Below are positions 1-64,000 of a stretch of 64,000 nucleotides of DNA, in pieces. How positions within the stretch are numbered: the first letter of the stretch is position 1; each line of letters opens with the position of its first letter. Where the stretch lies: assembly GCA_003153935.1 (NCBI GenBank), contig PMCA01000005.1:83210-147209 (forward strand). The letters run 5' to 3'. Source of the DNA: Elusimicrobiota bacterium (lineage in GTDB: Bacteria > CAYTYR01 > UBA6262). A model generated the notes under the pieces. The model saw nothing but the letters and a program-made list of their open reading frames with translations, was not told the origin of the DNA and ran no database searches. Position numbers and translations under genes: made by a program.

Positions 1-284
1 TGGGCATTGCCGCGGGCGGCAACATTAATCCGGAAGGCGTCAGCATGTTCGAACCAATTGGCGGATCGGCGCCTAAATATACCGGCAAGAACGTCATCAA
101 TCCCCTGGCGGCAATTTGCGCTGGCGGCATGATGCTGGAAACACTGGGAGAGACCAAAGCCGGGCAGGCGATTGAGCAAGCGGTGATCAAGGCCTTGGAA
201 AGCGGCAAGATCAAGAGTTTGGCCGCCGGGAAAATGGGCATGGGCACCACGGAGATGGGTGACTTGATCGCGAGTCTTATCTAA
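1..284 (+). CDS. leuB: 3-isopropylmalate dehydrogenase, C-terminal part
   Basis: The gene enters from the left edge, so only about 93 C-terminal residues are visible, in the frame whose first complete codon is at base 3; the stop is TAA at 282-284. The residues include [16 protein letters not shown] and [14 protein letters not shown], typical of the end of the decarboxylating dehydrogenases acting on 3-isopropylmalate (leucine synthesis, NAD+-dependent, cytoplasmic). Isocitrate and tartrate dehydrogenases share this fold, but the asd gene downstream fits amino-acid biosynthesis and favours LeuB. The metal-binding and substrate residues lie upstream of the window and cannot be checked. Confidence 0.85.
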
Positions 285-298
285 GACCGTTAGTGGTT

Positions 299-320
299 GG
301 CCGTTCGCCGTTCGTAGTTT
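299..320. repeat. Short tandem repeat (CCGTTCG doublet) between leuB and asd
   Basis: CCGTTCG occurs twice in direct succession at 301-314, followed by TAGTTT. It resembles the other short-unit intergenic repeats at 1381-1465 and 63790-63815. No hairpin strong enough for a terminator is evident. Confidence 0.4.
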
Positions 321-363
321 ATTTAATCTGTGTAATCATTTAATAGGGGGAATAGAAAAAGAG

Positions 364-1377
364 ATGAAGAAATATAATGTAGCTGTAGTCGGTGCCACTG
401 GTGCCGTCGGCAATGAAATGATAAGAATGCTGGAAGTGCGGGACTTCCCGGTGGAAAACCTGCGATTGCTGGCCAGCGTCCGGTCGGTTGGCAAGAAACT
501 TAAGTATAAGGGCCAAAATATATTAGTGGAAGAACTAAAGAAAGATTCCTTTAAGGGAGTCGAGATCGCCTTGTTTTCCGCCGGCGGTTCCATTTCCAAA
601 GAATTTGCCCCGATAGCCGCGGCGGCGGGCGTTTTCGTCATTGATAATTCCAGCGCCTGGCGCATGGACAAGGATTGTCCGCTGGTCGTGCCGGAAGTCA
701 ATCCGCATGACTTATCTAAGGATAAAAAGATCATCGCTAATCCCAACTGTTCCACTATCCAGATGGTAGTGGCCCTGAAACCTCTTCATGACGCGGCCAG
801 AATAAAACGGATCGTCGTTTCCACTTACCAGGCGGTAAGCGGCGCCGGGCATAAAGCCATGGTAGAACTGGCGGAACAGGTTAAGGCGATAGAGGCGGGG
901 CGAGAACCGGAATGCAAGATATTCCCATACCAGATCGCCTATAACGTCATTCCGCAAATCGATGTGTTTTTGGAGAACGGTTATACCAAGGAAGAAATGA
1001 AAATGGTCAATGAAACTCAGAAGATCATGGGTGACGGTTCCATTAAGGTCACCGCTACCACCGTGCGCGTACCGGTTATGCGCGGGCATTCCGAATGTGT
1101 TAATATAGAAACGGAAAAGCACTTGACCGCGGTCCAGGCCCGGGAGTTATTAGCTAAGGCACCGGGCGTGATCGTGGTGGATGATCCCTCGACCAAAAAG
1201 TATCCCTTGCCTGTTTATTGCGAGGGCAAGATCGAAACTTTCGTCGGCCGGATCAGGCAGGATGAATCCATCGCTAACGGCTTGAACCTGTGGGTGGTCA
1301 GCGATAACCTGTTGAAAGGCGCGGCCTGGAACGCCGTGCAGATCGCTGAAGAATTGATAAAACAAAAAATAGTCTAA
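364..1377 (+). CDS. asd: Aspartate-semialdehyde dehydrogenase
   Basis: NADP-dependent reduction of aspartyl phosphate to aspartate semialdehyde, the branch point to lysine/diaminopimelate, threonine and methionine. The 337 residues are the usual length. An N-terminal nucleotide-binding GATGAVG motif (residues 10-16) is followed by the active-site NPNCST motif with the catalytic Cys near residue 129, and by RGHSE near residue 243 carrying the family's active-site His. The ATG at 364 is 79 bases after leuB, with the purine-rich stretch aatagaaaaagag just upstream, so cotranscription with leuB is likely. No anomalies seen. Confidence 0.95.
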   Translation: MKKYNVAVVGATGAVGNEMIRMLEVRDFPVENLRLLASVRSVGKKLKYKGQNILVEELKKDSFKGVEIALFSAGGSISKEFAPIAAAAGVFVIDNSSAWRMDKDCPLVVPEVNPHDLSKDKKIIANPNCSTIQMVVALKPLHDAARIKRIVVSTYQAVSGAGHKAMVELAEQVKAIEAGREPECKIFPYQIAYNVIPQIDVFLENGYTKEEMKMVNETQKIMGDGSIKVTATTVRVPVMRGHSECVNIETEKHLTAVQARELLAKAPGVIVVDDPSTKKYPLPVYCEGKIETFVGRIRQDESIANGLNLWVVSDNLLKGAAWNAVQIAEELIKQKIV

Positions 1378-1380
1378 AGC

Positions 1381-1465
1381 AGTTTCGGGTTCCGAGTTTC
1401 GGGTTCCGAGTTTCGGATTTTATAATTTCCTTAACTCGCAAACTCGTAACTCGTAACGCGCAACT
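1381..1465. repeat. Intergenic satellite-like repeat after asd
   Basis: A 14-base unit AGTTTCGGGTTCCG is repeated exactly at 1381-1394 and 1395-1408, with a partial third copy at 1409-1416. After a short AT-rich spacer, imperfect AACTCG-containing units follow (1433-1465). CGAGTT in the first half is the reverse complement of AACTCG in the second, so the transcript could fold into a weak hairpin. It may act as a terminator or be a slippage product; no coding content. Confidence 0.6.
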
Positions 1466-1482
1466 AGATTGCCGAGTACTGA

Positions 1483-2205
1483 ATGAAGAGCATTCCGAAC
1501 ATATTCGGGCAATACCAGGAAGGGGATTCCTTCCTGCACCGGCTTGACCCCAGAACTAAGATTATCAGCCTGATAATTTTATCTGGGGTCGTTTTTTTTC
1601 TCGTGGATATAACGGCCTATATCGTTTTTACGTTGCTGATGGTTTTTGTCCTGAAATTAGGGCGGGTCCGCTGGCGGTCCCTGTGGGGTAGCCTCAGGCC
1701 GTTGAGCTGGCTGTTCTTGCTCATCTTCCTCCTGCAGTTGAACACGCCCGCCGGATTAAGGACCGGTCTGACGGTGATCTACCGACTGGTCCTGATGCTG
1801 ACCCTGGCCCTGGTCCTCACTACCACCACGCCCATTTTCAGTTTGACCATGGGCCTGAGAAAATTGCTGACGCCCCTGGATCTGTTCGAGCAATTAGGCG
1901 ATAAGATAGCGTTCATGCTTACCATGGCCCTGCGCTTCATCCCGCTGACCGCGGAAGAGAACCAGAAGATCAACGAGGCGCAACGGGTGCGGGGAGTGGA
2001 ACCGTCGCCTAAAAATTTGCCGTTGCTGGTATATATTTTACTGGTAAACGTGCTCAAAAAATCCGAAGAACTGGCGGGCGCGATAGAATCACGCGGTTAT
2101 CGGCTTTATCCCCGCCGCACCAGTCTGATCACCCTGCGGTTCGGCTACCGAGATATCGTAGCCCTGCTAGTGGTCGGCGTCTTCAGCGTGGGAGCGTCCT
2201 TATGA
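1483..2205 (+). CDS. ecfT: Energy-coupling factor transporter transmembrane protein EcfT
   Basis: The 240-residue integral membrane T component of an ECF-type vitamin or metal importer, which links two ATPases to a substrate-binding S subunit. It has several hydrophobic segments between residues 25 and 130. The two signature Ala/Ser-Arg-Gly coupling motifs appear as AQRVRGV (about residue 166) and IESRGY (about 201); these helices dock on the ATPases. The start at 1483 lacks a clear Shine-Dalgarno sequence. No EcfA ATPase or S subunit is adjacent; it must work with partners elsewhere. The stop overlaps the next start (ATGA at 2202). Confidence 0.85.
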   Translation: MKSIPNIFGQYQEGDSFLHRLDPRTKIISLIILSGVVFFLVDITAYIVFTLLMVFVLKLGRVRWRSLWGSLRPLSWLFLLIFLLQLNTPAGLRTGLTVIYRLVLMLTLALVLTTTTPIFSLTMGLRKLLTPLDLFEQLGDKIAFMLTMALRFIPLTAEENQKINEAQRVRGVEPSPKNLPLLVYILLVNVLKKSEELAGAIESRGYRLYPRRTSLITLRFGYRDIVALLVVGVFSVGASL

Positions 2206-3086
2206 TAAAAACCGGTGTAAGCTATATACTTAACCGTGATCTGTCGCTGGCCGCCAGGGACCTGACCGAAATTGCCGCAAGTTGCGATTTTATCGTGCAT
2301 ACTTTCAGTGAAACCGATATGTATTATCACCGGAAACAGGTCCAGGCCATCACGGCATTGAGCCGGAAAAAAGGGCTGGAAGTTTACCTGGATCCCTGGG
2401 GAGTGGGCGGGGTTTTCGGCGGGGAAACGTTTTCCCGGTTTGTCGCCGAACATCCGGGAAGCTGCCTCAAAACCAAGGCCGGGCGCATCCCGGTGGCCGC
2501 GCTGGGAGACAAAGAATTCCGGAAATTTTTCCGCAGCTGGCTGGAGTTGGCGGCGGAGAATAAGCCCGATGTTATTTTATGGGATGAACCGCACCAGGCC
2601 GGGATGGGTTATAGTAAAAGTGAAGTGCGGACGGTCCTGGATTTCCTGAAGGAAATGACCGGCCACGCCCAGGCGGCCGGATTCAAGAACGCGATTTGTC
2701 TCTACCCGCAGGAGGATTCTTACGCGGAAGAACTTTGGTACCGGGTATTGGAGTTGAAGTCCATCGATATTTTCGGGACCGATCCCTATTGGATGCTGTT
2801 GGGCCGGGACATTGATTTTGTTGAATCTTTCGCGAAAAAAGTTTATAATCTCTGTAAGCGTTACGACAAGGAATCGCAAATCTGGATCCAGGCTTTTCGC
2901 GTAGCCAAGGGGCGGGAAAAAGAGATCGCCACGGCTATTAAGACAGTTTACGCCAGCGGCATCAGGAATATAGCCGCCTGGAGCTATGATGCCGGCGCCC
3001 TGGTCACCGGCCTGGGATCTGGTGACGGCAAAAAAGTCTGGCAAATGGTAAAGAAGACCTATTTAGAGATAAAGAAGAAGAGGTAA
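2202..3086 (+). CDS. Unrecognised protein, possibly TIM-barrel glycosidase-like
   Basis: I do not recognise this 294-residue protein. It has no signal peptide or membrane segment, so it should be cytoplasmic. Alternating hydrophobic strands with LWDEPH (about residue 127), IFGTDPYWML (about 190) and AWSYDAG (about 262) resemble a beta/alpha barrel of the glycoside-hydrolase kind, in which acidic residues at strand ends are catalytic, but I cannot name a family. It is translationally coupled to ecfT by a 4-base overlap and followed after 3 bases by the HIT gene, so it belongs to the same operon. Fold-level guess only. Confidence 0.55.
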   Translation: MIKTGVSYILNRDLSLAARDLTEIAASCDFIVHTFSETDMYYHRKQVQAITALSRKKGLEVYLDPWGVGGVFGGETFSRFVAEHPGSCLKTKAGRIPVAALGDKEFRKFFRSWLELAAENKPDVILWDEPHQAGMGYSKSEVRTVLDFLKEMTGHAQAAGFKNAICLYPQEDSYAEELWYRVLELKSIDIFGTDPYWMLLGRDIDFVESFAKKVYNLCKRYDKESQIWIQAFRVAKGREKEIATAIKTVYASGIRNIAAWSYDAGALVTGLGSGDGKKVWQMVKKTYLEIKKKR

Positions 3087-3089
3087 ACA

Positions 3090-3602
3090 ATGGCCGCAAA
3101 ACCAAAAGATATTTTGTGGGCGCCCTGGCGCCTGGAATATATAAAAAAGGGCGGGGAAAAAGGCTGTATTTTCTGCCAAAAACTTAAGGATCGGGACGGA
3201 TTGGGTAATCTGGTTCTTTATCGCGGCCGGAAATGTTTTGTCATGCTTAACCTGTATCCTTATAACAATGGGCACTTGATGATCGTGCCGTTCAAGCATA
3301 TCGGGGCCTGGGAAAAGCTGGATGAGGTCACGACTTGCGAAATGATCGAACTCTCACAAAAAATGATGGTTATTTTAAAAAGGACCATGTGTCCCCACGG
3401 TTTTAATATGGGGATGAACAGCGGGCGGGTAGGCGGGGCCGGGGTGATCGGACACGCTCACATCCACCTGGTGCCGCGCTGGACCGGCGACAATAATTTT
3501 ATGCCGGTGACCGGCGGGACCAAGGTCATATCCCAATCGCTGGCGCAGGCTTATCAGTTGTTAAAGAAAGAAATTATTAAGAGCGGGTTAAATGGGCGAT
3601 AA
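3090..3602 (+). CDS. HIT family nucleotide hydrolase/transferase
   Basis: A 170-residue histidine-triad protein. The active-site HxHxH appears as GHAHIHLVPRW near residue 127, where the middle His is the nucleophile attacking an alpha-phosphate. The N-terminal IFCQKL segment and the central YNNGHLMIVP strand match the diadenosine tetraphosphate phosphorylase-like branch of HIT proteins. The likely role is clearing Ap4A or other dinucleotides in the cytoplasm; the substrate is inferred from length and layout. An AGAGG Shine-Dalgarno sequence lies just before the ATG. The 3' end overlaps the next gene by 11 bases. Confidence 0.85.
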   Translation: MAAKPKDILWAPWRLEYIKKGGEKGCIFCQKLKDRDGLGNLVLYRGRKCFVMLNLYPYNNGHLMIVPFKHIGAWEKLDEVTTCEMIELSQKMMVILKRTMCPHGFNMGMNSGRVGGAGVIGHAHIHLVPRWTGDNNFMPVTGGTKVISQSLAQAYQLLKKEIIKSGLNGR

Positions 3603-4755
3603 CAAAGTTTACGAATTCAATCTGCCGACCAGGATAATTTCCGGGATCGGCAGCATTGCCAACCTGGCCGGGCTCATCCGGGGCTACGGCGATAATGTTC
3701 TGTTGATCACCGGTAAGGTCAGCGCGCGGAAAACTGGCCTGTTGAGCCGGATCAGCGGCGTCATTTCCGGTGACGCCGGTATACGGGTCACGATTTTCGA
3801 CCAGGTGGATCCGGAACCGACCTGCGAGACCGTCAACCGGGCGATAGCCGTAGCCAAAGAAAAAGGCTGCGATGTGGTCGTCGGTTTGGGCGGGGGCAGT
3901 GTCCTGGACGTGGCTAAAGCCGTGGCTGCCATCACCAATAAAGACGGCCGGGTCGAAGATTTTATGGGCGGCCAGGAGCTGGTTTTCCCGGGTATTCCCT
4001 GCCTGTGCATACCGACCACGGCCGGCAGCGGCGCGGAAGTTACGCCTAATTCCGTATTGATCGACCGTAATCGGCAAGTTAAAGAAAGTTTCCGTCATAT
4101 CTTTTTATATCCCAAGCTGGCACTGATCGACGCCGAACTGACGGTGAGTCTGCCGCCGAAATTAACCGCCTATTCCGGTATCGACGCTCTCAGCCAATCC
4201 ATTGAGTCCTATGTGTCGTTAGGCGCCAATCCGCTGACCGACGCGATATGCACCCAGTCCATGCGCCTGATCAGCGGCAGTATCAGGGACGCTTTCAAGA
4301 ACGGGCAGAATATCCAGGTGCGGCAAAATATGCTGCATGGTTCGTTGCTGAGCGGCATGGCCCTGGCCAACGCGCGCATGGGCGCGGTTCACGGTATCGC
4401 TCACCCGCTGGGAGCAAAATATAATTTACCCCATGGCCTGGTTTGCGGCGTTTTATTGCCGTATGTCATGGAGTTCAATATGAATTACGTGGGTGGCAAA
4501 TATGCCCAGGTGGCGGCCTTGCTAGGTGGCCTTATACGGGGTGTCGGTAAGGACCAGGCCTCAAAAATGGCCATTGATAAAGTCAAACAGTTGCTGGCCG
4601 AAGTGGCTTTCCCCTGGCGCTTAAGTGAGCTGGGAGTGAAGCCGGAGGATTTCGGCCAGATCGCCAGGGACAGTATGCCATCGGGTTCTCTGAAAGCCAA
4701 CCCGCGGCTGGTAACCGAAGAAGACGTGATCTATTTACTGAAAAAAGCTTATTAG
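3592..4755 (+). CDS. Iron-containing (group III) alcohol dehydrogenase
   Basis: A 387-residue NAD(P)-dependent alcohol/aldehyde oxidoreductase of the iron-activated family, with an N-terminal dinucleotide domain carrying GLGGGSVLDVAKA near residue 100 and a C-terminal helical metal domain. In the propanediol oxidoreductase FucO the metal ligands are one Asp and three His. Here the Asp (DALSQSIE) and the two His of VHGIAHPLG...PHG are present, but the second ligand position of DALTHAIE reads Gln. Gln also occurs in some subfamilies, so metal use may differ from FucO. It overlaps the HIT gene by 11 bases. Substrate unknown; a fermentative aldehyde reductase role is plausible. Confidence 0.85.
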   Translation: MGDNKVYEFNLPTRIISGIGSIANLAGLIRGYGDNVLLITGKVSARKTGLLSRISGVISGDAGIRVTIFDQVDPEPTCETVNRAIAVAKEKGCDVVVGLGGGSVLDVAKAVAAITNKDGRVEDFMGGQELVFPGIPCLCIPTTAGSGAEVTPNSVLIDRNRQVKESFRHIFLYPKLALIDAELTVSLPPKLTAYSGIDALSQSIESYVSLGANPLTDAICTQSMRLISGSIRDAFKNGQNIQVRQNMLHGSLLSGMALANARMGAVHGIAHPLGAKYNLPHGLVCGVLLPYVMEFNMNYVGGKYAQVAALLGGLIRGVGKDQASKMAIDKVKQLLAEVAFPWRLSELGVKPEDFGQIARDSMPSGSLKANPRLVTEEDVIYLLKKAY

Positions 4756-4764
4756 GGGTTTCTA

Positions 4765-5703
4765 ATGGCGCCACAAAAACTTATCATGGTGGTGGATGAC
4801 GATCCGTTCATTTCCCAGATCATCACCGAGGCTTTACTCAGCGACGGATATAAGGTAGAGCGCGCCAACGACGGCCTGGAAGCGCTGGATAAGATAGAGC
4901 AGCTGGTGCCGGACCTGGTGATCATGGATTACATGATGCCTAAAATGGACGGTCCGGAATTGTGCCGACGCATGAAAAACAGCCCCAAGATAAAACACGT
5001 GCCGGTGATCATGGTGACCGCAGTGGCGGATGTCAAGGAAAAAGTCCACCTGCTGGAAAGCGGCGCCGAGGATTATATCGTTAAGCCCTTTGACCTGGAA
5101 GAACTGCTGGCCCGGGTGAAAGTGGTCCTGCGCCGCAGCACCGAGTTGGGTATCGATCTCAACCAGATGACCAAGTTACCGGGCAATGTTTCCATCATGA
5201 AGGAGATAGATAACCGGCTGAAATCGGCGGAGAAATTCGGCATCTGCTACGTGGATCTCGGTAATTTCAAGGCCTTTAACGACCGCTACGGTTTTGATTA
5301 CGGCAACCGGGTGATCACCGAAATGGCTAAGCTGATGAGGAAGATAATTGAGGATTCCGACATCCAAAAATGTTTCTTGGGCCATATCGGCGGGGATGAT
5401 TTCATCGCTATTATGCCCATTGCCTTTACTGACCATTTCTGCATGGAACTGATCAGCCGTTTTGATATGTTCATCATGGCTTTTTACGACCCGGAGGATC
5501 AGAAGAAGGGTTATATCCTGGCCAAAAGCCGGACCGGGGAAATGACCCGCTTCCCTATCATGCGCCTGCGCATCGCCGTGGTGACCAATGATAAGCGTAA
5601 GTTGATCTCCGCCGGGCAGATCAGCAGTATCGCCGCCGAACTGAAAGAAAAAGCCAAACAAAAAGACATGAGCAATTATGTTAAAGACGAGCGACGTGAA
5701 TAG
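4765..5703 (+). CDS. Response regulator with receiver and degenerate GGDEF domain
   Basis: The 312 residues form a receiver domain (1-120) with the acidic pocket DDD near the N-terminus, phospho-acceptor Asp55 in IMDYMMP and the conserved Lys in IVKPFD, followed by a GGDEF-fold domain (about 130-300). The signature reads GGDDF (residues 209-213) instead of GG[D/E]EF, and the substrate helix starts MTKLPGN, a form seen in non-canonical GGDEF domains. It may therefore bind GTP or c-di-GMP rather than make it. It follows the dehydrogenase by 9 bases and overlaps the exonuclease gene. No cognate kinase lies next to it. Confidence 0.85.
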   Translation: MAPQKLIMVVDDDPFISQIITEALLSDGYKVERANDGLEALDKIEQLVPDLVIMDYMMPKMDGPELCRRMKNSPKIKHVPVIMVTAVADVKEKVHLLESGAEDYIVKPFDLEELLARVKVVLRRSTELGIDLNQMTKLPGNVSIMKEIDNRLKSAEKFGICYVDLGNFKAFNDRYGFDYGNRVITEMAKLMRKIIEDSDIQKCFLGHIGGDDFIAIMPIAFTDHFCMELISRFDMFIMAFYDPEDQKKGYILAKSRTGEMTRFPIMRLRIAVVTNDKRKLISAGQISSIAAELKEKAKQKDMSNYVKDERRE

Positions 5704-6535
5704 AAAGATAGCGGAAACGAATTTTGTTTTCTTTGACGTGGAAACCACCGGGTTGAGCCCGGCCTTCGGCGACCGCGTCTGCGAGCTGGCCATGGTCCAG
5801 TGGCAGGGCGGCCAGGCCGTCGCTGTTTTCCATTCCCTGATAAATCCCGGCCGTCCCATTTCCCGGGCGGCTTCGGCGATTAACGGCCTGACCGACGAGC
5901 TGGTGGCCAAAGCCCCGTATTTTACGGAAGTGGCGCCGGATATCCTGAAATTCGTCCGCGCAGCGGTGCTGGTGGGCCACAACGCTGCTTTTGACCTGGG
6001 GTTCCTTAATCATCATTTATGTAACCTCCAGATGGACCCGATAGAAAATACCGTGATTGATACTTTGGCCCTGGCCCGGCGCTGTTTTAAATTCCCTTCC
6101 AACAATCTCGGCAATATCGCCCGTACCCTGGGCCTGCCTATTACCGAGGAGCATCGCGCTTTAGGGGACGTTAACACCACCATCAGCATTTTCCAGCGTT
6201 TCCTGGAAGATCTGAAAGATCTAAATATTGAATCCGTCGGCCAGCTGATAGACCTACAGGGCGGGGAGATCATCGTTGCCCCGGTGATCAGGCCGGTCTT
6301 GCCGACTGTGGTAGAAGAGGCGATCAAAAGCCAGGGCCGTTTATTTATTCGCTATGTTACCGAATTTAACGAGGAGATCAGCCGCATCATCGAACCTCTG
6401 CGGGTGCAAATAGTGGGAGATAAAGCCGTGCTGGTTGCGTATTGCCCCTTCCAAGAGTCGGAACTGAGTTTGCCGCTGAGCCAGATAATGGAAATGAAGC
6501 CCATGCCCGTAGCCGCGGCGCAGGAATGCCCATGA
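5678..6535 (+). CDS. DnaQ-like 3'-5' exonuclease fused to a WYL-like domain
   Basis: The 285 residues combine two modules. Residues about 15-180 are a DEDDh exonuclease of the DNA polymerase III epsilon type: FFDVETTG, the Asp in HNAAFD and the final HRALGD supply metal-binding acids and the general-base His. Residues about 210-280 resemble a WYL domain: RYVTEFNEEISRIIEPL and VAYCPFQESELSLPLSQI match its strand pattern, though the namesake Trp is replaced. WYL domains sense nucleic acids or nucleotides in repair and defence regulators. The ATG at 5678 lies inside the upstream gene; GTG at 5696 is an alternative. The downstream gene starts at its stop codon. Confidence 0.8.
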   Translation: MLKTSDVNRKIAETNFVFFDVETTGLSPAFGDRVCELAMVQWQGGQAVAVFHSLINPGRPISRAASAINGLTDELVAKAPYFTEVAPDILKFVRAAVLVGHNAAFDLGFLNHHLCNLQMDPIENTVIDTLALARRCFKFPSNNLGNIARTLGLPITEEHRALGDVNTTISIFQRFLEDLKDLNIESVGQLIDLQGGEIIVAPVIRPVLPTVVEEAIKSQGRLFIRYVTEFNEEISRIIEPLRVQIVGDKAVLVAYCPFQESELSLPLSQIMEMKPMPVAAAQECP

Positions 6536-7665
6536 GAGACGAAGACAAATCCAAAGAAGAGCTGATGCAGGAGCTGATAGAACTGCGCGCCCAGGTTCTG
6601 GAAATGCGCATCCTGGCCAACGAGCACCGTAAGGCGCAAGAGGTCCTGCAAAGCGCCAAAAGCGAACTGGAACAGCACACCCGGGAGATCGCCATATTGA
6701 GCGAAATGGGTGAATTACTGCAATCATGCCTGACCACTAATGAAGCTTACACGGTGATAGACCATACCGCGCAGCAATTGTTCCCCGATGAATCTGGTGC
6801 ACTCTCAGTTCTCAATGATACCCGCGATCTGGTAGAGATGGTCGTGGCCTGGGGCGAAGAGGCGGTGGGGGAGCGGTTGTTTTCACCCGGGGATTGCTGG
6901 GCCCTGCGGCGCGGCCAATTATATGACTTTAAACCTGGCAGTTCCGGCTTGATCTGCAAACACGTGGGCGAACCTCATCCGTCCAGTTATATGTGTATGC
7001 CCCTGATGGCGCAGGGCGAAACCCTGGGGATACTGCATTTAAGGAGTAATTCACCGAGCGTGTTACTGGAGTCAAAAATGCAGCTGGCCATGAGCGTGGC
7101 CGAACATATGGCCCTGGCGCTGGCCAATCTCAAGCTGCGTGAATCTCTGCGCAGCCAGGCGATCCGCGACCCACTGACCGGGCTGTTTAACCGCCGGTAT
7201 ATGGAAGAATCGTTGGATCGCGAACTAAAACGCGCCAAACGCAAACAAGTCCAAGTCGGCATGATCATGATCGACATTGATCACTTTAAAAAATTTAACG
7301 ATTCTTACGGGCACGCGGCGGGCGATTATTTATTGCGCGAATTAGGCGTGTTCCTTAATTCCCTGATACGCGGCGAGGATATTGCGTCGCGTTACGGCGG
7401 GGAGGAATTTATCATCATCCTGCCGGAAGCTTCCCGGGAAGAGACCATGCAACGGGCTGAACAGATACGGCGTGACGTCAAGAATCTCAACCTGAGCAAT
7501 CATTTCCAGGCCCAGGATCCTATGACTCTGTCCGTCGGAGTTGCTATATATCCTCAGCACGGTGGGGACGCGGAAAATATTTTGCGCGCGGTTGACGCTG
7601 CGCTGTACCAGGCTAAACGGGAAGGCCGGGACCATGTAGCCATAGCGGCAGAGCCTAACCCGTAA
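6532..7665 (+). CDS. Diguanylate cyclase with GAF sensor domain
   Basis: About 377 residues from ATG 6532, chosen because it forms an ATGA overlap with the previous stop and has the purine-rich CAGGAA just upstream; the open frame extends further upstream without support. A short coiled coil (1-50) is followed by a GAF domain (about 60-205) and a GGDEF domain with GGEEF at 289-293, consistent with active synthesis of c-di-GMP from two GTP. An RGED sequence sits five residues before GGEEF, matching the RxxD allosteric inhibition site. Cytoplasmic; the GAF ligand is unknown. Likely partners are PilZ proteins such as those at 48068 and 61210. Confidence 0.9.
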   Translation: MRDEDKSKEELMQELIELRAQVLEMRILANEHRKAQEVLQSAKSELEQHTREIAILSEMGELLQSCLTTNEAYTVIDHTAQQLFPDESGALSVLNDTRDLVEMVVAWGEEAVGERLFSPGDCWALRRGQLYDFKPGSSGLICKHVGEPHPSSYMCMPLMAQGETLGILHLRSNSPSVLLESKMQLAMSVAEHMALALANLKLRESLRSQAIRDPLTGLFNRRYMEESLDRELKRAKRKQVQVGMIMIDIDHFKKFNDSYGHAAGDYLLRELGVFLNSLIRGEDIASRYGGEEFIIILPEASREETMQRAEQIRRDVKNLNLSNHFQAQDPMTLSVGVAIYPQHGGDAENILRAVDAALYQAKREGRDHVAIAAEPNP

Positions 7666-7684
7666 TCTGAAAGGAGATCAAGAT

Positions 7685-8476
7685 ATGAAATCAAAGATCA
7701 TTACCCTGCTGACGGACTTTAGCGCCAAGGATGGTTTTGTCGGTACCATGAAAGGGGTAATATTATCTATTAATCCCAAAGTGGAGTTGGTTGATCTCAG
7801 CCATGAGGTCAGCCGTCATAATACCCTGGAGGCCTCGGTGGTTCTGCGCACCAGTTATCATTTTTTCCCCAAGGGCACTATCCACCTGGTGGTGATCGAT
7901 CCGGAAGTAGGCGGTTCCCGCCGGGCGATCCTGGTGGAAACCGAGAAATATTTCTTTATCGGCCCGGATAACGGCGCCTTGAGCTTCGCCTTGGAGAATG
8001 AGAAGGTCAAGAAGGTGATCGAGTTGACCAATCCCCAGTATTTCCTGCGGGATATCAGCAATACCTTCCATGGCCGGGATATTTTTGCTCCGGTGGCCGC
8101 CCACCTGGCCAAAGGCGTACCCGTCAGGAAATTCGGCACCCCGACCAAGGAATACCGGAGATTCACTCTGCTGTCGCCGCGCATCCATCGCAACGGCGTG
8201 TCTGGCAAAGTGATCTATATCGACCATTTCGGCAACCTGGTGACCAATATCAGCGGCGGCCTGGCAGCCAAACTGGCGCAGAAAAAAATGGTTATTTCCC
8301 TGAAAAACTTCAAGATCGATAAACTCAGCAAAACCTATACGGACAGCCAGCCCGGCCAGATCATCGCTGTCGTCGGCTCCAATGATTGTCTGGAGATAGC
8401 CGTAAACCAGGGTAATGCTAGCCAGATCCTGAAAGCCAAGGAAGGCGCCGAAGTAGATATCAACATGCTGAAATAG
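7685..8476 (+). CDS. SAM hydroxide adenosyltransferase (DUF62/fluorinase-like)
   Basis: A 263-residue cytoplasmic protein of the family that cleaves S-adenosylmethionine with water to adenosine and methionine, related to fluorinases. Family landmarks are LTDFSAKDGFVGTMKG at the N-terminus, VIDPEVGG near residue 75, IGPDNGALSFAL near residue 98, FHGRDIF near residue 130 and the C-domain motif DHFGNLVTNI near 181. The usual DPGVG appears as DPEVG. A very strong Shine-Dalgarno sequence (AAAGGAGATC) lies ahead of the ATG. The physiological role of the family is uncertain, so the biochemical call is firmer than the biological one. Confidence 0.9.
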   Translation: MKSKIITLLTDFSAKDGFVGTMKGVILSINPKVELVDLSHEVSRHNTLEASVVLRTSYHFFPKGTIHLVVIDPEVGGSRRAILVETEKYFFIGPDNGALSFALENEKVKKVIELTNPQYFLRDISNTFHGRDIFAPVAAHLAKGVPVRKFGTPTKEYRRFTLLSPRIHRNGVSGKVIYIDHFGNLVTNISGGLAAKLAQKKMVISLKNFKIDKLSKTYTDSQPGQIIAVVGSNDCLEIAVNQGNASQILKAKEGAEVDINMLK

Positions 8477-8484
8477 GGGGGGTA

Positions 8485-9072
8485 ATGGATATACAACAGA
8501 TACTGGACCCAAATGAGAAAATCATCTGGCAGGGCAAACCGAACTTCTGGTCCTTCTGGCTGCGCAGTATTCCCACGGCGGTTTTCGGCATACTCTGGGC
8601 GTCATTCCTGGTCCCGTTCTATTGGGCTTTTTTTACCGGTAAATTTCCCATTTTTGTCTGGGCCGTCCTGGGGCCGCACACCCTGGTGGCGTTGGGGTTA
8701 CTGACTTCGCCTGTCTGGCAGATGCTCCGTTGGAACTACGTAAATTACGCTATCACTAATAAACGCATCATCATTGAGAGCGGGGTCCTGGGCCGGGGAT
8801 ATAACCTTATCGACTTCAATAATATCTCTGACGTTAACGTAAATATCGGGATCTTCGATAAGTTGACCAACACCGGCAGTATTTATTTTACCGCCGGTAT
8901 GGGTATGGTACAACCGAATACCACCAAGAACGTCATGGTCGGCGTGGAAAATCCTTATGAAGTATTTAAACAATTGAAAAAACTGTATTTTGACATCAAG
9001 ACCGATATCGAATATCCGAACAAGATGCGCCCAGAAACTAATCCCGGGTATAATACCGAATATAAACCTTAG
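8485..9072 (+). CDS. Membrane protein with bacterial PH (DUF304) domain
   Basis: A 195-residue protein: a short cytoplasmic N-terminus with GKPNFWSFWL, two hydrophobic segments (about residues 25-75), then a PH-like domain (about 85-165) containing the family pattern YAITNKRIIIESGVLG. Bacterial PH-domain proteins of this type (YdbT/YdbS-like) sit in the inner membrane and have no settled function. A GGGGGG run gives a strong ribosome site 3-8 bases before the ATG, and the gene is 8 bases after the SAM hydrolase, so they are probably cotranscribed. Confidence 0.8.
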   Translation: MDIQQILDPNEKIIWQGKPNFWSFWLRSIPTAVFGILWASFLVPFYWAFFTGKFPIFVWAVLGPHTLVALGLLTSPVWQMLRWNYVNYAITNKRIIIESGVLGRGYNLIDFNNISDVNVNIGIFDKLTNTGSIYFTAGMGMVQPNTTKNVMVGVENPYEVFKQLKKLYFDIKTDIEYPNKMRPETNPGYNTEYKP

Positions 9073-9086
9073 GCAGGGAGAGAGTT

Positions 9087-9605
9087 ATGCTAATCGAATT
9101 AGACAAATGGTATAAGATCATGGCGCCGCGCACCACGGTCCTGGTTTCCACGGTTGACGCTCAGGGCCGGACCAATGCCGCGCCTTTCAGTTTTGTGATG
9201 CCGGTGTCAGGAAAGCCGCCTATTTTGGCGGTAGCCATGGCGCCCACCCGGCACACCCTGGCTAATATCAAAGAAACGGGTGATTTTGTAGTTAACCTGC
9301 CCGGTGAGGAACTGCTGACGCAATTGATGGTCTGCGCCAAGCCCCTGCCGCGCGGGTCCAGTGAGATCAAGGAAGCCGGACTACATGAAGAAAAAGCCAA
9401 AACCGTATCCAGTCCTCGCATCCGGGAATGTTTCGGCTGGTTTGAATGTAAACTCCGGGAAATAGTGGACGCCGGCGATCACCAGATAGTCCTGGGCGAC
9501 ATCCTCCAGGCGGAAGCAGCCGAACAGGGTTCCGCTCCATTGCTGCATATCGGGGGCGCGGATTTTTCCCTTCCGGGGAAAGTACTTAAAGCCGGGTCAA
9601 AATGA
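9087..9605 (+). CDS. Flavin reductase-like FMN-binding split-barrel protein
   Basis: The 172 residues have a split beta-barrel pattern: TTVLVSTVDAQGRTNAAPFSF near the N-terminus, then PPILAVAMAP and TGDFVVNLP. These match the flavin reductase/flavoredoxin family, which binds FMN and transfers electrons in the cytoplasm. In anaerobes such proteins often act as flavoredoxins or oxygen-detoxifying partners, but this sequence does not specify a partner. A GGGAGAG Shine-Dalgarno sequence precedes the ATG. It overlaps the next gene by 4 bases. Confidence 0.85.
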   Translation: MLIELDKWYKIMAPRTTVLVSTVDAQGRTNAAPFSFVMPVSGKPPILAVAMAPTRHTLANIKETGDFVVNLPGEELLTQLMVCAKPLPRGSSEIKEAGLHEEKAKTVSSPRIRECFGWFECKLREIVDAGDHQIVLGDILQAEAAEQGSAPLLHIGGADFSLPGKVLKAGSK

Positions 9606-11647
9606 ATTTTGTCAAGAGGCGCTTAAGTCCGCTCATCATGTCGGTCCTCCTTATAATTTGGAGCCTATTTGTATTTATCCGCTTCTACAACCGCTACGAC
9701 TTTGCTTCGCTATTGGTCGTTTTCTTCAACCTGCCAACGCTGGCCAAGATATTCGGTCATCCCGATTTACTGCTCAGTTATATTTCAACCGCCGCCAACC
9801 TGCTGGCGCTAATATTTTCCAGCTGGATCCTGCCGGCCTGGTTTATGGCCAGGCTAAAGGTTGAAAGCCGTCCGGGACTGGAATCATTTTTGCTGAGCGT
9901 AGGGTTGGGGTTGGGGGGCTGGAGCCTGCTAACTTTTCTGCTGGGATTGGCCGGCCTGTTGCAACCCTGGTTGTTCCGGGCATTATTATGGAGCGCTTTT
10001 ACAATAAGCTTAGGTCAATTTTACCTGGGCCGCGGCTGGCGGACTTTCAAACCGCAGTCGGCATTGCCAGTCCGGGATCTATTCTCTATTTGCTGTCTGG
10101 GCATAGGGGTAACGGTCCTGGCGGTGAACATCATCAGCGCTTTGGCCCCGGAAACCCACTTTGACACCCTGTTCTACCACCTGGCGGTGCCTTCATTATA
10201 TAAAATACATGGACGCATTTTTAATATTCCTTTTAACAGTACTTCCTATTTTCCCCAAAATATTGAGATGCTCTACCTGCTGGGCTTGATAGTGAATAAT
10301 GATACCTTTACCCGGCTCCTGCATTTATTATTGGGCCTGGGTTCAAGCCTGGTTATCTATGTCATCGGCCGCCAATATTTTTCCCGGACGACGGGTATCG
10401 TGGCGGCCGCAATATTTTATATTATACCCCAGGTGGCGCTGGAAAGCTGGACAGCTATGACGGACCTGGGATTGAGTTTCTTTGTCCTGTTAAACCTGCT
10501 TTGCCTGTTAAGATGGCTGGAAGATAAAGAGAAAAATATCAAGTTTTTGCGCCTGGCGGCTATCCTGGCCGGACTGGCTATCGGCACTAAATATACGGCT
10601 GCTCCGCTGGTAGTGATCGGCCTCTTTTTTATCCTGGGGGGAAATACTCCCGGTCGGGTCCGATTGGTCGAGGCTGGTAAATTTTTGTTGATTGTTGGTA
10701 TTTTTATAGCTCCTTTTTTGATCAAGAATTATGCATTCACCGGCTCCCCCGTGGCTCCTTTCATCATGAGCCCGGTCAAATCACCGGCGCATCCTGATTT
10801 CCAGCTGGCGACCTTCATTGACGATTGCGGCCGTCCCCAAAGTTGGCAGATCAAAGAAATGTTCATTAAACCATGGATCGTGGTTTTAGACCGGGGTTCT
10901 CTTAATTCCTTGGCGGGGCCGCTATTCCTATTATTCCTGCCGCTGTTTATTTGGTTATTTATCGCTCCTGATAAAGATCTTTACACTAAATATCTGCTTT
11001 GGTACCTGGGTATATATTTTATCTTTTGGATGATCCAAACCAGCAGCTGGCGTTACATCCAGCCGGCATTACCGGTTTACGGTTTATTAGTGGGGAGCAT
11101 CCTGGGCCATAAAAAAATTGATAAATTTAACCATAACCTGTTGCGGGCGGCAATAGTGGCAGTGCTTCTGGGCAACCTGGCCATTATTTTAGTGGCAGTG
11201 GAAAAACGCCAGCCGTTCGGGGTGATCGCCGGGGTGGAAACCAGGGAAAATTATCTGTCGCGCAGTCAGCCTTTTTATCCTAATCCTGTTTATTCGGTTT
11301 TGGACTTCGCCAATAAGAATTTACCGGCGGGAGTGAGGATACTCTTTGTCGGTGAGACCAGGGGATATTACTGCCAGCGGGATTTCATCGCCAACTGCTC
11401 TTATGATGTGCCTACTTTCCAGAAGTATTTCAAGTCAGCGGCCAGCAGCGCGAGCTTGGCGCAAAAACTGCGGCAAGACGGAATAGAATATATTATTTTT
11501 AACAGAAATGAGTTGATCCGCCTGCAAGAAAGCTACCATTTTTATGATTTTCAGCCCGTCGATTTGAGATTATTGCGGGATTTTTGGGCCAATCACAGCC
11601 AAGAACTGCAATATTGCGATGGGGTTGGGTTGTACAGAATTTTCTGA
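9602..11647 (+). CDS. GT-C-type membrane glycosyltransferase (GT39/PMT-like)
   Basis: A 681-residue polytopic membrane protein with more than ten hydrophobic segments. After roughly 170 residues comes a periplasmic loop with ETHFDTLFYHLAVPSLY, an acidic-His pattern like the catalytic first loop of GT-C glycosyltransferases that use polyprenyl-phosphate sugars. The C-terminal soluble part (about 560-681) contains ILFVGETRGYYCQRDF, the extracytoplasmic domain common in this superfamily. The acceptor cannot be deduced; lipid or protein glycosylation is possible. It is translationally coupled to the flavin reductase, and a 256-base intergenic region follows. Confidence 0.75.
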   Translation: MNFVKRRLSPLIMSVLLIIWSLFVFIRFYNRYDFASLLVVFFNLPTLAKIFGHPDLLLSYISTAANLLALIFSSWILPAWFMARLKVESRPGLESFLLSVGLGLGGWSLLTFLLGLAGLLQPWLFRALLWSAFTISLGQFYLGRGWRTFKPQSALPVRDLFSICCLGIGVTVLAVNIISALAPETHFDTLFYHLAVPSLYKIHGRIFNIPFNSTSYFPQNIEMLYLLGLIVNNDTFTRLLHLLLGLGSSLVIYVIGRQYFSRTTGIVAAAIFYIIPQVALESWTAMTDLGLSFFVLLNLLCLLRWLEDKEKNIKFLRLAAILAGLAIGTKYTAAPLVVIGLFFILGGNTPGRVRLVEAGKFLLIVGIFIAPFLIKNYAFTGSPVAPFIMSPVKSPAHPDFQLATFIDDCGRPQSWQIKEMFIKPWIVVLDRGSLNSLAGPLFLLFLPLFIWLFIAPDKDLYTKYLLWYLGIYFIFWMIQTSSWRYIQPALPVYGLLVGSILGHKKIDKFNHNLLRAAIVAVLLGNLAIILVAVEKRQPFGVIAGVETRENYLSRSQPFYPNPVYSVLDFANKNLPAGVRILFVGETRGYYCQRDFIANCSYDVPTFQKYFKSAASSASLAQKLRQDGIEYIIFNRNELIRLQESYHFYDFQPVDLRLLRDFWANHSQELQYCDGVGLYRIF

Positions 11648-11687
11648 TAAAAAGCGTATAATACCATATAATTAAGTAAAATTTTCC

Positions 11688-11716
11688 TTGACAAAATAAA
11701 TGCCTTGTGTTATTAA
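11688..11716 (+). promoter_or_regulatory. Promoter for the kinase leader or a small RNA
   Basis: TTGACA (11688-11693), exactly 17 bases, then TATTAA (11711-11716) preceded by TG at -15/-14 (extended -10). The start point should be near 11723, giving a leader of about 180 bases before the kinase ATG. The same spacing and TG extension recur at the other promoters called in this window. Confidence 0.7.
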
Positions 11717-11778
11717 AGTATTAGAAATCCTTCATCATCTTTCCAATGTAACAGTCCCAATTTTTTGTTTGGCAAGGA

Positions 11779-11818
11779 TTATATATGTGTAATACTGTTA
11801 AGTATGGTACATATATAG
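11779..11818 (+). other. Long hairpin in the kinase leader RNA
   Basis: ATATATGTGTAATACT at 11781-11796 pairs with AGTATGGTACATATAT at 11801-11816 across a 4-base loop, with one mismatch and two G-U pairs; one further T-A pair extends the base. About 16 pairs make it the most prominent stem between promoter and coding sequence. It may belong to a cis-regulatory leader or a stand-alone small RNA ending at the terminator at 11848. I matched it to no known riboswitch class. Confidence 0.6.
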
Positions 11819-11847
11819 CTCTTCCCCTAAAAGCGTAGACTTTTCTA

Positions 11848-11883
11848 CCCGGGCACGCCTCTAACCAGGCCCCGGGATTTTTT
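11848..11883 (+). terminator. Intrinsic terminator inside the kinase leader
   Basis: CCCGGG (11848-11853) pairs with CCCGGG (11871-11876), and after a 3-base bulge GCCT (11857-11860) pairs with AGGC (11867-11870) around a 6-base loop; TTTTTT follows at 11878-11883. It lies 20 bases before the kinase ATG, downstream of the promoter at 11688. It would either define a roughly 160-base RNA or act as an attenuator. A short alternative stem, GTAG (11835-11838) with CTAC (11845-11848), abuts it. Confidence 0.65.
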
Positions 11884-11884
11884 A

Positions 11885-11898
11885 TCCTCCGAAGAGGA
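11885..11898 (+). promoter_or_regulatory. Hairpin covering the kinase ribosome-binding site
   Basis: TCCTC (11885-11889) can pair with GAGGA (11894-11898) across the tetraloop CGAA. GAGGAG is the Shine-Dalgarno sequence of the kinase gene starting at 11904, so the stem would mask it. Together with the terminator just upstream this gives two possible control points. Confidence 0.5.
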
Positions 11899-11903
11899 GT
11901 CTT

Positions 11904-14429
11904 ATGTTTTTTCCCCGCGATCAAATACTCTCCAAGGAATCCCTGGACCTGGTCCTGGCGAATATGAATGAAGGCGTTATGGTAGTTAATGAAGACTACC
12001 GTATCGAATACATGAACCGCTCCCTGCTGCAACACTTCGGCCACCAGATTGGCAAGAAATGCTACCAAACCATCAGCCAGCACCATTATCCCTGCCATTT
12101 ATGCCCCGTCCGGGAGATCATCAAAAAACATCACCGCTATTTTGACACCACTATCCGCGATACCGGCGGGCAGGTTTATGAAATTGAAGCCTACCCGATC
12201 CGTGATCACGACGGCAGTAAAAAAGTGGTGGAGATCGTCCGCGACATAACAGAGAAATATAACGCCGCTGCCAGCCTGCTGGAAAAAGAACAATTTTTAG
12301 CCAATATCACCAGGTATTCCCGGGACGCGATCATCGCCGTAACCAGCCGCGGGCGCATGTCCTTCTGGAACAAGGGCGCTGAAGAATTATTCGGCTTTAC
12401 CGCCAAGGAAATGCTGGGACAGTCCATCAGCAAGCTGATGCTGCAGGACCGTCATAAAAAATTCAAGGACCTGGGCGAAAAGGTCATTAAAAGCGGCTCC
12501 ATAAAAAATTACCTGACCAAGGCCGGCAAGAAGAACGGCGAGATCCTGCCTATCAGCATTACCGCCAGCGTAATGAAGAACCCGCACAACAAGATCGAGG
12601 GTTTCTCCGCGATCATCACGGATATTACTGCCATACGCAAATATGAGGAAGCGCTGGAAAAAGAGCGCAATAAACTGGAAGATATCTTCGAGGGCAGCGG
12701 CGACGGCATCAGCATCATCGACCGCAACTTCCGCATCCAATATATGAACCGCTTTATGAAGCGTATGTACACTAAGAAGGTCCTGGGGAAGATCTGTCAT
12801 AAGGCGTTCAATAACCAGGAGAAGGTCTGCAGCTGGTGCCCGGTGGCTAAAACCTTCAAGACCGGCAAGAACGCTATCGGCGTGTCCCATGATAAATTTA
12901 ACGAATATATGGAGATAAAATCCTCGCCGCTGCGTGATGCGCAGGGGCAGCTCATCGGCGCCATCGAGATCGTGCGCAATGTTTCCCAGCGCATAAAGAT
13001 GCAGAAAGAGATCGCCCGCTATCAGCATATCGTGGAGAATTCTTTTGACGGCATCATGATCATCGATATGGAGCGCATTATTACTTATTCCAATCAGGCC
13101 GTGGCAAGGATCTTCGGTTATAATTCTGCGACTGAGCTGGAAGACAAGCATGACTCCATCTTCGGCAGCGGCGCCAAAAACGATGCAGTCGATCTCAGCG
13201 GCAGGATCACGGAGATAGTCAATAATAAGGGACGCTGGATCGGGGAAGTAGCTTGCCGTAAAAAGGATGGCGCCTATGTTGATGTCCAGCTTTCTATAAC
13301 TCTTTTAAAAGACAAAGGCGGGCATCCTTTTGGGCACGTGGTGATCATCCATGATATTACCAAGCGCAAGCGGCGGCAGGAGCAGATTGACTACCTGGCC
13401 AATATCGTCAGCCAGTCACAGGATCCTATCATCACAATTGGCGCTGATAGCACAGTGCTGACCTGTAACCTGGCTTGCAGTCGTCTGAGCGGATACGGCC
13501 AGGAAGAAATAGTCGGGTATCCTTTGACTAAGTGGGTCCCGGGGGTCGAAAAAGAATTGGCGGTGGCTTTAACAGTCGGCAAGAGGATAGGTTACGAAAC
13601 CCTGCTACACCACAAAAACGGCCAGGAGATTCCGGTCAATGTTTCTACCTTTGTGCTAAAAAATAACGATGGCAACGTTGTTAGCATTGCCGGTTTTATT
13701 GAAGATATCAGCGAGAAAAAACAGTTGCAGGAAAAACTCAGCCAGAACGAAAGACTGGCGGCGATCGGCCGGCTGGCTGCGGGACTGGCCCATGAGATCA
13801 ATAATCCCCTGCTGGGTATCATGGGACTGACCCAGATCCTGTTGCAGAACGATGAGATCAGGAAAGCCGGCAATAATGAGCTGTCCAAGATCGAACAGGA
13901 AGTTTACCGCTGTGTGCGGATCATCGAGAACCTGACCTATTTCGCCCATCCGCCTGAAACGGTTAAAATGAAATATAATATTAATACCCTGATCGATGAG
14001 ATACTGGACAGTATCCGGACCCAACCGAATTGCAGCACTATTAATATCATTAAGAAATACCATGACTATATGCCCAAGATCTCCATTGATTACGGCCAAA
14101 TGCATCAGGCGCTCAGCAATATCCTGGTCAATGCCTGCCTGGCCAATCATCTGGAAAACGGATTGGTGAAAGTCTCTACCGCAGTGGAAAAAGAGTACCG
14201 GCAGAAGTTCATTAAAGTGAAAGTCGAAGATAATGGCGGCGGTATTGACCAGGAGAAACTAAGCAAGATCTTCGATCCGTTCTTTGCCAATGAAGACGGC
14301 AATTGGCGGGGTATCGGGCTGGACCTGTCGGTCAGTTACAGCATCATCCAGGCCCACCATGGCGCCATCGATGTGGAAAGCCAGCCCGGCGTCGGCTCTG
14401 TATTTACGGTAAAACTCCCCATTTCCTGA
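11904..14429 (+). CDS. Soluble multi-PAS sensor histidine kinase
   Basis: The 841 residues contain no membrane segment. There are five PAS repeats (roughly 10-120, 130-245, 255-370, 375-490, 500-615), a HisKA domain with phospho-acceptor His630 in AGLAHEINNPLLG, and a HATPase domain with LVNACLA, DNGGGI, FDPFF and GIGLDLS boxes. PAS1 and PAS3 each carry the same cysteine pattern, C-x10-C-x2-C-P (Cys53/64/67 and Cys298/309/312), suggesting a metal or Fe-S cofactor or a redox switch (inference). No response regulator is adjacent; the REC proteins at 28561 and 31385 are candidate partners. It sits directly upstream of the [NiFe] operon, so H2 or redox sensing is a reasonable hypothesis. Confidence 0.88.
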   Translation: MFFPRDQILSKESLDLVLANMNEGVMVVNEDYRIEYMNRSLLQHFGHQIGKKCYQTISQHHYPCHLCPVREIIKKHHRYFDTTIRDTGGQVYEIEAYPIRDHDGSKKVVEIVRDITEKYNAAASLLEKEQFLANITRYSRDAIIAVTSRGRMSFWNKGAEELFGFTAKEMLGQSISKLMLQDRHKKFKDLGEKVIKSGSIKNYLTKAGKKNGEILPISITASVMKNPHNKIEGFSAIITDITAIRKYEEALEKERNKLEDIFEGSGDGISIIDRNFRIQYMNRFMKRMYTKKVLGKICHKAFNNQEKVCSWCPVAKTFKTGKNAIGVSHDKFNEYMEIKSSPLRDAQGQLIGAIEIVRNVSQRIKMQKEIARYQHIVENSFDGIMIIDMERIITYSNQAVARIFGYNSATELEDKHDSIFGSGAKNDAVDLSGRITEIVNNKGRWIGEVACRKKDGAYVDVQLSITLLKDKGGHPFGHVVIIHDITKRKRRQEQIDYLANIVSQSQDPIITIGADSTVLTCNLACSRLSGYGQEEIVGYPLTKWVPGVEKELAVALTVGKRIGYETLLHHKNGQEIPVNVSTFVLKNNDGNVVSIAGFIEDISEKKQLQEKLSQNERLAAIGRLAAGLAHEINNPLLGIMGLTQILLQNDEIRKAGNNELSKIEQEVYRCVRIIENLTYFAHPPETVKMKYNINTLIDEILDSIRTQPNCSTINIIKKYHDYMPKISIDYGQMHQALSNILVNACLANHLENGLVKVSTAVEKEYRQKFIKVKVEDNGGGIDQEKLSKIFDPFFANEDGNWRGIGLDLSVSYSIIQAHHGAIDVESQPGVGSVFTVKLPIS

Positions 14430-14454
14430 ACCCGGACCCCTCCTGAGAAAATTC

Positions 14455-14483
14455 TTGACCAAATCCCCGCCAAGTGTTATCAT
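14455..14483 (+). promoter_or_regulatory. Promoter of the [NiFe] hydrogenase operon
   Basis: TTGACC (14455-14460), 17 bases, TATCAT (14478-14483) with TG at the extended -10 position. The predicted start point falls at about 14490, right at the ATG of the first gene (14491), so the transcript may be leaderless. No palindromic operator is seen beside it. Confidence 0.6.
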
Positions 14484-14490
14484 TTACCGT

Positions 14491-15522
14491 ATGCAATATG
14501 TGATCCTCAAGAAAGTTAATTTTGACGATTTTATCACCGCCCTGGCTGCGCAGGAGAAGGTAGTCGGCCCGGTGGCGCGGGGTTATGATAATTTTTCCTT
14601 CCAGGAAGTCAAATCTGGTAAAGAAATATCCATAAAATATATTCCTACCATCCTGCCCCCCAAGAAATACTTCATGCCCCAGCGGGAAAAACTGATCGAA
14701 TTCGACAAGAGCCAGAATAAATTCGAGGCCGTGCTGGAATATGACAAAGTGGTGATTTTCGGTATCCATACCTGCGACCTGGCTGGCATCCAGTGCCTGA
14801 ACATGGTTTTTTCCGACAAGCCAAAGGATATTAATTACCTGGTGCGCAAGAACAAACTGCTGATCATCGGCCTGGAATGCAACGTTTACTGCGACCAGTA
14901 CGCCAGCTGTAAAGTTGTCGATAACCACCTGCCCAACGGCGGTTATGACCTGTTCTTTACCGAGCTCCCTGATTCCTTTATCGTGCACGTTAATACGCTC
15001 CGCGGCGATGAACTGATAGAAAAGACCCGGCTGTTCAACCCGGCTGAAAAGATTCACCTGGACCAGCTGGAAGAGGTCCGGAAGAAGAAACGGGAGATCT
15101 TCAAGGATGAGGTCAAGATCGGCCACCATGAGCTCTCCAAGCTTTTTGACCGGGCCTATGACAGCAAGGTCTGGGAGGACCTGGACAAGCGCTGTGTCGC
15201 TTGCGGCAATTGTACTAATGTTTGCCCCAGTTGCTATTGTTTCGACATATTGGATAATATGAACTTCGATTTTAACACCGGTGACCGCAGTCGTGGCTGG
15301 GATTCCTGCCAGAATGAGCCGTTCGCCAAGGTAGCCACCGGCGAAAATTTCCGCAAAACGCGCGGCGCCCGGCAGAGACACCGGTATTTCCGCAAATTTA
15401 AATATCCGGTGGAGCGCTACAGCCGGTATTTTTGCACCGGTTGCGGCCGTTGCACCCGGACCTGCATGGCTAAAATTAGTTTAAAAGAGACAATTAACGC
15501 GTTGGTGGACGAGCAGAAATGA
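14491..15522 (+). CDS. [NiFe] hydrogenase beta subunit (4Fe-4S electron transfer)
   Basis: About 343 residues from ATG 14491; an in-frame TTG 36 bases upstream is the -35 hexamer of the promoter and therefore unlikely as a start. The C-terminal half has two ferredoxin-like cysteine groups, CVACGNCTNVCPSCYC and CTGCGRCTRTC, separated by the conserved WDSCQNEPFAKVA stretch. This is the beta subunit of cytoplasmic group 3-type (sulfhydrogenase-like) hydrogenases, which carries electrons between the catalytic dimer and the flavin subunit. It begins the order beta-gamma-delta-alpha typical of group 3b. The next gene overlaps by 4 bases. Confidence 0.9.
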   Translation: MQYVILKKVNFDDFITALAAQEKVVGPVARGYDNFSFQEVKSGKEISIKYIPTILPPKKYFMPQREKLIEFDKSQNKFEAVLEYDKVVIFGIHTCDLAGIQCLNMVFSDKPKDINYLVRKNKLLIIGLECNVYCDQYASCKVVDNHLPNGGYDLFFTELPDSFIVHVNTLRGDELIEKTRLFNPAEKIHLDQLEEVRKKKREIFKDEVKIGHHELSKLFDRAYDSKVWEDLDKRCVACGNCTNVCPSCYCFDILDNMNFDFNTGDRSRGWDSCQNEPFAKVATGENFRKTRGARQRHRYFRKFKYPVERYSRYFCTGCGRCTRTCMAKISLKETINALVDEQK

Positions 15523-16358
15523 AAACCCTCAAACTGACAGATTCCGAATACCTGGTGAAGCAAGGCAAGATTATCCGGGCCAAGCAGATGACCAAACTGG
15601 AGAAATTCTTTGAAATTGCCCTGGCCGGCGGAGAATCCCTGGACCATGAACCGGGACAGTTCGTGATGGTGTCCATACCAGGAGTGGGGGAAGCGCCCTT
15701 ATCCATTTCTTCTTCCCCAACCAAGCGGGGGTCGTTCGAGATCGTTGCCCGCAGCGTGGGAAAAGTGACCAGCGCCCTGCATAAGCTCGATACAGGCGAT
15801 ACTATCGGTGTACGGGGTCCTTTTGGTAAAGGATTCCCGGTGCAGATATTGGAAGGGAATGACCTACTGGTGGTGGCAGCAGGGTTGGGATTAGTGCCAT
15901 TGCGTTCACTTATTAATTTTGTCATCGATAACCGGCGCGATTTCGGCAAGGTGAACATTTTACTGGGCTGCAAAACCCCGGAAGACATGCTTTTTGGCGA
16001 TGAAGTAGAGTCCTGGCGCAAACGCATCGACGTGAATTTTGATTATACCGTTGACCGCTGTTCCGACTCTGATTGGAAGGGCAACATAGGCTTGATAACG
16101 TCCCTGATACCCGGGGTAACAATTGACCCTGAACGAACCTTCGCTGCGGTTATCGGCCCGCCGGTCATGTATAAATATGTCATTATTGAACTGCTGAAAA
16201 AGAATATCCCGGAACGGCAGATACTGGTCTCTCTGGAACGCCACATGAAATGCGGCATTGGCAAGTGCGGCCACTGCCAGATACAGAATTATTACTGCTG
16301 TAAGGATGGCCCGGTATTTACTTATGAGCAGATCAAAAGTAAAAAGGAAGCCCTGTAG
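15519..16358 (+). CDS. [NiFe] hydrogenase gamma subunit (FAD/NAD(P)-binding)
   Basis: A 279-residue ferredoxin-NADP reductase-type flavoprotein. The flavin domain (about 15-105) includes GQFVMVSIPG and PLSISSSP; the nucleotide domain starts with VVAAGLGLVPLRSL near residue 118; the C-terminal HMKCGIGKCGHCQI plus a later Cys pair binds the [2Fe-2S] cluster, as in dihydroorotate dehydrogenase electron-transfer subunits. It exchanges electrons with NAD(P)(H) in the cytoplasm. The ATGA overlap with the beta gene indicates translational coupling. Cofactor preference (NADP versus NAD) is not decidable by eye. Confidence 0.9.
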   Translation: MKTLKLTDSEYLVKQGKIIRAKQMTKLEKFFEIALAGGESLDHEPGQFVMVSIPGVGEAPLSISSSPTKRGSFEIVARSVGKVTSALHKLDTGDTIGVRGPFGKGFPVQILEGNDLLVVAAGLGLVPLRSLINFVIDNRRDFGKVNILLGCKTPEDMLFGDEVESWRKRIDVNFDYTVDRCSDSDWKGNIGLITSLIPGVTIDPERTFAAVIGPPVMYKYVIIELLKKNIPERQILVSLERHMKCGIGKCGHCQIQNYYCCKDGPVFTYEQIKSKKEAL

Positions 16359-16368
16359 GTGATTAAAA

Positions 16369-17115
16369 ATGTCTAAACCCAAAGTAGCTTTTTTTGATTT
16401 TGCCTGTTGCGAGGGCTGTCAGCTGCAGATGGCCAATTTCGGCGAGGTATTGCTGGATATCCTGAACCTGGTGGACATCGTCACCTTCCGCGAGGTGATG
16501 AGCGAAAAGTCCGAGATCTACGACATTGCCATCATCGAGGGCAGTATTACCACTGCTCATGACACCGAGCGTATCAAGAACATCCGCGCTAAAGCCAAAG
16601 TTGTCATTGCTTACGGTTCTTGCGCTACCATCGGCGGGATCAACGGCATGAAGAATAAATTCGACCTTGAGGAGATAAAGAAATACGTTTACCGCGACGG
16701 TGCCAAACAGATAGAGACCCTGCCCACCCGAGCCGTGCACCAGGTAGTAAAAGTTGATTATTTCATCAATTGCTGTCCCGTCTATCCGCCGGAGATCCTC
16801 AAGGTCCTGAAATGCGTTATCGCCGGCATTCCTTACGCAGTGCCAGATTACGCGGTCTGCGTGGAATGCAAGCTTAACGAAAATGTGTGTATGTACGATA
16901 AGGGTATAACCTGCCTGGGACCGGTAACCAAAGCCGGGTGTAATTCTTGGTGCATCAATAACGGCAATATTTGTTACGGTTGCCGCGGGATGGTGACTAA
17001 TCCCGCTAAGAACGGGCAATTAGATATATTAGCCAGGCACAAGATACCGCTGGACTGGATCACCAATAAGCTGGATATGTATAACAAACCGAGGGAGTTA
17101 GATGAACAAAAGTAG
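16369..17115 (+). CDS. [NiFe] hydrogenase small (delta) subunit
   Basis: The 248-residue small subunit holds the Fe-S relay next to the NiFe site. The proximal cluster ligands begin with CCEGCQLQ near residue 13 and continue with the Cys in YGSCATIGG and NCCPVYPP; further cysteines (CVECKL, CMYDKG, CLGPVTKAGC, CYGCRG) fit two more clusters. The short form without a twin-arginine signal means a cytoplasmic enzyme. The ATG is 10 bases after the gamma stop, and the 3' end overlaps the large-subunit gene by 14 bases. Confidence 0.92.
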   Translation: MSKPKVAFFDFACCEGCQLQMANFGEVLLDILNLVDIVTFREVMSEKSEIYDIAIIEGSITTAHDTERIKNIRAKAKVVIAYGSCATIGGINGMKNKFDLEEIKKYVYRDGAKQIETLPTRAVHQVVKVDYFINCCPVYPPEILKVLKCVIAGIPYAVPDYAVCVECKLNENVCMYDKGITCLGPVTKAGCNSWCINNGNICYGCRGMVTNPAKNGQLDILARHKIPLDWITNKLDMYNKPRELDEQK

Positions 17116-18433
17116 GAATGTAAAGGTAAATGTCGAATATTTAACCCGGGTGGAGGGCCATGGCAACATTGTGGTCAACGTTAAGGATGGGAAACTGGAA
17201 GATTGCCGCCTGGATATAATAGAACCGCCCCGGTTCTTCGAGGGCATGCTGCGCGGCCGCTCTATTTTTGAGGCCCAGCATATTACCTCCCGGATCTGCG
17301 GTATCTGCGCCTGCGGTCACAGCCTGGCTTCGATCCAGGCTGGCGAAGACGCTCTGGGATTCGTTGCCAGCGAGCAAACCATCAGGTTGCGTAAACTGCT
17401 ACTGCACCAGGAAATACTGGACAGCCATATCCTGCACATATACCTGCTGGCCGCGCCTGACCTGTTGGGAGTGAAAAGCTTCGTGCCGCTGATCGACACC
17501 CATAACAAAGTGGTACGGCGCGCCTTACGCATGAAAAAAAATTGTAACAACATCTGCGATATACTGGTAGGTCGGCATGTTCATCCCATCTCCGCCATTG
17601 TCGGCGGTTTTACCAAGCTGCCTAAAGAAAAAGACCTGGATACCATGCTGGATATACTGAAGAGCATGCAGCCGGATATGGACGCTACTATCGAGCTGTT
17701 AGCGACTCTGAAATTTCCTGATTTCCAGCGGCCCACGGAATATGTCGCCCTGGTCAACGATACGGACGAATATCCGCTTTTGTCCGGCGAGATTGGCTCC
17801 ACTGATGGTTTAAAGCTTAACAAAAAAGATTATCTTAAGCTGACCAACGAATTCATGGTCCCGCTCTCCTCCGCCAAGCATACCAAGGCCAGCCGCAGTT
17901 CTTATATGGTCGGCGCCCTGGCGCGATTGAACCTGAATTTCAACAAGCTTAATCTTAAAGCCAAAAAAGCGGCAGATCTGTTGCAATTCAAACCGGTTTG
18001 CACCAATCCCTATCTCAACACCGTAGCCCAGGCCATCGAAAGTGTGCATTGCCTGGAGGAATCAATAACCCTGATAGAGCATTTTAAAGCCAACGGGTTA
18101 AAGCAGGAAGAAGCCATTGTGGTGGGCCTGAATGAAAAAGGCACTATCCCGGTCCGGGCCGGTAAGGGCGTCGGCGCTGTGGAAGTTCCCAGGGGTATAC
18201 TTTTTCATGACTATGAAATAGATAAGGACGGTAAGATCATAAATGCTAATTGCATCATACCTACCGGACAGAACCTGGGCAATGTGGAAGATGACATGCG
18301 CAAGCTGGTGCCGGAGATACTGGATAAAAGCGACGAAGAGATCACCCTGATGATGGAGATGCTAGTGCGTGCCTATGACCCGTGCATTTCCTGCTCAACC
18401 CACTTTTTAGATGTCAAATTCACTAACCGCTGA
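17102..18433 (+). CDS. [NiFe] hydrogenase large (alpha) catalytic subunit
   Basis: The 443-residue catalytic subunit. The four Ni-ligating cysteines are present: RICGICACGH (Cys66, Cys69) and DPCISCSTH (Cys428, Cys431), along with the RVEGHG motif near the N-terminus. A 9-residue tail follows His434, the position at which the maturation endopeptidase cuts after nickel insertion, so this is a processed, nickel-containing type rather than a degenerate homologue. The tail-coding end overlaps the protease gene. With the beta, gamma and delta subunits it should form a cytoplasmic NAD(P)-linked, bidirectional hydrogenase (group 3b-like by gene order). Confidence 0.95.
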   Translation: MNKSRNVKVNVEYLTRVEGHGNIVVNVKDGKLEDCRLDIIEPPRFFEGMLRGRSIFEAQHITSRICGICACGHSLASIQAGEDALGFVASEQTIRLRKLLLHQEILDSHILHIYLLAAPDLLGVKSFVPLIDTHNKVVRRALRMKKNCNNICDILVGRHVHPISAIVGGFTKLPKEKDLDTMLDILKSMQPDMDATIELLATLKFPDFQRPTEYVALVNDTDEYPLLSGEIGSTDGLKLNKKDYLKLTNEFMVPLSSAKHTKASRSSYMVGALARLNLNFNKLNLKAKKAADLLQFKPVCTNPYLNTVAQAIESVHCLEESITLIEHFKANGLKQEEAIVVGLNEKGTIPVRAGKGVGAVEVPRGILFHDYEIDKDGKIINANCIIPTGQNLGNVEDDMRKLVPEILDKSDEEITLMMEMLVRAYDPCISCSTHFLDVKFTNR

Positions 18434-18896
18434 TATCCGCATACTATTAAAAACAATCAATCACAAAACGGCGATCATCTGTGTTGGCAACACGTTGCGT
18501 GCTGACGACGGAGTAGGCCCGTACCTGGCGGAACACCTGGCCACGGATACGAACCTGATGATAATTAACGCCGGCACTGTACCGGAAAACCACCTGGATG
18601 AGGTGGTAAGGTTTAAGCCGGACCTGGTCATCATTTTTGATGCCGCCGATTTTCGCGGCACCCCGGGCGAGGTCAGGATAGTGAATGAGAAAACTGTCCC
18701 CGTGGCGACCCTAAGCACGCACAACATCCCGATGAGCGTTATTTATCACCTGTTGCAGCAAGATACGGAGGCGCCGGTGATATTTGTCGGGATACAACCT
18801 AAGAGCCTGGATATGCAGGAAGGCTTGTCCATAGAAGTAAAAGCCGCCGCTGATGACATACTGATATATATCAAAAAGGGATACAAACATGCATGA
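18411..18896 (+). CDS. Hydrogenase maturation endopeptidase (HycI/HyaD family)
   Basis: A 161-residue M52-type peptidase. VGNTLRADDGVGP near residue 24, IIFDAADFRGTPGE near residue 64 and LSTHNIPMS near residue 92 supply the family's acidic and His residues that contact nickel in the large-subunit precursor. It removes the C-terminal tail of the alpha subunit encoded just upstream; the two genes overlap by 23 bases, in line with dedicated processing. It overlaps the HypA-like gene by 8 bases. Confidence 0.92.
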   Translation: MSNSLTADIRILLKTINHKTAIICVGNTLRADDGVGPYLAEHLATDTNLMIINAGTVPENHLDEVVRFKPDLVIIFDAADFRGTPGEVRIVNEKTVPVATLSTHNIPMSVIYHLLQQDTEAPVIFVGIQPKSLDMQEGLSIEVKAAADDILIYIKKGYKHA

Positions 18897-19131
18897 AATG
18901 CACCTGTTACGAGAACTATTTGACGACCTGCTGAAGTTGGCCAATAAGCAACAGGCCCGGAAAGTCACCAAGGTCTACCTGCGCATGGGTAATTTTACCG
19001 AGATCAACGAAGACATACTGCGTTATTTCTTTAAAGAACAGGAACAGGGCACTATCCTGGAGAACGCGGTGCTGCAAATTGACCGCAGCGCCACCCGGGA
19101 ACTGACCCTGGTATCCTTTGATTGTGAGTAA
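18889..19131 (+). CDS. HypA-like nickel chaperone lacking the zinc finger
   Basis: Only 80 residues against about 115 in HypA. The nickel-binding MHE N-terminus and the first helix and strands are intact (MHEMHLLRELFDDLL, VTKVYLRMGNFTEI). The CxxC...CxxC zinc-ribbon insert is absent: residues after LQIDRSA pass straight into RELTLVSFDCE, which resembles HypA's last strand. It looks like a neat loss of the inserted domain, leaving the nickel fold closed. The following gene starts 6 bases after the stop, so no hidden remainder exists downstream. Role: nickel delivery or a cut-down adaptor for the alpha subunit (inference). No HypB is seen in the window. Confidence 0.8.
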   Translation: MHEMHLLRELFDDLLKLANKQQARKVTKVYLRMGNFTEINEDILRYFFKEQEQGTILENAVLQIDRSATRELTLVSFDCE

Positions 19132-19136
19132 AAACT

Positions 19137-20438
19137 ATGTGTTACGCCATACCCGGTAAAGTAGAATCCATAAACGAAAAAACGGTCACCGTCAGTTATT
19201 TTGGTGAGACCAAAAAGGCCATCAATGAACTGCATGACCTGAGACCCGGTGATTATATCTACGCCCAGGGCGGATATGTCATAGAAAAAATACCGGCTGA
19301 GCAAGCGGAAGACATCCTGCAAACCTGGAAAGAAGTGTTTTTTGACCTGCAGGACCTGGACCTGCGGCTTTCCCGCCTGGACCTGCAGGATAAGAATATA
19401 GACCCGGGACTGCTCAGGATACTGGACCGGGCGCTGGAAGAAAAACCGCTTAAAAAAGAAGAACTGTTATATCTGCTGGACCTGAAGGGGCACCCGGAAC
19501 AGGAGTTGCTATTCAAGGCGGCTAACTTCTTGCGCCAGAAGTATCACAAAAACGCCTGCTGTGTGCATGGCATAATAGAAATTTCCAATTATTGTCGTCG
19601 TAATTGCGCTTATTGCGGCATCGCCGGCCATGTAAAGGGACTGGAACGCTATCGGATGACTCCCGGCGAGATCGTTGGGGCGTCCCTGGAAGCTATTGAA
19701 AAATACGGTTTCCGGGCGCTTGTTTTGCAGAGCGGTGAGGATCCCGGCTATACTATCAAGGAACTGGCGGGCGTAATTAAAGAGATCAAGGCTAAGGCGG
19801 CGGTCCTGATATTCATCAGTTTTGGCGAAATGCCGGAGAAAGACCTGGTGGAGCTTTATCAGGCCGGGGCCCGCGGTTTGCTCTTACGGTTTGAAACCTC
19901 CAATCCCATATTATATGATAAATTGCATACCGGCCATAGTCTGGAATCGCGGCTGGATACGCTCAGGGCGGCGCGCCGGCTGGGTTATGTGATCATCACC
20001 GGTGGCCTGCTGGGCCTGCCCGGACAAACCTATGTTGATATATTGAACGATCTATACCTGACCAAGGAGCTGGGAGCGACCATGTTCAGTTTTGGCCCTC
20101 TTATTCCGCATCCGTTGACGGAATTGGCTACAGCGCCTATGCCCAGGGAGAAAGAGATCTTAAAAGTACTGGCGCTGGCCCGGTTCATTGACCCGCAGAA
20201 CGCCAATGTGGTGGTAACCACTGGTTTCGAAACTTTAAGCCCGACCGGACGGAAGCGCGGTTTACTGGCCGGAGCTAATTCAGTAATGCTAAACCTGACG
20301 CCGATCAAATACCGACGTTTATATTCTATCTATCCGAACCGCGCGCACGAGCAAGAGGGGATCGCGGAACAGGTAAGAGATACTGTTTCTCTGCTCCAAT
20401 CCATAGGTCGCGCGCCTACGGATCTGGGTGTTACTTAA
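19137..20438 (+). CDS. HypC fused to a HydE-like radical-SAM protein
   Basis: The 433 residues contain two modules. Residues 1 to about 75 are a full HypC: MCYAIPGKV with Cys2, the residue that holds the Fe(CN)2CO unit in HypC-HypD, and GDYIYAQGGYVIEKIPAEQA. After a charged linker (75-100) comes a HydE-type radical-SAM barrel with CRRNCAYCG (Cys153, Cys157, Cys160) for the SAM-bound [4Fe-4S] cluster and QSGEDPG near residue 200. It is clearly homologous to the stand-alone HydE at 30328 but lacks the C-terminal CX7CX2C auxiliary-cluster cysteines, reading IYPNRAHEQEG there. It ends the [NiFe] operon, 6 bases after the HypA-like gene. Working on the iron site of the [NiFe] enzyme is my inference; the fusion itself is direct. 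Confidence 0.88.
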   Translation: MCYAIPGKVESINEKTVTVSYFGETKKAINELHDLRPGDYIYAQGGYVIEKIPAEQAEDILQTWKEVFFDLQDLDLRLSRLDLQDKNIDPGLLRILDRALEEKPLKKEELLYLLDLKGHPEQELLFKAANFLRQKYHKNACCVHGIIEISNYCRRNCAYCGIAGHVKGLERYRMTPGEIVGASLEAIEKYGFRALVLQSGEDPGYTIKELAGVIKEIKAKAAVLIFISFGEMPEKDLVELYQAGARGLLLRFETSNPILYDKLHTGHSLESRLDTLRAARRLGYVIITGGLLGLPGQTYVDILNDLYLTKELGATMFSFGPLIPHPLTELATAPMPREKEILKVLALARFIDPQNANVVVTTGFETLSPTGRKRGLLAGANSVMLNLTPIKYRRLYSIYPNRAHEQEGIAEQVRDTVSLLQSIGRAPTDLGVT

Positions 20439-20470
20439 AGGTTATTAGGATTTTTTTTAATCTTTTAAGT
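20433..20470 (+). terminator. Possible terminator after the HypC-HydE fusion gene
   Basis: ACTTAAAGG (20433-20441, over the stop codon) can pair with CTTTTAAGT (20462-20470) with one G-U pair, enclosing a run of eight T (20451-20458). The T run lies in the loop rather than after the stem, so efficient intrinsic termination is doubtful. The 3' arm touches the Rex operator. Confidence 0.3.
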
Positions 20471-20482
20471 GAAATATTTCAC
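20469..20482. promoter_or_regulatory. Rex operator
   Basis: GTGAAATATTTCAC is a perfect 14-base palindrome matching the Rex consensus GTGAA-N4-TTCAC, with AA following as in TTCACAA. It ends 7 bases before the -35 of the promoter driving rex. The position suggests autoregulation of rex and redox control of the whole downstream [FeFe] hydrogenase operon. Confidence 0.8.
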
Positions 20483-20489
20483 AAAAGAC

Positions 20490-20518
20490 TTGACATCAAT
20501 AATATTATATGTTATCTT
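20490..20518 (+). promoter_or_regulatory. Promoter of the rex-[FeFe] hydrogenase operon
   Basis: Consensus TTGACA (20490-20495), 17 bases, TATCTT (20513-20518) with TG at the extended -10. The start should lie near 20525; an AAGGAG ribosome site (20539-20544) and the rex ATG (20553) follow. Confidence 0.8.
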
Positions 20519-20552
20519 ATGGTAGATTAATGTGAATTAAGGAGCAATAAAA

Positions 20553-21185
20553 ATGATAACAGCCAAGAATTGCGTAGCCCGGCTCTCCCGGTACAAAAGC
20601 GCTTTAAACCGGTTCAAAACCCTGGGTTTCGTGAAGGTGTTTTCGGATAATCTGGCTGACGCCGTGGGCGCCACTTCTTCCCAGGTCAGGAAAGATTTTT
20701 CCGTGTTTGGCATTTCCGGCTCCAAGCGCGGCGGTTACAAGATAGACGAGTTGATCGAGAAGATCAATAATATCCTGGGTAAGAACGAGGTCCAGCAGGT
20801 GATCATCGTCGGCGCCGGCAATATCGGCTCGGCTTTAATGAACTTCAAAGGTTTCGAGAAGGAAGGCATGAAGATCGTCGCCTGTTTCGATACTGATCCT
20901 ACCAAAGTTAACCGCTTGGGCAACATCCAGGTCTTACCAATCGAGGAACTAAAAAGCTTTGTATTGAATAATAAGATAAAGATAGGCATTATTGCAGTGC
21001 CGGATAACGCGGCGCCAGGAGTAATGGAAGCGTTATTGGAAGCGGGCATTAAAGGGGTGCTTAATTTCGCGCCTATACAACTGAAAGCCCCGGAAGAATG
21101 CGTTGTCAACAACGTTAATATTGAAAGCGAATTGGAGAACGTCATCTATTACGTCAACGCTCTGCAAAAGTCGAGAAAAACCTGA
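20553..21185 (+). CDS. rex: Redox-sensing transcriptional repressor Rex
   Basis: The 210 residues comprise an N-terminal winged helix (about 5-75) with VARLSRYKSAL and SSQVRKDFSVFGISGSKRGG, then a Rossmann domain starting VIIVGAGNIGSALMNF (about 82-97). It dimerises through the C-terminal helix. Rex leaves DNA when NADH/NAD+ rises and so derepresses fermentative and hydrogenase genes. It is the first gene of the operon with a matching palindrome upstream. The stop TGA overlaps the next ATG, so kinase translation is coupled to it. Confidence 0.95.
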   Translation: MITAKNCVARLSRYKSALNRFKTLGFVKVFSDNLADAVGATSSQVRKDFSVFGISGSKRGGYKIDELIEKINNILGKNEVQQVIIVGAGNIGSALMNFKGFEKEGMKIVACFDTDPTKVNRLGNIQVLPIEELKSFVLNNKIKIGIIAVPDNAAPGVMEALLEAGIKGVLNFAPIQLKAPEECVVNNVNIESELENVIYYVNALQKSRKT

Positions 21186-23014
21186 TGAAAGCGACCACGC
21201 TTAAGTCCAAGATACAGCTTTCTTTCCTGACCATCATCCTGGTGTTGGGCGTTTCCATCGCGGTCCTGGGCTATTATGTAATTAAAAGGGATATTATCGG
21301 CCGGGAACAGAAGCAGATCAATAATGACTTGACCGTGGCGCGGCTGGTTTACGGAAATGAACTGGATATAATGAAGAAGGCCTTCTCGGTCATCCGCTTC
21401 ATCACCAATACCAGGGAATTAAAGGACCGGCTGGGACTGGATTATCTCTATATCGTCGACGCTGCGAACCAGGGCCAGGTTCGGAGCGAGATTGCCCAGA
21501 CGGCTTTTGGCGGGACCAGCGGCGGCGGTACCAGGCTGATCGGCAAGGAAGAGCTGTGGTCCATGGGCCAGCCGTTATATGAGAAGTCCCTGATCGAGAT
21601 AAAATATACGGATAGGGCCCGGCCTTCGGATAAGAAGGTATTGGACCAGGCACTGGTCATAGAATACGCGCGGCCGCTCTTTGACGCTAACGGCAAGATC
21701 GCCAAGGTTATATATGGCGGTAAGATCATTAACCGTGATTTTGAACTGGTGGACAAGATCCGCGACAATGTGTTCGCCAAGCCTATGGGAACCGTAACCA
21801 TCTTCCTGGATGATACCCGTATCGCCACCAATGTCCTGGATAAGGACGGGCAGAGGGCCATCGGTACCCGGGTTTCGCAAAAGGTATATGAAAATGTAGT
21901 AGAAAAGGATCAACCCTGGGTGGACCGGGCCTTTGTGGTAACGGAGTGGTACCTGACCGCCTATGAACCCATCAAGAATATCAACGGGAAAATAATCGGC
22001 ATATTGTACGTCGGTATCCAGGAAAAACCCTTTGTGGACATGCGCAGGAATATCCTGCTGGTCTTCCTGGTCATTATCCTGCTGGGGATCATTCTGGCGG
22101 GACTGCTCTCGGTCATTTTAGACATTGCCATCAACCGGCCCTTTGCCCATTTACTGGAATGTACCAGCCGTTTAGCAGCTGGCGACCTGTTCCACCGGGT
22201 AAAGACGGAAACCCAGATCAAGGAATTGAACGATCTGGCCAGTTCTTTTAATGAAATGGCTAAAAAGCTGGAGGAACGGGACCAGGTCCTGAATGAAACC
22301 AATGACAAGCTCGCGGCCATGAATAAAAGTTACCTGGACTTGGTGGGTTTTGTTTCCCACGAGTTAAAAGGCATCCTCGGATCCATCGTTATGAACATTT
22401 ACTCGGTTAAAGAGGGGTTTTTGGGCGCGCTTAACGACAAACAGCAAAGAGCTATCGATTCCACCGCCCGCAGCCTGGATCATTTTGAGACTATGGTCAA
22501 GAATTACCTGGATCTGTCCCGGATAGAAAAAGGGGAACTGGAACTGTACTGCACGGACACCGACCTGGCGGAGGATGTAATCAAGCCCGCGGTGGCTCAT
22601 TTTGAAAAGCAGCTGCAGGAAAAGAACATTAAGCTGGCATTGGAGGTCAAGGAAGGTCTCCGGTTGTCCGCGGACAAGAACCTGTTGCTGATCGTGTGCG
22701 ATAACCTGCTCGGCAACGCCATTAAGTACGGCGTTACCGGCGGGCAGATCATAATTTCCGGAGCGGCGCACGGTGAGGAGATCGAGATCGATTTCTACAA
22801 CAGCGGCGCGCCGATCAAAGAGGAACACCTGGAATTGCTGTTCCAAAAATTTTCCCGTCTGCCCGGGGCGGAAAAGATCAAAGGTACGGGTATCGGATTA
22901 TTCATTACCAGGCAGATAGTCGAGAAACACGGCGGCCGGATCTGGGTCCAGCCGCAGCCTGCTGGCAACACCTTTATCTTTAGTTTACCCACAAGGAGTG
23001 AAAAGAAGAAATGA
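21185..23014 (+). CDS. Membrane histidine kinase with Cache-type sensor and HAMP
   Basis: A 609-residue protein: an N-terminal membrane helix (about 12-35), a periplasmic Cache-like sensor (about 40-280) with TVTIFLDDTRIATNV and WYLTAYEPIKNINGKIIGIL, a second membrane helix (about 288-312), HAMP (about 315-368), a HisKA domain with SHELKGILGS and a HATPase domain with DNLLGNAIKYG and GTGIGLFITRQI. It is placed between rex and hydB inside the hydrogenase operon, so it probably feeds the receiver proteins encoded further down (28561, 31385). The ligand is unknown; small organic acids are common for this fold. Confidence 0.88.
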   Translation: MKATTLKSKIQLSFLTIILVLGVSIAVLGYYVIKRDIIGREQKQINNDLTVARLVYGNELDIMKKAFSVIRFITNTRELKDRLGLDYLYIVDAANQGQVRSEIAQTAFGGTSGGGTRLIGKEELWSMGQPLYEKSLIEIKYTDRARPSDKKVLDQALVIEYARPLFDANGKIAKVIYGGKIINRDFELVDKIRDNVFAKPMGTVTIFLDDTRIATNVLDKDGQRAIGTRVSQKVYENVVEKDQPWVDRAFVVTEWYLTAYEPIKNINGKIIGILYVGIQEKPFVDMRRNILLVFLVIILLGIILAGLLSVILDIAINRPFAHLLECTSRLAAGDLFHRVKTETQIKELNDLASSFNEMAKKLEERDQVLNETNDKLAAMNKSYLDLVGFVSHELKGILGSIVMNIYSVKEGFLGALNDKQQRAIDSTARSLDHFETMVKNYLDLSRIEKGELELYCTDTDLAEDVIKPAVAHFEKQLQEKNIKLALEVKEGLRLSADKNLLLIVCDNLLGNAIKYGVTGGQIIISGAAHGEEIEIDFYNSGAPIKEEHLELLFQKFSRLPGAEKIKGTGIGLFITRQIVEKHGGRIWVQPQPAGNTFIFSLPTRSEKKK

Positions 23015-26000
23015 CCAACCAATTATTAAGTCCCAATCCTAAACAGGTCCTGGCCAAAGTCAGGCAGAACGCTATCCACAAAAACCTGAAAAAGTGGCTC
23101 TCACCGACTCGGATCAACGTCGGTATGTCTACCTGCGAGATCGCTGCCGGTTCCAAGGTAGTTATGCAGGTTTTTGAGGAAGAGATCGCCAAGCGGAATA
23201 TCAAAGACGTCTATCTCGGCCGCAAAGGTTGTATCGGGCGCTGCCATCTGGAACCGACCGTGGAAGTTTTCCAGGCGGGCCACGCTCCCTTTAAGTATGA
23301 CAATGTTGACGCCGCCAAGGCGCGCCAGATCGTGATCGATCACCTGGTGAAAAGCAAGGCAGAACGGCCGCAGCAAAAAGGCCATCATTACCAGGTCAGC
23401 ACCGAAGCCCTGACCGATAAATCAAATTTTATCTTCGGCGATATAGATTATTTTAAAAAGCAAAAAAGGATGGCCTTGCGCAACTGCGGGGTGATCGACC
23501 CGGAAAGCATCGACGATTACCTGGCCATACGCGGCTATGAAGCCCTGGCCAAGGTCTTGACCGATTATACCCCGGACCAGGTTATAGACGAAATAATTAA
23601 GTCCGGCCTGCGCGGGCGGGGCGGCGGCGGCTTCCCGACTGGCAAGAAATGGCGCTTTGTCGCCGACCAGAAAGCTGAGCAGAAATATCTCATATGTAAC
23701 GCTGATGAAGGCGATCCCGGGGCTTTTATGGACCGCAGCGTGATCGAAGGCGACCCTTTCTCCGTATTGGAATCCATGGCGATTGGCGGTTACGCAGTCG
23801 GGGCCAACCAGGGCCTGGTTTATATCCGGGCGGAGTATCCGCTGGCGGTGGAGAGGCTGAAACTGGCCTTGCAAAAGGCGAGGGAAATGAATTTGCTGGG
23901 AGAAAATATATTAGGGACCGGCTTTTCATTCGATATTGAAGTGGTCCTGGGCGCGGGCGCCTTTGTCTGCGGCGAAGAAACCGCTTTGATCAATTCCATA
24001 CAGGGCGAGCGCGGCATGCCCAATCCGAAACCGCCTTTCCCGGCGGTCAAGGGATTGTGGGGCCAGCCGACCCTGATCAATAACGTGGAGACCTGGGCCA
24101 ATATCCCGGTGATCATTCTCGACGGTTACCAGCATTTCGCCTCTATCGGTACGGATAAAAGCAAAGGGACCAAAGTATTCGCCCTGGCTGGCAAGATACA
24201 GAATACCGGCCTGGTGGAAGTGCCGATGGGCATGACCCTGGGCGAAGTTATCTTCGACATCGGCGGCGGCATCAAGGACGGGCATAAATTCAAAGCCGCG
24301 CAGACCGGCGGACCTTCCGGCGGCTGCCTGCCCACCATGTTCCTGAACACGCCGATCGATTATGATTCGCTGGTCAGCGCCGGTTCGATCATGGGTTCGG
24401 GCGGTTTGATCGTCATGGATGAAAAGGACTGCATGGTGGACGTGGCCAAATATTTCCTGGAGTTCACCCAGGATGAATCCTGCGGCAAGTGCACACCCTG
24501 CCGCGAAGGGACCAAGCGTATGCTGGAGATCCTGGAAAGGATAACCAGCGGGCAAGGTAAAGAAGACGATATCGAGAAACTGGAGCGCCTGGGAGAGACC
24601 ATCAGCAATACCGCCCTGTGCGGTTTAGGGCAGAATGCGGCTAAGCCGGTGCTATCCACCATAAAATATTTCCGTAAAGAATACGAAGCGCATATCCGGG
24701 AGAAAAGATGCCCGGCGGCTGTTTGCGCCGACCTGTTCGTTTCACCGTGCCGTCATACCTGCCCGGTCAATATAGACATTCCGGCCTTTATCGGCGCCAT
24801 ATATGAAGGCGACCCGGCCAAGAGCCTGGGTCTGATATTGGAACGCAACCCTTTACCGTCGGTCTGCGGCCGGATCTGCCATCACCCCTGCGAGGACAAT
24901 TGCCGCCGGGGTAAGCTGGATGAATCCGTAGCGATCATGATGTTGAAAAGATTCGCGGCTGATTACGCCAATAATAATAAATTAGAGCTGAAGAAGATCA
25001 ATAATAAGAAGCGCCAGGAAAAGATCGCCGTAGTTGGCAGCGGACCGTCAGGATTATCCTGCGCCGCCCAGCTGGCCCGCCGTGGTTACCAGGTCACAGT
25101 TTTTGAGGCGGCCAAGACTCCGGGGGGAATGCTGGTACTGGGAATACCCGAATACCGCTTACCCAAGAAGATCGTCGCCCGGGATATCAGCCGGATCACC
25201 GCGCTGGGAGTAACCATCAAGACCGGCGTGGCTGTAGGAAAAGATATCTCCCTAGCGGAATTGAAAAAACAGGGTTTCCAGGCGATTTACCTGGCCTGCG
25301 GGGCTTGGAAAGAAATGCCCCTGGGCATACCCGGAGAGAACCTCACCGGGGTATTGGGGTCACTGACCTTTTTGAAAGAATGCAATAGCGGTAAAAGAAG
25401 CGCTCAGGAATTCAAGGGTAAGAAAGTGGCGGTCATCGGCGGCGGTAACGCGGCCATGGACGTAGCCCGCACCAGCCTGCGCTTGGGCGCCGCCGAGGTG
25501 CATATTATTTACCGCCGGGAAAAAGAAGCCATGCCGGCTTTAGCGGAAGAAGTTAGCGCCGGGGAAAAAGAGGGGATCAAGTTCCATTTCCTATTGATAC
25601 CCCAGGCTATCCACGGCGAAAAAGGCCAGGTGAAGGAGCTGGAGTGCCTGGCGACCAAACCCGGGGATTTTGATTCCAGCGGCCGTCGTAAACCCGTGCC
25701 CACCGCGGAAAAATTCGTTTTACCGGTGGATATCGTGATCGGCGCCATCGGCGCCCGTCCGGCAGTCCCGGATATCTGGCAGAAAGAACTGTCACTGCGC
25801 AATAACGGCACGGTGATAGTCGATAATATAACCCTGGCTACCACGGAAGCGGGAATATTCGCGGGCGGCGACCTGGTGACCGGCGGCGGTACTGTGATCG
25901 AGTCTATCGCCGATGGCGAAAAGGCGGCTGTTTCCATTGACCGGTACCTGAATGGCGAAGACCTGGTTAAGGACCGGGTAGCCATTAAGGGAGAAAGAAA

Positions 26001-26193
26001 AGAAGTCAGTTACATAGATCCGGCGGCGGAAGTGAAACCGCAACCGCGCGGACGCCATCAGGAACTGGAGCTGGCGCAGAGATTGAAGACTTTCGCGGAA
26101 GTGGAGTGTGGGTATACTAAAAAGCAAGCTAAGTGTGAAGCTAAACGGTGTTTGCGTTGCGATCGTAAGGAGGCGTCGGAAACCAATGAATAA
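23011..26193 (+). CDS. hydB: HydB (NuoF-like) fused to GltD/NfnB-like FAD module
   Basis: 1060 residues. Residues 1-130: thioredoxin-like [2Fe-2S] domain (STCEIAAGS, GCIGRC). About 150-565: NuoF/HydB diaphorase with GRGGGGFPTGKKW, NADEGDPGAFMD and GAGAFVCGEETAL for NADH and FMN, and ESCGKCTPCREGT plus TALCGLG for a [4Fe-4S] cluster. About 570-660: GltD-type ferredoxin region (CRHTCPVNIDIP, CGRICHHPCEDNCRR). About 670-1040: FAD/NAD(P) oxidoreductase with VVGSGPSGLSCAAQLA, VAVIGGGNAAMDVART and IFAGGDLVTGGGT. HydB exchanges electrons with NAD(H); the extra module resembles glutamate synthase small subunit and NfnB, which use NADPH. Overlaps hydA by 8 bases. Confidence 0.93.
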   Translation: MTNQLLSPNPKQVLAKVRQNAIHKNLKKWLSPTRINVGMSTCEIAAGSKVVMQVFEEEIAKRNIKDVYLGRKGCIGRCHLEPTVEVFQAGHAPFKYDNVDAAKARQIVIDHLVKSKAERPQQKGHHYQVSTEALTDKSNFIFGDIDYFKKQKRMALRNCGVIDPESIDDYLAIRGYEALAKVLTDYTPDQVIDEIIKSGLRGRGGGGFPTGKKWRFVADQKAEQKYLICNADEGDPGAFMDRSVIEGDPFSVLESMAIGGYAVGANQGLVYIRAEYPLAVERLKLALQKAREMNLLGENILGTGFSFDIEVVLGAGAFVCGEETALINSIQGERGMPNPKPPFPAVKGLWGQPTLINNVETWANIPVIILDGYQHFASIGTDKSKGTKVFALAGKIQNTGLVEVPMGMTLGEVIFDIGGGIKDGHKFKAAQTGGPSGGCLPTMFLNTPIDYDSLVSAGSIMGSGGLIVMDEKDCMVDVAKYFLEFTQDESCGKCTPCREGTKRMLEILERITSGQGKEDDIEKLERLGETISNTALCGLGQNAAKPVLSTIKYFRKEYEAHIREKRCPAAVCADLFVSPCRHTCPVNIDIPAFIGAIYEGDPAKSLGLILERNPLPSVCGRICHHPCEDNCRRGKLDESVAIMMLKRFAADYANNNKLELKKINNKKRQEKIAVVGSGPSGLSCAAQLARRGYQVTVFEAAKTPGGMLVLGIPEYRLPKKIVARDISRITALGVTIKTGVAVGKDISLAELKKQGFQAIYLACGAWKEMPLGIPGENLTGVLGSLTFLKECNSGKRSAQEFKGKKVAVIGGGNAAMDVARTSLRLGAAEVHIIYRREKEAMPALAEEVSAGEKEGIKFHFLLIPQAIHGEKGQVKELECLATKPGDFDSSGRRKPVPTAEKFVLPVDIVIGAIGARPAVPDIWQKELSLRNNGTVIVDNITLATTEAGIFAGGDLVTGGGTVIESIADGEKAAVSIDRYLNGEDLVKDRVAIKGERKEVSYIDPAAEVKPQPRGRHQELELAQRLKTFAEVECGYTKKQAKCEAKRCLRCDRKEASETNE

Positions 26194-27970
26194 ACAAATA
26201 AATCTCAGGATAGATAATATAAACGTAACCGTGCCGGAAGGGCAGACCGTCATGCAGGCGGCTGACAGCGTCGGCATTCATATTCCCCGGCTGTGCTTCC
26301 ACCCGAAGCTGTCTGCTATGACCGCCTGCCGGGTGTGTGTGGTTGAAATTGCCGGACGCCGGAACCTACCCACTGCCTGTAATACCGAGGTTAGCGAAGG
26401 CATGGAAGTCAAGACCAATTCCGCGGTAGTCCGTCGCGCGCGTCGTGACATTGTGGAGCTGATACTGGATAATCATCCGCGCGACTGCCAGATCTGCGAG
26501 CGCAACAATAATTGCGAATTGCAGGAATTAGCGGTAGTTTTCAACCTGGATAAACTGGCTTACGAAGGGGAAAGGAAAAAATACGCTATTGACGATTCTT
26601 CCCCGTCGATCAAGCGGAACCCCGAGAAATGCCTGTTATGCGGTAAATGCGTGCGAGTTTGTTCGGAGATCCAAGGGGTCAACGCGCTATCTTACGCGCA
26701 CCGCGGTTTCCGCACTACGGTAACGCCGGCGTTTGGCCTTAACCAGCAGGAAAGTGTTTGCATCAATTGCGGACAGTGCACATTGTTCTGTCCGACCGCG
26801 GCTCTGACTGAAAGGGACGTTACGGAGCAGGTCTGGGCCAACCTGCAGGATCCGGAAAAAACCGCGGTGGTCCAAGTGGCGCCGGCGGTCCGGGTGGCTA
26901 TCGGCGAAGGTTTCGGCCTGGAGCCGGGACGGGATATGACTGCGGAAACAGTCACCGCCCTGCGCCGGTTGGGCTTCAAGGTGGTGTTTGACACCCAGTT
27001 CTCCGCTGACCTTACTATTATGGAAGAAGCCCATGAACTGATCCAAAGAATCACCAAAAAAGGCAAACTGCCCATGTTCACTTCCTGCAGCCCTGGCTGG
27101 GTCAAGTACTGCGAGCATTTCCATCCGGAGTTCCTGGAAAATATATCGACCTGTAAATCACCGCAGCAGATGATGGGCGCTTTGATCAAAACCTACTACG
27201 CCAAGAAAACCGGGCTCGACCCGGCCAAAATATATAGCGTGAGCGTGATGCCTTGCACTGCCAAGAAATTTGAGGCCGGGCGTACGGAGATGAACGCCAG
27301 TGGATACCAGGACGTGGACGCGGTTTTAACCACCAGGGAACTGGTCAAGATGATCAAACAGGCTGGCATTAAATTCACCGAACTGAAAGGTTCCTCTTTC
27401 GATGAGCCCTTGGGCGAATCCACCGGCGCCGCCCCGATATTCGGCGTTACCGGCGGGGTCATGGAAGCCGCCCTGCGCACGGCTTATGAGAGTTTGACAG
27501 GGACCTCCCTGCCGAACCTTGATTTTACCAGCGTGCGCGGACTGGCCGGCATCAAAGAGGCCGGCGTGGAGATCAACGGCACCCAGGTCAAAGTGGCCAT
27601 TGTTTACGGCCTGGCCAACCTGCATAAACTGCTGACCGAAATAAAAGAAGGCAAAAGGAGTTATCACTTTGTGGAAGTCATGACCTGCCCCGGCGGTTGT
27701 ATCGGCGGCGGCGGCCAGCCTTATCCCAAAGGAGTGACCGAGCCCATGGATTTTGCCGTGTACCAGAAAAGGGCGCAGGGATTGTACGCCATTGACGCCA
27801 ATAAGCAGATCCGCAAGTCCCATGAGAATCCGCAGATCAAGAAAGTATATGACGAGTTTTTGGGCCACCCGGGCGGTGAGACCGCGCATAAGCTTTTGCA
27901 TACCCATTATCACCCGCGCACGCCCAAAGGCATCGCTTCCAAAGTTAAAGACACCGTGAACATAGGGTAA
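26186..27970 (+). CDS. hydA: [FeFe] hydrogenase catalytic subunit HydA
   Basis: 594 residues from ATG 26186, chosen for the AAGGAGG at 26167-26173. N-terminal modules: [2Fe-2S] domain (CFHPKLSAMTACRVC), His-Cys [4Fe-4S] site (HPRDCQICERNNNC) and a 2x[4Fe-4S] ferredoxin domain (CLLCGKCVRVC, CINCGQCTLFC). The H-cluster domain carries L1 TSCSPGW (Cys301), L2 MPCTAKKFE (Cys357) and L3 TCPGGCIGGGGQP (Cys501, Cys505). A small-subunit-like tail follows. It reduces protons or oxidises H2 in a cytoplasmic HydABC complex, coupling ferredoxin and NAD(H) by flavin-based bifurcation if the family behaviour holds. L1 has Ser where many monomeric enzymes have a second Cys. Confidence 0.95.
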   Translation: MNKQINLRIDNINVTVPEGQTVMQAADSVGIHIPRLCFHPKLSAMTACRVCVVEIAGRRNLPTACNTEVSEGMEVKTNSAVVRRARRDIVELILDNHPRDCQICERNNNCELQELAVVFNLDKLAYEGERKKYAIDDSSPSIKRNPEKCLLCGKCVRVCSEIQGVNALSYAHRGFRTTVTPAFGLNQQESVCINCGQCTLFCPTAALTERDVTEQVWANLQDPEKTAVVQVAPAVRVAIGEGFGLEPGRDMTAETVTALRRLGFKVVFDTQFSADLTIMEEAHELIQRITKKGKLPMFTSCSPGWVKYCEHFHPEFLENISTCKSPQQMMGALIKTYYAKKTGLDPAKIYSVSVMPCTAKKFEAGRTEMNASGYQDVDAVLTTRELVKMIKQAGIKFTELKGSSFDEPLGESTGAAPIFGVTGGVMEAALRTAYESLTGTSLPNLDFTSVRGLAGIKEAGVEINGTQVKVAIVYGLANLHKLLTEIKEGKRSYHFVEVMTCPGGCIGGGGQPYPKGVTEPMDFAVYQKRAQGLYAIDANKQIRKSHENPQIKKVYDEFLGHPGGETAHKLLHTHYHPRTPKGIASKVKDTVNIG

Positions 27971-27981
27971 AGGAGATTATT

Positions 27982-28560
27982 GTGACCAAGACCGCCAAGA
28001 CCAAGGAATTGGATAAGGATACGCAAAAAAAATTACTGCAATTAAATGATTTCATTGCCGGCAGTAAAGTGTTAAAAGATAAGCAAAGCCTGCTGATGGG
28101 GGTATTGCACCAGACCCAAACCCTGTTCGGCTATATACCGGCTACGGCCATGGATTTTATCTCCCATAAACTGGGAGTGCCGTCGGCGCATATCTACGGC
28201 ATGGCCACTTTTTATAATTATTTCCAGCTGACTCCGAAAGCGCGCTACCAGATCTATTTATGCAAAGGCACGGCTTGTTATGTCGCCGGCGGCGCCCGGG
28301 TGCTTGATAAATTGAAAGAGGAACTGCGCATCGGCGTGGACGAGGTGACTGCCGACGGTTTATTCGGCATTAACATTACCCGCTGCCTGGGTTGCTGCGG
28401 TTTATCGCCGGTTATGCAGGTGAATGACGATATCTACGTGCGCCTGGTGCCGGAAAAAGTTCCGGCCATCCTGGCCAAGTACCGCCGTTTGGGCCAGCCA
28501 AAAAAGAAAGCTAAGGCGACGGCAGTGGCCGTGGGCGGATTTGAACAACCAGGGAAGTAA
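27982..28560 (+). CDS. hydC: HydC (NuoE-like) [2Fe-2S] subunit
   Basis: The 192 residues form the thioredoxin-fold subunit that pairs with HydB. The cluster ligands are CKGTAC near residue 94 and CLGCC near residue 135, the usual C-x4-C and C-x3-C. GTG at 27982 is the start: AAAGGAG at 27969-27975 is well placed. The lysine-rich N-terminal and C-terminal ends extend slightly beyond the NuoE core. It lies between hydA and a receiver-only gene that starts on the base after its stop. Confidence 0.92.
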   Translation: MTKTAKTKELDKDTQKKLLQLNDFIAGSKVLKDKQSLLMGVLHQTQTLFGYIPATAMDFISHKLGVPSAHIYGMATFYNYFQLTPKARYQIYLCKGTACYVAGGARVLDKLKEELRIGVDEVTADGLFGINITRCLGCCGLSPVMQVNDDIYVRLVPEKVPAILAKYRRLGQPKKKAKATAVAVGGFEQPGK

Positions 28561-28938
28561 ATGAAGAAAATACTTATCATCGATGACGATCCTGATTTTA
28601 TTGACGCCTGCCGGAACATGCTGGAAGCGGTGGAGTATGAAGTGGACTGTGAAAGTCGCGCTGACCGGGCCCTGGCCAAGATAGATTCTTTCCGGCCGGA
28701 GCTGGTCCTGCTGGATATATTAATGGATAATAGACTGGCCGGGTTTGAGATCGCCGAGACCCTGGCAAGAGTCGAGACCTACCGGGGGATTGCGGTCATT
28801 TTCCTCACCGGTTACTTTATGAGGACAGGCCTGAGGGAACTGCAGAACGAGGTGCTAAGTAAATGGCGGAACGTGAAATCTGTCCTGGATAAGCCGGTAA
28901 AGCCGGCCAAGCTGCTGGAAACTATCAGGAAAATATAG
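28561..28938 (+). CDS. Stand-alone receiver-domain protein (first of two)
   Basis: A 125-residue single receiver domain: acidic pocket DDDP at the N-terminus, phospho-acceptor Asp in LVLLDILMD (about residue 51) and Lys in VLDKPVKP (about 111). There is no output domain. The stretch before the Lys (KWRNVKSVLDKPVKP) differs from the usual GADDYLTKPF and is shared with the second receiver at 31385 (DWLPVKTVLEKPIKP), so the two are relatives. It follows hydC without a gap. A link to the kinase at 21185 is inferred from operon membership. Confidence 0.85.
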   Translation: MKKILIIDDDPDFIDACRNMLEAVEYEVDCESRADRALAKIDSFRPELVLLDILMDNRLAGFEIAETLARVETYRGIAVIFLTGYFMRTGLRELQNEVLSKWRNVKSVLDKPVKPAKLLETIRKI

Positions 28939-28949
28939 AGGTAAAAATT

Positions 28950-30341
28950 ATGAAATATATTGATGAAGCAAAAATAAATAACCTTTTAAAGGACGCGGCG
29001 CGCACCGCTCCCGCTGAGCTCGATCGGATCCTGGTCAAGACCAGGACCCTGCAGCGGCTGACCCTGGCGGAGACTGCCGCCTTGCTCGCGGTAGAGGAGC
29101 CGGAGCGGTTAAAGAGTATCTTTGCGGCGGCAGCTTATGTCAAAGAGCATATTTACGGCAGCCGTATAGTATTATTCGCGCCCTTATATATCAGTAATAT
29201 CTGTGCTAACTGCTGCGCCTATTGTTCGTTCAACGCCAAGAACAAAATGATCGAAAGAAAAGCGCTGACGGTAGAGGAAATAAAGGAACAGGTCCAGTGG
29301 CTGCTGCAAAGAGGGCATAAGCGCATCCTGATGGTGGCCGGCGAAGCCGCGCCCGCGGGCAAGACCAATATCGAATATTACGTGGAATCGATCAAAGCGG
29401 TTTATTCCGTGAATGTCGGACCGCACCGGATAAAAAGAGTGAACATTAATTGTGCGCCTTTGACCGTGGATGAATTCAAGCAGTTGAAAGCGGCGGGCAT
29501 AGGCACTTTCCAGATCTTCCAGGAAACCTACCATGAAGGAACCTATCGCCAGGTACATACCAGCGGCCCGAAAAAAGACCCGGATAACCGGATTGACGCA
29601 GTGGATCGGGCCTTTACCGCCGGGATCGACGACGTAGGCATCGGCGTTCTCTTGGGTTTATACGATTACCGTTTTGAGATCCTGGCCATGCTGATGCACA
29701 TCGAGCACCTGGAGGAAAGATTCAAAGTTGGGCCGCATACCATTTCCGTGCCGCGGATAGAACCGGCGGTGGGCTCCGATTTGAGCAGGAACGTGCCGTA
29801 TAAATTAACTGACGATAATTTCCGGAAGCTGGTCGCGGTACTGCGGCTGGCCGTGCCCTACACGGGGATTATCCTGACCACCCGCGAGACCGCGGCGATG
29901 AGGGATGAGCTATTCAGTTTGGGCGTGTCGCAAGTCAGCGCCGAATCCCGGACCTCTCCCGGCGGCTACACCGAAGGAGACGAGGCTCTGGTCAAGGACA
30001 CCCAATTTATTTTGAATGATAAGCGTTCTTTGGATGAAATTATCGGTTCGCTGATCAGCAAAAAATTCATACCCAGCTTCTGCGCCGCCTGCTACCGCAA
30101 GGCGCGCACGGGAGAAACTTTCATGAACCTGGCCAAGCCGGGGACGATCAAGGGTAAATGCAGCATTAACGCGTTGATAACCCTGAAAGAATACCTGGAT
30201 GACTTCGCTTCTCCGGAGGTTAAACAAGCCGGATATAAACTGATCGAGGAATGCAGTCGTGAATTTGACGAAAAAACCAAGGCGGAACTGGCCAAATTTT
30301 TCGCGGCGGTGGACAGAGGTACCAGGGATGAATACGTCTAA
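28950..30341 (+). CDS. hydG: [FeFe] hydrogenase maturase HydG (tyrosine lyase)
   Basis: A 463-residue radical-SAM enzyme that cleaves tyrosine to p-cresol and dehydroglycine and yields the CO and CN ligands of the H-cluster on an Fe-Cys synthon. The SAM cluster motif is CANCCAYC (Cys85, Cys89, Cys92). The C-terminal auxiliary cluster site is complete as C-x2-C-x22-C (Cys378, Cys381, Cys404), which distinguishes HydG from the related tyrosine lyase ThiH. The ATG is 11 bases after the receiver gene; the end overlaps hydE by 14 bases. Confidence 0.95.
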   Translation: MKYIDEAKINNLLKDAARTAPAELDRILVKTRTLQRLTLAETAALLAVEEPERLKSIFAAAAYVKEHIYGSRIVLFAPLYISNICANCCAYCSFNAKNKMIERKALTVEEIKEQVQWLLQRGHKRILMVAGEAAPAGKTNIEYYVESIKAVYSVNVGPHRIKRVNINCAPLTVDEFKQLKAAGIGTFQIFQETYHEGTYRQVHTSGPKKDPDNRIDAVDRAFTAGIDDVGIGVLLGLYDYRFEILAMLMHIEHLEERFKVGPHTISVPRIEPAVGSDLSRNVPYKLTDDNFRKLVAVLRLAVPYTGIILTTRETAAMRDELFSLGVSQVSAESRTSPGGYTEGDEALVKDTQFILNDKRSLDEIIGSLISKKFIPSFCAACYRKARTGETFMNLAKPGTIKGKCSINALITLKEYLDDFASPEVKQAGYKLIEECSREFDEKTKAELAKFFAAVDRGTRDEYV

Positions 30342-31410
30342 ACTTAAGAGTACTTTGAAAAGAGTGGCCGCGGCTAACCGGCCGGAACTGGCCGATCTGG
30401 AATATTTACTGGGCCTGACCGATGACCGGGAATTGGCGCTGGTCTACCAGTATGCCGATGAAGTCCGCGCGCAATACTGCGGCTCCGGTATCTGGTTGCG
30501 CGGCGTGGTTGAGTTTTCCAGTTATTGCCGCAACAATTGTTTATATTGCGGGCTTAACGCCGGTAACAAGGACCTGCCGCGCTACCGGCTGAACGCTGAA
30601 GAGATCCTGGCCGCGGCGGAGCAGATAGCCGGCGGCGCCATTAAGACTATCGTTTTGCAGTCAGGCGAAGATCCTGAGCTGGATCCGCTCTGGCTGAGAG
30701 ACCTGATCATTAAAATAAAGAGCCGCTTCGACCTGGCAGTAACTTTGTCCGTAGGAGAGCGCAGCCGGCAGGATTATTACCTGTGGCGGGCAGTGGGTGC
30801 GGACCGCTATTTATTGAAGATCGAGACCAGCGACCGGAAGCTTTATGAATCTTTGCACCCGGACATGAGTTTCACCCAGCGCCTGCGCTGCCTGGGCGAA
30901 TTAAAGGACCTTGGTTACCAGGTTGGCTCCGGCAATATTGTCGGACTTAAGGGCCAAAGCCTGAAACAGATAGCCAGGGACATTCTCTTCTTCCAGGAAA
31001 ATGATTTTGATATGATCGGCATCGGGCCTTTCATCCCTCACCAGGCGACCGCGCTGGCGGCGGAGTCCAAAGCCGACCTGCAGCTCACTTTGAAAACCCT
31101 GGCCCTGACCAGGATAGTTACCAAGAACACTTACCTGCCGGCGACTACGGCCCTGGGCAGTCTGGGCGCTGATTACCGCCGGGAAGGCTTGAAAGCCGGG
31201 GCCAATGTGCTCATGCCGAATTTTACGCCGCAGCCCTACCGTAAATATTATGAGATATATCCTGGCAAGCGCTGTATTAATGAAAATGCCGGAGACTGCG
31301 GGCCCTGCATGGAAATAATGGCCGGACAGATCAACCGCAATATAGATTATTCCGTTGGACATACATTAAAAAGAGGAGGGGAACATGGCCAAAAAGGTAC
31401 TAATTATTGA
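30328..31410 (+). CDS. hydE: [FeFe] hydrogenase maturase HydE (radical SAM)
   Basis: 360 residues from ATG 30328, which has a CAGGG site and overlaps the hydG stop; the open frame runs further upstream only inside hydG. SAM cluster ligands are CRNNCLYCG (Cys67, Cys71, Cys74). The C-terminal CX7CX2C auxiliary site typical of many HydE proteins is present (Cys316, Cys324, Cys327). HydE processes the HydG product towards the diiron subcluster. This is the canonical copy; the HydE-like domain at 19137 is the divergent one. The 3' end overlaps the second receiver gene by 26 bases. Confidence 0.94.
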   Translation: MNTSKLKSTLKRVAAANRPELADLEYLLGLTDDRELALVYQYADEVRAQYCGSGIWLRGVVEFSSYCRNNCLYCGLNAGNKDLPRYRLNAEEILAAAEQIAGGAIKTIVLQSGEDPELDPLWLRDLIIKIKSRFDLAVTLSVGERSRQDYYLWRAVGADRYLLKIETSDRKLYESLHPDMSFTQRLRCLGELKDLGYQVGSGNIVGLKGQSLKQIARDILFFQENDFDMIGIGPFIPHQATALAAESKADLQLTLKTLALTRIVTKNTYLPATTALGSLGADYRREGLKAGANVLMPNFTPQPYRKYYEIYPGKRCINENAGDCGPCMEIMAGQINRNIDYSVGHTLKRGGEHGQKGTNY

Positions 31411-31768
31411 CGATGACGCCGATTATCGCGAAGCGACCGTAAACATGCTGGAAGCCAAAGGTTACGAAGTGAGCACCGCCGAAAATAGCGAGCAGGGTTT
31501 CGCCGCCGCCCTGGCGAAACAGCCGGACATTATCCTGTTGGACGTGATGATGACCCATAAATCGGAGGGCTTTGACCTGGCCCGCAGCTTGAAGAAAGAA
31601 GAAAAGACCAAGAACATTCCGGTGATAATTGTTTCCGGGGTCAGGAAAGAGATGAACCTGCCTTTTGGTTTTGAACCGGACAGTGACTGGCTGCCGGTCA
31701 AGACGGTGCTGGAAAAACCGATCAAGCCGGATATTTTATTAAAAACTATAGAAGAAAATACGAAGTAA
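31385..31768 (+). CDS. Stand-alone receiver-domain protein (second of two)
   Basis: A 127-residue receiver domain with DDDADY, phospho-acceptor Asp in IILLDVMMTH (about residue 53) and LEKPIKPD. It shares the altered segment before the conserved Lys with the receiver at 28561. No output domain. The ATG lies within the end of hydE, with AGAGGAGGGG giving a strong ribosome site. Two receiver proteins and one kinase in the same operon suggest a small phosphorelay or allosteric control of the hydrogenase complex (inference). Confidence 0.85.
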   Translation: MAKKVLIIDDDADYREATVNMLEAKGYEVSTAENSEQGFAAALAKQPDIILLDVMMTHKSEGFDLARSLKKEEKTKNIPVIIVSGVRKEMNLPFGFEPDSDWLPVKTVLEKPIKPDILLKTIEENTK

Positions 31769-31789
31769 TTAGAAAAGAAGTGATGCCTT

Positions 31790-33172
31790 GTGAAAAACCG
31801 TGTAGAAAAAGATGCGCTGGGTGAAAAACAACTGCCGGAGAACGCCTTCTGGGGCATTCATACCCAGCGCGCGCTGGAGAATTTTAATATCGGCACCGCT
31901 AAAGTTAACCCGGCTTTGATACAGGCGTTAATCCTGGTTAAAAAAGCGGCCTGCCAGAGCAACCTGGAGTTAGGATTCCTGCCAACAGTAAAAGCCCAGG
32001 CCATTATAGCGGCCTGCGATGAAATACTGGCGGGGAAACTGACCGATCAGTTCCCCCTGGATGCCCTGCAGGGCGGCGCAGGTACATCTACCAACATGAA
32101 CGTGAACGAGGTTATTGCCAACCGGGCCAGTGAACTGTCCGGCGGCAAACCTGGCGATTATTTGATCAATCCACTGGCTGACGTTAACCTGCACCAATCC
32201 ACGAACGATGTTTATCCTACGGCCCTGAAAGTAGCGGTTATCTTCGGACTTAAGGAATTGAGCCAGGCGGCCGCGCAGTTACAGGGAGAATTCCAGAAAA
32301 AAGAGAAAGAATTCGCGGAGATCGTCAAGATCGGCCGCACGGAAATGCAGGAAGCGGTACCCCTGACCCTGGGAGCGGAGTTTTCCGCTTTTGCGGAAGC
32401 GGTAGCGCGGGACCGCTGGCGCACGTTCAAGTGCGAAGAACGGATACGCGTCGTAAATATGGGCGGTACGGCGGTGGGCACCGGTTTGGCCGCGCCGAGA
32501 AAATATATATTTTTGGTTATAGATAAATTACGCGACCTGACGGGTTTAGGGATCTCCCGCGCTGAGAACGGCGTGGACCAGACCGCCAACAGTGACAGCT
32601 TCGTGGAAGTATCGGGCATCCTGAAGGCCCAGGCGGTCAACCTGGTCAAGATCAGCAATGACCTGAGATTGCTGAACCTGCTGGGTGAAATAGAATTACC
32701 CAAAGTGCAGGTCGGCTCTTCCATCATGCCGGGTAAAATAAATCCAGTCATACTTGAAGCCGCTATCCAGGCCGGATTAAAGGCGATCGCGGCTGACAGC
32801 CTGGTAACCGCGGCTGCGGCCCGGAGCAGTTTGCAGATAAATGAATTTTTACCCTTGCTGGCGGATAGTTTACTGGAAGAGATTGAGCTATTAACCAGGA
32901 CCTGCCTGATGTTGGCCAAACATATTCCAGGTATAACAGCCAATCCGGTTAAATGCCTGGAATACCTGGAAAATAGCCCGACGCTGGTCACCGCCTTTCT
33001 CCCGGTGCTCGGTTATGACCGGGCCGGCGTACTGCTGGCGGAATGGCAAAAAGACCGTAAGCTTAGTTTCCGGGAATTCTTAAACCAAAAATTGGGCCGA
33101 GAACTGGTAGATAAGACCCTGTCCCCGAATAATCTGACCGCTTTGGGTTACCCAGATGAAAAAAACTCCTAA
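31790..33172 (+). CDS. aspA: Aspartate ammonia-lyase (fumarase/aspartase superfamily)
   Basis: The 460 residues match the aspartase/class II fumarase fold: LHQSTNDVYPTALK near residue 135 and the superfamily signature GSSIMPGKINPVI near residue 310, whose Ser is the catalytic base. Aspartase is favoured over fumarase by its place among hyd maturation genes, where aspA is a recurrent neighbour; it would release ammonia and fumarate from aspartate. GTG at 31790 is the start (no in-frame ATG nearby). It overlaps hydF by 17 bases. A role in supplying nitrogen for the azadithiolate bridge is a hypothesis. Confidence 0.85.
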   Translation: MKNRVEKDALGEKQLPENAFWGIHTQRALENFNIGTAKVNPALIQALILVKKAACQSNLELGFLPTVKAQAIIAACDEILAGKLTDQFPLDALQGGAGTSTNMNVNEVIANRASELSGGKPGDYLINPLADVNLHQSTNDVYPTALKVAVIFGLKELSQAAAQLQGEFQKKEKEFAEIVKIGRTEMQEAVPLTLGAEFSAFAEAVARDRWRTFKCEERIRVVNMGGTAVGTGLAAPRKYIFLVIDKLRDLTGLGISRAENGVDQTANSDSFVEVSGILKAQAVNLVKISNDLRLLNLLGEIELPKVQVGSSIMPGKINPVILEAAIQAGLKAIAADSLVTAAAARSSLQINEFLPLLADSLLEEIELLTRTCLMLAKHIPGITANPVKCLEYLENSPTLVTAFLPVLGYDRAGVLLAEWQKDRKLSFREFLNQKLGRELVDKTLSPNNLTALGYPDEKNS

Positions 33173-34394
33173 ATCATTAAGATTGCATATCGGTATTTTT
33201 GGCCGGACCAATGTCGGCAAATCAAGTTTCCTGAATTTGCTGGCCGGGCAGGAGGTCGCCATTATCTCTCCCGTACCGGGAACCACCACGGATGTCGTCG
33301 AAAAAACCATGGAACTGTTGCCGGTCGGGCCGGTAGTGTTTTTGGATACCGCCGGAGTTGATGATGTCTCACAGTTGGCGGAACAGAGGATAAAGAAATC
33401 CCATAAAATATTTGACCGGTCCGATGTGATCCTGCTGATAGTGGAACCGGATTCCTGGTCCTCGTTTGAAGATGAGATCTTAGCGGAGGCGGAACAGCGC
33501 GGCCTGCCCGGCATAATTATCATAAATAAAACAGATTTGAAAAATCCCAGCGAAGAATTCCTGAAAAAGATAACCGGCAAGGCTGATAAAATGATCTTAA
33601 CCTCCAGCCTGGGGACAGACCGGCGTGAAGCGACTTTAAAGGACCTGAAGAAATATTTATTAGAATCCGCCCCGGATGAATTTCTTAACCCGGCTCCTCT
33701 CGTCGGTGATCTGTTGAAACCGGGCGGGGTGATAGTCCTGGTCGTTCCGATCGACCTGGAAGCTCCCAAGGGCCGTTTGATCCTGCCGCAGGTCCAAACC
33801 ATCAGGGATGCGCTGGATAATGACGCGGCGGCCCTGGTGGTCAAGGAAAGGGAATATGCCAGCGCCCTGGCTAATCTCAAAAGTCCTCCGGACCTGGCTG
33901 TATGCGACTCCCAGGTAGTCCTGAAAATGGTAGCGGATACGCCTAAAAATATAAAATGCACGACTTTTTCCATTCTTTTTGCCCGTCAACGCGGAGACCT
34001 GATTGAGGCGGCCCGCGGGGTAAGCGCGATAAAAAAGTTAAAAGCTGGGGATAAGATCCTGATCGCGGAGGCCTGCAGCCATCATCCGGTGGAGGATGAT
34101 ATCGCGCGGGTGAAGATACCGCGCTGGCTCAGGCAATACGTGGGCGGGGACCTGCAGATCGATGTGACCGCCGGGCACGATTACCCGGATGATCTGAGAA
34201 AATATAAACTGGTCATTCATTGCGGCGGCTGTATGATAAATAAACGCCAGATGCTTGCCCGGATCCAAAGAGCCAGGGAGCAGGGCGTGCCGATCACCAA
34301 TTACGGTATGTGCATTTCATTTGTTCAAGGAGTTATTGAACGGGTTTTGGAACCTTTCCCAGCCGCTCTCGACGCATACCGATCCTCATTATGA
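33156..34394 (+). CDS. hydF: [FeFe] hydrogenase maturation GTPase HydF
   Basis: A 412-residue three-domain scaffold. GTPase domain: P-loop GRTNVGKS (16-23), the switch region with PGTTTD, DTAG, and NKTD. Dimerisation domain: about 190-270. Fe-S domain: C-x-H (Cys307, His309) with CGGC (Cys356, Cys359), which holds the [4Fe-4S] cluster carrying the diiron precursor. It delivers that precursor to HydA. It overlaps both neighbours (aspA and the glycosylase gene), so the tail of the operon is tightly coupled. Confidence 0.95.
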   Translation: MKKTPKSLRLHIGIFGRTNVGKSSFLNLLAGQEVAIISPVPGTTTDVVEKTMELLPVGPVVFLDTAGVDDVSQLAEQRIKKSHKIFDRSDVILLIVEPDSWSSFEDEILAEAEQRGLPGIIIINKTDLKNPSEEFLKKITGKADKMILTSSLGTDRREATLKDLKKYLLESAPDEFLNPAPLVGDLLKPGGVIVLVVPIDLEAPKGRLILPQVQTIRDALDNDAAALVVKEREYASALANLKSPPDLAVCDSQVVLKMVADTPKNIKCTTFSILFARQRGDLIEAARGVSAIKKLKAGDKILIAEACSHHPVEDDIARVKIPRWLRQYVGGDLQIDVTAGHDYPDDLRKYKLVIHCGGCMINKRQMLARIQRAREQGVPITNYGMCISFVQGVIERVLEPFPAALDAYRSSL

Positions 34395-34957
34395 AAAAAA
34401 TCGCTATGAAAAAACTGCCGCGGTCTTTTTATGACCAGGACACGGTCTTGGTAGCGCGGGAATTACTGGGCAAGTACCTGGTGCATAAAGATAATGGCGT
34501 GAAGCGCGTCGGCAGGATCGTGGAAGTCGAGGCCTATCTGGGGCCGCATGACCGCGCGGCGCACTCGGCCAGGGGTTTAACGGAACGGACCAAAGTTATG
34601 TTCGGCGCGCCCGGACACGCTTATGTATACATGATCTATGGTATGTATCATTGCCTGAACATAGTTACCGAGAAAAAAGGTCACGCGTCGGCGGTTTTAT
34701 TACGCGCCCTTGAACCGGTAAAAAATATCACGGGGCGGGCCCAGGGTCCCGGGCTTATCTGTAAAGCCCTGAATATCGATAAGCGCCTGAACGGCCACGA
34801 CCTGCTAAGCGCCAGTCTTTATATAGCGGAGCCGGCCACGACGGAAAGTTTTAAGATAATAAGACGGCCGCGGGTTGGGGTGGATTACGCGGGACATTGG
34901 GCGCGGAGATTGCTGAGATTCTATATTAAAGGCGATCCTTTTATATCAAAACCATAA
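34391..34957 (+). CDS. 3-methyladenine DNA glycosylase (AAG/MPG family)
   Basis: A 188-residue base-excision glycosylase. LPRSFYDQDTVLVARELLGKYL at the start, IVEVEAYLGPHDRAAHS with the catalytic Glu, and AYVYMIYGMYHCLNIVT are diagnostic of the mammalian-type AAG fold. It removes alkylated purines. A second Met at 34406 is an equally possible start. It overlaps hydF by 4 bases and is the last gene before the terminator, so it is carried on the hydrogenase transcript without an obvious functional link. Confidence 0.92.
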   Translation: MKKIAMKKLPRSFYDQDTVLVARELLGKYLVHKDNGVKRVGRIVEVEAYLGPHDRAAHSARGLTERTKVMFGAPGHAYVYMIYGMYHCLNIVTEKKGHASAVLLRALEPVKNITGRAQGPGLICKALNIDKRLNGHDLLSASLYIAEPATTESFKIIRRPRVGVDYAGHWARRLLRFYIKGDPFISKP

Positions 34958-34987
34958 ACTGGAAGTGCATATATTTTAGGCAATATT

Positions 34988-35015
34988 CCCGGGTGCAGAC
35001 ACCCGGGTTTTCTTT
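34988..35015 (+). terminator. Intrinsic terminator of the [FeFe] hydrogenase operon
   Basis: CCCGGGTG (34988-34995) and CACCCGGG (35000-35007) form a perfect 8-pair GC-rich stem with loop CAGA, followed by TTTTCTTT. It lies 30 bases after the glycosylase stop and ends the long rex operon. Confidence 0.92.
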
Positions 35016-35040
35016 AATATATAGTTTACAAAGATTTTCC

Positions 35041-35070
35041 TTGAATTATTTTACTCATTAGGTATATAAT
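35041..35070 (+). promoter_or_regulatory. Promoter of the lipoprotein pair
   Basis: TTGAAT (35041-35046), 18 bases, then a perfect TATAAT (35065-35070). An AAAGGA ribosome site and ATG 35095 follow. It starts a new unit right after the terminator at 34988. Confidence 0.8.
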
Positions 35071-35094
35071 TAGCTTACTTAAAAGGATAAAGCC

Positions 35095-35637
35095 ATGCAA
35101 AAAAAATATTTCTTGATAATCCTATTTTTAGTTTTCTGCTCGTGTGCACCCGCTAACACGGGTAAACAAGTAAAAATAGAAGGTTATCCCAATAAGCCGG
35201 ACCTGGTGGTATACGAATTTTGCGATGCCGACGCCTATGGCGCCAGGCTTTCTGAAGATACTATTAAGACGGTCAGTAAATATTTTCCCGGCGGCGTAAG
35301 TTTAAAAGCCGACACCGGCAAAATTTATGTTATCACCGATTTCAAGATACGAGGATTCCAGGTACTGGAGGAGTACGCCACCGTCCAGGTCAAGTATACC
35401 CTGGTAGCCGTGCTGGATAATAACCAGCTGGTGACGGATATCGCGCAGATCCCGACCAATGTCGATTTCATATTGACGAAGGAAAACGGGCTCTGGAAAA
35501 TATCGGCGACCAAGATCCCGCCCTGCGTGTACAAGGAAACCGTGCTTACCTATCTGGATAAGATCAGCGAGAAAGCCAGTCCGGAGGATAAGGTAAAATT
35601 ACAATATCTCGGTTTTGAGTTAAAGGATATTAATTAA
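35095..35637 (+). CDS. Putative lipoprotein, paralogue A
   Basis: A 180-residue protein of unknown function. A lipoprotein-type signal (KKYFLIILFLVFCSC) places it at the cell envelope, with lipidation probably at Cys17. The mature part has the block PDLVVYEFCDADAYGARLS and a later VYKETVLTYLDK, both repeated in the next gene; the Cys in YEFC and the one before VYKE (PPCVYKE) are shared by both copies. I recognise no family. It heads a unit with its own promoter. Confidence 0.75.
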   Translation: MQKKYFLIILFLVFCSCAPANTGKQVKIEGYPNKPDLVVYEFCDADAYGARLSEDTIKTVSKYFPGGVSLKADTGKIYVITDFKIRGFQVLEEYATVQVKYTLVAVLDNNQLVTDIAQIPTNVDFILTKENGLWKISATKIPPCVYKETVLTYLDKISEKASPEDKVKLQYLGFELKDIN

Positions 35638-35661
35638 GAACGGCAAGGAGGACCAGCACCG

Positions 35662-36210
35662 ATGAAAGTTAACAAATATTACTTCACCCTGGTAGTGGTG
35701 CTTATCCTGGCGGGGTTTGGTTGCGCGACTAATCAGAAAAACCTGCAGCTGGCTAACCGGCCGGAGCTGGTAGTGTACGAATATTGCAAAGAAGACGCCT
35801 ATGGCGCGAGATTATCCACGGATACCGTAAAATTCGCGAATAAATACTATGTGAAGGACAGTCCGCCGGAACTGGGCTGGACCTATATATACCTGATCAG
35901 CGATTACAAGATACAGCAAATAACGGAGTCCGGGGATACCGCGACCGTGAACGTGATCTATAATTACCTGGCGACCCTGGACTTGATAAAAAAAGACGTT
36001 TATGTCGAGGATTTCCCGTTCTTGGTCGAGTTTAATTTGAATAAAGAAGACGGTTTGTGGAAGATCGCCTCGTTCAAAACCCTGCCTTGCGTCTATAAGG
36101 AAACTGCTTTAAATTATCTTAAACAACAGTTTAAGAGTACCGCCACGCAGGACGAAGAAGATAAACTGCTCTCCTTGATGGAAAAGGTAAAAGCCCTAAA
36201 AGAAGAATAA
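35662..36210 (+). CDS. Putative lipoprotein, paralogue B
   Basis: A 182-residue tandem duplicate of the preceding gene: PELVVYEYCKEDAYGARLS and LPCVYKETALNYLK align with the first copy, including both shared cysteines. Its lipobox-like LAGFGC puts the lipidated Cys near residue 22. Function unknown. An AAGGAGG site precedes the ATG. Divergence between copies is considerable in the middle region, so the duplication is not recent. Confidence 0.75.
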   Translation: MKVNKYYFTLVVVLILAGFGCATNQKNLQLANRPELVVYEYCKEDAYGARLSTDTVKFANKYYVKDSPPELGWTYIYLISDYKIQQITESGDTATVNVIYNYLATLDLIKKDVYVEDFPFLVEFNLNKEDGLWKIASFKTLPCVYKETALNYLKQQFKSTATQDEEDKLLSLMEKVKALKEE

Positions 36211-36253
36211 AAAATATCCCTTACATTTTTTACGGAAGGAGTAAGTGCGTATT

Positions 36254-37459
36254 ATGCTGCCGGAAAAAGAGCTTATGGCTTTATCCGTTAAAACCGAATC
36301 AAAGATAGTTCTCCTGATAATGGACGGGGTGGGCGGTTTGCCGGTTAACGGCAAGACTGAGCTGGCCACGGCCAAGAAACCTAATCTTGACAAATTAGCG
36401 CAAAGTTCCATCGGCGGTTTGACCGACCCTATCAGTTTGGGTATTACGCCAGGCAGCGGGCCCTCGCATCTGGCTATTTTCGGCTATGACCCCTTGCGCT
36501 ACGAGATCGGGCGCGGGATATTGGAAGCGGCGGGGATCGGCTTCGAACTGACCAACCGTGACCTGGCCGCCCGGGGCAATTTCGCCACGATGGACGATAA
36601 AGAGATCATCACCGACCGGCGGGCCGGGCGGATAGCGACGGAAAAGAACCAGCAGATCTGCGCGGAACTGCAGGAAAAGATCAAGAAAATAGATGACGTG
36701 GAAGTTTTTATCCGGCCTGGCAAGGAGCACAGGTTCGTAATTATTTTCCGCGGCGATGGGCTGAACGGACCCCTTACCGACGCTGACCCGCAAAAAGAAG
36801 GCCTGCATATAAAATTCACGGAAGCTTCCTCACCGGAAAGCAAAAAAGCCAGTGAAATAGTCAACAAATTCATCCGGGAAGCGAATGTTATCCTGAAAAG
36901 CCATCATCCGGCCAATACGATATTGTTGCGCGGGATTGCCAAGGTGCCGCACATCCCTTCCATGGAAGAATTATTCAAATTAAAACCCGCTTGTATCGCC
37001 ACTTACCCGATGTATAAAGGGTTGGCCAGCCTGGTGGGCATGAAAATCCTGAAAACCGGCGATACTATCGCCGACGAGTTCCGGACGCTGAAAGAGAACT
37101 GGAACGACCATGACTTTTTTTACCTGCACATCAAAAAAACCGATTCGTATGGTGAAGACGGTAATTTTGCCAACAAGGTGCACATCATTGAAGAGTTGGA
37201 CCAAAACCTGCCGCAACTAATGGAATTAAACCCGGCGGTAATAGCCGTTACCGGTGATCATTCCACCCCGGCCCTCATGAAGGGACATTCCTGGCATCCT
37301 AATCCCTTTATCCTGCATTCCCAGTGGGAACGACATGATAACCTGAAGTCCTTTTCCGAAGATGAATGCGCCCGCGGCCTGCTGGGCCGGTTCCCAGCTT
37401 GCGATGCCATGCAGTTGATGCTGGCTAACGCTCTCAAGCTGAATAAGTTCGGGGCTTAA
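36254..37459 (+). CDS. apgM: 2,3-bisphosphoglycerate-independent phosphoglycerate mutase (archaeal type)
   Basis: About 401 residues. LLIMDGVGGLP near the N-terminus carries the first metal-binding Asp of the alkaline-phosphatase superfamily; GPSHLAIFGYDP near residue 58 and VTGDHSTPALMKGHSWHP near residue 330 supply further metal ligands. This short cofactor-independent form is common in archaea and some anaerobic bacteria and interconverts 3- and 2-phosphoglycerate in glycolysis. ATG 36254 is preferred over GTG 36245, because GGAAGGAG ends only 3 bases before the GTG; spacing to the ATG is 12. Confidence 0.9.
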   Translation: MLPEKELMALSVKTESKIVLLIMDGVGGLPVNGKTELATAKKPNLDKLAQSSIGGLTDPISLGITPGSGPSHLAIFGYDPLRYEIGRGILEAAGIGFELTNRDLAARGNFATMDDKEIITDRRAGRIATEKNQQICAELQEKIKKIDDVEVFIRPGKEHRFVIIFRGDGLNGPLTDADPQKEGLHIKFTEASSPESKKASEIVNKFIREANVILKSHHPANTILLRGIAKVPHIPSMEELFKLKPACIATYPMYKGLASLVGMKILKTGDTIADEFRTLKENWNDHDFFYLHIKKTDSYGEDGNFANKVHIIEELDQNLPQLMELNPAVIAVTGDHSTPALMKGHSWHPNPFILHSQWERHDNLKSFSEDECARGLLGRFPACDAMQLMLANALKLNKFGA

Positions 37460-37487
37460 GTCTTACCGCCGATCAGGAGTCTGTACC

Positions 37488-38012
37488 ATGACCAAAAATA
37501 ATCACAAAAAAGCTTTAATGATCATTGCCCATAACATTTTTCGCGATGAAGAATACCTGCAGCCAAAGGAAATATTGACCAAAGCCGGGATCAAGGTGAT
37601 TACCGCTTCATCCAGCCTGGAGCCGGCCAGCGGCAAACTTGGCGCCAAGGTCAAACCGGATATCCTCGTCAGGGACGCCAAAGCTGAAGATTATGACGCG
37701 GTCATTTTTATCGGTGGCGCAGGTTCGCGGGATTATTTCAACGATCCCTCGGCTCACGCCCTGGCCCGGGGGGCGGTGGCTCATCATAAACTGTTAAGCT
37801 CCATCTGCAGTGGTACCGGTATTCTGGCTAAGGCCGGCGTGCTCAGCGACAAACAAGTTACCAGTTTCCCCGCGGAAGCGGAAATAATAGAGAGAAACGG
37901 CGGCCACTATACGGGCAAGTCCGTGGAAATTGACGAAAGTATCATTACCGCTAATGGTCCCGCCGCCGCCGGTGAGTTTGGCGAAGCCATCAAGAAAATG
38001 CTGCTGAAGTAG
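37488..38012 (+). CDS. DJ-1/PfpI family protein
   Basis: A 174-residue single-domain protein of the class I glutamine amidotransferase-like fold. The nucleophile elbow is SSICSGTGILA with the reactive Cys near residue 105, and an upstream FIGGAGS loop completes the family pattern. Members act as deglycases, chaperones or peptidases; the precise activity cannot be told from sequence. It lies 28 bases after apgM with an AGGAG site and probably shares its transcript. Confidence 0.88.
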   Translation: MTKNNHKKALMIIAHNIFRDEEYLQPKEILTKAGIKVITASSSLEPASGKLGAKVKPDILVRDAKAEDYDAVIFIGGAGSRDYFNDPSAHALARGAVAHHKLLSSICSGTGILAKAGVLSDKQVTSFPAEAEIIERNGGHYTGKSVEIDESIITANGPAAAGEFGEAIKKMLLK

Positions 38013-38019
38013 ATCCTTA

Positions 38020-40215
38020 ATGATCCTGATAGCTAATATAATAATAGCCGGTTTTACCGGTATCATTGCCCAAACACTGTTGATCCGCGAACTGGTCAAC
38101 GTGTGTAGCGGCAATGTTTTTTCTTTAGGGGTTATCCTGGCCAGCTGGCTATTCTGGGTGGCCCTGGGTAGTTATCTCTCCGGACGCTTTTCCTCACTGA
38201 TCAACCGCCAGATCCATCTTTATATCCTCGATCAATTAGTGATTTGCCTGGCTTTGCCTTCAACAATATTATTTGTACGATCGGTGCGCTGGCTTTTCCA
38301 TCTTATGCCCGGAGAGATCCTGGGACTTAACAGCTTGCTGCTGCTGGCGCCGGCAGCGCTCTTTTTACTGGCTTTCCTGGTGGGCTGGCAATTCACCCTG
38401 GCCTGCCAGATCTTACCGCAGGTAGCTAAAGTATACCGGGCCGATGTGGCCGGCAGCCTGGCCGGAGGCGCGGTTTTTAGTTTCCTGCTCGTGCAGGTAT
38501 TGTCACCACTGGCTATAGTCATTATGGTCATAGCCATCAATGTTTTCTTTTTGGTTATTCTTTGGTATTTTAGCGAAGCGCGGAACCAAAAAGGCCTTTT
38601 TCAAGTTTTATTGTTAGCCCTGGTATTGATCCTGGGCTTGGGGTTTAGCCGCGTTAGCACTCTGGAGGAAGCCGGCAGCCAACGGCTAAATTGGACCGGT
38701 TATCAACTGCTGCAAACTGAACATTCCAAATACGCTGATTACGCCCTGGTAGCGGATGGCGACCTGAACAACATCTATATCAATGGGGTATTGAGTTATA
38801 CCTACCCCGATAAGATCAATAGCGAATTCCTGACCCACCTGGCCATGCTGGAGACGCCGCGGCCGGACCGGGTCCTGGTCCTGGGAGGCGGCTTTAACGG
38901 CATTATTCGGCAATTGTTAAAGTACCCGGTGCAGCAAATTGACTACGTGGAACTTGATGGGTCGCTATTGCGACTGGCTTATACTTACTTGGGGGAACCG
39001 GATAAAATAGCTTTGCATGATTTTCGGGTCAATCTGGTCGCGGCGGACGGCCGGCGTTACATCAGGGAGTATCGCGGCCGAAAATTCGACACCGTCTTGG
39101 TCAATACCGGCAATCCTTTGACCGCGGAAGCTAACCGGTTCTACACCCTGGAATTCTTTCAGTCCCTGAAACAGATCATGACGGCCAACGGCGTAGTGGT
39201 CCTGGGCGTGGATTCAAATGAAAATTACCTGAGCCAGGAAATGCGTAATTTTAATGGCTGTATCTACTGGACCTTAAAGAAGGTGTTCCCCGCTGTAGTC
39301 TCTGTTCCGGGTGAAACCCTTTATCTGGTAGGAGCGCAGCGAGATACTTTCCTAACCGCTGAGGCCGGGCTATTGTTGCAGCGGCTGACGCAAAGAGGCA
39401 TAGCCACTGATACCTTTGCCGCTATTTTACCGTTTCGACTGCAACCCGAGCGACAGCGTTTTATTGCCGCCAATTTGTCTAATTTCCCGCCGCGGCGCTT
39501 AAACCTGGATTTCGCTCCCATTACTTATTATCACCACTTGATCATTTGGGGTAAACAATTTCAATCCCTCTGGCCTAAACTGTTCTGGGCGGCCGGACAA
39601 TGGTCCTGGTGGCGCTGGTTGTTCGTATTCCTGCTGTTAGAGCTGATATGGTGGGGTTTTGCCGGTCGGGGTGAACCCGTAGTTTGGGGTACCCAGGTTT
39701 TTGGCGCCGGGTTTGCCGGTATGGCGGCGGAAATGGTCCTGATCCTGAGTTTCCAGGTTTTGGTAGGATATGTATATCATTTATTGGGCCTGGTGATAGC
39801 GTGTTTTATGCTCGGACTTATCCTGGGCGCGGCCTATAGCGGCCGTATGAGGTCTCTCTGGCTCCAGCTGGGGCTCTTTGCTTTATTCCTGGCGGCGATA
39901 CCCGCTATTGTTCATCTCGTGGCCAGTCGCAGCAGCAGCACCATGTCCCTGATAACTATAATAATACTGCTGGTGGCCGATGGCTTCTGGGTGGGGGAGA
40001 TATTCACTTTAACCTGTCTGAGGTTTAACCGTCCGGGGCTGCTTTACTCCCTGGACCTGCTGGGTGCCTGTTGCGGCACCTTACTGGTCAGTATTATGGT
40101 CGTACCTTTACTGGGTATGACTGCTACCTGTTTCGCGTTAGGAGCCATGGTATTGATCAATGCCGGTGGCGGCTGGTATTTCAGCCGCCGGCTGGGGAAA
40201 AAAGTTGATTCTTAG
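38020..40215 (+). CDS. Spermidine synthase-like methyltransferase-fold membrane protein
   Basis: A 731-residue fusion: about 6-7 hydrophobic segments (1-215), a cytoplasmic Rossmann domain (about 230-500) with VLVLGGGFNGIIRQLLK and VAADGRRYIREY resembling polyamine aminopropyltransferases, then another membrane bundle (about 525-725). The catalytic acidic stretch of true spermidine synthases (D-x-x-G-P-A type) reads VNTGNPLTAEANRFYT, so aminopropyl transfer is doubtful. Such membrane-anchored SpeE-like proteins are widespread and uncharacterised. Start ATG 38020 has only a weak ribosome site. Confidence 0.75.
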   Translation: MILIANIIIAGFTGIIAQTLLIRELVNVCSGNVFSLGVILASWLFWVALGSYLSGRFSSLINRQIHLYILDQLVICLALPSTILFVRSVRWLFHLMPGEILGLNSLLLLAPAALFLLAFLVGWQFTLACQILPQVAKVYRADVAGSLAGGAVFSFLLVQVLSPLAIVIMVIAINVFFLVILWYFSEARNQKGLFQVLLLALVLILGLGFSRVSTLEEAGSQRLNWTGYQLLQTEHSKYADYALVADGDLNNIYINGVLSYTYPDKINSEFLTHLAMLETPRPDRVLVLGGGFNGIIRQLLKYPVQQIDYVELDGSLLRLAYTYLGEPDKIALHDFRVNLVAADGRRYIREYRGRKFDTVLVNTGNPLTAEANRFYTLEFFQSLKQIMTANGVVVLGVDSNENYLSQEMRNFNGCIYWTLKKVFPAVVSVPGETLYLVGAQRDTFLTAEAGLLLQRLTQRGIATDTFAAILPFRLQPERQRFIAANLSNFPPRRLNLDFAPITYYHHLIIWGKQFQSLWPKLFWAAGQWSWWRWLFVFLLLELIWWGFAGRGEPVVWGTQVFGAGFAGMAAEMVLILSFQVLVGYVYHLLGLVIACFMLGLILGAAYSGRMRSLWLQLGLFALFLAAIPAIVHLVASRSSSTMSLITIIILLVADGFWVGEIFTLTCLRFNRPGLLYSLDLLGACCGTLLVSIMVVPLLGMTATCFALGAMVLINAGGGWYFSRRLGKKVDS

Positions 40216-40233
40216 GTATAATTATGGTAAACT
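40205..40233 (+). promoter_or_regulatory. Promoter for the small protein-argF unit
   Basis: TTGATT (40205-40210), 17 bases, TAAACT (40228-40233) preceded by TG at the extended -10 position. The -35 overlaps the last codons of the upstream gene. The start should be near 40240, before the GGAGG site and ATG 40274. Confidence 0.6.
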
Positions 40234-40273
40234 AAAATAATTAACCTGGTAATGACGATGGAGGATTGAATAT

Positions 40274-40492
40274 ATGCCGTCAAAAAAAGGTTGTTTTGTT
40301 CTTCGTAAAGGCAAGTTTTATTGGGTGCAATTGGTCATGAGCCACTCCATGGACGCCGGTGGTAAGGAATATCACGTGGCCTACGGCCAGTATATTAATG
40401 AGAAAGAAGCGCGCAAGATCTGCCAAAGGCAGAACAGCTTTGCCTTGTGCGTTGATTGTGTATGGAAGAAGAAAGCGCTCTGCCAGATATAA
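40274..40492 (+). CDS. Small cysteine-containing protein of unknown function
   Basis: A 72-residue basic protein, unrecognised. A beta-rich N-terminal half (KGCFVLRKGKFYWVQLVMSH) leads to ALCVDCVWKKKALCQI at the C-terminus, a C-x2-C plus one Cys that could bind a metal. The phrase KGKFYWVQLVMSHSMDAGGK looks like a small barrel. The GATGGAGGATTG ribosome region and the promoter just upstream support a real gene. It ends 19 bases before argF and is probably cotranscribed with it. Confidence 0.65.
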   Translation: MPSKKGCFVLRKGKFYWVQLVMSHSMDAGGKEYHVAYGQYINEKEARKICQRQNSFALCVDCVWKKKALCQI

Positions 40493-40511
40493 ACTTCAGG
40501 GGGACAAGAAA

Positions 40512-41438
40512 GTGCAAAACAAGGACCTTATTTCTATCCTGGAACTAAGCGTAGCGGATATTGAAGAGATATTCACCACGGCCAAGGAACTAAAGAATAA
40601 ACAAAAAAAGGGAGAATCTTATACTCCGCTGACGGGTAAAACCCTGGCCATGATCTTTGCCAAGTCTTCGACTCGCACCCGGGTTTCTTTCGAGGTTGGC
40701 ATGCTGCAGTTAGGTGGCCATGCTCTGTTCCTAAGCACCCAGGATATGCAATTGAAACGCGGAGAGACGATCCACGATACCGCTAAAACCTTATCTCGCT
40801 ATTGCGATGGGATCATGATGCGGACCTATAGCCATAAAGATGTACTGGAAATGGCCCAGCATGCGGCTATCCCGGTCATTAACGGATTAACCGATCTGTC
40901 TCATCCCTGTCAGGCGCTAACGGATATATTTACAATTATCGAGAAAAAGGGCCAGGCCAAAGGCTTGAAGATAGTTTATATCGGTGATGGTGACAATGTG
41001 GCCAATTCCCTGGCGGTCATAGCCGGTAAATTAGGATTACAAATGGTATTATGCACGCCGCGCGGGTATGAGCCGGATAAAACCGTCATGAAGGATGCCC
41101 GGGAACTGGCCGCCAGTTCTGGCGCGCGCATTGAAGTAACTGATGACCCTACAGCGGCCGCGGCCGGAGCGGATATCATGTATACAGATGTCTGGACCAG
41201 CATGGGTAAGGAGCAGGAAAGGGAAGAACGCCTCAAAATTTTCCGGCCTTTTCAGTTGAACCAGAAACTACTTAATCTGGCCAAAAAGGACTGCCTGGTC
41301 ATGCATTGCCTGCCGGCGCACCGAGGCGAAGAAATAACTGAGGAAGTAATGGACAGTCCGCAAAATATATCCTTCGACCAGGCCGAAAACCGTTTGCATG
41401 TGCAAAAAGCGGTTCTTACCCTGCTACTTGGGAAATAG
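40512..41438 (+). CDS. argF: Ornithine carbamoyltransferase
   Basis: About 308 residues from GTG 40512, which has AGGGGG at 40498-40503; the frame continues upstream only as an overlap with the small gene. SSTRTRVSFEVG binds carbamoyl phosphate, HPCQALTD and the C-terminal MHCLPAHRGEEIT (with the ornithine-binding Cys-Leu-Pro) are diagnostic, and DVWTSMG completes the ornithine domain. It makes citrulline from ornithine and carbamoyl phosphate for arginine synthesis. No other arg genes are adjacent. Confidence 0.94.
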   Translation: MQNKDLISILELSVADIEEIFTTAKELKNKQKKGESYTPLTGKTLAMIFAKSSTRTRVSFEVGMLQLGGHALFLSTQDMQLKRGETIHDTAKTLSRYCDGIMMRTYSHKDVLEMAQHAAIPVINGLTDLSHPCQALTDIFTIIEKKGQAKGLKIVYIGDGDNVANSLAVIAGKLGLQMVLCTPRGYEPDKTVMKDARELAASSGARIEVTDDPTAAAAGADIMYTDVWTSMGKEQEREERLKIFRPFQLNQKLLNLAKKDCLVMHCLPAHRGEEITEEVMDSPQNISFDQAENRLHVQKAVLTLLLGK

Positions 41439-41439
41439 C

Positions 41440-42501
41440 TTGAAGCCATTAAATAATCTTATCAGTTTTTTATTACTGCTGGGCCTGTTAACCGGTCCAG
41501 CCAGCGTTAAAGCCATGACCATCCCCGAGCATCCGGTTGGCCGGGTAAATGACTTTGCCCGCCTGTTTTCCGCTAAAACCCTGGCACAATTGAATGAAAT
41601 TACTGGCAGCTATGATGCCAAGACCGGCAAGCAGATCGTTATCGCCACGTTCCCTTCCATTGAGGGCGGAGGCCTGGAGGCTTCGGCCTCGGGTATATAT
41701 ACGCAATGGGGAATTGGCCAGGATACGCAGCAACGCGGTGTTCTTATCGTGGTTTTCAGTAAAGAACACCTGGTTAAAATTGAAGTGGGATCGGGGTTGG
41801 GTAAATACCTGCCACAGGACATTTGTTCCGAGGTGATCCGGCAGAATATCAGGCCTTATTTCCAAAAGGGAGATTATGACGCCGGAATGGTCGAGGCCGT
41901 AACCGTTTTGACCAATATCCTGGAAGAACGCAGCGGCGGAGTGGTCACCCAGCGGAAAAATTTGTCAACGGGCGCGAAACTGCTCCTGGCGGCACTGTTG
42001 CTGGCCATCGGCCTCCTGGTCCTGATAATGATACTGCTAAAATACGCGTCCAGTCATGTGCTTGGCGCTGAGGGAATAAGCTCCAGTAAGATCGATATCA
42101 AACCTGCCGACCGGCCCGCGCTGGGAAGCAGCGGCGGTTGGTTCAATGAAGACAAGAGGCACGGCACTCTTCCAGGCAGGTTCTTTACCGAAGCGGAAGT
42201 AGCTAAGCTAAGCGGCGCTATCCGCCAGGCGGAAGAACGGCTGAATGGCCGCATAGTCATCTTCCTGGAAAGAGATATATCCGTGCCGGTATTAGAGCGG
42301 GCGCAAATAATTTTAGCCGGGTTGAACGCAGCCGAGTCCGGGCGCGAACCGGACCGCCTGATCTATCTGGCTATCAAAAATAAATTATTCGCGCTGACGG
42401 GAATTGCAGCGCCGGGGGATAAATTAATAAATACATTACAGGAATACTTTAACCGGGCTGAATACGTGGACGGCCTGAAAAGAATATTAACGGAATTATG
42501 A
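41440..42501 (+). CDS. TPM-domain membrane protein (YgcG family)
   Basis: About 353 residues from TTG 41440, two bases after the argF stop. That start gives a clean signal peptide (LNNLISFLLLLGLLTGPASVKA), whereas longer forms would place charged residues ahead of it. The first TPM domain (about 27-165) has HPVGRVNDFARLFS and the VKIEVGSGLGKYLP strand; a membrane helix (about 185-205) separates it from a second, weaker TPM-like domain (about 235-345). TPM domains act at the envelope and some have phosphatase or repair roles. Substrate unknown. Confidence 0.78.
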   Translation: MKPLNNLISFLLLLGLLTGPASVKAMTIPEHPVGRVNDFARLFSAKTLAQLNEITGSYDAKTGKQIVIATFPSIEGGGLEASASGIYTQWGIGQDTQQRGVLIVVFSKEHLVKIEVGSGLGKYLPQDICSEVIRQNIRPYFQKGDYDAGMVEAVTVLTNILEERSGGVVTQRKNLSTGAKLLLAALLLAIGLLVLIMILLKYASSHVLGAEGISSSKIDIKPADRPALGSSGGWFNEDKRHGTLPGRFFTEAEVAKLSGAIRQAEERLNGRIVIFLERDISVPVLERAQIILAGLNAAESGREPDRLIYLAIKNKLFALTGIAAPGDKLINTLQEYFNRAEYVDGLKRILTEL

Positions 42502-42510
42502 GGTGAGATA

Positions 42511-43305
42511 ATGATCAAGAGTTCGGATATCTTAAAGGCAGTAAGGGAACATAAGCCGGTGGTGCATCACCTGACCAACTGGGTGACTATTTATGATTGC
42601 GCCAATATAGTTAAAGTATTTGGCGCCTCTCCGGTCATGGCCCACGCGCCTGAGGAAGCAGCGGACATGGCCAGGATTGCTTCGGCGCTGGTCCTGAACA
42701 TCGGAACTCTGACCAGTGATTTTGTTGAGTCGATGAAAATCGCCGCCCGGAGCGCCAATACCAAAGGCATACCGGTTATCCTGGACGTATGCGGTGCCGG
42801 GGCCACGCCTTTCCGCGATAAAAAATGTTTGGAGCTGCTGGATACGTTAAAAATCGATATCATCAAAGGAAACGCTTCAGAGATCGCTCGGATCGCCGGC
42901 GAGAACGTGCAGACCAAGGGCGTGGATGCCGGGCATGTAACCAAGGATTTAGTGAGCCTAGCCAGGGAGCTGGCTCGTAAAAGGCAAAGCACCGTGGTTA
43001 TAACCGGGCCAGAGGATATAGTTGCTAATGAAAAAGAAACTTTTGTCGTCAAAAACGGCGTGGAGCTGATGACCCATGTGGTGGGCACGGGCTGTATGGC
43101 CGCTTCGGTGATCGGCACATTTGCCGCGGTAGATAAAGATCTGGTCGAAGCGGCCGCGGCTGGTTTGTGCTGTTATGAAGTGGCCGCTGAGTTAGCCGCT
43201 GAACGAGCGGGTGGCCCGGCTGAGTTCAAACAAAAATTATTTGACGCGGTTTTTAACCTGGCCCCGGCCATGGTAGATAAAAAACAGCGGATCGAAGGCA
43301 GATGA
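42511..43305 (+). CDS. thiM: Hydroxyethylthiazole kinase
   Basis: 264 residues of the ribokinase-like thiamine salvage kinase. VHHLTNWVTIYDCAN, LNIGTL and DVCGAGATPFR are typical, and the C-terminal VVGTGCMAASVIG holds the catalytic anion hole and Cys. It phosphorylates the thiazole moiety. It is coupled to thiE through an ATGA overlap, forming a salvage pair. No thiamine pyrophosphate riboswitch is visible in the 9 bases upstream or near the operon head. Confidence 0.93.
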   Translation: MIKSSDILKAVREHKPVVHHLTNWVTIYDCANIVKVFGASPVMAHAPEEAADMARIASALVLNIGTLTSDFVESMKIAARSANTKGIPVILDVCGAGATPFRDKKCLELLDTLKIDIIKGNASEIARIAGENVQTKGVDAGHVTKDLVSLARELARKRQSTVVITGPEDIVANEKETFVVKNGVELMTHVVGTGCMAASVIGTFAAVDKDLVEAAAAGLCCYEVAAELAAERAGGPAEFKQKLFDAVFNLAPAMVDKKQRIEGR

Positions 43306-43904
43306 AGGGCTATTATTTCATTACTGACGAAGACCTGAGCTTGGCCGGCAATAGCGCGGATGTCAAAAACGCGGTTGCCGCCGGGGTGCGGGTAGTGCAG
43401 TACCGCCGCAAATGCGGCTCTACGCAGGAGCTGTTCAGGGAAGCCAGCCGGTTAAAGAAACTGTGTCGTAAAACTCTGTTCCTGGTCAACGATCGGGTAG
43501 ACATTGCCCTGGCGGTAGACGCTGACGGGGTCCATTTAGGACAGGACGACCTGCCTTATGAGACAGCCAGGGAATTACTGGGTCCCAAAAAGATAATCGG
43601 CGTCACGGTGCATACTTTAGGCGAGGCCCGCCGGGCGCAAAGCGCCAGGGCGGATTATCTGGGTGTTTCACCGATATTTGCCACAGGCACTAAGAAAGAC
43701 GCAGGTGAGCCAACAGGCCTGGAGTTAATTCGGCAGATAAAGAAGAAAATTGCTTTGCCCTTAGTGGCCATTGGTGGTATAAATCTAAGTAACGCGGCGG
43801 CGGTCGTAATCGCCGGGGCAGACGCCGTATGCGCTATCAGCGCGGTGGTTACTAAAAAAGACGTAAAACGGGAAATTCGGAAATTCCAGCAATTATTTAA
43901 ATAG
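43302..43904 (+). CDS. thiE: Thiamine-phosphate synthase
   Basis: A 200-residue TIM barrel that joins the pyrimidine and thiazole phosphates. VVQYRRK with the diphosphate-binding Arg/Lys, LFLVNDRVDIALAVDADGVHLGQ, YLGVSPIFATGTKKDAG and VAIGGI are the family landmarks. It is translationally coupled to thiM. With only thiM and thiE here, the pyrimidine branch must come from elsewhere or from the medium. Confidence 0.94.
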   Translation: MKGYYFITDEDLSLAGNSADVKNAVAAGVRVVQYRRKCGSTQELFREASRLKKLCRKTLFLVNDRVDIALAVDADGVHLGQDDLPYETARELLGPKKIIGVTVHTLGEARRAQSARADYLGVSPIFATGTKKDAGEPTGLELIRQIKKKIALPLVAIGGINLSNAAAVVIAGADAVCAISAVVTKKDVKREIRKFQQLFK

Positions 43905-43931
43905 AAATTCTACCCTAAGGCAGGAGGCGCC

Positions 43932-45863
43932 ATGGAGCAGTTGCCTGTTCCTAAATTCAAATTAGAATCCCCGGGTTCGGATACGGTCATAGATTACCGC
44001 CAATTCGGCGAATTCCGTAATCTGGGCAGCGTGGATTATGAATTTGTCATTAAAGACGAGGCGGGCCTGGCGCGCGCGGCGGGAGAGGGCGTTTATCCCA
44101 ATAAATATGATTTTTCCCAGGACGCGTATTACCAGAGTATAAAAAGCAAGGGACTTCTGGGCACCAGCGTTTGGAGCCGTTTATATACCGATAATTCCCA
44201 GGCCGATTTTTTCGCCTGGGCCACCGCCGACAATATAGAGCCCGGGGTCAGGCAATTCTTTATCGCGGAGAACCTGCGCTACGCCGGCCTGATCATGCAG
44301 TCTATAAAGGCGTTTTACGCTGCGCTGGTGCATTTCCCCCGCAGTATCTGCTGGTCAAACGATAACCGCAGCTTTTTCTGGTTCATCGGCCAGGCCGCGA
44401 TCGTTAAGATCAACCATCTTTGCCGCCAGTATCCGGAGCTGGGCGTGCGGTTGGAGGGCGCAGATTTCAACATCGGCGGCCACCGCGAATATCCCCTGCG
44501 CAATATTGATATCGGCCGGGAGAAGATCGAGATCATACCCGGATTCTTCGTACCCTGGGGCCGTAACGAGCGCATGAAAGAAGAAATGGATTTTAACACT
44601 CTGGAGGTCAAGAAGACTATAGGCAAAGGCAAGGTGCAATTAGTGCAGTTCTCCAACCGGCACTGGCAGATGAGGGTGGACGGCAAGCCTTTCTTTGTCA
44701 AGGGGATGACTTATTCTCCCACCGCGGTCGGGGAGACTCCTTTTCCCGAAACCTTGACTAAATTTCCAGACGCTAAACCGCTATCCAACTGGATGTGGCA
44801 GGATAGCAACCAGAACGGCATCATCGACGCTCCCTATGAAACCTGGGTGGATAAAAACCGGAACCGCGTCCAGGATCAGGATGAACCCGTAGTTGGCGAT
44901 TTCAAACTGCTCAAGGATATGGGGTGCAACTGTATCCGCGTCTATCACCAGCCGGAAGACAACAAATACAATTACGGATACATCAATAAACCGCTGTTAA
45001 GGGACATGTATCTTAATTACGGCATCAGGGTTGCCCTGGGCGATTTCCTGGGCGCTTATTGCATCGGGTCGGGGGCGACGACCGAGAAAGGCACTGATTA
45101 CAGCAACCCGGCCCAGCGCGCTTTAATGCGCGAGATCGTGCATGACCTGGTGCAGGATAATAAGAACGAACCTTATATCTTGATGTGGGTCATTGGTAAC
45201 GAGAATGATATGCCGGATATTAACAGCATTAACCGGGTCTATACCAATGCCTACGAGAATCCCATACCGTACGTCACCTTTATAAACGAGATCGCCATGA
45301 TGATCCACGAGCTGGATCCTAATCATCCGGTGGCGGTGAGCAACAATGATGTGATACATCTTAATTATTTCCGCGAATTGGCTCCCGCCGTGGATATCTT
45401 CGGCGTGAACGCCTACAAGGGCCCGGACGGGTTCGGCGAACTTTGGCAACAGGTCTACCGGATCTACGATAAGCCGGTGTTGATCACGGAGTTTGGCAGC
45501 GATTGCTATCACCCGGGTCAGGGCGTAAGCGAAGGGGAGCAGAAGGTTTACCACGAGGCTTGCTGGAAAGACATCATGTACAACCGGGCCAGCCGCGGCG
45601 GCTATGGCAACGCCATAGGCGGCATAGTGTTCGAATGGCTGGATGAATGGTGGAAGGCCAGCAAGAACAAGTCACCGTTCAAGCATGATACGGAACATAA
45701 CGCTATCTTTGTGATGACTGACGGTACGGTGAGCGAAGAATGGTTCGGTATCTGCGGGCAGGGGGACGGCAAACACTCGCCGTTCCTGCGTGAACTGCGC
45801 AGTTCCTATAATTTATACAAGATGATGTGGAATGACTGGCCGATCTTCGAAACAAAGAAGTAG
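43932..45863 (+). CDS. GH2-like glycoside hydrolase with calcium-loop insert
   Basis: A 643-residue protein. Residues about 250-620 resemble the catalytic barrel of glycoside hydrolase family 2/5: HWQMRVDGKPFFVKGMTYSP opens it, VIGNENDM supplies the acid/base Glu after Asn, and LITEFGSDCYH the nucleophile Glu. Between the first strands lies an insert with DSNQNGIID and DKNRNRVQDQDEP, spaced like dockerin or EF-hand calcium loops. The N-terminal 240 residues are unrecognised. No signal peptide is present, so it may act on intracellular glycans unless exported otherwise. A GGAGG site precedes the ATG. Confidence 0.75.
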   Translation: MEQLPVPKFKLESPGSDTVIDYRQFGEFRNLGSVDYEFVIKDEAGLARAAGEGVYPNKYDFSQDAYYQSIKSKGLLGTSVWSRLYTDNSQADFFAWATADNIEPGVRQFFIAENLRYAGLIMQSIKAFYAALVHFPRSICWSNDNRSFFWFIGQAAIVKINHLCRQYPELGVRLEGADFNIGGHREYPLRNIDIGREKIEIIPGFFVPWGRNERMKEEMDFNTLEVKKTIGKGKVQLVQFSNRHWQMRVDGKPFFVKGMTYSPTAVGETPFPETLTKFPDAKPLSNWMWQDSNQNGIIDAPYETWVDKNRNRVQDQDEPVVGDFKLLKDMGCNCIRVYHQPEDNKYNYGYINKPLLRDMYLNYGIRVALGDFLGAYCIGSGATTEKGTDYSNPAQRALMREIVHDLVQDNKNEPYILMWVIGNENDMPDINSINRVYTNAYENPIPYVTFINEIAMMIHELDPNHPVAVSNNDVIHLNYFRELAPAVDIFGVNAYKGPDGFGELWQQVYRIYDKPVLITEFGSDCYHPGQGVSEGEQKVYHEACWKDIMYNRASRGGYGNAIGGIVFEWLDEWWKASKNKSPFKHDTEHNAIFVMTDGTVSEEWFGICGQGDGKHSPFLRELRSSYNLYKMMWNDWPIFETKK

Positions 45864-45874
45864 GGGATATTACT

Positions 45875-47542
45875 ATGGTTATGGAAGCGATCATATCCGT
45901 TCTTTTTTGGTTATTGATCTTAGGCCTGATCCTGCGGGTTATATTAAGTAGAAAAGGAAGATACCTTAGCTGGCTGCAAAAACAGCTGCCCATGTGGGAA
46001 GGGAAAAATCTTTTAACCAGGCAGCAGGGAGATGCTATCCTTGCTTCATATAATCTAAAAAGAATAGATGCCCCAAAGAAGATGGACACGGTAAAGGTTT
46101 TGACGCTGATAGGAGCTATTTTTATTGGCGTAGGGGTAATATTTCTGGTAGCCAGTAATTGGCAGGTAATTCCCCAAATGGTTCGTACCGTAATGATCCT
46201 GGCTGTAACGATTGGCACTCTATATGCCGGCTATTATTTCTCATATGAAAAAACTGAGTATCCTCAATTGGGGAAGAGCTTGCTTTTATTGGCCGGTTTA
46301 TTTTGGGGTGGCAGCATAGCGCTGATTGCCCAGATTTATAATATTCCTGCTTCGAAGAACTGGTATATCCTGCTTTTGTGGTCCTTCCCGATCCTGCCAC
46401 TGGCCTATTTTTTTGAGAATGAATATATATTTGTTTTATCCTCCGCCTTGTTTCTAATCTGGAATTTCGCTTTCAGTGTCAGTAATAACGTGGCTAATTA
46501 TTACTACCCCGTCATCGTTTTCTTAATACTTATTCCGCTAGGATATAAATTTAAATCCCGGGAGTTTATTAATGTCATGGGGTTGATCATAGCTGCGGCC
46601 TATTGTATTTTTACTAAGTATGAATACGTAACTTTACTAATAAGCTTGGGGTTATTGCTTTACTTTATTTTTTGGCGCAAAGGGGAAGAGTCCTATCTGG
46701 TCGCTTGCGCTTTGGGGTTTTTAAGCTGGTTGCTGGCTTTCTTCGTTACTAGAGAAACGGTCCCAAATTTTTATTTTATGGTTCCGCTAATAATTTTATT
46801 TTATTTGTCGTACCTATATAGGTCCAGGATAATATTAGCGCTTACCTTAACCAGCACTATTATTTGGCTTAATTTAATAATCGCTGCTTTCATGAAAATT
46901 TATCATCAAGATTACAGCATTATAGCCTTTGCCGTTTTACACACACTGTTGGGCGCGGTTATGTATATAGTGGGGATGATGCACCAGGAAAATGATAAGG
47001 AATATGCCGTAGTTTATAAGGGTGCCGGATTCTCTATTTCTTTTGTTTCCATGTTTATGCTGGCCTTTAAGCAAATTTTTGATTCAACCCATAATAACGC
47101 TCAGACCTGCCTCTACTTTAGCTCTTTTGTGGCTCTGTTGGTTTTTCTCATGCTCCTGATTGTTTTTGCGTTTAAAGGGTATTTGAAACCAAAAAGAGCC
47201 AGATTAGAACTAGGTGGCCTAAGCCTAATGGTATTAGTAAGTATTATTATTCTTTTGAATCCTGGCCAGGCCTTAATCAATACTATCGCAGCTAACATGG
47301 TCTTGATAGCTTTTGCCATACTTACTATTTTGCTCGGTGTTGAAGAGCAAGAGCCGACATTGTTTAATATCGGCATAGCCATCTTTGTTTTATTTATCAT
47401 CACCAGATACATAGATATATTCTGGAAACTGCAAGAGAAGTCCATGTTCTTTATCATTAGCGGGATTGTTTTGCTCTTCGGGGGAATGTATTTAGAGAAA
47501 AAACGTAGGCAAATTGTCGAAAGGATGAAGGCAAGTGAATAA
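45875..47542 (+). CDS. DUF2157 polytopic membrane protein
   Basis: A 555-residue protein: a cytoplasmic N-terminus with WLQKQLPMWEGKNLLTRQQGDAIL, typical of DUF2157, then about 14 hydrophobic helices. Function unknown. It overlaps the next gene, a GDYXXLXY protein; the two families are often adjacent, which supports both calls. The coding sequence is visibly richer in A+T, with more TTT/ATT/TTA codons, than neighbours on both sides, suggesting different origin or constraint. Confidence 0.8.
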   Translation: MVMEAIISVLFWLLILGLILRVILSRKGRYLSWLQKQLPMWEGKNLLTRQQGDAILASYNLKRIDAPKKMDTVKVLTLIGAIFIGVGVIFLVASNWQVIPQMVRTVMILAVTIGTLYAGYYFSYEKTEYPQLGKSLLLLAGLFWGGSIALIAQIYNIPASKNWYILLLWSFPILPLAYFFENEYIFVLSSALFLIWNFAFSVSNNVANYYYPVIVFLILIPLGYKFKSREFINVMGLIIAAAYCIFTKYEYVTLLISLGLLLYFIFWRKGEESYLVACALGFLSWLLAFFVTRETVPNFYFMVPLIILFYLSYLYRSRIILALTLTSTIIWLNLIIAAFMKIYHQDYSIIAFAVLHTLLGAVMYIVGMMHQENDKEYAVVYKGAGFSISFVSMFMLAFKQIFDSTHNNAQTCLYFSSFVALLVFLMLLIVFAFKGYLKPKRARLELGGLSLMVLVSIIILLNPGQALINTIAANMVLIAFAILTILLGVEEQEPTLFNIGIAIFVLFIITRYIDIFWKLQEKSMFFIISGIVLLFGGMYLEKKRRQIVERMKASE

Positions 47543-48071
47543 AAAGGCCATTTTATTTATTATCGCCGGAATATGGATAGCTATAGCGGTATTTTTAATA
47601 ATTTCCAAGGAGCAAATCTTATCCGAGGGCAAGGTTGTTTTGCTGGAAACGGTACCGGTCGACCCTCGTGATATGCTGCGCGGTGATTATGTTGTATTGA
47701 ATTATAAAATAAGTAATATTAATTTAAATGGAGTTAGAAGCGAATTAAACAACTATAACATAGGACAATATGTAATGGTCAACCTGGAGCAGGAAGGTAA
47801 ATTCTGGCAGCCAAAAGCTGTTGGTATAACTAATTTACCACAAACTGGAGTTAATATTCGAGGTAAGATTAAAGACTGTGGCGGGATATCCTTAAGACTT
47901 GAATATGGGATCGAAAGTTATTTTGTGCCTGAAGGAAAGGGAAATCTAATAGCGGACTACCTGCGACGTGGTTCAGGCAAAGAAGTTGGGGTGGAAGTTT
48001 CTGTCGGTAATAGAGGGGATGCGATAATTAAACGAATATTGATAGATGACATCCCTGTTAAATTCAACTAA
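47535..48071 (+). CDS. GDYXXLXY-domain membrane-anchored protein
   Basis: A 178-residue protein with one N-terminal membrane helix (about 5-22) and an extracytoplasmic part holding the namesake RGDYVVLNY near residue 52. It is the usual partner of DUF2157 proteins and overlaps that gene by 8 bases from GTG 47535. Function unknown; cell-surface or stress roles have been suggested for such pairs only by association. It shares the A+T-rich composition of its partner. It converges on the PilZ gene with a 4-base overlap. Confidence 0.8.
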   Translation: MNKKAILFIIAGIWIAIAVFLIISKEQILSEGKVVLLETVPVDPRDMLRGDYVVLNYKISNINLNGVRSELNNYNIGQYVMVNLEQEGKFWQPKAVGITNLPQTGVNIRGKIKDCGGISLRLEYGIESYFVPEGKGNLIADYLRRGSGKEVGVEVSVGNRGDAIIKRILIDDIPVKFN

Positions 48072-48418
48072 GTGATGACTTCCTGGCGGTTGACGGACAG
48101 GGAGTTAATGGAATCTACGAGTTTTTTCAGATGGTAAGCGTTGTAATTGGTGATCTCCACGCCTAAATGGTAACCGTCATCGGTTTTAGCCAGGTATTTG
48201 ATCTCACCCAGGATGCTGAAAAATTTCTTCCCGTCCTTGAAATCTATATTCATATTGATCCTGTTGCCTTTGGTATATTGGTTAGCGGTCAGGATGTTGG
48301 CGCCCTGCAGATTTATGTCCAGGATCGTGCCCTTGAACTTTACTTCAGCGTCGAAATTGTCGTTAAAGGTTACCGGCAATTTAGCTTTATAACGGGGTAA
48401 GTTGCGTTTTTCCTGCAT
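48068..48418 (-). CDS. PilZ-domain protein (c-di-GMP receptor)
   Basis: A 116-residue single PilZ domain on the minus strand. RNLPRYKAKLPV provides the R-x3-R arginines, and DINLQGANIL stands in for the D-x-S-x-x-G motif (Asn replacing Ser). It would bind c-di-GMP made by cyclases such as the one at 6532. It has its own promoter upstream (48447-48475) and an AAAGGA ribosome site, and is one of the few minus-strand genes here. Target unknown. Confidence 0.85.
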   Translation of the reverse strand: MQEKRNLPRYKAKLPVTFNDNFDAEVKFKGTILDINLQGANILTANQYTKGNRINMNIDFKDGKKFFSILGEIKYLAKTDDGYHLGVEITNYNAYHLKKLVDSINSLSVNRQEVIT

Positions 48419-48446
48419 GAGTATTCCTTTCGCGTTTTGATATGTT

Positions 48447-48475
48447 TTTTTACCTTATTTACGGCGTAGTGTCAA
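48447..48475 (-). promoter_or_regulatory. Promoter of the PilZ gene
   Basis: Read on the minus strand: TTGACA (48475-48470), 17 bases, TAAAAA (48452-48447). The bases before the -10 are GG, as at several other promoters here. It lies 29 bases before the PilZ start codon. Confidence 0.55.
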
Positions 48476-48496
48476 GATTTATTTGGAGGAGCGGTT

Positions 48497-49153
48497 ATGG
48501 CGACAATGATCAGGGCGATGTTCTCTAAGCTCCGGCAGTATTTTGTCTCCGGTTTTATCCTGATGCTGCCTATCTTCCTGACTTTTTGGGTGCTTTCCAT
48601 CCTGTTCCGTATCTCCGATGGGTTCCTGGGCGGGTTTATTAACGCCTTCCTGTACGACAATTACGGCTATCGCATCCCCGGCCTGGGCATATTTATTATG
48701 GTGCTACTGGTCCTGGCGGTGGGCGCGCTGGCCTCTAATGTTTTTGCCCGGCGTATCTTCCCCAATATGGAGCACTGGCTGCTGCGATTCCCGATCGTCC
48801 GCAGTATTTACCCGCCCGCCAAGCAGTTAACCCAGTTCATGTTCTCGGAAAAAAAGGACCAGCAATTCAGCCGCACTGCTCTGGTGCGCTGGCCGCACAA
48901 GGATTGCTTCACTCTGGGGTTTATCACTAGGACCGGTTTAGAGAATTCCGGCTTTAAAAAGGGCGGTAAATACCATACGGTATTTATTCCCACCGTGCCC
49001 AACCCTATTACCGGTTTTATCACTATTTTTGAAGAGCAGGACATAGTCTTCCTGGACTTGGGAGTGGATGAAGCCCTGAAGATGATCTTCTCGGGTGGAG
49101 TGGTTTCCCCCAATGTATTCAAAACCAAGTCGCCGGATAGCTATACTACTTAG
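48497..49153 (+). CDS. DUF502 family membrane protein
   Basis: A 218-residue protein with two N-terminal membrane helices (about 16-40 and 58-85) and a soluble domain. YFVSGFILMLPIFLTFWVL, RSIYPPAKQLTQF and FIPTVPNPITGFI are characteristic of DUF502, a family of unknown function widespread in Gram-negative bacteria. A GGAGG site precedes ATG 48497. It diverges from the PilZ gene. Confidence 0.88.
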   Translation: MATMIRAMFSKLRQYFVSGFILMLPIFLTFWVLSILFRISDGFLGGFINAFLYDNYGYRIPGLGIFIMVLLVLAVGALASNVFARRIFPNMEHWLLRFPIVRSIYPPAKQLTQFMFSEKKDQQFSRTALVRWPHKDCFTLGFITRTGLENSGFKKGGKYHTVFIPTVPNPITGFITIFEEQDIVFLDLGVDEALKMIFSGGVVSPNVFKTKSPDSYTT

Positions 49154-49211
49154 AAAGAGCTTAACCATATTCAAGACGAAGACCTAATAAAATAATGGGA
49201 AGGAGATTGAT

Positions 49212-49535
49212 ATGAGTAACGAAATAATTGTGACCGATGCGACTTTTGAGCAAGAGGTACTGAAGGCGGACCAACCTGTGCTGGTGGATTTTTGGGCGAG
49301 CTGGTGCGGTCCTTGCATGTTGCTGGGTCCGGTAATTGAGGAAGTGGCCAACGACTTTGCCGGTAAGGCCAAAGTCTGTAAGTTGAACACCGATGAGAAT
49401 GAGCAGACCGCTGCCCAGTACCGCATCAACGCTATCCCAGCGCTGTTGTTTTTTAAGGGTGGGCAGTTGGTTGACCAGAGCATTGGCGTGGTCAGCAAGA
49501 AAGCCATCGCGGAAAAGCTTAATAAGCTTTTATAA
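49212..49535 (+). CDS. trxA: Thioredoxin
   Basis: A 107-residue cytoplasmic thioredoxin with WASWCGPCMLLGPVI (active-site CGPC near residue 33) and the cis-Pro loop INAIPALLFF. It reduces protein disulfides. AAGGAG lies upstream. The neighbouring ferredoxin:thioredoxin reductase gene 6 bases downstream shows the likely electron source: reduced ferredoxin rather than NADPH. Confidence 0.95.
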   Translation: MSNEIIVTDATFEQEVLKADQPVLVDFWASWCGPCMLLGPVIEEVANDFAGKAKVCKLNTDENEQTAAQYRINAIPALLFFKGGQLVDQSIGVVSKKAIAEKLNKLL

Positions 49536-49540
49536 TATTT

Positions 49541-49822
49541 ATGGCTGATGAACTGAGGGAAGAAAAAGAAAAAATAAGGCGCTTTGTGGATAAATATTGC
49601 GCTGCCCATAATTTACGGCTGAATCCCGACGAAAGCGCCGTGGAAATGATCATTGAGGGATTAGCCAGGAATAAAATCAATCGCGGACTCAGGTATTGTC
49701 CCTGCCGGGCATTAACCGGTAACGCGGTGGAGGATAAGCAGAAAGCCTGTCCGTGTTTATGGCACAAGCTGGAGATAGAAAAAGAAGGGCATTGTCACTG
49801 CGGTTTATTTTTTAAGAAGTGA
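49541..49822 (+). CDS. Ferredoxin:thioredoxin reductase, catalytic subunit
   Basis: 93 residues with the diagnostic pattern: a Cys in KYCAAHN, then YCPCRAL, ACPCLWH and GHCHCGLF, i.e. seven cysteines binding the [4Fe-4S] cluster and the adjacent redox disulfide. It passes single electrons from ferredoxin to the thioredoxin encoded just upstream. No variable subunit is next to it, in line with the FTR of non-photosynthetic anaerobes. It joins thiol redox state to the ferredoxin pool that the hydrogenase also uses. It converges with mazG, overlapping by 18 bases. Confidence 0.92.
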   Translation: MADELREEKEKIRRFVDKYCAAHNLRLNPDESAVEMIIEGLARNKINRGLRYCPCRALTGNAVEDKQKACPCLWHKLEIEKEGHCHCGLFFKK

Positions 49823-50200
49823 TTTTTCTTTTAACTTGATCCGGTTCCAGTTAATAATTACTTCGCGGGCGTTTTTCACCTTTATCTTACCGAAAACATG
49901 AGGGTGCCGCCTTTTTAACTTGCGTACCAGCCCGCGGATCACGTCGTCGATGTTGAATTCGCCGTTCTCCCTGGCTATTTGCGCGTGAAAAACCACCTGT
50001 AACAGGACATCGCCCAGCTCCTCGCACAAATGTTCCGGGTCATTTTCCTGGATGGCCTCGATAACCTCCCGGGATTCTTCCCGGAGGTATTTTTTCAGGG
50101 TCTGGTGGGTCTGGTGCTTGTCCCAGGGGCAGCCTTGGGGCGACCGCAGCTGCGCCATAATATCAATTAATTCGGTGAAGGGTGCCTTACGCTTTTTCAT
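49805..50200 (-). CDS. mazG: MazG-family nucleoside triphosphate pyrophosphohydrolase
   Basis: About 131 residues on the minus strand from ATG 50200, preferred because AGAGGGG lies just before it; a start 36 bases earlier would overlap the divergent gene. A single MazG domain with LREESREVIEAI and LCEELGDVLLQVVFHA gives the Glu-x2-Glu...Glu-x2-Asp magnesium site, and CPWDKHQTHQTL is typical of the N-terminus. It hydrolyses non-canonical NTPs to NMPs. Shorter than the two-domain E. coli MazG but common. Confidence 0.9.
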   Translation of the reverse strand: MKKRKAPFTELIDIMAQLRSPQGCPWDKHQTHQTLKKYLREESREVIEAIQENDPEHLCEELGDVLLQVVFHAQIARENGEFNIDDVIRGLVRKLKRRHPHVFGKIKVKNAREVIINWNRIKLKEKSLLKK

Positions 50201-50235
50201 AGCCCCTCTTATAACATAAATCAACTGAGGACTCA

Positions 50236-50943
50236 ATGAAAATCATTTTTACCGGTATAAAATATTTATTATTAACGCTGATGATATTATTCACCCTGGG
50301 CAGGCCGGCCCGTGCGGATGATTACGCTTTTTGCGATGATCTGGTGAAAAAGATGAACGAGTCCTACGCGCGGCTTGATTCTTACTCGGTACATTTTATC
50401 AAACAAGAAAGAATTAATGGGGAACTTAATACCGAGGACACCGACCTGCTTTTTGCCAAGCCCTTCCGGGTAAAGATGAGCTGGCGGTCAGGATTGAAAA
50501 GGGTGGTAGTGGCGATATATCAGGAGGGCGAGAATAATAACCGGATCCGGGTAAAAACCGGTTTAGGATTCTCCTATTCCACGGATCCTCTGGGGGCTTC
50601 CGCCATGAAGAATAACCATCACCCCATCACCGCGAGTGGGTTGGGCAAAGTCATCGAGCTGATCACCGCTAACTATGAACGGGCCAGGAAGAATAACGAA
50701 TTAAAGATAGTGGATTACAGGGACACGCAATTTCAGGGTCAGGCGACTTCGCGGCTGGAAGTATTACTGCCATCCGAGAAAAATAAGGGCTACTATTGCC
50801 GGCGGATGATACTTTTTGCCGGACGGGACAGCCATTTACCGGTTAATATCCAGATCTTTAATGATAACGATGAGTTGTATGAGAATTATACTTTCCTGGA
50901 ACTTAAGGAGAACGTTAAAATAGACGACCGGTCCTTCCAGTAA
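50236..50943 (+). CDS. Periplasmic LolA/DUF1571-like protein
   Basis: A 235-residue exported protein with a signal peptide (hydrophobic residues 10-25, cleavage probably after PARA). The mature part (VKKMNESYARLDSYSVHFIKQER, FAKPFRVKMSW, then RLEVLLPSEKNKGYYCRRM) resembles LolA/LolB-fold and DUF1571 proteins that bind lipids or lipoproteins. The exact function is open. It starts 36 bases from mazG in the opposite direction and precedes the tetR promoter. Confidence 0.7.
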   Translation: MKIIFTGIKYLLLTLMILFTLGRPARADDYAFCDDLVKKMNESYARLDSYSVHFIKQERINGELNTEDTDLLFAKPFRVKMSWRSGLKRVVVAIYQEGENNNRIRVKTGLGFSYSTDPLGASAMKNNHHPITASGLGKVIELITANYERARKNNELKIVDYRDTQFQGQATSRLEVLLPSEKNKGYYCRRMILFAGRDSHLPVNIQIFNDNDELYENYTFLELKENVKIDDRSFQ

Positions 50944-50964
50944 CCGCTATCCGCCAGTTTTCCC

Positions 50965-50993
50965 TTGACAACTGGTTTTTTCTATGGTAAATT
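50965..50993 (+). promoter_or_regulatory. Promoter of the tetR-RND efflux operon
   Basis: TTGACA (50965-50970), 17 bases, TAAATT (50988-50993) with TG at the extended -10. The start point near 51000 falls within the first operator, so a bound TetR protein would block initiation. Confidence 0.75.
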
Positions 50994-50995
50994 TA

Positions 50996-51029
50996 TGACT
51001 GAGTAGTCATTTAAATGACTATCTGGTCA
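50996..51029. promoter_or_regulatory. Two tandem TetR-type operators
   Basis: TGACTGAGTAGTCA (50996-51009) and TGACTATCTGGTCA (51016-51029) are 14-base inverted repeats of the form TGACY-N4-RGTCA, starting exactly 20 bases apart (about two helical turns). They are separated by TTTAAA, and the half-sites flanking it form a further 16-base palindrome, AGTCATTTAAATGACT. They straddle the predicted start point and precede the ribosome site of tetR. Confidence 0.8.
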
Positions 51030-51043
51030 ATAAGGAGAGCAGA

Positions 51044-51676
51044 ATGAAAACGAAAAAGAACATATTAAAGGAAAAAGCCCATGACTGGCGTAAGGGCGAG
51101 ATCCTGAAAGCGGCCCGCACGGTATTCGTACACAAAGGATTCCATCGCGCCACCATGGATGACGTGGCCCGGGAGGTCGGGATAAGCAAGGGCGCGCTCT
51201 ATCTCTGCTTTGCCAGCAAGGAAAGCCTGTTAAGGGCGATGATCGATCAAGCACTTACCAGCCGCCGGGATTCGCTCGGCGCGATGTTCGGCAGTGATAT
51301 GGACAGCAGGCAAAAGATCCAGGCCTATGTAGAATATAGTTTAGACAGTTTTGAAAATGACCGCGACTTGATAACCATGATCATGATGCTGGAAAGAGAC
51401 GTCCTGTGCTCGGACCTGCAGAAGGAAGTTCATGAAAAAGGTATGGAGATGATGATTGGGGTAATGAACATGTTAACCGATATCATGAAACAGGGGATCA
51501 AGGAAGGAATTCTTAAAAAGGGAGATCCTGATAAGATGGCGACTGCCTTGGGCGGTATGGTGCAAATGTTCACCATGCGGGCCTTGTTCCATAATATAAA
51601 AATGTCCCATAAAAAAGAGGCTGAGTTTATTATAAACACGTTCTTGAACGGCGTAAAGAAGGGGAGAGTCAACTAA
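51044..51676 (+). CDS. TetR-family transcriptional repressor
   Basis: A 210-residue regulator: helix-turn-helix (about 15-65) with AARTVFVHKGFHRATMDDVA and GISKGALYLCFASKESLL, then a helical ligand domain. It is first in the operon and its stop touches the TolC-like start, so it very likely controls itself and the pump through the operators at 50996-51029. Ligand unknown. AAGGAG (51032-51037) is its ribosome site. Confidence 0.93.
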   Translation: MKTKKNILKEKAHDWRKGEILKAARTVFVHKGFHRATMDDVAREVGISKGALYLCFASKESLLRAMIDQALTSRRDSLGAMFGSDMDSRQKIQAYVEYSLDSFENDRDLITMIMMLERDVLCSDLQKEVHEKGMEMMIGVMNMLTDIMKQGIKEGILKKGDPDKMATALGGMVQMFTMRALFHNIKMSHKKEAEFIINTFLNGVKKGRVN

Positions 51677-53151
51677 TGAAAAACACTAAAACCATTATCG
51701 TATTATTATTATTAAGTTTAGGCCTGGCGGGCAATCTATCCGCCCAGGAAACAATAACCCTGGAGCAATACCTGGCGCAAGTGGAGGCCAATAACCCGGA
51801 TATCAAGTCCGCGGACCTGGCTATCCAGGCGGCTTACGGGAAAACACTGGAGCTGGACATGGTGTACTCACCGTATTTGACCGCTAATTATAACTACCTT
51901 GACGATCGCAGCGGATCGTCTTTCGGCTCAACCTTCCCGATAGATAAAATGACGGTTAATTCCTGGGATATCGGCGCTAACAAGTATTTTAGCACCGGCT
52001 CTAACCTGAGCCTGGGCTACAGCTATACGGATTCAGAAGTTACTTTATTGTCGCCTACCGCGCTTTTTGATGGAGCCAGCCCGGTATCTAGTTTCACCGG
52101 CTATGAGATGAAGCCTTTTGTGCGGTTGCAGCAGTCGCTGTTGCGCGATTTTAATTCCGGCTTGACCGGGGCAGGCATCAAGAAAGCTAAAGCCGCGACT
52201 CGGGCCGGCCAGTATTTATTGATCTATAAAAAGCAGCAGGTACTGATGAACGCCAAAGCTGTTTACTGGAACCTGACCCTGGCGCGCGAAGTGGTCGCTT
52301 TCAGGGAAACATCGCTGACGCGCACCGGAAAACTCCTGAAATGGAATGAAGATAAAGTTAAACTCGACCTGGCGGATAAAGCTGATCTCTTAACGGCCCA
52401 GGCCGGCTATAAATTAAGGCAATTAAACCTGCAGTTAGCCCAGGAAGATGAAGTCAAGGCCAGCCGCAGCTTTAACCAGTTCCTCGGGCGCTCCGGCGAT
52501 ACAGTGGATGTTACCCTGGAGAAATTGGCCGACAAGATCGCTTACTATGAAAACCTGAAAACTTTAACCAAAACCGGGACCCGAGCCGATGTACTGTCGG
52601 CTCAGGCTGCCTACGAATCCAGCGAATCAGCTGACCGGGAAACTTACTACCGCTCCCTGCCGGAACTTACCGCCTTCGGCCAGTATACGGCTCACGGGCT
52701 CGGGTTGCAGTATTCCGATACCTGGAACCAGGTGGCCAACGGTGATAAACCAGCTTATATGTTGGGATTGTCATTTATTGTGCCCCTGGACTATAAAACC
52801 CTCAACAAGGTGAGGCAGGGATATAAGAATGATTTCTATTCCGCAAAACAGACTTTAGCCCAGGCGGAACTGGCGGCGGCTAATGACTGGGACCAGCTGG
52901 TCAAAGACTGGAGCAATGTAAAATCCCGGCTTAGTTTGGCCCAGGAGATCATGGAGGTCCAGGGTCAAAGGGTGATGCAGGAGCAAACGCGGCTGGAACG
53001 CGGCCGCTCTACCACCTTTTTGGTGCTGAACGCCGAGAACGACCTTGATGATGCGACCTTAAACGTTTACCGGCTGGTGTTTGAGGAGCTTATGACCCAG
53101 GCCCGGGCGGAATTATATAATACGCCAGCACAGAGTTTGGAGGAGAAATAA
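51676..53151 (+). CDS. TolC-family outer-membrane efflux protein
   Basis: A 491-residue protein with a signal peptide (cleavage after NLSA) and the TolC two-fold repeat: TLEQYLAQVEANNPDIKSADLAIQ begins the first half, and long coiled-coil helices (about 165-280 and 375-470) form the periplasmic tunnel. It would be a trimeric channel draining substrates from the RND pump encoded next. The stop overlaps the RND start (TAATG). No adaptor gene separates them. Confidence 0.9.
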   Translation: MKNTKTIIVLLLLSLGLAGNLSAQETITLEQYLAQVEANNPDIKSADLAIQAAYGKTLELDMVYSPYLTANYNYLDDRSGSSFGSTFPIDKMTVNSWDIGANKYFSTGSNLSLGYSYTDSEVTLLSPTALFDGASPVSSFTGYEMKPFVRLQQSLLRDFNSGLTGAGIKKAKAATRAGQYLLIYKKQQVLMNAKAVYWNLTLAREVVAFRETSLTRTGKLLKWNEDKVKLDLADKADLLTAQAGYKLRQLNLQLAQEDEVKASRSFNQFLGRSGDTVDVTLEKLADKIAYYENLKTLTKTGTRADVLSAQAAYESSESADRETYYRSLPELTAFGQYTAHGLGLQYSDTWNQVANGDKPAYMLGLSFIVPLDYKTLNKVRQGYKNDFYSAKQTLAQAELAAANDWDQLVKDWSNVKSRLSLAQEIMEVQGQRVMQEQTRLERGRSTTFLVLNAENDLDDATLNVYRLVFEELMTQARAELYNTPAQSLEEK

Positions 53152-56100
53152 TGAATATAGCCAAATTAGCCATAAAAAGACCGACCCTTATCACCGCGAT
53201 CATCGTGATCATGCTTGTCGTGGGAGGTATATTCTACGCCCGCATGCCTGTGAACATGTTCCCGGATGTTAACTTTCCTTATATAATCGTAACGACTGTC
53301 TATCCGGGGGCGGGGCCCGAGGAAGTGGAGACCTTGATCTCCAAGAAACTGGAGGAGCAGGTCGGCTCCATTTCGGGGCTGAAGAATGTAAGTTCAATCA
53401 GCCAGGATGGCGTTTCCATGGTGATAGGGGAATTCACGCTCGAAACAGACCCGAAATACGCGGAACAACAGGTCAAGGATAAGATCGCGCTGATAAAGGA
53501 CCAGCTGCCCGACGATGCCAAGGATTCCATAGTATCGAGAGTGGATCCCGCGGATATGCCGGTCGTGATAATGGGGCTTAAGGCCAACGGTCTTTCACCC
53601 AATGAGCTGTATGACCTGGCCGATAACAGGATACGGAATCTGATGGAACAGGTCCCCAATATCAGCAGTGTCATGGTCTTCGGCGGGACCAAACGGGAGA
53701 TCCATGTCGACCTGGACCGCAACAAACTGAAAGAATATGAGACCAACGTCACCGGGGTAGCCAACCACATCGGCGCGACCAGCCAGAACATCCCCATCGG
53801 CAAGGTCCACAAGAGTGAGAAAGACCTGGCTTTCCGCAGTGTCGGCGAATTTCGTTCCCTCGACCAGATCAAGGATGCCATTGTCAGTTTCTACGGCAGT
53901 GATGTACCGGTTACGGTCAAACAGGTGGGAACAGTCACCGATTCTGTGCAGGAGGAGGAGAGCCTCGGCTATTACGACGATATGGAGCACGGGCCGCAGC
54001 GCAGTTTGATCCTGATCGCTTTTAAGCAGTCCGGAGCCAATTCAGTGGAAGTCTCGGACAATCTACAGAAGCAAATTATTAAAGTGAATAAGATATTAAC
54101 CACAGCCAAAGGGCAGCCTGTTGTCAGTATGGTTTACGACGGGGCCAGGCCGATCAGGAATAATCTCAAGGACGTAAAAACGACGATCTTTGAAGGCATC
54201 CTGCTGGCCATTCTGGTGGTCTTCCTGTTCCTCGGCAACCTGCGCTCGACCTTCATTACGGTGATCGCTTTGCCGAACAGTTTGATCGGGGCCTTCATCT
54301 TCATGGGCCTGAGCGGGTTCTCCATCAATATGCTGTCCCTGATGGCCCTGTCCCTGGCGGTAGGCTTGCTTATAGACGACGCTATTGTGGTGCGGGAAAA
54401 TATCTTCCGGCACATTGAGCTGGGAGAGGAACCGATAGTCGCAGCCGAGAAAGGGACCAATGAAGTGATGATGGCCGTCATCGCGACCACTCTTACGGTC
54501 ATTGCCGTGTTCCTGCCGGTCGGATTCCTGCAGGGAATGATCGGCCAATTCTTTAAGGAATTCGGCTTGACCATAGTTTTTGCCATGGCCATTTCGCTCT
54601 TTGACGCCTTGACGACGGCCCCGATGCTCAGCGCTTACATGATAACGAAAGCCCATGTTGCTTCAGCCGAGATAAGAAAGGGATTCTGGGGCTCGATCCT
54701 GGCCATTATCTATTGGCCAGCGGAAGCCTTTGGCCGGTTCTACAAAAAGATCGAAGCAGCTTACCAGAAAGTAATGTCCCTGACCCTGCGTCATAAGATG
54801 CTGACGCTTATATTCTCGGCAGTTATATTTGCCGGCAGTTTGCTCCTGGTTAAGGGTATCCCGATAACTTTCATGCCCGACAATGAAAATGGGGAGTTCC
54901 TGGTAAAACTGGAGGCGGCTCCCGGCACTTCCCTGCAGCAGATGGACAAATATTCTCTGCAGGCCGAGGATATACTGAGGCAGAACAAGGGAATTGGTTC
55001 TGTCATGGAGATAGTCGGCGATCTTAATGGGGGAGCTAGCGGCACTGCGGAGAGCAATATTACCCAGATGTTCGTCAAAATGGTGCCTTACAATGAACGC
55101 AAAGTAACTACCAGTAAGATGAAAGAGATAGTCAGGCATAAGCTGCAGCCGATGGAAAAATACGTGAAAGTATCGGTCAATGACATGAGCATGGTCGGCA
55201 GCGGGGATAACTATCCCTTCATTCTGCTGCTGACCGGCGAGGATCTCGATGCCCTGGGTAAGGCTTCGGACATTGTCATGCCCAAAATAAATTCCATTAA
55301 GGGTTTGGTGGATGTCGATACCAACTATAAACCGGGTAAGCCTGAGTTCCAGGTAAAGATGGATCCGGTCAAAATGCAGAGAGTAGGAGTGCAGTCGGGA
55401 GTGGCTGGGCAAGAACTGAGAGCCATGGTGGAGGGGGTAAATCCCGCCAAGTTCCGGGAAAACGGGTTGGAATATGATGTCCGGGTCCGCCTACAGGATG
55501 ACCAGCGTGATCTGAGCAAGAGTTATGACCAGGTCTATGTGCCTAACGTGAACCAGCAACTGGTGAAACTGGATAATATTGCCGAACCGGTAAATACTAC
55601 CGGTCCGTCTAAGATATTCCGCCGCAACCGCGACCGTTATATCCAGATCAACGCTAATTTGGCCAAAGGCGGAGCGATCGGTGACATAACCAAGGAAGCG
55701 ACGAAGATGCTGCAGAATACAAAACTGCCTGAAGGGGTAAGCTACGAATTCATCGGGGCTTCCGAGGATCTTATGGATATGTTCAGGAATATGGTGATCG
55801 CGGCCGGATTGTCCATAATATTTATCTTCCTGATCTTGGCCAGCCTGTATGAATCCATGATCGTACCTTTTACGATCATGCTGGCCCTTCCCCTGGCGAT
55901 CGTCGGCGGACTGCTGGCCCTGTTCGTGACCGGTCAATCGATCAATATGTTCACCATGATCGGGTTCATTATGCTGCTCGGTCTGGTCACCAAGAACTCC
56001 ATCCTGCTGGTAGACCTCACCCTGAGATTGATGAGAGGGGGAATGGCTGAGAACGAGGCCATTATCAAGGCCGGCCTGACCAGGTTGCGTCCCATCCTGA

Positions 56101-56330
56101 TGACCACTTGCGCTTTGATCGCCGGCATGCTGCCCCTGGCCCTGGCCTTAAGCGAGTCGGGCAAATTCAGGCAGAGCATGGGTATTGCGATCATCGGCGG
56201 TCTGCTCAGCTCGACTCTGTTGACCCTGGTGGTGATCCCGGCGATATTCGGCTATATGGAGTCCTTCCGCCTCTGGGCCAGGAAACTGACTGGCCGGCCG
56301 CCGAAGCGGGAGATAGATAAAGAAGCTTAA
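53151..56330 (+). CDS. RND-family efflux transporter (AcrB/HAE-like)
   Basis: 1059 residues, close to the usual length. RPTLITAIIVIMLVVGG and MFPDVNFPYIIV open the first helix and porter domain; a second half repeats the plan after about residue 540. LSLAVGLLIDDAIVVREN contains the pair of intramembrane Asp residues for proton relay. It pumps hydrophobic or envelope substrates across the periplasm using the proton gradient, inducible via the TetR protein. A membrane fusion (adaptor) protein is missing from the operon, which is unusual for this family. Confidence 0.92.
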   Translation: MNIAKLAIKRPTLITAIIVIMLVVGGIFYARMPVNMFPDVNFPYIIVTTVYPGAGPEEVETLISKKLEEQVGSISGLKNVSSISQDGVSMVIGEFTLETDPKYAEQQVKDKIALIKDQLPDDAKDSIVSRVDPADMPVVIMGLKANGLSPNELYDLADNRIRNLMEQVPNISSVMVFGGTKREIHVDLDRNKLKEYETNVTGVANHIGATSQNIPIGKVHKSEKDLAFRSVGEFRSLDQIKDAIVSFYGSDVPVTVKQVGTVTDSVQEEESLGYYDDMEHGPQRSLILIAFKQSGANSVEVSDNLQKQIIKVNKILTTAKGQPVVSMVYDGARPIRNNLKDVKTTIFEGILLAILVVFLFLGNLRSTFITVIALPNSLIGAFIFMGLSGFSINMLSLMALSLAVGLLIDDAIVVRENIFRHIELGEEPIVAAEKGTNEVMMAVIATTLTVIAVFLPVGFLQGMIGQFFKEFGLTIVFAMAISLFDALTTAPMLSAYMITKAHVASAEIRKGFWGSILAIIYWPAEAFGRFYKKIEAAYQKVMSLTLRHKMLTLIFSAVIFAGSLLLVKGIPITFMPDNENGEFLVKLEAAPGTSLQQMDKYSLQAEDILRQNKGIGSVMEIVGDLNGGASGTAESNITQMFVKMVPYNERKVTTSKMKEIVRHKLQPMEKYVKVSVNDMSMVGSGDNYPFILLLTGEDLDALGKASDIVMPKINSIKGLVDVDTNYKPGKPEFQVKMDPVKMQRVGVQSGVAGQELRAMVEGVNPAKFRENGLEYDVRVRLQDDQRDLSKSYDQVYVPNVNQQLVKLDNIAEPVNTTGPSKIFRRNRDRYIQINANLAKGGAIGDITKEATKMLQNTKLPEGVSYEFIGASEDLMDMFRNMVIAAGLSIIFIFLILASLYESMIVPFTIMLALPLAIVGGLLALFVTGQSINMFTMIGFIMLLGLVTKNSILLVDLTLRLMRGGMAENEAIIKAGLTRLRPILMTTCALIAGMLPLALALSESGKFRQSMGIAIIGGLLSSTLLTLVVIPAIFGYMESFRLWARKLTGRPPKREIDKEA

Positions 56331-56347
56331 ACTATATTTTGAACATC

Positions 56348-56377
56348 TTGACAAAACCCTCGGGTTTACGGTAAACT
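56348..56377 (+). promoter_or_regulatory. Promoter of the RnfC-like gene
   Basis: TTGACA (56348-56353), 18 bases, TAAACT (56372-56377). The predicted start near 56384 lies between the two arms of the hairpin at 56353-56405, so transcripts from this promoter would not include the upstream arm. Confidence 0.55.
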
Positions 56378-56410
56378 ACAAAAAATTTACTGATCCGAGG
56401 GTTTTATTTT
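56353..56410 (+). terminator. Terminator hairpin overlapping the next ribosome site
   Basis: AAAACCCTCGG (56353-56363) is perfectly complementary to CCGAGGGTTTT (56395-56405), followed by ATTTT. The long loop holds a second small stem, GTTTAC/GTAAAC. It should terminate readthrough from the RND operon. The 3' arm contains the GAGGG ribosome site of the RnfC-like gene. Confidence 0.7.
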
Positions 56411-57458
56411 GATCATAAACATGCCGCCGCCTAAACTGGCGGTCATTCCTTTACTACAGCATAACGGCTCGCCCTGTCGGGCGCTGGTTAAGAAGGGGCA
56501 AAAGGTGAAGAAGGGGCAGAAGATCGGGGATACAGACGCTTATTTAGGCGCTCCTGTGCATGCCTCGATCTCCGGCACTGTAGTAGCTATCAAGCCCGTT
56601 AACTATCCATCCGGGCCGGAAATATCTGCGGTTTTCATAGAATCCGATAATTTAGATAAATGGTCCCCTGAAGTTCACCGCGACGATAATTATTTCCGCC
56701 TGTTGGCCCACGAGGTGAGGGGGCGCATCAGGGAAAAAGGTCTGGCAGGATTTAACGCTCCTCCTGAAGAACATCTTATCCGCACAGTGATCATGCAAAG
56801 CGTAACTGCCCATCCCGGTTTTACCGCATCCGCACAGTTGTTGCTGGAAAACCCCAGGAGCGTGATCGAGGGATTGAAGATAGTGATGAACCTGCTGGAC
56901 GTAGCCCGGGGGATCATTGCCGTACCCGCTCAGCGTAGTGACGCGCTCACGGTCATGAGGCAGGCGGTATTGATGGAGCCGAATATGGAAGTGGCCGCAG
57001 TCAGGAAAACATACTCTGTGGCCGACGAGAGCCGCCTTATTAAAGAACTGCTAAAAGTGAACGTTCCGGCCGGGAAGACCCCTCAGGCCAGCGGCATAGT
57101 TATCGACCATGTCGCCACTGCCATAGCCATCTATGAAGCGCTAAGGTATAACAAGCCTTTGATCGACCGGGTAATAACGGTGGACGGCAGCGGCATCAGG
57201 GAGCCGCAAAATATCCGGGTGAGGATCGGCACCAGTTTAAGCGAGATCATTGATTTTTGCGGTGGCCGCCAGGGTGAGATAACCGAATTGACCCTGGGCG
57301 GGGAGCCGGCCGGCAACTTCCTTGACCATTCTGAGGTTCCAGTAACCAAAAGAACTACGGGGCTCCTCTTATTGACCCGCCGTGAGACTGGCTCCGCGTT
57401 TAGGCGCTGGTTAAGAAATTTGGTGGTTGCATTAGTCCCCCCACTTGTGGTAAAATAA
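56409..57458 (+). CDS. RnfC-like protein lacking the ferredoxin domain
   Basis: About 349 residues from TTG 56409, favoured by GAGGG ending 7 bases before it (ATG 56421 is too distant). The N-terminal barrel of RnfC/NqrA is clear (LVKKGQKVKKGQKIGDTDA, APVHASISGTVVAI), as is the following nucleotide/flavin region ending EVPVTKRTTGLLLLTRRE. In RnfC the CxxCxxC ferredoxin domain comes next. Here the protein stops after a hydrophobic, arginine-rich tail (RRWLRNLVVALVPPLVV). No other rnf gene is nearby. It may be a soluble or membrane-tethered relative with a different role. Confidence 0.8.
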   Translation: MIINMPPPKLAVIPLLQHNGSPCRALVKKGQKVKKGQKIGDTDAYLGAPVHASISGTVVAIKPVNYPSGPEISAVFIESDNLDKWSPEVHRDDNYFRLLAHEVRGRIREKGLAGFNAPPEEHLIRTVIMQSVTAHPGFTASAQLLLENPRSVIEGLKIVMNLLDVARGIIAVPAQRSDALTVMRQAVLMEPNMEVAAVRKTYSVADESRLIKELLKVNVPAGKTPQASGIVIDHVATAIAIYEALRYNKPLIDRVITVDGSGIREPQNIRVRIGTSLSEIIDFCGGRQGEITELTLGGEPAGNFLDHSEVPVTKRTTGLLLLTRRETGSAFRRWLRNLVVALVPPLVVK

Positions 57459-57503
57459 CCAAACTCAAAACAAAGCCGGGAAATAAAAGATAAAGGAACG
57501 ATT

Positions 57504-58373
57504 ATGGAAAGCATGACTGGCTATGGCCGGGGTGAAGAGGGCGGTATCCGGGTAGAGTTGCGGAGTACCAACCATCGTTACTGCGAAATTAACATAAAGA
57601 TCCCGACCCTGCTTATGCCTTTAGAGGATGAAGTCCGGAAGACCATCCAGGAGAAGCTAAAACGCGGGCACGTGGACGTAAATATCAGCCTGGAATCAAG
57701 GACCACCCTCAGGAAACTGGTTTTTAAAGTAAACAAGGAGCTGGCTCAAGCCTACACTTCCGTGCTGATCAAGATGGCCAAGGATCTGGATATGCCGGCT
57801 AACGTCAGCCTGGAATTTCTGCTCAATAAAGTACCCGATATCATTCAAGTGGAAGAAACCCCGGTCAATCTCTTAAAGGTAGTTCCCGATCTTAAAAAAG
57901 CTATCTTCCAGGCTATCAATAACGTTAAAATGATCCGCAACCGGGAAGGCAAAGCCATCGAGCGCGATTTCCTCGAACGCCTGGAGGTGCTCAATACCGT
58001 TATTGACGAGATCAACCAGCTGGCTCCGCAAATGTCCGAGAGATACCGTAAGAACTTTGAAGAACGGATCAAGGGCATCCTGAAAGGGCAACAGGTTGAT
58101 AATACCCTGATCATGCATGAGGTGGCTTTCTACGCGGAGAAAGTGGATATCACCGAAGAGATCGTGCGGTTCAACTCCCACATCAAGCAATTCGGCCAGA
58201 TCGTCAAGAAAAGTACCCCGGTCGGCCGCGAGCTGGATTTTACCCTGCAGGAAATGAACCGCGAGATCAACACCATGGGCTCCAAAGCCGATGACGTGAT
58301 CATCAGCCAGAAAGTGATCCAGGTTAAGGGTGAATTGGAAAAATTAAGGGAACAGTCACAGAACATAGTATAA
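57504..58373 (+). CDS. yicC: YicC-family endoribonuclease
   Basis: A 289-residue protein beginning MESMTGYGRGE, the invariant start of the YicC/YloC family, and ending with the conserved helix REINTMGSKADD. Family members are RNases linked to stationary phase and RNA turnover. The coiled-coil middle region (about 140-220) is typical. An AAAGGA site precedes the ATG, and 7 bases separate its stop from the reading frame around cutA. Confidence 0.93.
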   Translation: MESMTGYGRGEEGGIRVELRSTNHRYCEINIKIPTLLMPLEDEVRKTIQEKLKRGHVDVNISLESRTTLRKLVFKVNKELAQAYTSVLIKMAKDLDMPANVSLEFLLNKVPDIIQVEETPVNLLKVVPDLKKAIFQAINNVKMIRNREGKAIERDFLERLEVLNTVIDEINQLAPQMSERYRKNFEERIKGILKGQQVDNTLIMHEVAFYAEKVDITEEIVRFNSHIKQFGQIVKKSTPVGRELDFTLQEMNREINTMGSKADDVIISQKVIQVKGELEKLREQSQNIV

Positions 58374-58404
58374 CTCTCCGATGATCCCCCGGGAGGTCAG
58401 CCGC

Positions 58405-58731
58405 ATGAGTAGTAAAAGCAAATATGTAGTTCTTTTTATTACCTGCGCCCACTATAACGAAGCGGATAAAATTGCCAATGAATTGCTTAACGGCAAACTG
58501 ATCGCCTGCGCCAATATACTACTGCATTCCGAATCGGTCTTCTGGTGGCAAAAAAAGATCAACCGGGCCAGCGAGATCGTCATTATTGCCAAATCCACAA
58601 CCGCTAAGATCAACGCCGTAATAAAAAAAGTCAAACAACTGCATAGCTATAAAGTGCCGGAGATCATCGCCCTGCCGATCATCGCCGGCAGCGCTGAATA
58701 TCTGGACTGGATCGATAGTTCCGTTAAATAA
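58405..58731 (+). CDS. cutA: CutA1 divalent-ion tolerance protein
   Basis: About 108 residues from ATG 58405, chosen because GGGAGG at 58391-58396 is well spaced; an ATG 24 bases upstream lacks support. VLFITCAHYNEADKIANELL, KLIACANI and SVFWWQKKI are the hallmarks of CutA, a compact trimer with ferredoxin-like fold. Its physiological function remains uncertain (copper tolerance or signalling). Confidence 0.92.
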   Translation: MSSKSKYVVLFITCAHYNEADKIANELLNGKLIACANILLHSESVFWWQKKINRASEIVIIAKSTTAKINAVIKKVKQLHSYKVPEIIALPIIAGSAEYLDWIDSSVK

Positions 58732-58744
58732 TAGGGGGGGATGT

Positions 58745-59848
58745 ATGAGTAGAATTAAAGTTTTACTGGTTCTGCTAGTTTTGTTGGCGACTGTGGGTTT
58801 GGTTTGGGCGGATACACCGGTGGTATCTTCTTATCCGATGAAAATAAAAGGGTACATCCGCACCCGTTATCTGGTTTTGCCGCAGGAAGCGGATACTTTC
58901 CGCTTTGACGAGCTGTCCCTGGACCTGAAAACTGATTTTACCGATAAGATGTGGGGCGAAGTCGGGGTTTTGGCCTACGGCGGGAACACTTACTTATTTG
59001 AGCACATGTATTTGGGAGTGAAAGGATTACCTTTGAACGGCACCTTGTTGATCGGGCAGACCAGGGATTACGCTTTTGGCCTGGTCCCGAACGGGGCTAA
59101 CCGCATCACCACTAACTACGGAATTGTTTCAGATATGTTTACCCATGACCGTATCCTCGGTGTCCAGTATATCGGTAGAATTGACATAATCGATTTCTCC
59201 CTGGCGGTCCATAACGGCTATGCTTTGGGTTACAGGCAGGCCGGCGAGGGCAAGAACCGGGTGAATTTCCTGGCCGACCGCGATTCAACCCTGGGCACCT
59301 TCCAGGGCCGCGACGCCAGCGACAATAAGGAAATGGCTTGCCGGATAGGCAACAGTAATTTTGTCCCCGGCTTAAGCTTCGGGGCGAGCGGATCATCCGG
59401 TACGCTAAGCGACGCTGACCTGGCTTTTTTGGTGGCCAACGCGACCAGTACCGAACATAACACTTATATCACCAGGCAGAAAACCCGGATCGGTGTGGAC
59501 GCCAAGTATGTATTTAAACAATTCCAGGTTCAGGCTGAGGCCTATGAAGGCAAAAGCAGCGAATTGAAACATACCGCCTGGCAGGCACTGGTCCTCTATA
59601 AATTCCCCTACAGCACGGATAAGACCTTTAATGTTTACGCGCGTTACGGGGAAGTTATTCCCGATGTCACCGCCACGGCGAAAAGTTACACCTGGAAACT
59701 GAAACAGACCGTCGCTGGCTGTGTTTATTATTTCACCAAGTCCCTCTGGCTGCAGACGGAAGGCGAAGTGAATGACGAAAATCCTCCGGCGGGGATCGAC
59801 AAAGTCAAGAATAACGTGATCTTTACGGAACTATTCGTAGGATTTTAG
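58745..59848 (+). CDS. Outer-membrane beta-barrel (porin-like) protein
   Basis: A 367-residue protein with a signal peptide (VLLVLLVLLATVGLVWA) and amphipathic alternating strands throughout, ending in Phe (ELFVGF), the usual assembly signal for outer-membrane barrels. MKIKGYIRTRYLV near the start of the mature protein and LLIGQTRDYAFGLVP resemble phosphate-selective or general porins, but no family is certain. It supports a Gram-negative envelope. A GGGGGG ribosome site precedes the ATG. Confidence 0.75.
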   Translation: MSRIKVLLVLLVLLATVGLVWADTPVVSSYPMKIKGYIRTRYLVLPQEADTFRFDELSLDLKTDFTDKMWGEVGVLAYGGNTYLFEHMYLGVKGLPLNGTLLIGQTRDYAFGLVPNGANRITTNYGIVSDMFTHDRILGVQYIGRIDIIDFSLAVHNGYALGYRQAGEGKNRVNFLADRDSTLGTFQGRDASDNKEMACRIGNSNFVPGLSFGASGSSGTLSDADLAFLVANATSTEHNTYITRQKTRIGVDAKYVFKQFQVQAEAYEGKSSELKHTAWQALVLYKFPYSTDKTFNVYARYGEVIPDVTATAKSYTWKLKQTVAGCVYYFTKSLWLQTEGEVNDENPPAGIDKVKNNVIFTELFVGF

Positions 59849-59851
59849 TTC

Positions 59852-60853
59852 ATGCATGAAGCGCTTTACTATGCCGTACATAATGCCGAGACGAAAGCCG
59901 TACAATGCCAATTGTGCCCTTTCCTGTGCATTATCGAGCCTGGTAAAACGGGCCATTGCGGCGTAAGGGAGAACCAGGACGGCAAGCTATATTCGCAGGT
60001 ATACGAACAGTTTGCTTCGGTAAACATCGATCCTGTGGAAAAAAAGCCTTTGTACCATTTTTACCCCGGCAGTGATATCTTTTCCATAGGTACTGCCGGG
60101 TGTAATTTTAACTGTCTCTTCTGCCAGAACTGGGAGATCTCCCAAAAGAAACCGGCAGAGCTGAAACTGCGGCAGATCTCCTGCGACGACGCGGTGCGGA
60201 TGGCCAAGCAATACGGGACCATAGGTATCGCCTATACTTATAACGAACCGTTGATGAATTATGAATATGTCCTGGAATGCGCAGCCATGGCCCATAAATA
60301 CGGTCTGAAGAACGTCCTGGTGACCAACGGCTACATCCAGGAAGAGCCGCTCTTGCGCCTGCTGCCGGAGATAGACGCGTTGAACATCGATATCAAGTCG
60401 TTTCGCGATGAGTTTTACAAAAAAAGCTGCGGCGGCCGGCTGGCTCCAGTCCTGCGCACGGCGGAGATCTGCATCAAGAAAAAAGTTCATATCGAGCTGA
60501 CCAACCTGCTCATTCCGCATCTCAACGATTCTCCGGAAGAGCTGGAAGACCTGACCGACTGGGTCTATTCCCTGGGCGAAGAAGTGCCGCTGCATTTCTC
60601 GCGTTATTTCCCCTGTTATAAAATGACCGCCGATCCCACGCCCCTGGCCGCTCTGCACAAAGCCCGGGCGATCGCCGTCAAAAAATTGAAATACGTTTAT
60701 ATCGGCAATGTTTTTGAAGAGAAGACCGCCAACACCTATTGCCCCCATTGCCAGGAACTGCTGCTCACGCGGGTAGGTTATAATACGGTCATTAAGGCCC
60801 TGGCTAAGGGCCACTGCGGCAAGTGCGGGCAAAAAGTAAATATTATCCAGTAA
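59852..60853 (+). CDS. AmmeMemoRadiSam-type radical-SAM enzyme
   Basis: 333 residues. The N-terminal CQLCPFLCIIEPGKTGHCGVRE zinc-like motif, IDPVEKKPLYHFYPG and the radical-SAM cluster AGCNFNCLFCQNWEIS are the hallmark of the PflA-related AmmeMemoRadiSam family; a C-terminal ribbon (CPHCQ...CGKCG) follows. These enzymes co-occur with Memo and AMMECR1 proteins, not seen in this window; the reaction is unknown. It begins 3 bases after the porin gene. Confidence 0.9.
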   Translation: MHEALYYAVHNAETKAVQCQLCPFLCIIEPGKTGHCGVRENQDGKLYSQVYEQFASVNIDPVEKKPLYHFYPGSDIFSIGTAGCNFNCLFCQNWEISQKKPAELKLRQISCDDAVRMAKQYGTIGIAYTYNEPLMNYEYVLECAAMAHKYGLKNVLVTNGYIQEEPLLRLLPEIDALNIDIKSFRDEFYKKSCGGRLAPVLRTAEICIKKKVHIELTNLLIPHLNDSPEELEDLTDWVYSLGEEVPLHFSRYFPCYKMTADPTPLAALHKARAIAVKKLKYVYIGNVFEEKTANTYCPHCQELLLTRVGYNTVIKALAKGHCGKCGQKVNIIQ

Positions 60854-60863
60854 GGGAGCCGGC

Positions 60864-61199
60864 GTGAAAAAATTCAACGAGCGCGATAAAGCCTTCAAGA
60901 ACGGCGATTGGGGGACCAAATACTTTGTCCAGGGACCGCATTGGGAAGGCGGCCTGGCGGTTTTCAAGCCGGGACAGAAGCTGGGCGAGCATTTTCACCG
61001 GGAAGTGGAAGAAACATTTTATTTCCTGGCTGGCACGCCGGTAATGATGGTGGATAAAAAAGAATACCGGGTCACCCCGGGCGATATTTTTTGTTTAGCG
61101 CCAGGAGAAAAACATGATATAATCAACGATACCAACGATAACACCAGGTTCATCTTTGTCAAAAGTCCATACCGACCGGATGATAAAATACATTCTTAA
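60864..61199 (+). CDS. Cupin-domain protein
   Basis: A 111-residue single cupin. HFHREVEETFYFLAG gives the first metal-binding motif (two His and a Glu) and PGDIFCLAPGEKHDI the second His. Small cupins bind metal and act as isomerases, dioxygenases or sensors; nothing here decides which. GTG 60864 is supported by AAGGGAG 5 bases upstream. Its last codons supply the ribosome site for the PilZ-PilT gene. Confidence 0.88.
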   Translation: MKKFNERDKAFKNGDWGTKYFVQGPHWEGGLAVFKPGQKLGEHFHREVEETFYFLAGTPVMMVDKKEYRVTPGDIFCLAPGEKHDIINDTNDNTRFIFVKSPYRPDDKIHS

Positions 61200-61209
61200 A
61201 GGAACCCCA

Positions 61210-62586
61210 ATGAATCCAGGCAACGAAAAGCGCAAGACTACGCGGCTCAAGACTAACATTCCCTTTCGCTATTTTGTCCATAACGGGCGGGAAGAGATCA
61301 TCAAGGAGGGCAGGATAACCGAGATTTCCTCGGAAAACCTGTTTTTCGGCTCACCGGAAGGCATCAGCATAGGTGACCGCGTCAGGTTCGAAGTAACTCT
61401 GCCGACTTTCCTGGAGATCATGAGCGGCTGGGGCGCCGTTACCCGCCTGGACTATGATGAAAAGCAGGCGGCGCTGGAATTCGACCAGGTGGACGACCAT
61501 TTCCGTAAACAGATCGTTACTTTCCTGGAGCGCAGCGAGATCATCAAGTTGCTGGAGATAACGCTGGAAGAGGGCGCCAGCGACCTGCATCTTTCGGTCG
61601 GCCATAAACCGCATATTCGCGTAGGTGGCAATCTGAAGATGATCAGCCATCAACCGGTCACCGGTATACTCCTTAAGAAGATGATCTATAGTATTCTTTC
61701 CGACGATCAAAAAGCGGTATTAGAGAAAAGACTGGAGCTTGATTCCTCCTTTGCCCTGTCGCCGGTGGTGCGTTTCCGTTTTAACGTGCATTTCCAGCGC
61801 GGCAATGTGGAAATCACTTTCCGGCGTATCGAAGCCAAGATCCGCAACCTGGATGAACTGGGATTGCCGCCGATAGTGACCGAACTGGCTCGCAAGAAAA
61901 ACGGCCTGATACTGGTCACCGGCGCCACTAACGCCGGTAAAACCACCACCCTGGCGGCGATGGTGGATTATATCAATAATGAACGACCCGCGGTGATCAT
62001 TACTCTCGAGGACCCGATCGAATACGTGCATGATTACAAGAAAAGCATCGTCAAACAGAGGGAGATCGGGTTAGACACCAAGTCTTTCCCCATCGCCTTG
62101 AAACACGCCTTAAGACAGGACCCTGACGTCATATTAATAGGCGAGATCCGGGACGCCGAAACCATGGCCACCGCGCTTTCCGCCGCTGAGACCGGGCATT
62201 TGATCCTGGCTACCCTGCCGGCCTTTGATTCGATCCAGGCGCTCAGCCAGATCATCTCCATGTTCCCGGTAGAGCAGCAGAAACAGGCCCGGATGCAGTT
62301 AGCCGAAACCCTGCAGGGACTCATCTACCAGATACTGCTGCCGCACGCGGACAAGCCCTGGGAGCGGGTGTTAGCCACGGAAGTGCTGATCGCCACCCCC
62401 GCAGTGCGCAACCTGATCCGCGAACAGCGCCTGGAACAGTTGCCCTTGATCATCCAGACCGGAGGATTATACGGCATGCATACCATGGAATCCTCACTGG
62501 AAAAACTATTGAGTCGCCGGCTTATTACCGCTGAGGCCGTTAAAGAGCGGTCCCGGGATAAGAATAAATTCGGAGTTAAAGAATAA
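61210..62586 (+). CDS. PilZ domain fused to PilT-type pilus ATPase
   Basis: About 458 residues from ATG 61210 (AAAGGAA at 61198-61204); an upstream in-frame ATG lies within the cupin gene. Residues 1-115: PilZ, with RKTTRLKTNIPFRY supplying the R-x3-R arginines and ITEISSENLFFG close to D-x-S-x-x-G. Residues about 120-450: a PilT-like secretion ATPase with ASDLHLSVGHKPHIRVGG, Walker A GATNAGKTTT (238-247), LEDPIEYVH and LRQDPDVILIGEIRD. It would power pilus retraction, with direct c-di-GMP input if the PilZ part binds ligand. No other pilus genes are adjacent. Confidence 0.9.
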   Translation: MNPGNEKRKTTRLKTNIPFRYFVHNGREEIIKEGRITEISSENLFFGSPEGISIGDRVRFEVTLPTFLEIMSGWGAVTRLDYDEKQAALEFDQVDDHFRKQIVTFLERSEIIKLLEITLEEGASDLHLSVGHKPHIRVGGNLKMISHQPVTGILLKKMIYSILSDDQKAVLEKRLELDSSFALSPVVRFRFNVHFQRGNVEITFRRIEAKIRNLDELGLPPIVTELARKKNGLILVTGATNAGKTTTLAAMVDYINNERPAVIITLEDPIEYVHDYKKSIVKQREIGLDTKSFPIALKHALRQDPDVILIGEIRDAETMATALSAAETGHLILATLPAFDSIQALSQIISMFPVEQQKQARMQLAETLQGLIYQILLPHADKPWERVLATEVLIATPAVRNLIREQRLEQLPLIIQTGGLYGMHTMESSLEKLLSRRLITAEAVKERSRDKNKFGVKE

Positions 62587-62589
62587 ACA

Positions 62590-63207
62590 ATGCGCGATAA
62601 GCTAAAAACCGAACCGGTAATGATCGATATTGTGGCTGTTATCTTTTTGAACATAGCCATCTGCTACGCCTTTAAAGGCGATGTCTTCGGTTTCGCCAGC
62701 AGCTTTGCCCTGACACCTAAGCCTTATCACGTGCTGTTCCAGCCTGTCTTGCAATTCCAGCTGGAATTCTACTCCCTGCTTCTCTTGGTTATCAGTGCCG
62801 GTCTGTATTTCCTGAGGAAATGGGCCTATTTCTTCCTGATCTGCCTGTGCCTGGTCGCTATGATCACCGCCTTGATGTGGGTGAAGTGCTTTGCCCTGGC
62901 GGTAATACTGGTCCTGATCTTTGAACGGGAGTATTTTTACGTCGGCAGCTTTATCCGTCCCGAGTTTAAGAATTATGTGCACGTTGATTATGGCATGGCT
63001 AATATGCCCGAAAAGATCGATATTGAGGAAAGGAAAGACTTGCGGATGGAGGATCTGATCGAGCACAATAAACTGGAAGAGGGATTGGAATACGCTTCCG
63101 GGATGGTAGACGTCGCCCGGGTAATGGGTGATGTGCGCAACATCATTTATTACGAGAAATACATAGAAAAAATACATAAAATTCAAAGACGGATCATCCG
63201 CCGATGA
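62590..63207 (+). CDS. Integral membrane protein of unknown function
   Basis: A 205-residue protein with about four hydrophobic segments (12-30, 55-75, 80-98, 100-118) followed by a charged cytoplasmic tail rich in Glu/Lys with coiled-coil character (IDIEERKDLRMEDLIEHNKLEEG). I recognise no family. It starts 3 bases after the PilZ-PilT gene and overlaps maf by 4 bases, so it is probably in the same operon. Confidence 0.65.
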   Translation: MRDKLKTEPVMIDIVAVIFLNIAICYAFKGDVFGFASSFALTPKPYHVLFQPVLQFQLEFYSLLLLVISAGLYFLRKWAYFFLICLCLVAMITALMWVKCFALAVILVLIFEREYFYVGSFIRPEFKNYVHVDYGMANMPEKIDIEERKDLRMEDLIEHNKLEEGLEYASGMVDVARVMGDVRNIIYYEKYIEKIHKIQRRIIRR

Positions 63208-63785
63208 AGTCACCCGAGAAAAAGATCATCCTGGCCAGCGCCTCGCCACGGCGGGAACAATTATTGCGGGAAATGGGGCTGTCTTTTACCATTAAGCCCA
63301 GCCGCCTCAGGGAAAAGATCTATCCGCGTCTGACGCCGGCCCAGCTGGTAAAGAAATTAGCCCTGCTTAAGGCCCAGAAAGTGGCCAAACAAGTTAAGCA
63401 GGGCATTGTTATCGGCGCGGATACGATCGTAGTGAGAAGGGGAGAGATCCTGGGTAAGCCGCGGGATCCCCGGCATGCCCGGGAAATCCTGGGTAAGCTA
63501 AGCGGCAGCTATCATTATGTCTTTACCGGCCTGGCGCTGATCGACCGGCCCGGTGGTAAAACCCTGGTGGCGGCGGAAAAAACCAGGGTGAAAATGAAAA
63601 AATTACGCCCGGAAGAAATTGAGTTTCATTCCGGGCGTCATCTGGATAAAGCCGGGGCCTATGCCGTGCAGGAAGAGAAAGATGTCTTTGTCGAACAAAT
63701 AAATGGCTGTTATTACAATGTCGTTGGCTTGCCTATAGAACTTCTCAAAAAGATGTTAAAGAAATTAAGTTTTAAACTGCCTTAG
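63204..63785 (+). CDS. maf: Maf-family nucleotide pyrophosphatase
   Basis: A 193-residue protein opening IILASASPRREQLLREMG, followed by IGADTIVV, LGKPRDPRHAREIL and LSGSYHYVFTGLAL, the core of Maf/YhdE house-cleaning pyrophosphatases that hydrolyse dTTP, UTP and modified NTPs. DKAGAYAVQE near the end completes the active site. It is coupled to the upstream membrane protein by an ATGA overlap. The operon ends at the repeat at 63790. Confidence 0.93.
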   Translation: MKSPEKKIILASASPRREQLLREMGLSFTIKPSRLREKIYPRLTPAQLVKKLALLKAQKVAKQVKQGIVIGADTIVVRRGEILGKPRDPRHAREILGKLSGSYHYVFTGLALIDRPGGKTLVAAEKTRVKMKKLRPEEIEFHSGRHLDKAGAYAVQEEKDVFVEQINGCYYNVVGLPIELLKKMLKKLSFKLP

Positions 63786-63789
63786 CTAT

Positions 63790-63815
63790 CAACGATGAAC
63801 GATTAACGATCAACG
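63790..63815. repeat. AACGAT-unit tandem repeat between convergent genes
   Basis: Four copies of a 7-base unit (AACGATG, AACGATT, AACGATC, then AACG) lie in the 33-base gap between maf and the convergent chaperone gene. Same kind as the repeats at 299-320 and 1381-1465. Confidence 0.6.
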
Positions 63816-63818
63816 GTT

Positions 63819-64000
63819 TTATTCCTGTCCCTTACCTGCCATCATTTTTTCCACTGCGTCCAAATTATTCTCCACTTTAGACTTGGCCCGTAGCAGGTTG
63901 AACCAGGCCTCAAAGGCCCGCGATTTCTTCTCCTGTATCAAGGCTTCCCTGACCGTTACCTTTTCCTTTTCCAGGTCGGCGGCGCTGGTCTTGGTCTTGT
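63819..64000 (-). CDS. Parvulin-type peptidyl-prolyl isomerase, C-terminal end
   Basis: The last 59 or so residues of a minus-strand gene that enters from the right edge; the stop codon is at 63821-63819. The visible tail LIQEKKSRAFEAWFNLLRAK is the charged helix ending many PpiC/PpiD/SurA-like periplasmic chaperones, where KxxxAFxxWxxxLxxKAKVE-like sequences recur. The catalytic parvulin domain would lie beyond the window, so the assignment rests on this tail only. It converges with maf. Confidence 0.6.
   Translation of the reverse strand, partial: KTKTSAADLEKEKVTVREALIQEKKSRAFEAWFNLLRAKSKVENNLDAVEKMMAGKGQE

Follow-up and report, generated by a model that had tools for sequence, protein, structure and literature searches.

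The stretch of DNA analysed here (the window, 64,000 nucleotides from an Elusimicrobiota bacterium) carries on its forward strand a [NiFe] hydrogenase operon in the order bet-gam-ssu-lsu-hycI-hypA-fusion, the genes of which are tightly packed and in several cases overlap. It encodes an iron-sulfur beta subunit of the sulfhydrogenase beta-like type (14491..15522, start inferred), an FAD/NAD(P)-binding gamma subunit (15519..16358), a sulfhydrogenase delta-like [NiFe] hydrogenase small subunit (16369..17115) and a group-3b-type [NiFe] large subunit (17102..18433), which has the motifs RICGIC and DPCISCSTH and a C-terminal extension, FLDVKFTNR. The large subunit resembles that of P. furiosus sulfhydrogenase I (SHI) and carries a tail for cleavage by HycI, the [NiFe] hydrogenase maturation protease encoded next (18411..18896; TIGR00142, 128 bits, above cut-off). 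There follows a mini-HypA of 80 residues (18889..19131), which comprises the N-terminal half of HypA (MHE...) and lacks the zinc-finger half. Five bases after hypA starts the last gene of the operon (19137..20438), encoding a HypC-HydE-like radical SAM fusion.

The reading frame of the fusion runs without interruption from an ATG at 19137 to a TAA at 20438 and encodes 433 residues. HypC occupies residues 1-64 (Pfam HupF_HypC, 49.1 bits; cut-off 28.5) and is joined by a linker (about 65-96) to a HydE-type barrel (97-424), within which residues 147-304 match Pfam Radical_SAM (66.2 bits). The NCBIfam HydE model (TIGR03956) scores 229.5 bits over residues 97-424, slightly below its equivalog cut-off of 254.6, against which two relatives of the fusion score 268 and 304 bits. 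Both Cys2 and the CxxxCxxC motif (Cys153/157/160) are present as initially claimed. An AlphaFold2 model of the protein has a mean pLDDT of 88.6, and in Foldseek the barrel superposes on T. maritima HydE with a TM-score of 0.93. A frameshift or assembly join at the junction, which the initial annotation had put forward for checking, is excluded, since codon-position GC is consistent over HypC, linker and barrel and since full-length homologues in unrelated assemblies, 50-69% identical to it, run across the junction (two genomes of the same family, G019, and records labelled Omnitrophota, Margulisbacteria or Elusimicrobia). The HypC-HydE fusion is real, and the proposal that such a fusion lies in a [NiFe] operon is borne out by the uninterrupted frame, the domain matches and the gene order.

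Downstream in the same window lies an [FeFe] hydrogenase operon that includes, also on the forward strand, HydG, the tyrosine-cleaving enzyme that produces CO and cyanide in the iron-iron hydrogenase pathway (28950..30341; auxiliary cysteines C378, C381 and C404), a canonical HydE (30328..31410; 330.5 bits), which is a paralogue of the fusion barrel, and the HydF GTPase (33156..34394). This HydG is the only one above cut-off in the genome of the window and so would need to serve both enzymes. Two response-regulator-like proteins of similar size (28561-28938 and 31385-31768) flank HydG and HydE, and an aspartase/fumarase-family gene, aspA-like by inspection, lies between HydE and HydF (31790-33172); aspA in hyd operons has been reported as an aid to [FeFe] maturation (PMC11736057). 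Between the two operons, a Rex-operator-like palindrome, AAGTGAAATATTTCACAA (20467-20484), precedes a rex gene (20553-21185) beside a promoter-like TTGACA/TATCTT; matches to the palindrome and promoter-like patterns across the whole window are near chance, and scans of the window for promoters and terminators returned about chance numbers.

The fusion was identified in 69 genomes, namely a first set of 13 and 59 Omnitrophota, with three common to both, under record names that include Omnitrophota, Elusimicrobia and Margulisbacteria; most are incomplete draft metagenome-assembled genomes (MAGs). The Omnitrophota came from a survey of 384 genomes of the phylum of one Omnitrophota record (G061), the 59 with the fusion comprising 42 full-length and 17 short-linker forms. 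The latter, whose matches start near residue 123, were considered as HypC-less proteins, a reading rejected on alignment to the window protein, which covers residues 1-432 with a shorter linker; one of them, scanned with Pfam, keeps the HypC domain above cut-off. In the tree, 67 fusions and 42 HydEs fall on separate sides (97/96 and 99/95), such that the fusions form a single clade (97/96) beside, and not inside, true HydE.

The fusions are marked by several invariant features. In addition to CxxxCxxC (67/67) and the HypC N-terminal MC..PG with Cys2 (all 66 scored, plus one with a GTG start), all 67 have C141, C142 and H144 in the barrel, the HydE counterparts of which are V/I51, often H52, and R54 (T. 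maritima numbering). These pocket changes, i.e. R54 to His and V51/H52 to Cys-Cys, suggest that the substrate of the fusion barrel may differ from that of HydE. In the HypC domain, His51 of the VH.G motif (E. coli numbering) is replaced by Gln (Gln44) in 66 of 66 fusions and is retained in 12 of 12 canonical HypCs. None of the 67 fusions has the auxiliary CX7CX2C motif, a lack that the initial annotation had noted for the window protein; loss of the motif is a weak argument for divergence, however, and is not diagnostic, because 14 of 39 true HydEs also lack it, and in these alignments C141, C142, H144 and Gln44 are the better marks. In 25 of 27 fusion loci the neighbouring HypA is shortened to an 80-residue half that has no CxxC, and such a zinc-finger-less protein of about 80 residues is possibly a minimal nickel chaperone; loci of the group-4 type can also carry full-length HypA, and two loci have a HypB-like gene.

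HypD, HypE and HypF are regarded as indispensable core proteins of [NiFe] assembly. No HypD was detected in any of the 69 fusion genomes, including the first 13, for which G004, G040 and E. coli served as positive controls. Among the 384 Omnitrophota genomes HypD occurs in 138, the fusion in 59 and both in none (Fisher p 3e-13, shared ancestry uncorrected). HypE and HypF were never above cut-off in the 13 fusion genomes tested; distant HypE-like and HypF-like partial matches, short or far below cut-off, occur in every genome tested, as they do in all 14 control genomes, some of which are without HypD. G061, a single contig of 1.28 Mb, has no HypD; it encodes the fusion, HydG and a group-4-like large subunit with four cysteines. 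A conserved unknown neighbour that might stand in for HypD was sought beside the fusion and none was found, the recurrent neighbours being, by inspection, subunits of membrane [NiFe] hydrogenase, antiporter and ferredoxin type. The fusion is no accessory to the Hyp machinery, occurring as it does only where HypD is absent, a point that the initial annotation missed along with the link to HydG. Gene content strongly supports its acting as a replacement for HypDEF.

What the fusion travels with is HydG, which was detected in 65 of the 69 genomes (the four others belonging to a set composed mostly of incomplete MAGs), including 11 of the first 13 and, above cut-off, 57 of the 59 Omnitrophota (odds ratio 64, phylogeny uncorrected). 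Of 70 loci, many of them running to a contig edge, 36 have HydG no more than 3 kb from the fusion, and whether it is upstream or downstream varies between lineages; in G146 (L184:9645-12395) a single ORF of 917 residues encodes HypC-HydE-HydG. The [FeFe] hydrogenase domain PF02906 was not detected in seven of 13 fusion genomes, six of which retain HydG, among them the single-contig chromosome of G061. The HydG SAM cysteines are kept in 55 of 55 aligned sequences, as are the first and third auxiliary cysteines wherever that region is covered. Fusion-adjacent HydGs derive from several lineages, and placing them on the HydG tree takes nine or more changes of label; given a single fusion clade, this fits repeated pairing with whichever HydG was at hand. 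A dedicated HydG paralogue was considered as a general rule and rejected, the fusion-adjacent HydGs being intermixed with HydE-adjacent ones across lineages. In L179, L183, L185, L186, L192 and other loci an auxiliary variant, SFCTAGYRCGRTG, replaces CX2C in HydG and also occurs next to a true HydE (L020); the variant CTAGYRC, common beside fusions, is not specific to them as it also adjoins a true HydE.

With respect to the target enzymes, 12 of 13 fusion genomes tested contain a match to a [NiFe] large subunit, the partner expected in the initial annotation; the one without, G064, is a fragmented draft MAG. The large subunits retain all four cofactor cysteines and, in common with P. furiosus SHI, the PRG and PT..N active-site motifs. 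Fusion loci or genomes represented by L198, L203, L205-L207 and L104 also have group-4-like membrane [NiFe] hydrogenases with the four cysteines kept, so that hydrogenases of more than one group may be matured in this way.

The fusion, its operon, the absence of HypD, HypE and HypF, the association with HydG and the four-cysteine targets can all be read directly from the sequences. A single chain that unites HypC with HydE, encoded near HydG and a [NiFe] operon in genomes without HypD, HypE or HypF, is most simply explained if the iron unit is supplied by a different path. We consider it likely that [NiFe] maturation in these uncultured bacteria is HypDEF-independent, with the fusion as its central maturase and HydG supplying the Fe-CO/CN unit, the chemistry being a deduction from sequence. 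That all the CO and cyanide of the [NiFe] site would derive from tyrosine via HydG, with the fusion replacing HypDEF entirely and holding iron on Cys2, is on balance probable. In the proposed route, HydG would cleave tyrosine to give an iron unit with CO and cyanide; the HydE-like domain would take up this unit and detach or remodel it by SAM chemistry; the tethered HypC would hold it on Cys2 and insert it into the apo-large subunit; nickel would be added by HypA, in its full or mini form and in some cases together with HypB; and HycI would cleave the C-terminal tail. HydG makes Fe(CO)2(CN)(Cys) (complex B) from tyrosine and hands it directly to HydE (PMC11736057), and Cys2 of HypC has been proposed as an iron-unit ligand in HypCD (PMC10847431). 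The transfer of complex B to the fusion, the path to the final ligands and the loading of Cys2 are the three steps that we infer. Since HydG gives Fe(CO)2(CN) and not Fe(CN)2CO, the route requires either exchange of a CO for a second cyanide or an atypical cofactor; our guess for the final ligand set is that the HydE-like domain performs radical chemistry and that HydG then provides a second cyanide. The suggestion in the initial annotation that the fusion is a candidate for the CO step, or for remodelling of the iron unit, thus retains a plausible bearing on that step; however, because the fusion occurs only where HypD is absent and travels with HydG, the CO probably comes from HydG, and the HydE-like domain would receive or remodel the unit.

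The same observations admit other readings. HydG might merely free CO and cyanide, with the fusion as a HypCD-replacing scaffold that holds iron between Cys2 and Cys141/Cys142, complex B never being transferred. The invariance of C141 and C142 in 67 of 67 fusions and their absence from HydE accord with such a scaffold, as does the HydG association, and a two-domain cysteine site would mimic that proposed for HypC Cys2 and HypD Cys41 (PMC10847431); the scaffold reading gives no reason, however, for the fusion to have kept a complete SAM motif and the fold of HydE, and the known chemistry is direct transfer from HydG to HydE (PMC11736057), such that we regard this arrangement as unlikely. The 2:1 ratio of CO to cyanide in the HydG synthon (PMC11736057) also raises the prospect that the target enzymes hold an atypical Fe(CO)2(CN) in place of Fe(CN)2CO, a different product that is compatible with the main model; conservation of PRG, PT..N and the four cysteines with P. 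furiosus SHI makes this rather improbable.

Much less credence attaches to the fusion as an accessory to some HypD/E/F-like machinery that has diverged too far to be recognised, or as a supplier of CO alone with cyanide coming from elsewhere. The distant HypE-like and HypF-like partial matches in every genome might seem to suggest as much, yet they also occur in the controls, including HypD-less ones; no conserved unknown substitute for HypD was found beside the fusion, and HydG gives cyanide as well as CO. That most of the genomes are draft MAGs might suggest that hypDEF is hidden in assembly gaps and that the fusion is unrelated to maturation of these enzymes; the absence of HypD from 69 of 69 genomes, one a single-contig chromosome, contradicts this, and its detection in 138 genomes that belong to the same phylum and are of like quality leaves the explanation with almost no chance of being correct.

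The HypDEF-independent route thus proposed shares with the HypABCDEF system a HypC domain with Cys2, HypA, the HycI protease and a four-cysteine large subunit, but differs in that HypD (69/69), HypE and HypF (13/13 tested) are missing, in the His51 to Gln change and linkage of its HypC to a radical-SAM barrel, and in the zinc-less mini-HypA of its group-3b operons. With HydE/HydF/HydG maturation it has in common HydG, the HydE fold, the SAM cluster motif and probably use of the HydG iron synthon, whereas its target is a [NiFe] enzyme, its clade is separate from HydE with the R54/V51/H52 pocket changed, and an [FeFe] hydrogenase domain went undetected in seven of 13 genomes. Compared with T. 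maritima HydE (PDB 5few, 7o1o and 8qmk), the barrel has a TM-score of about 0.9 and about 40% identity; HydE lacks a HypC domain, has Arg54 where the fusion has His, and possesses the auxiliary-cluster cysteines. HypX likewise is devoted to CO supply in [NiFe] maturation; it makes CO from formyl-THF when conditions are oxic and is believed to pass it to HypCD (PMC12134894). In the fusion route the proposed source is instead tyrosine, by way of HydG, and there is no HypD. The component families are known, and the implied pathway is new: with HypD/E/F missing, and some half of the tested genomes lacking the [FeFe] target, it belongs to neither known system. In the open-access literature, preprints excluded, we found no earlier description of the fusion, in line with the initial annotation, and one may nonetheless exist; published genome accounts of two fusion-bearing lineages do not mention maturation.

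The overall results bear on the origin of the CO ligand in [NiFe] maturation, which is unsettled. A lineage that apparently lacks HypD, HypE and HypF nominates tyrosine, via HydG, as the source of CO and cyanide and the fusion as the carrier, making the ligand-origin question testable by labelling, at least for the fusion lineage. Such proteins risk being annotated plainly as HydE. If the proposed route is correct, the two hydrogenase maturation chemistries would be linked via one shared iron synthon.
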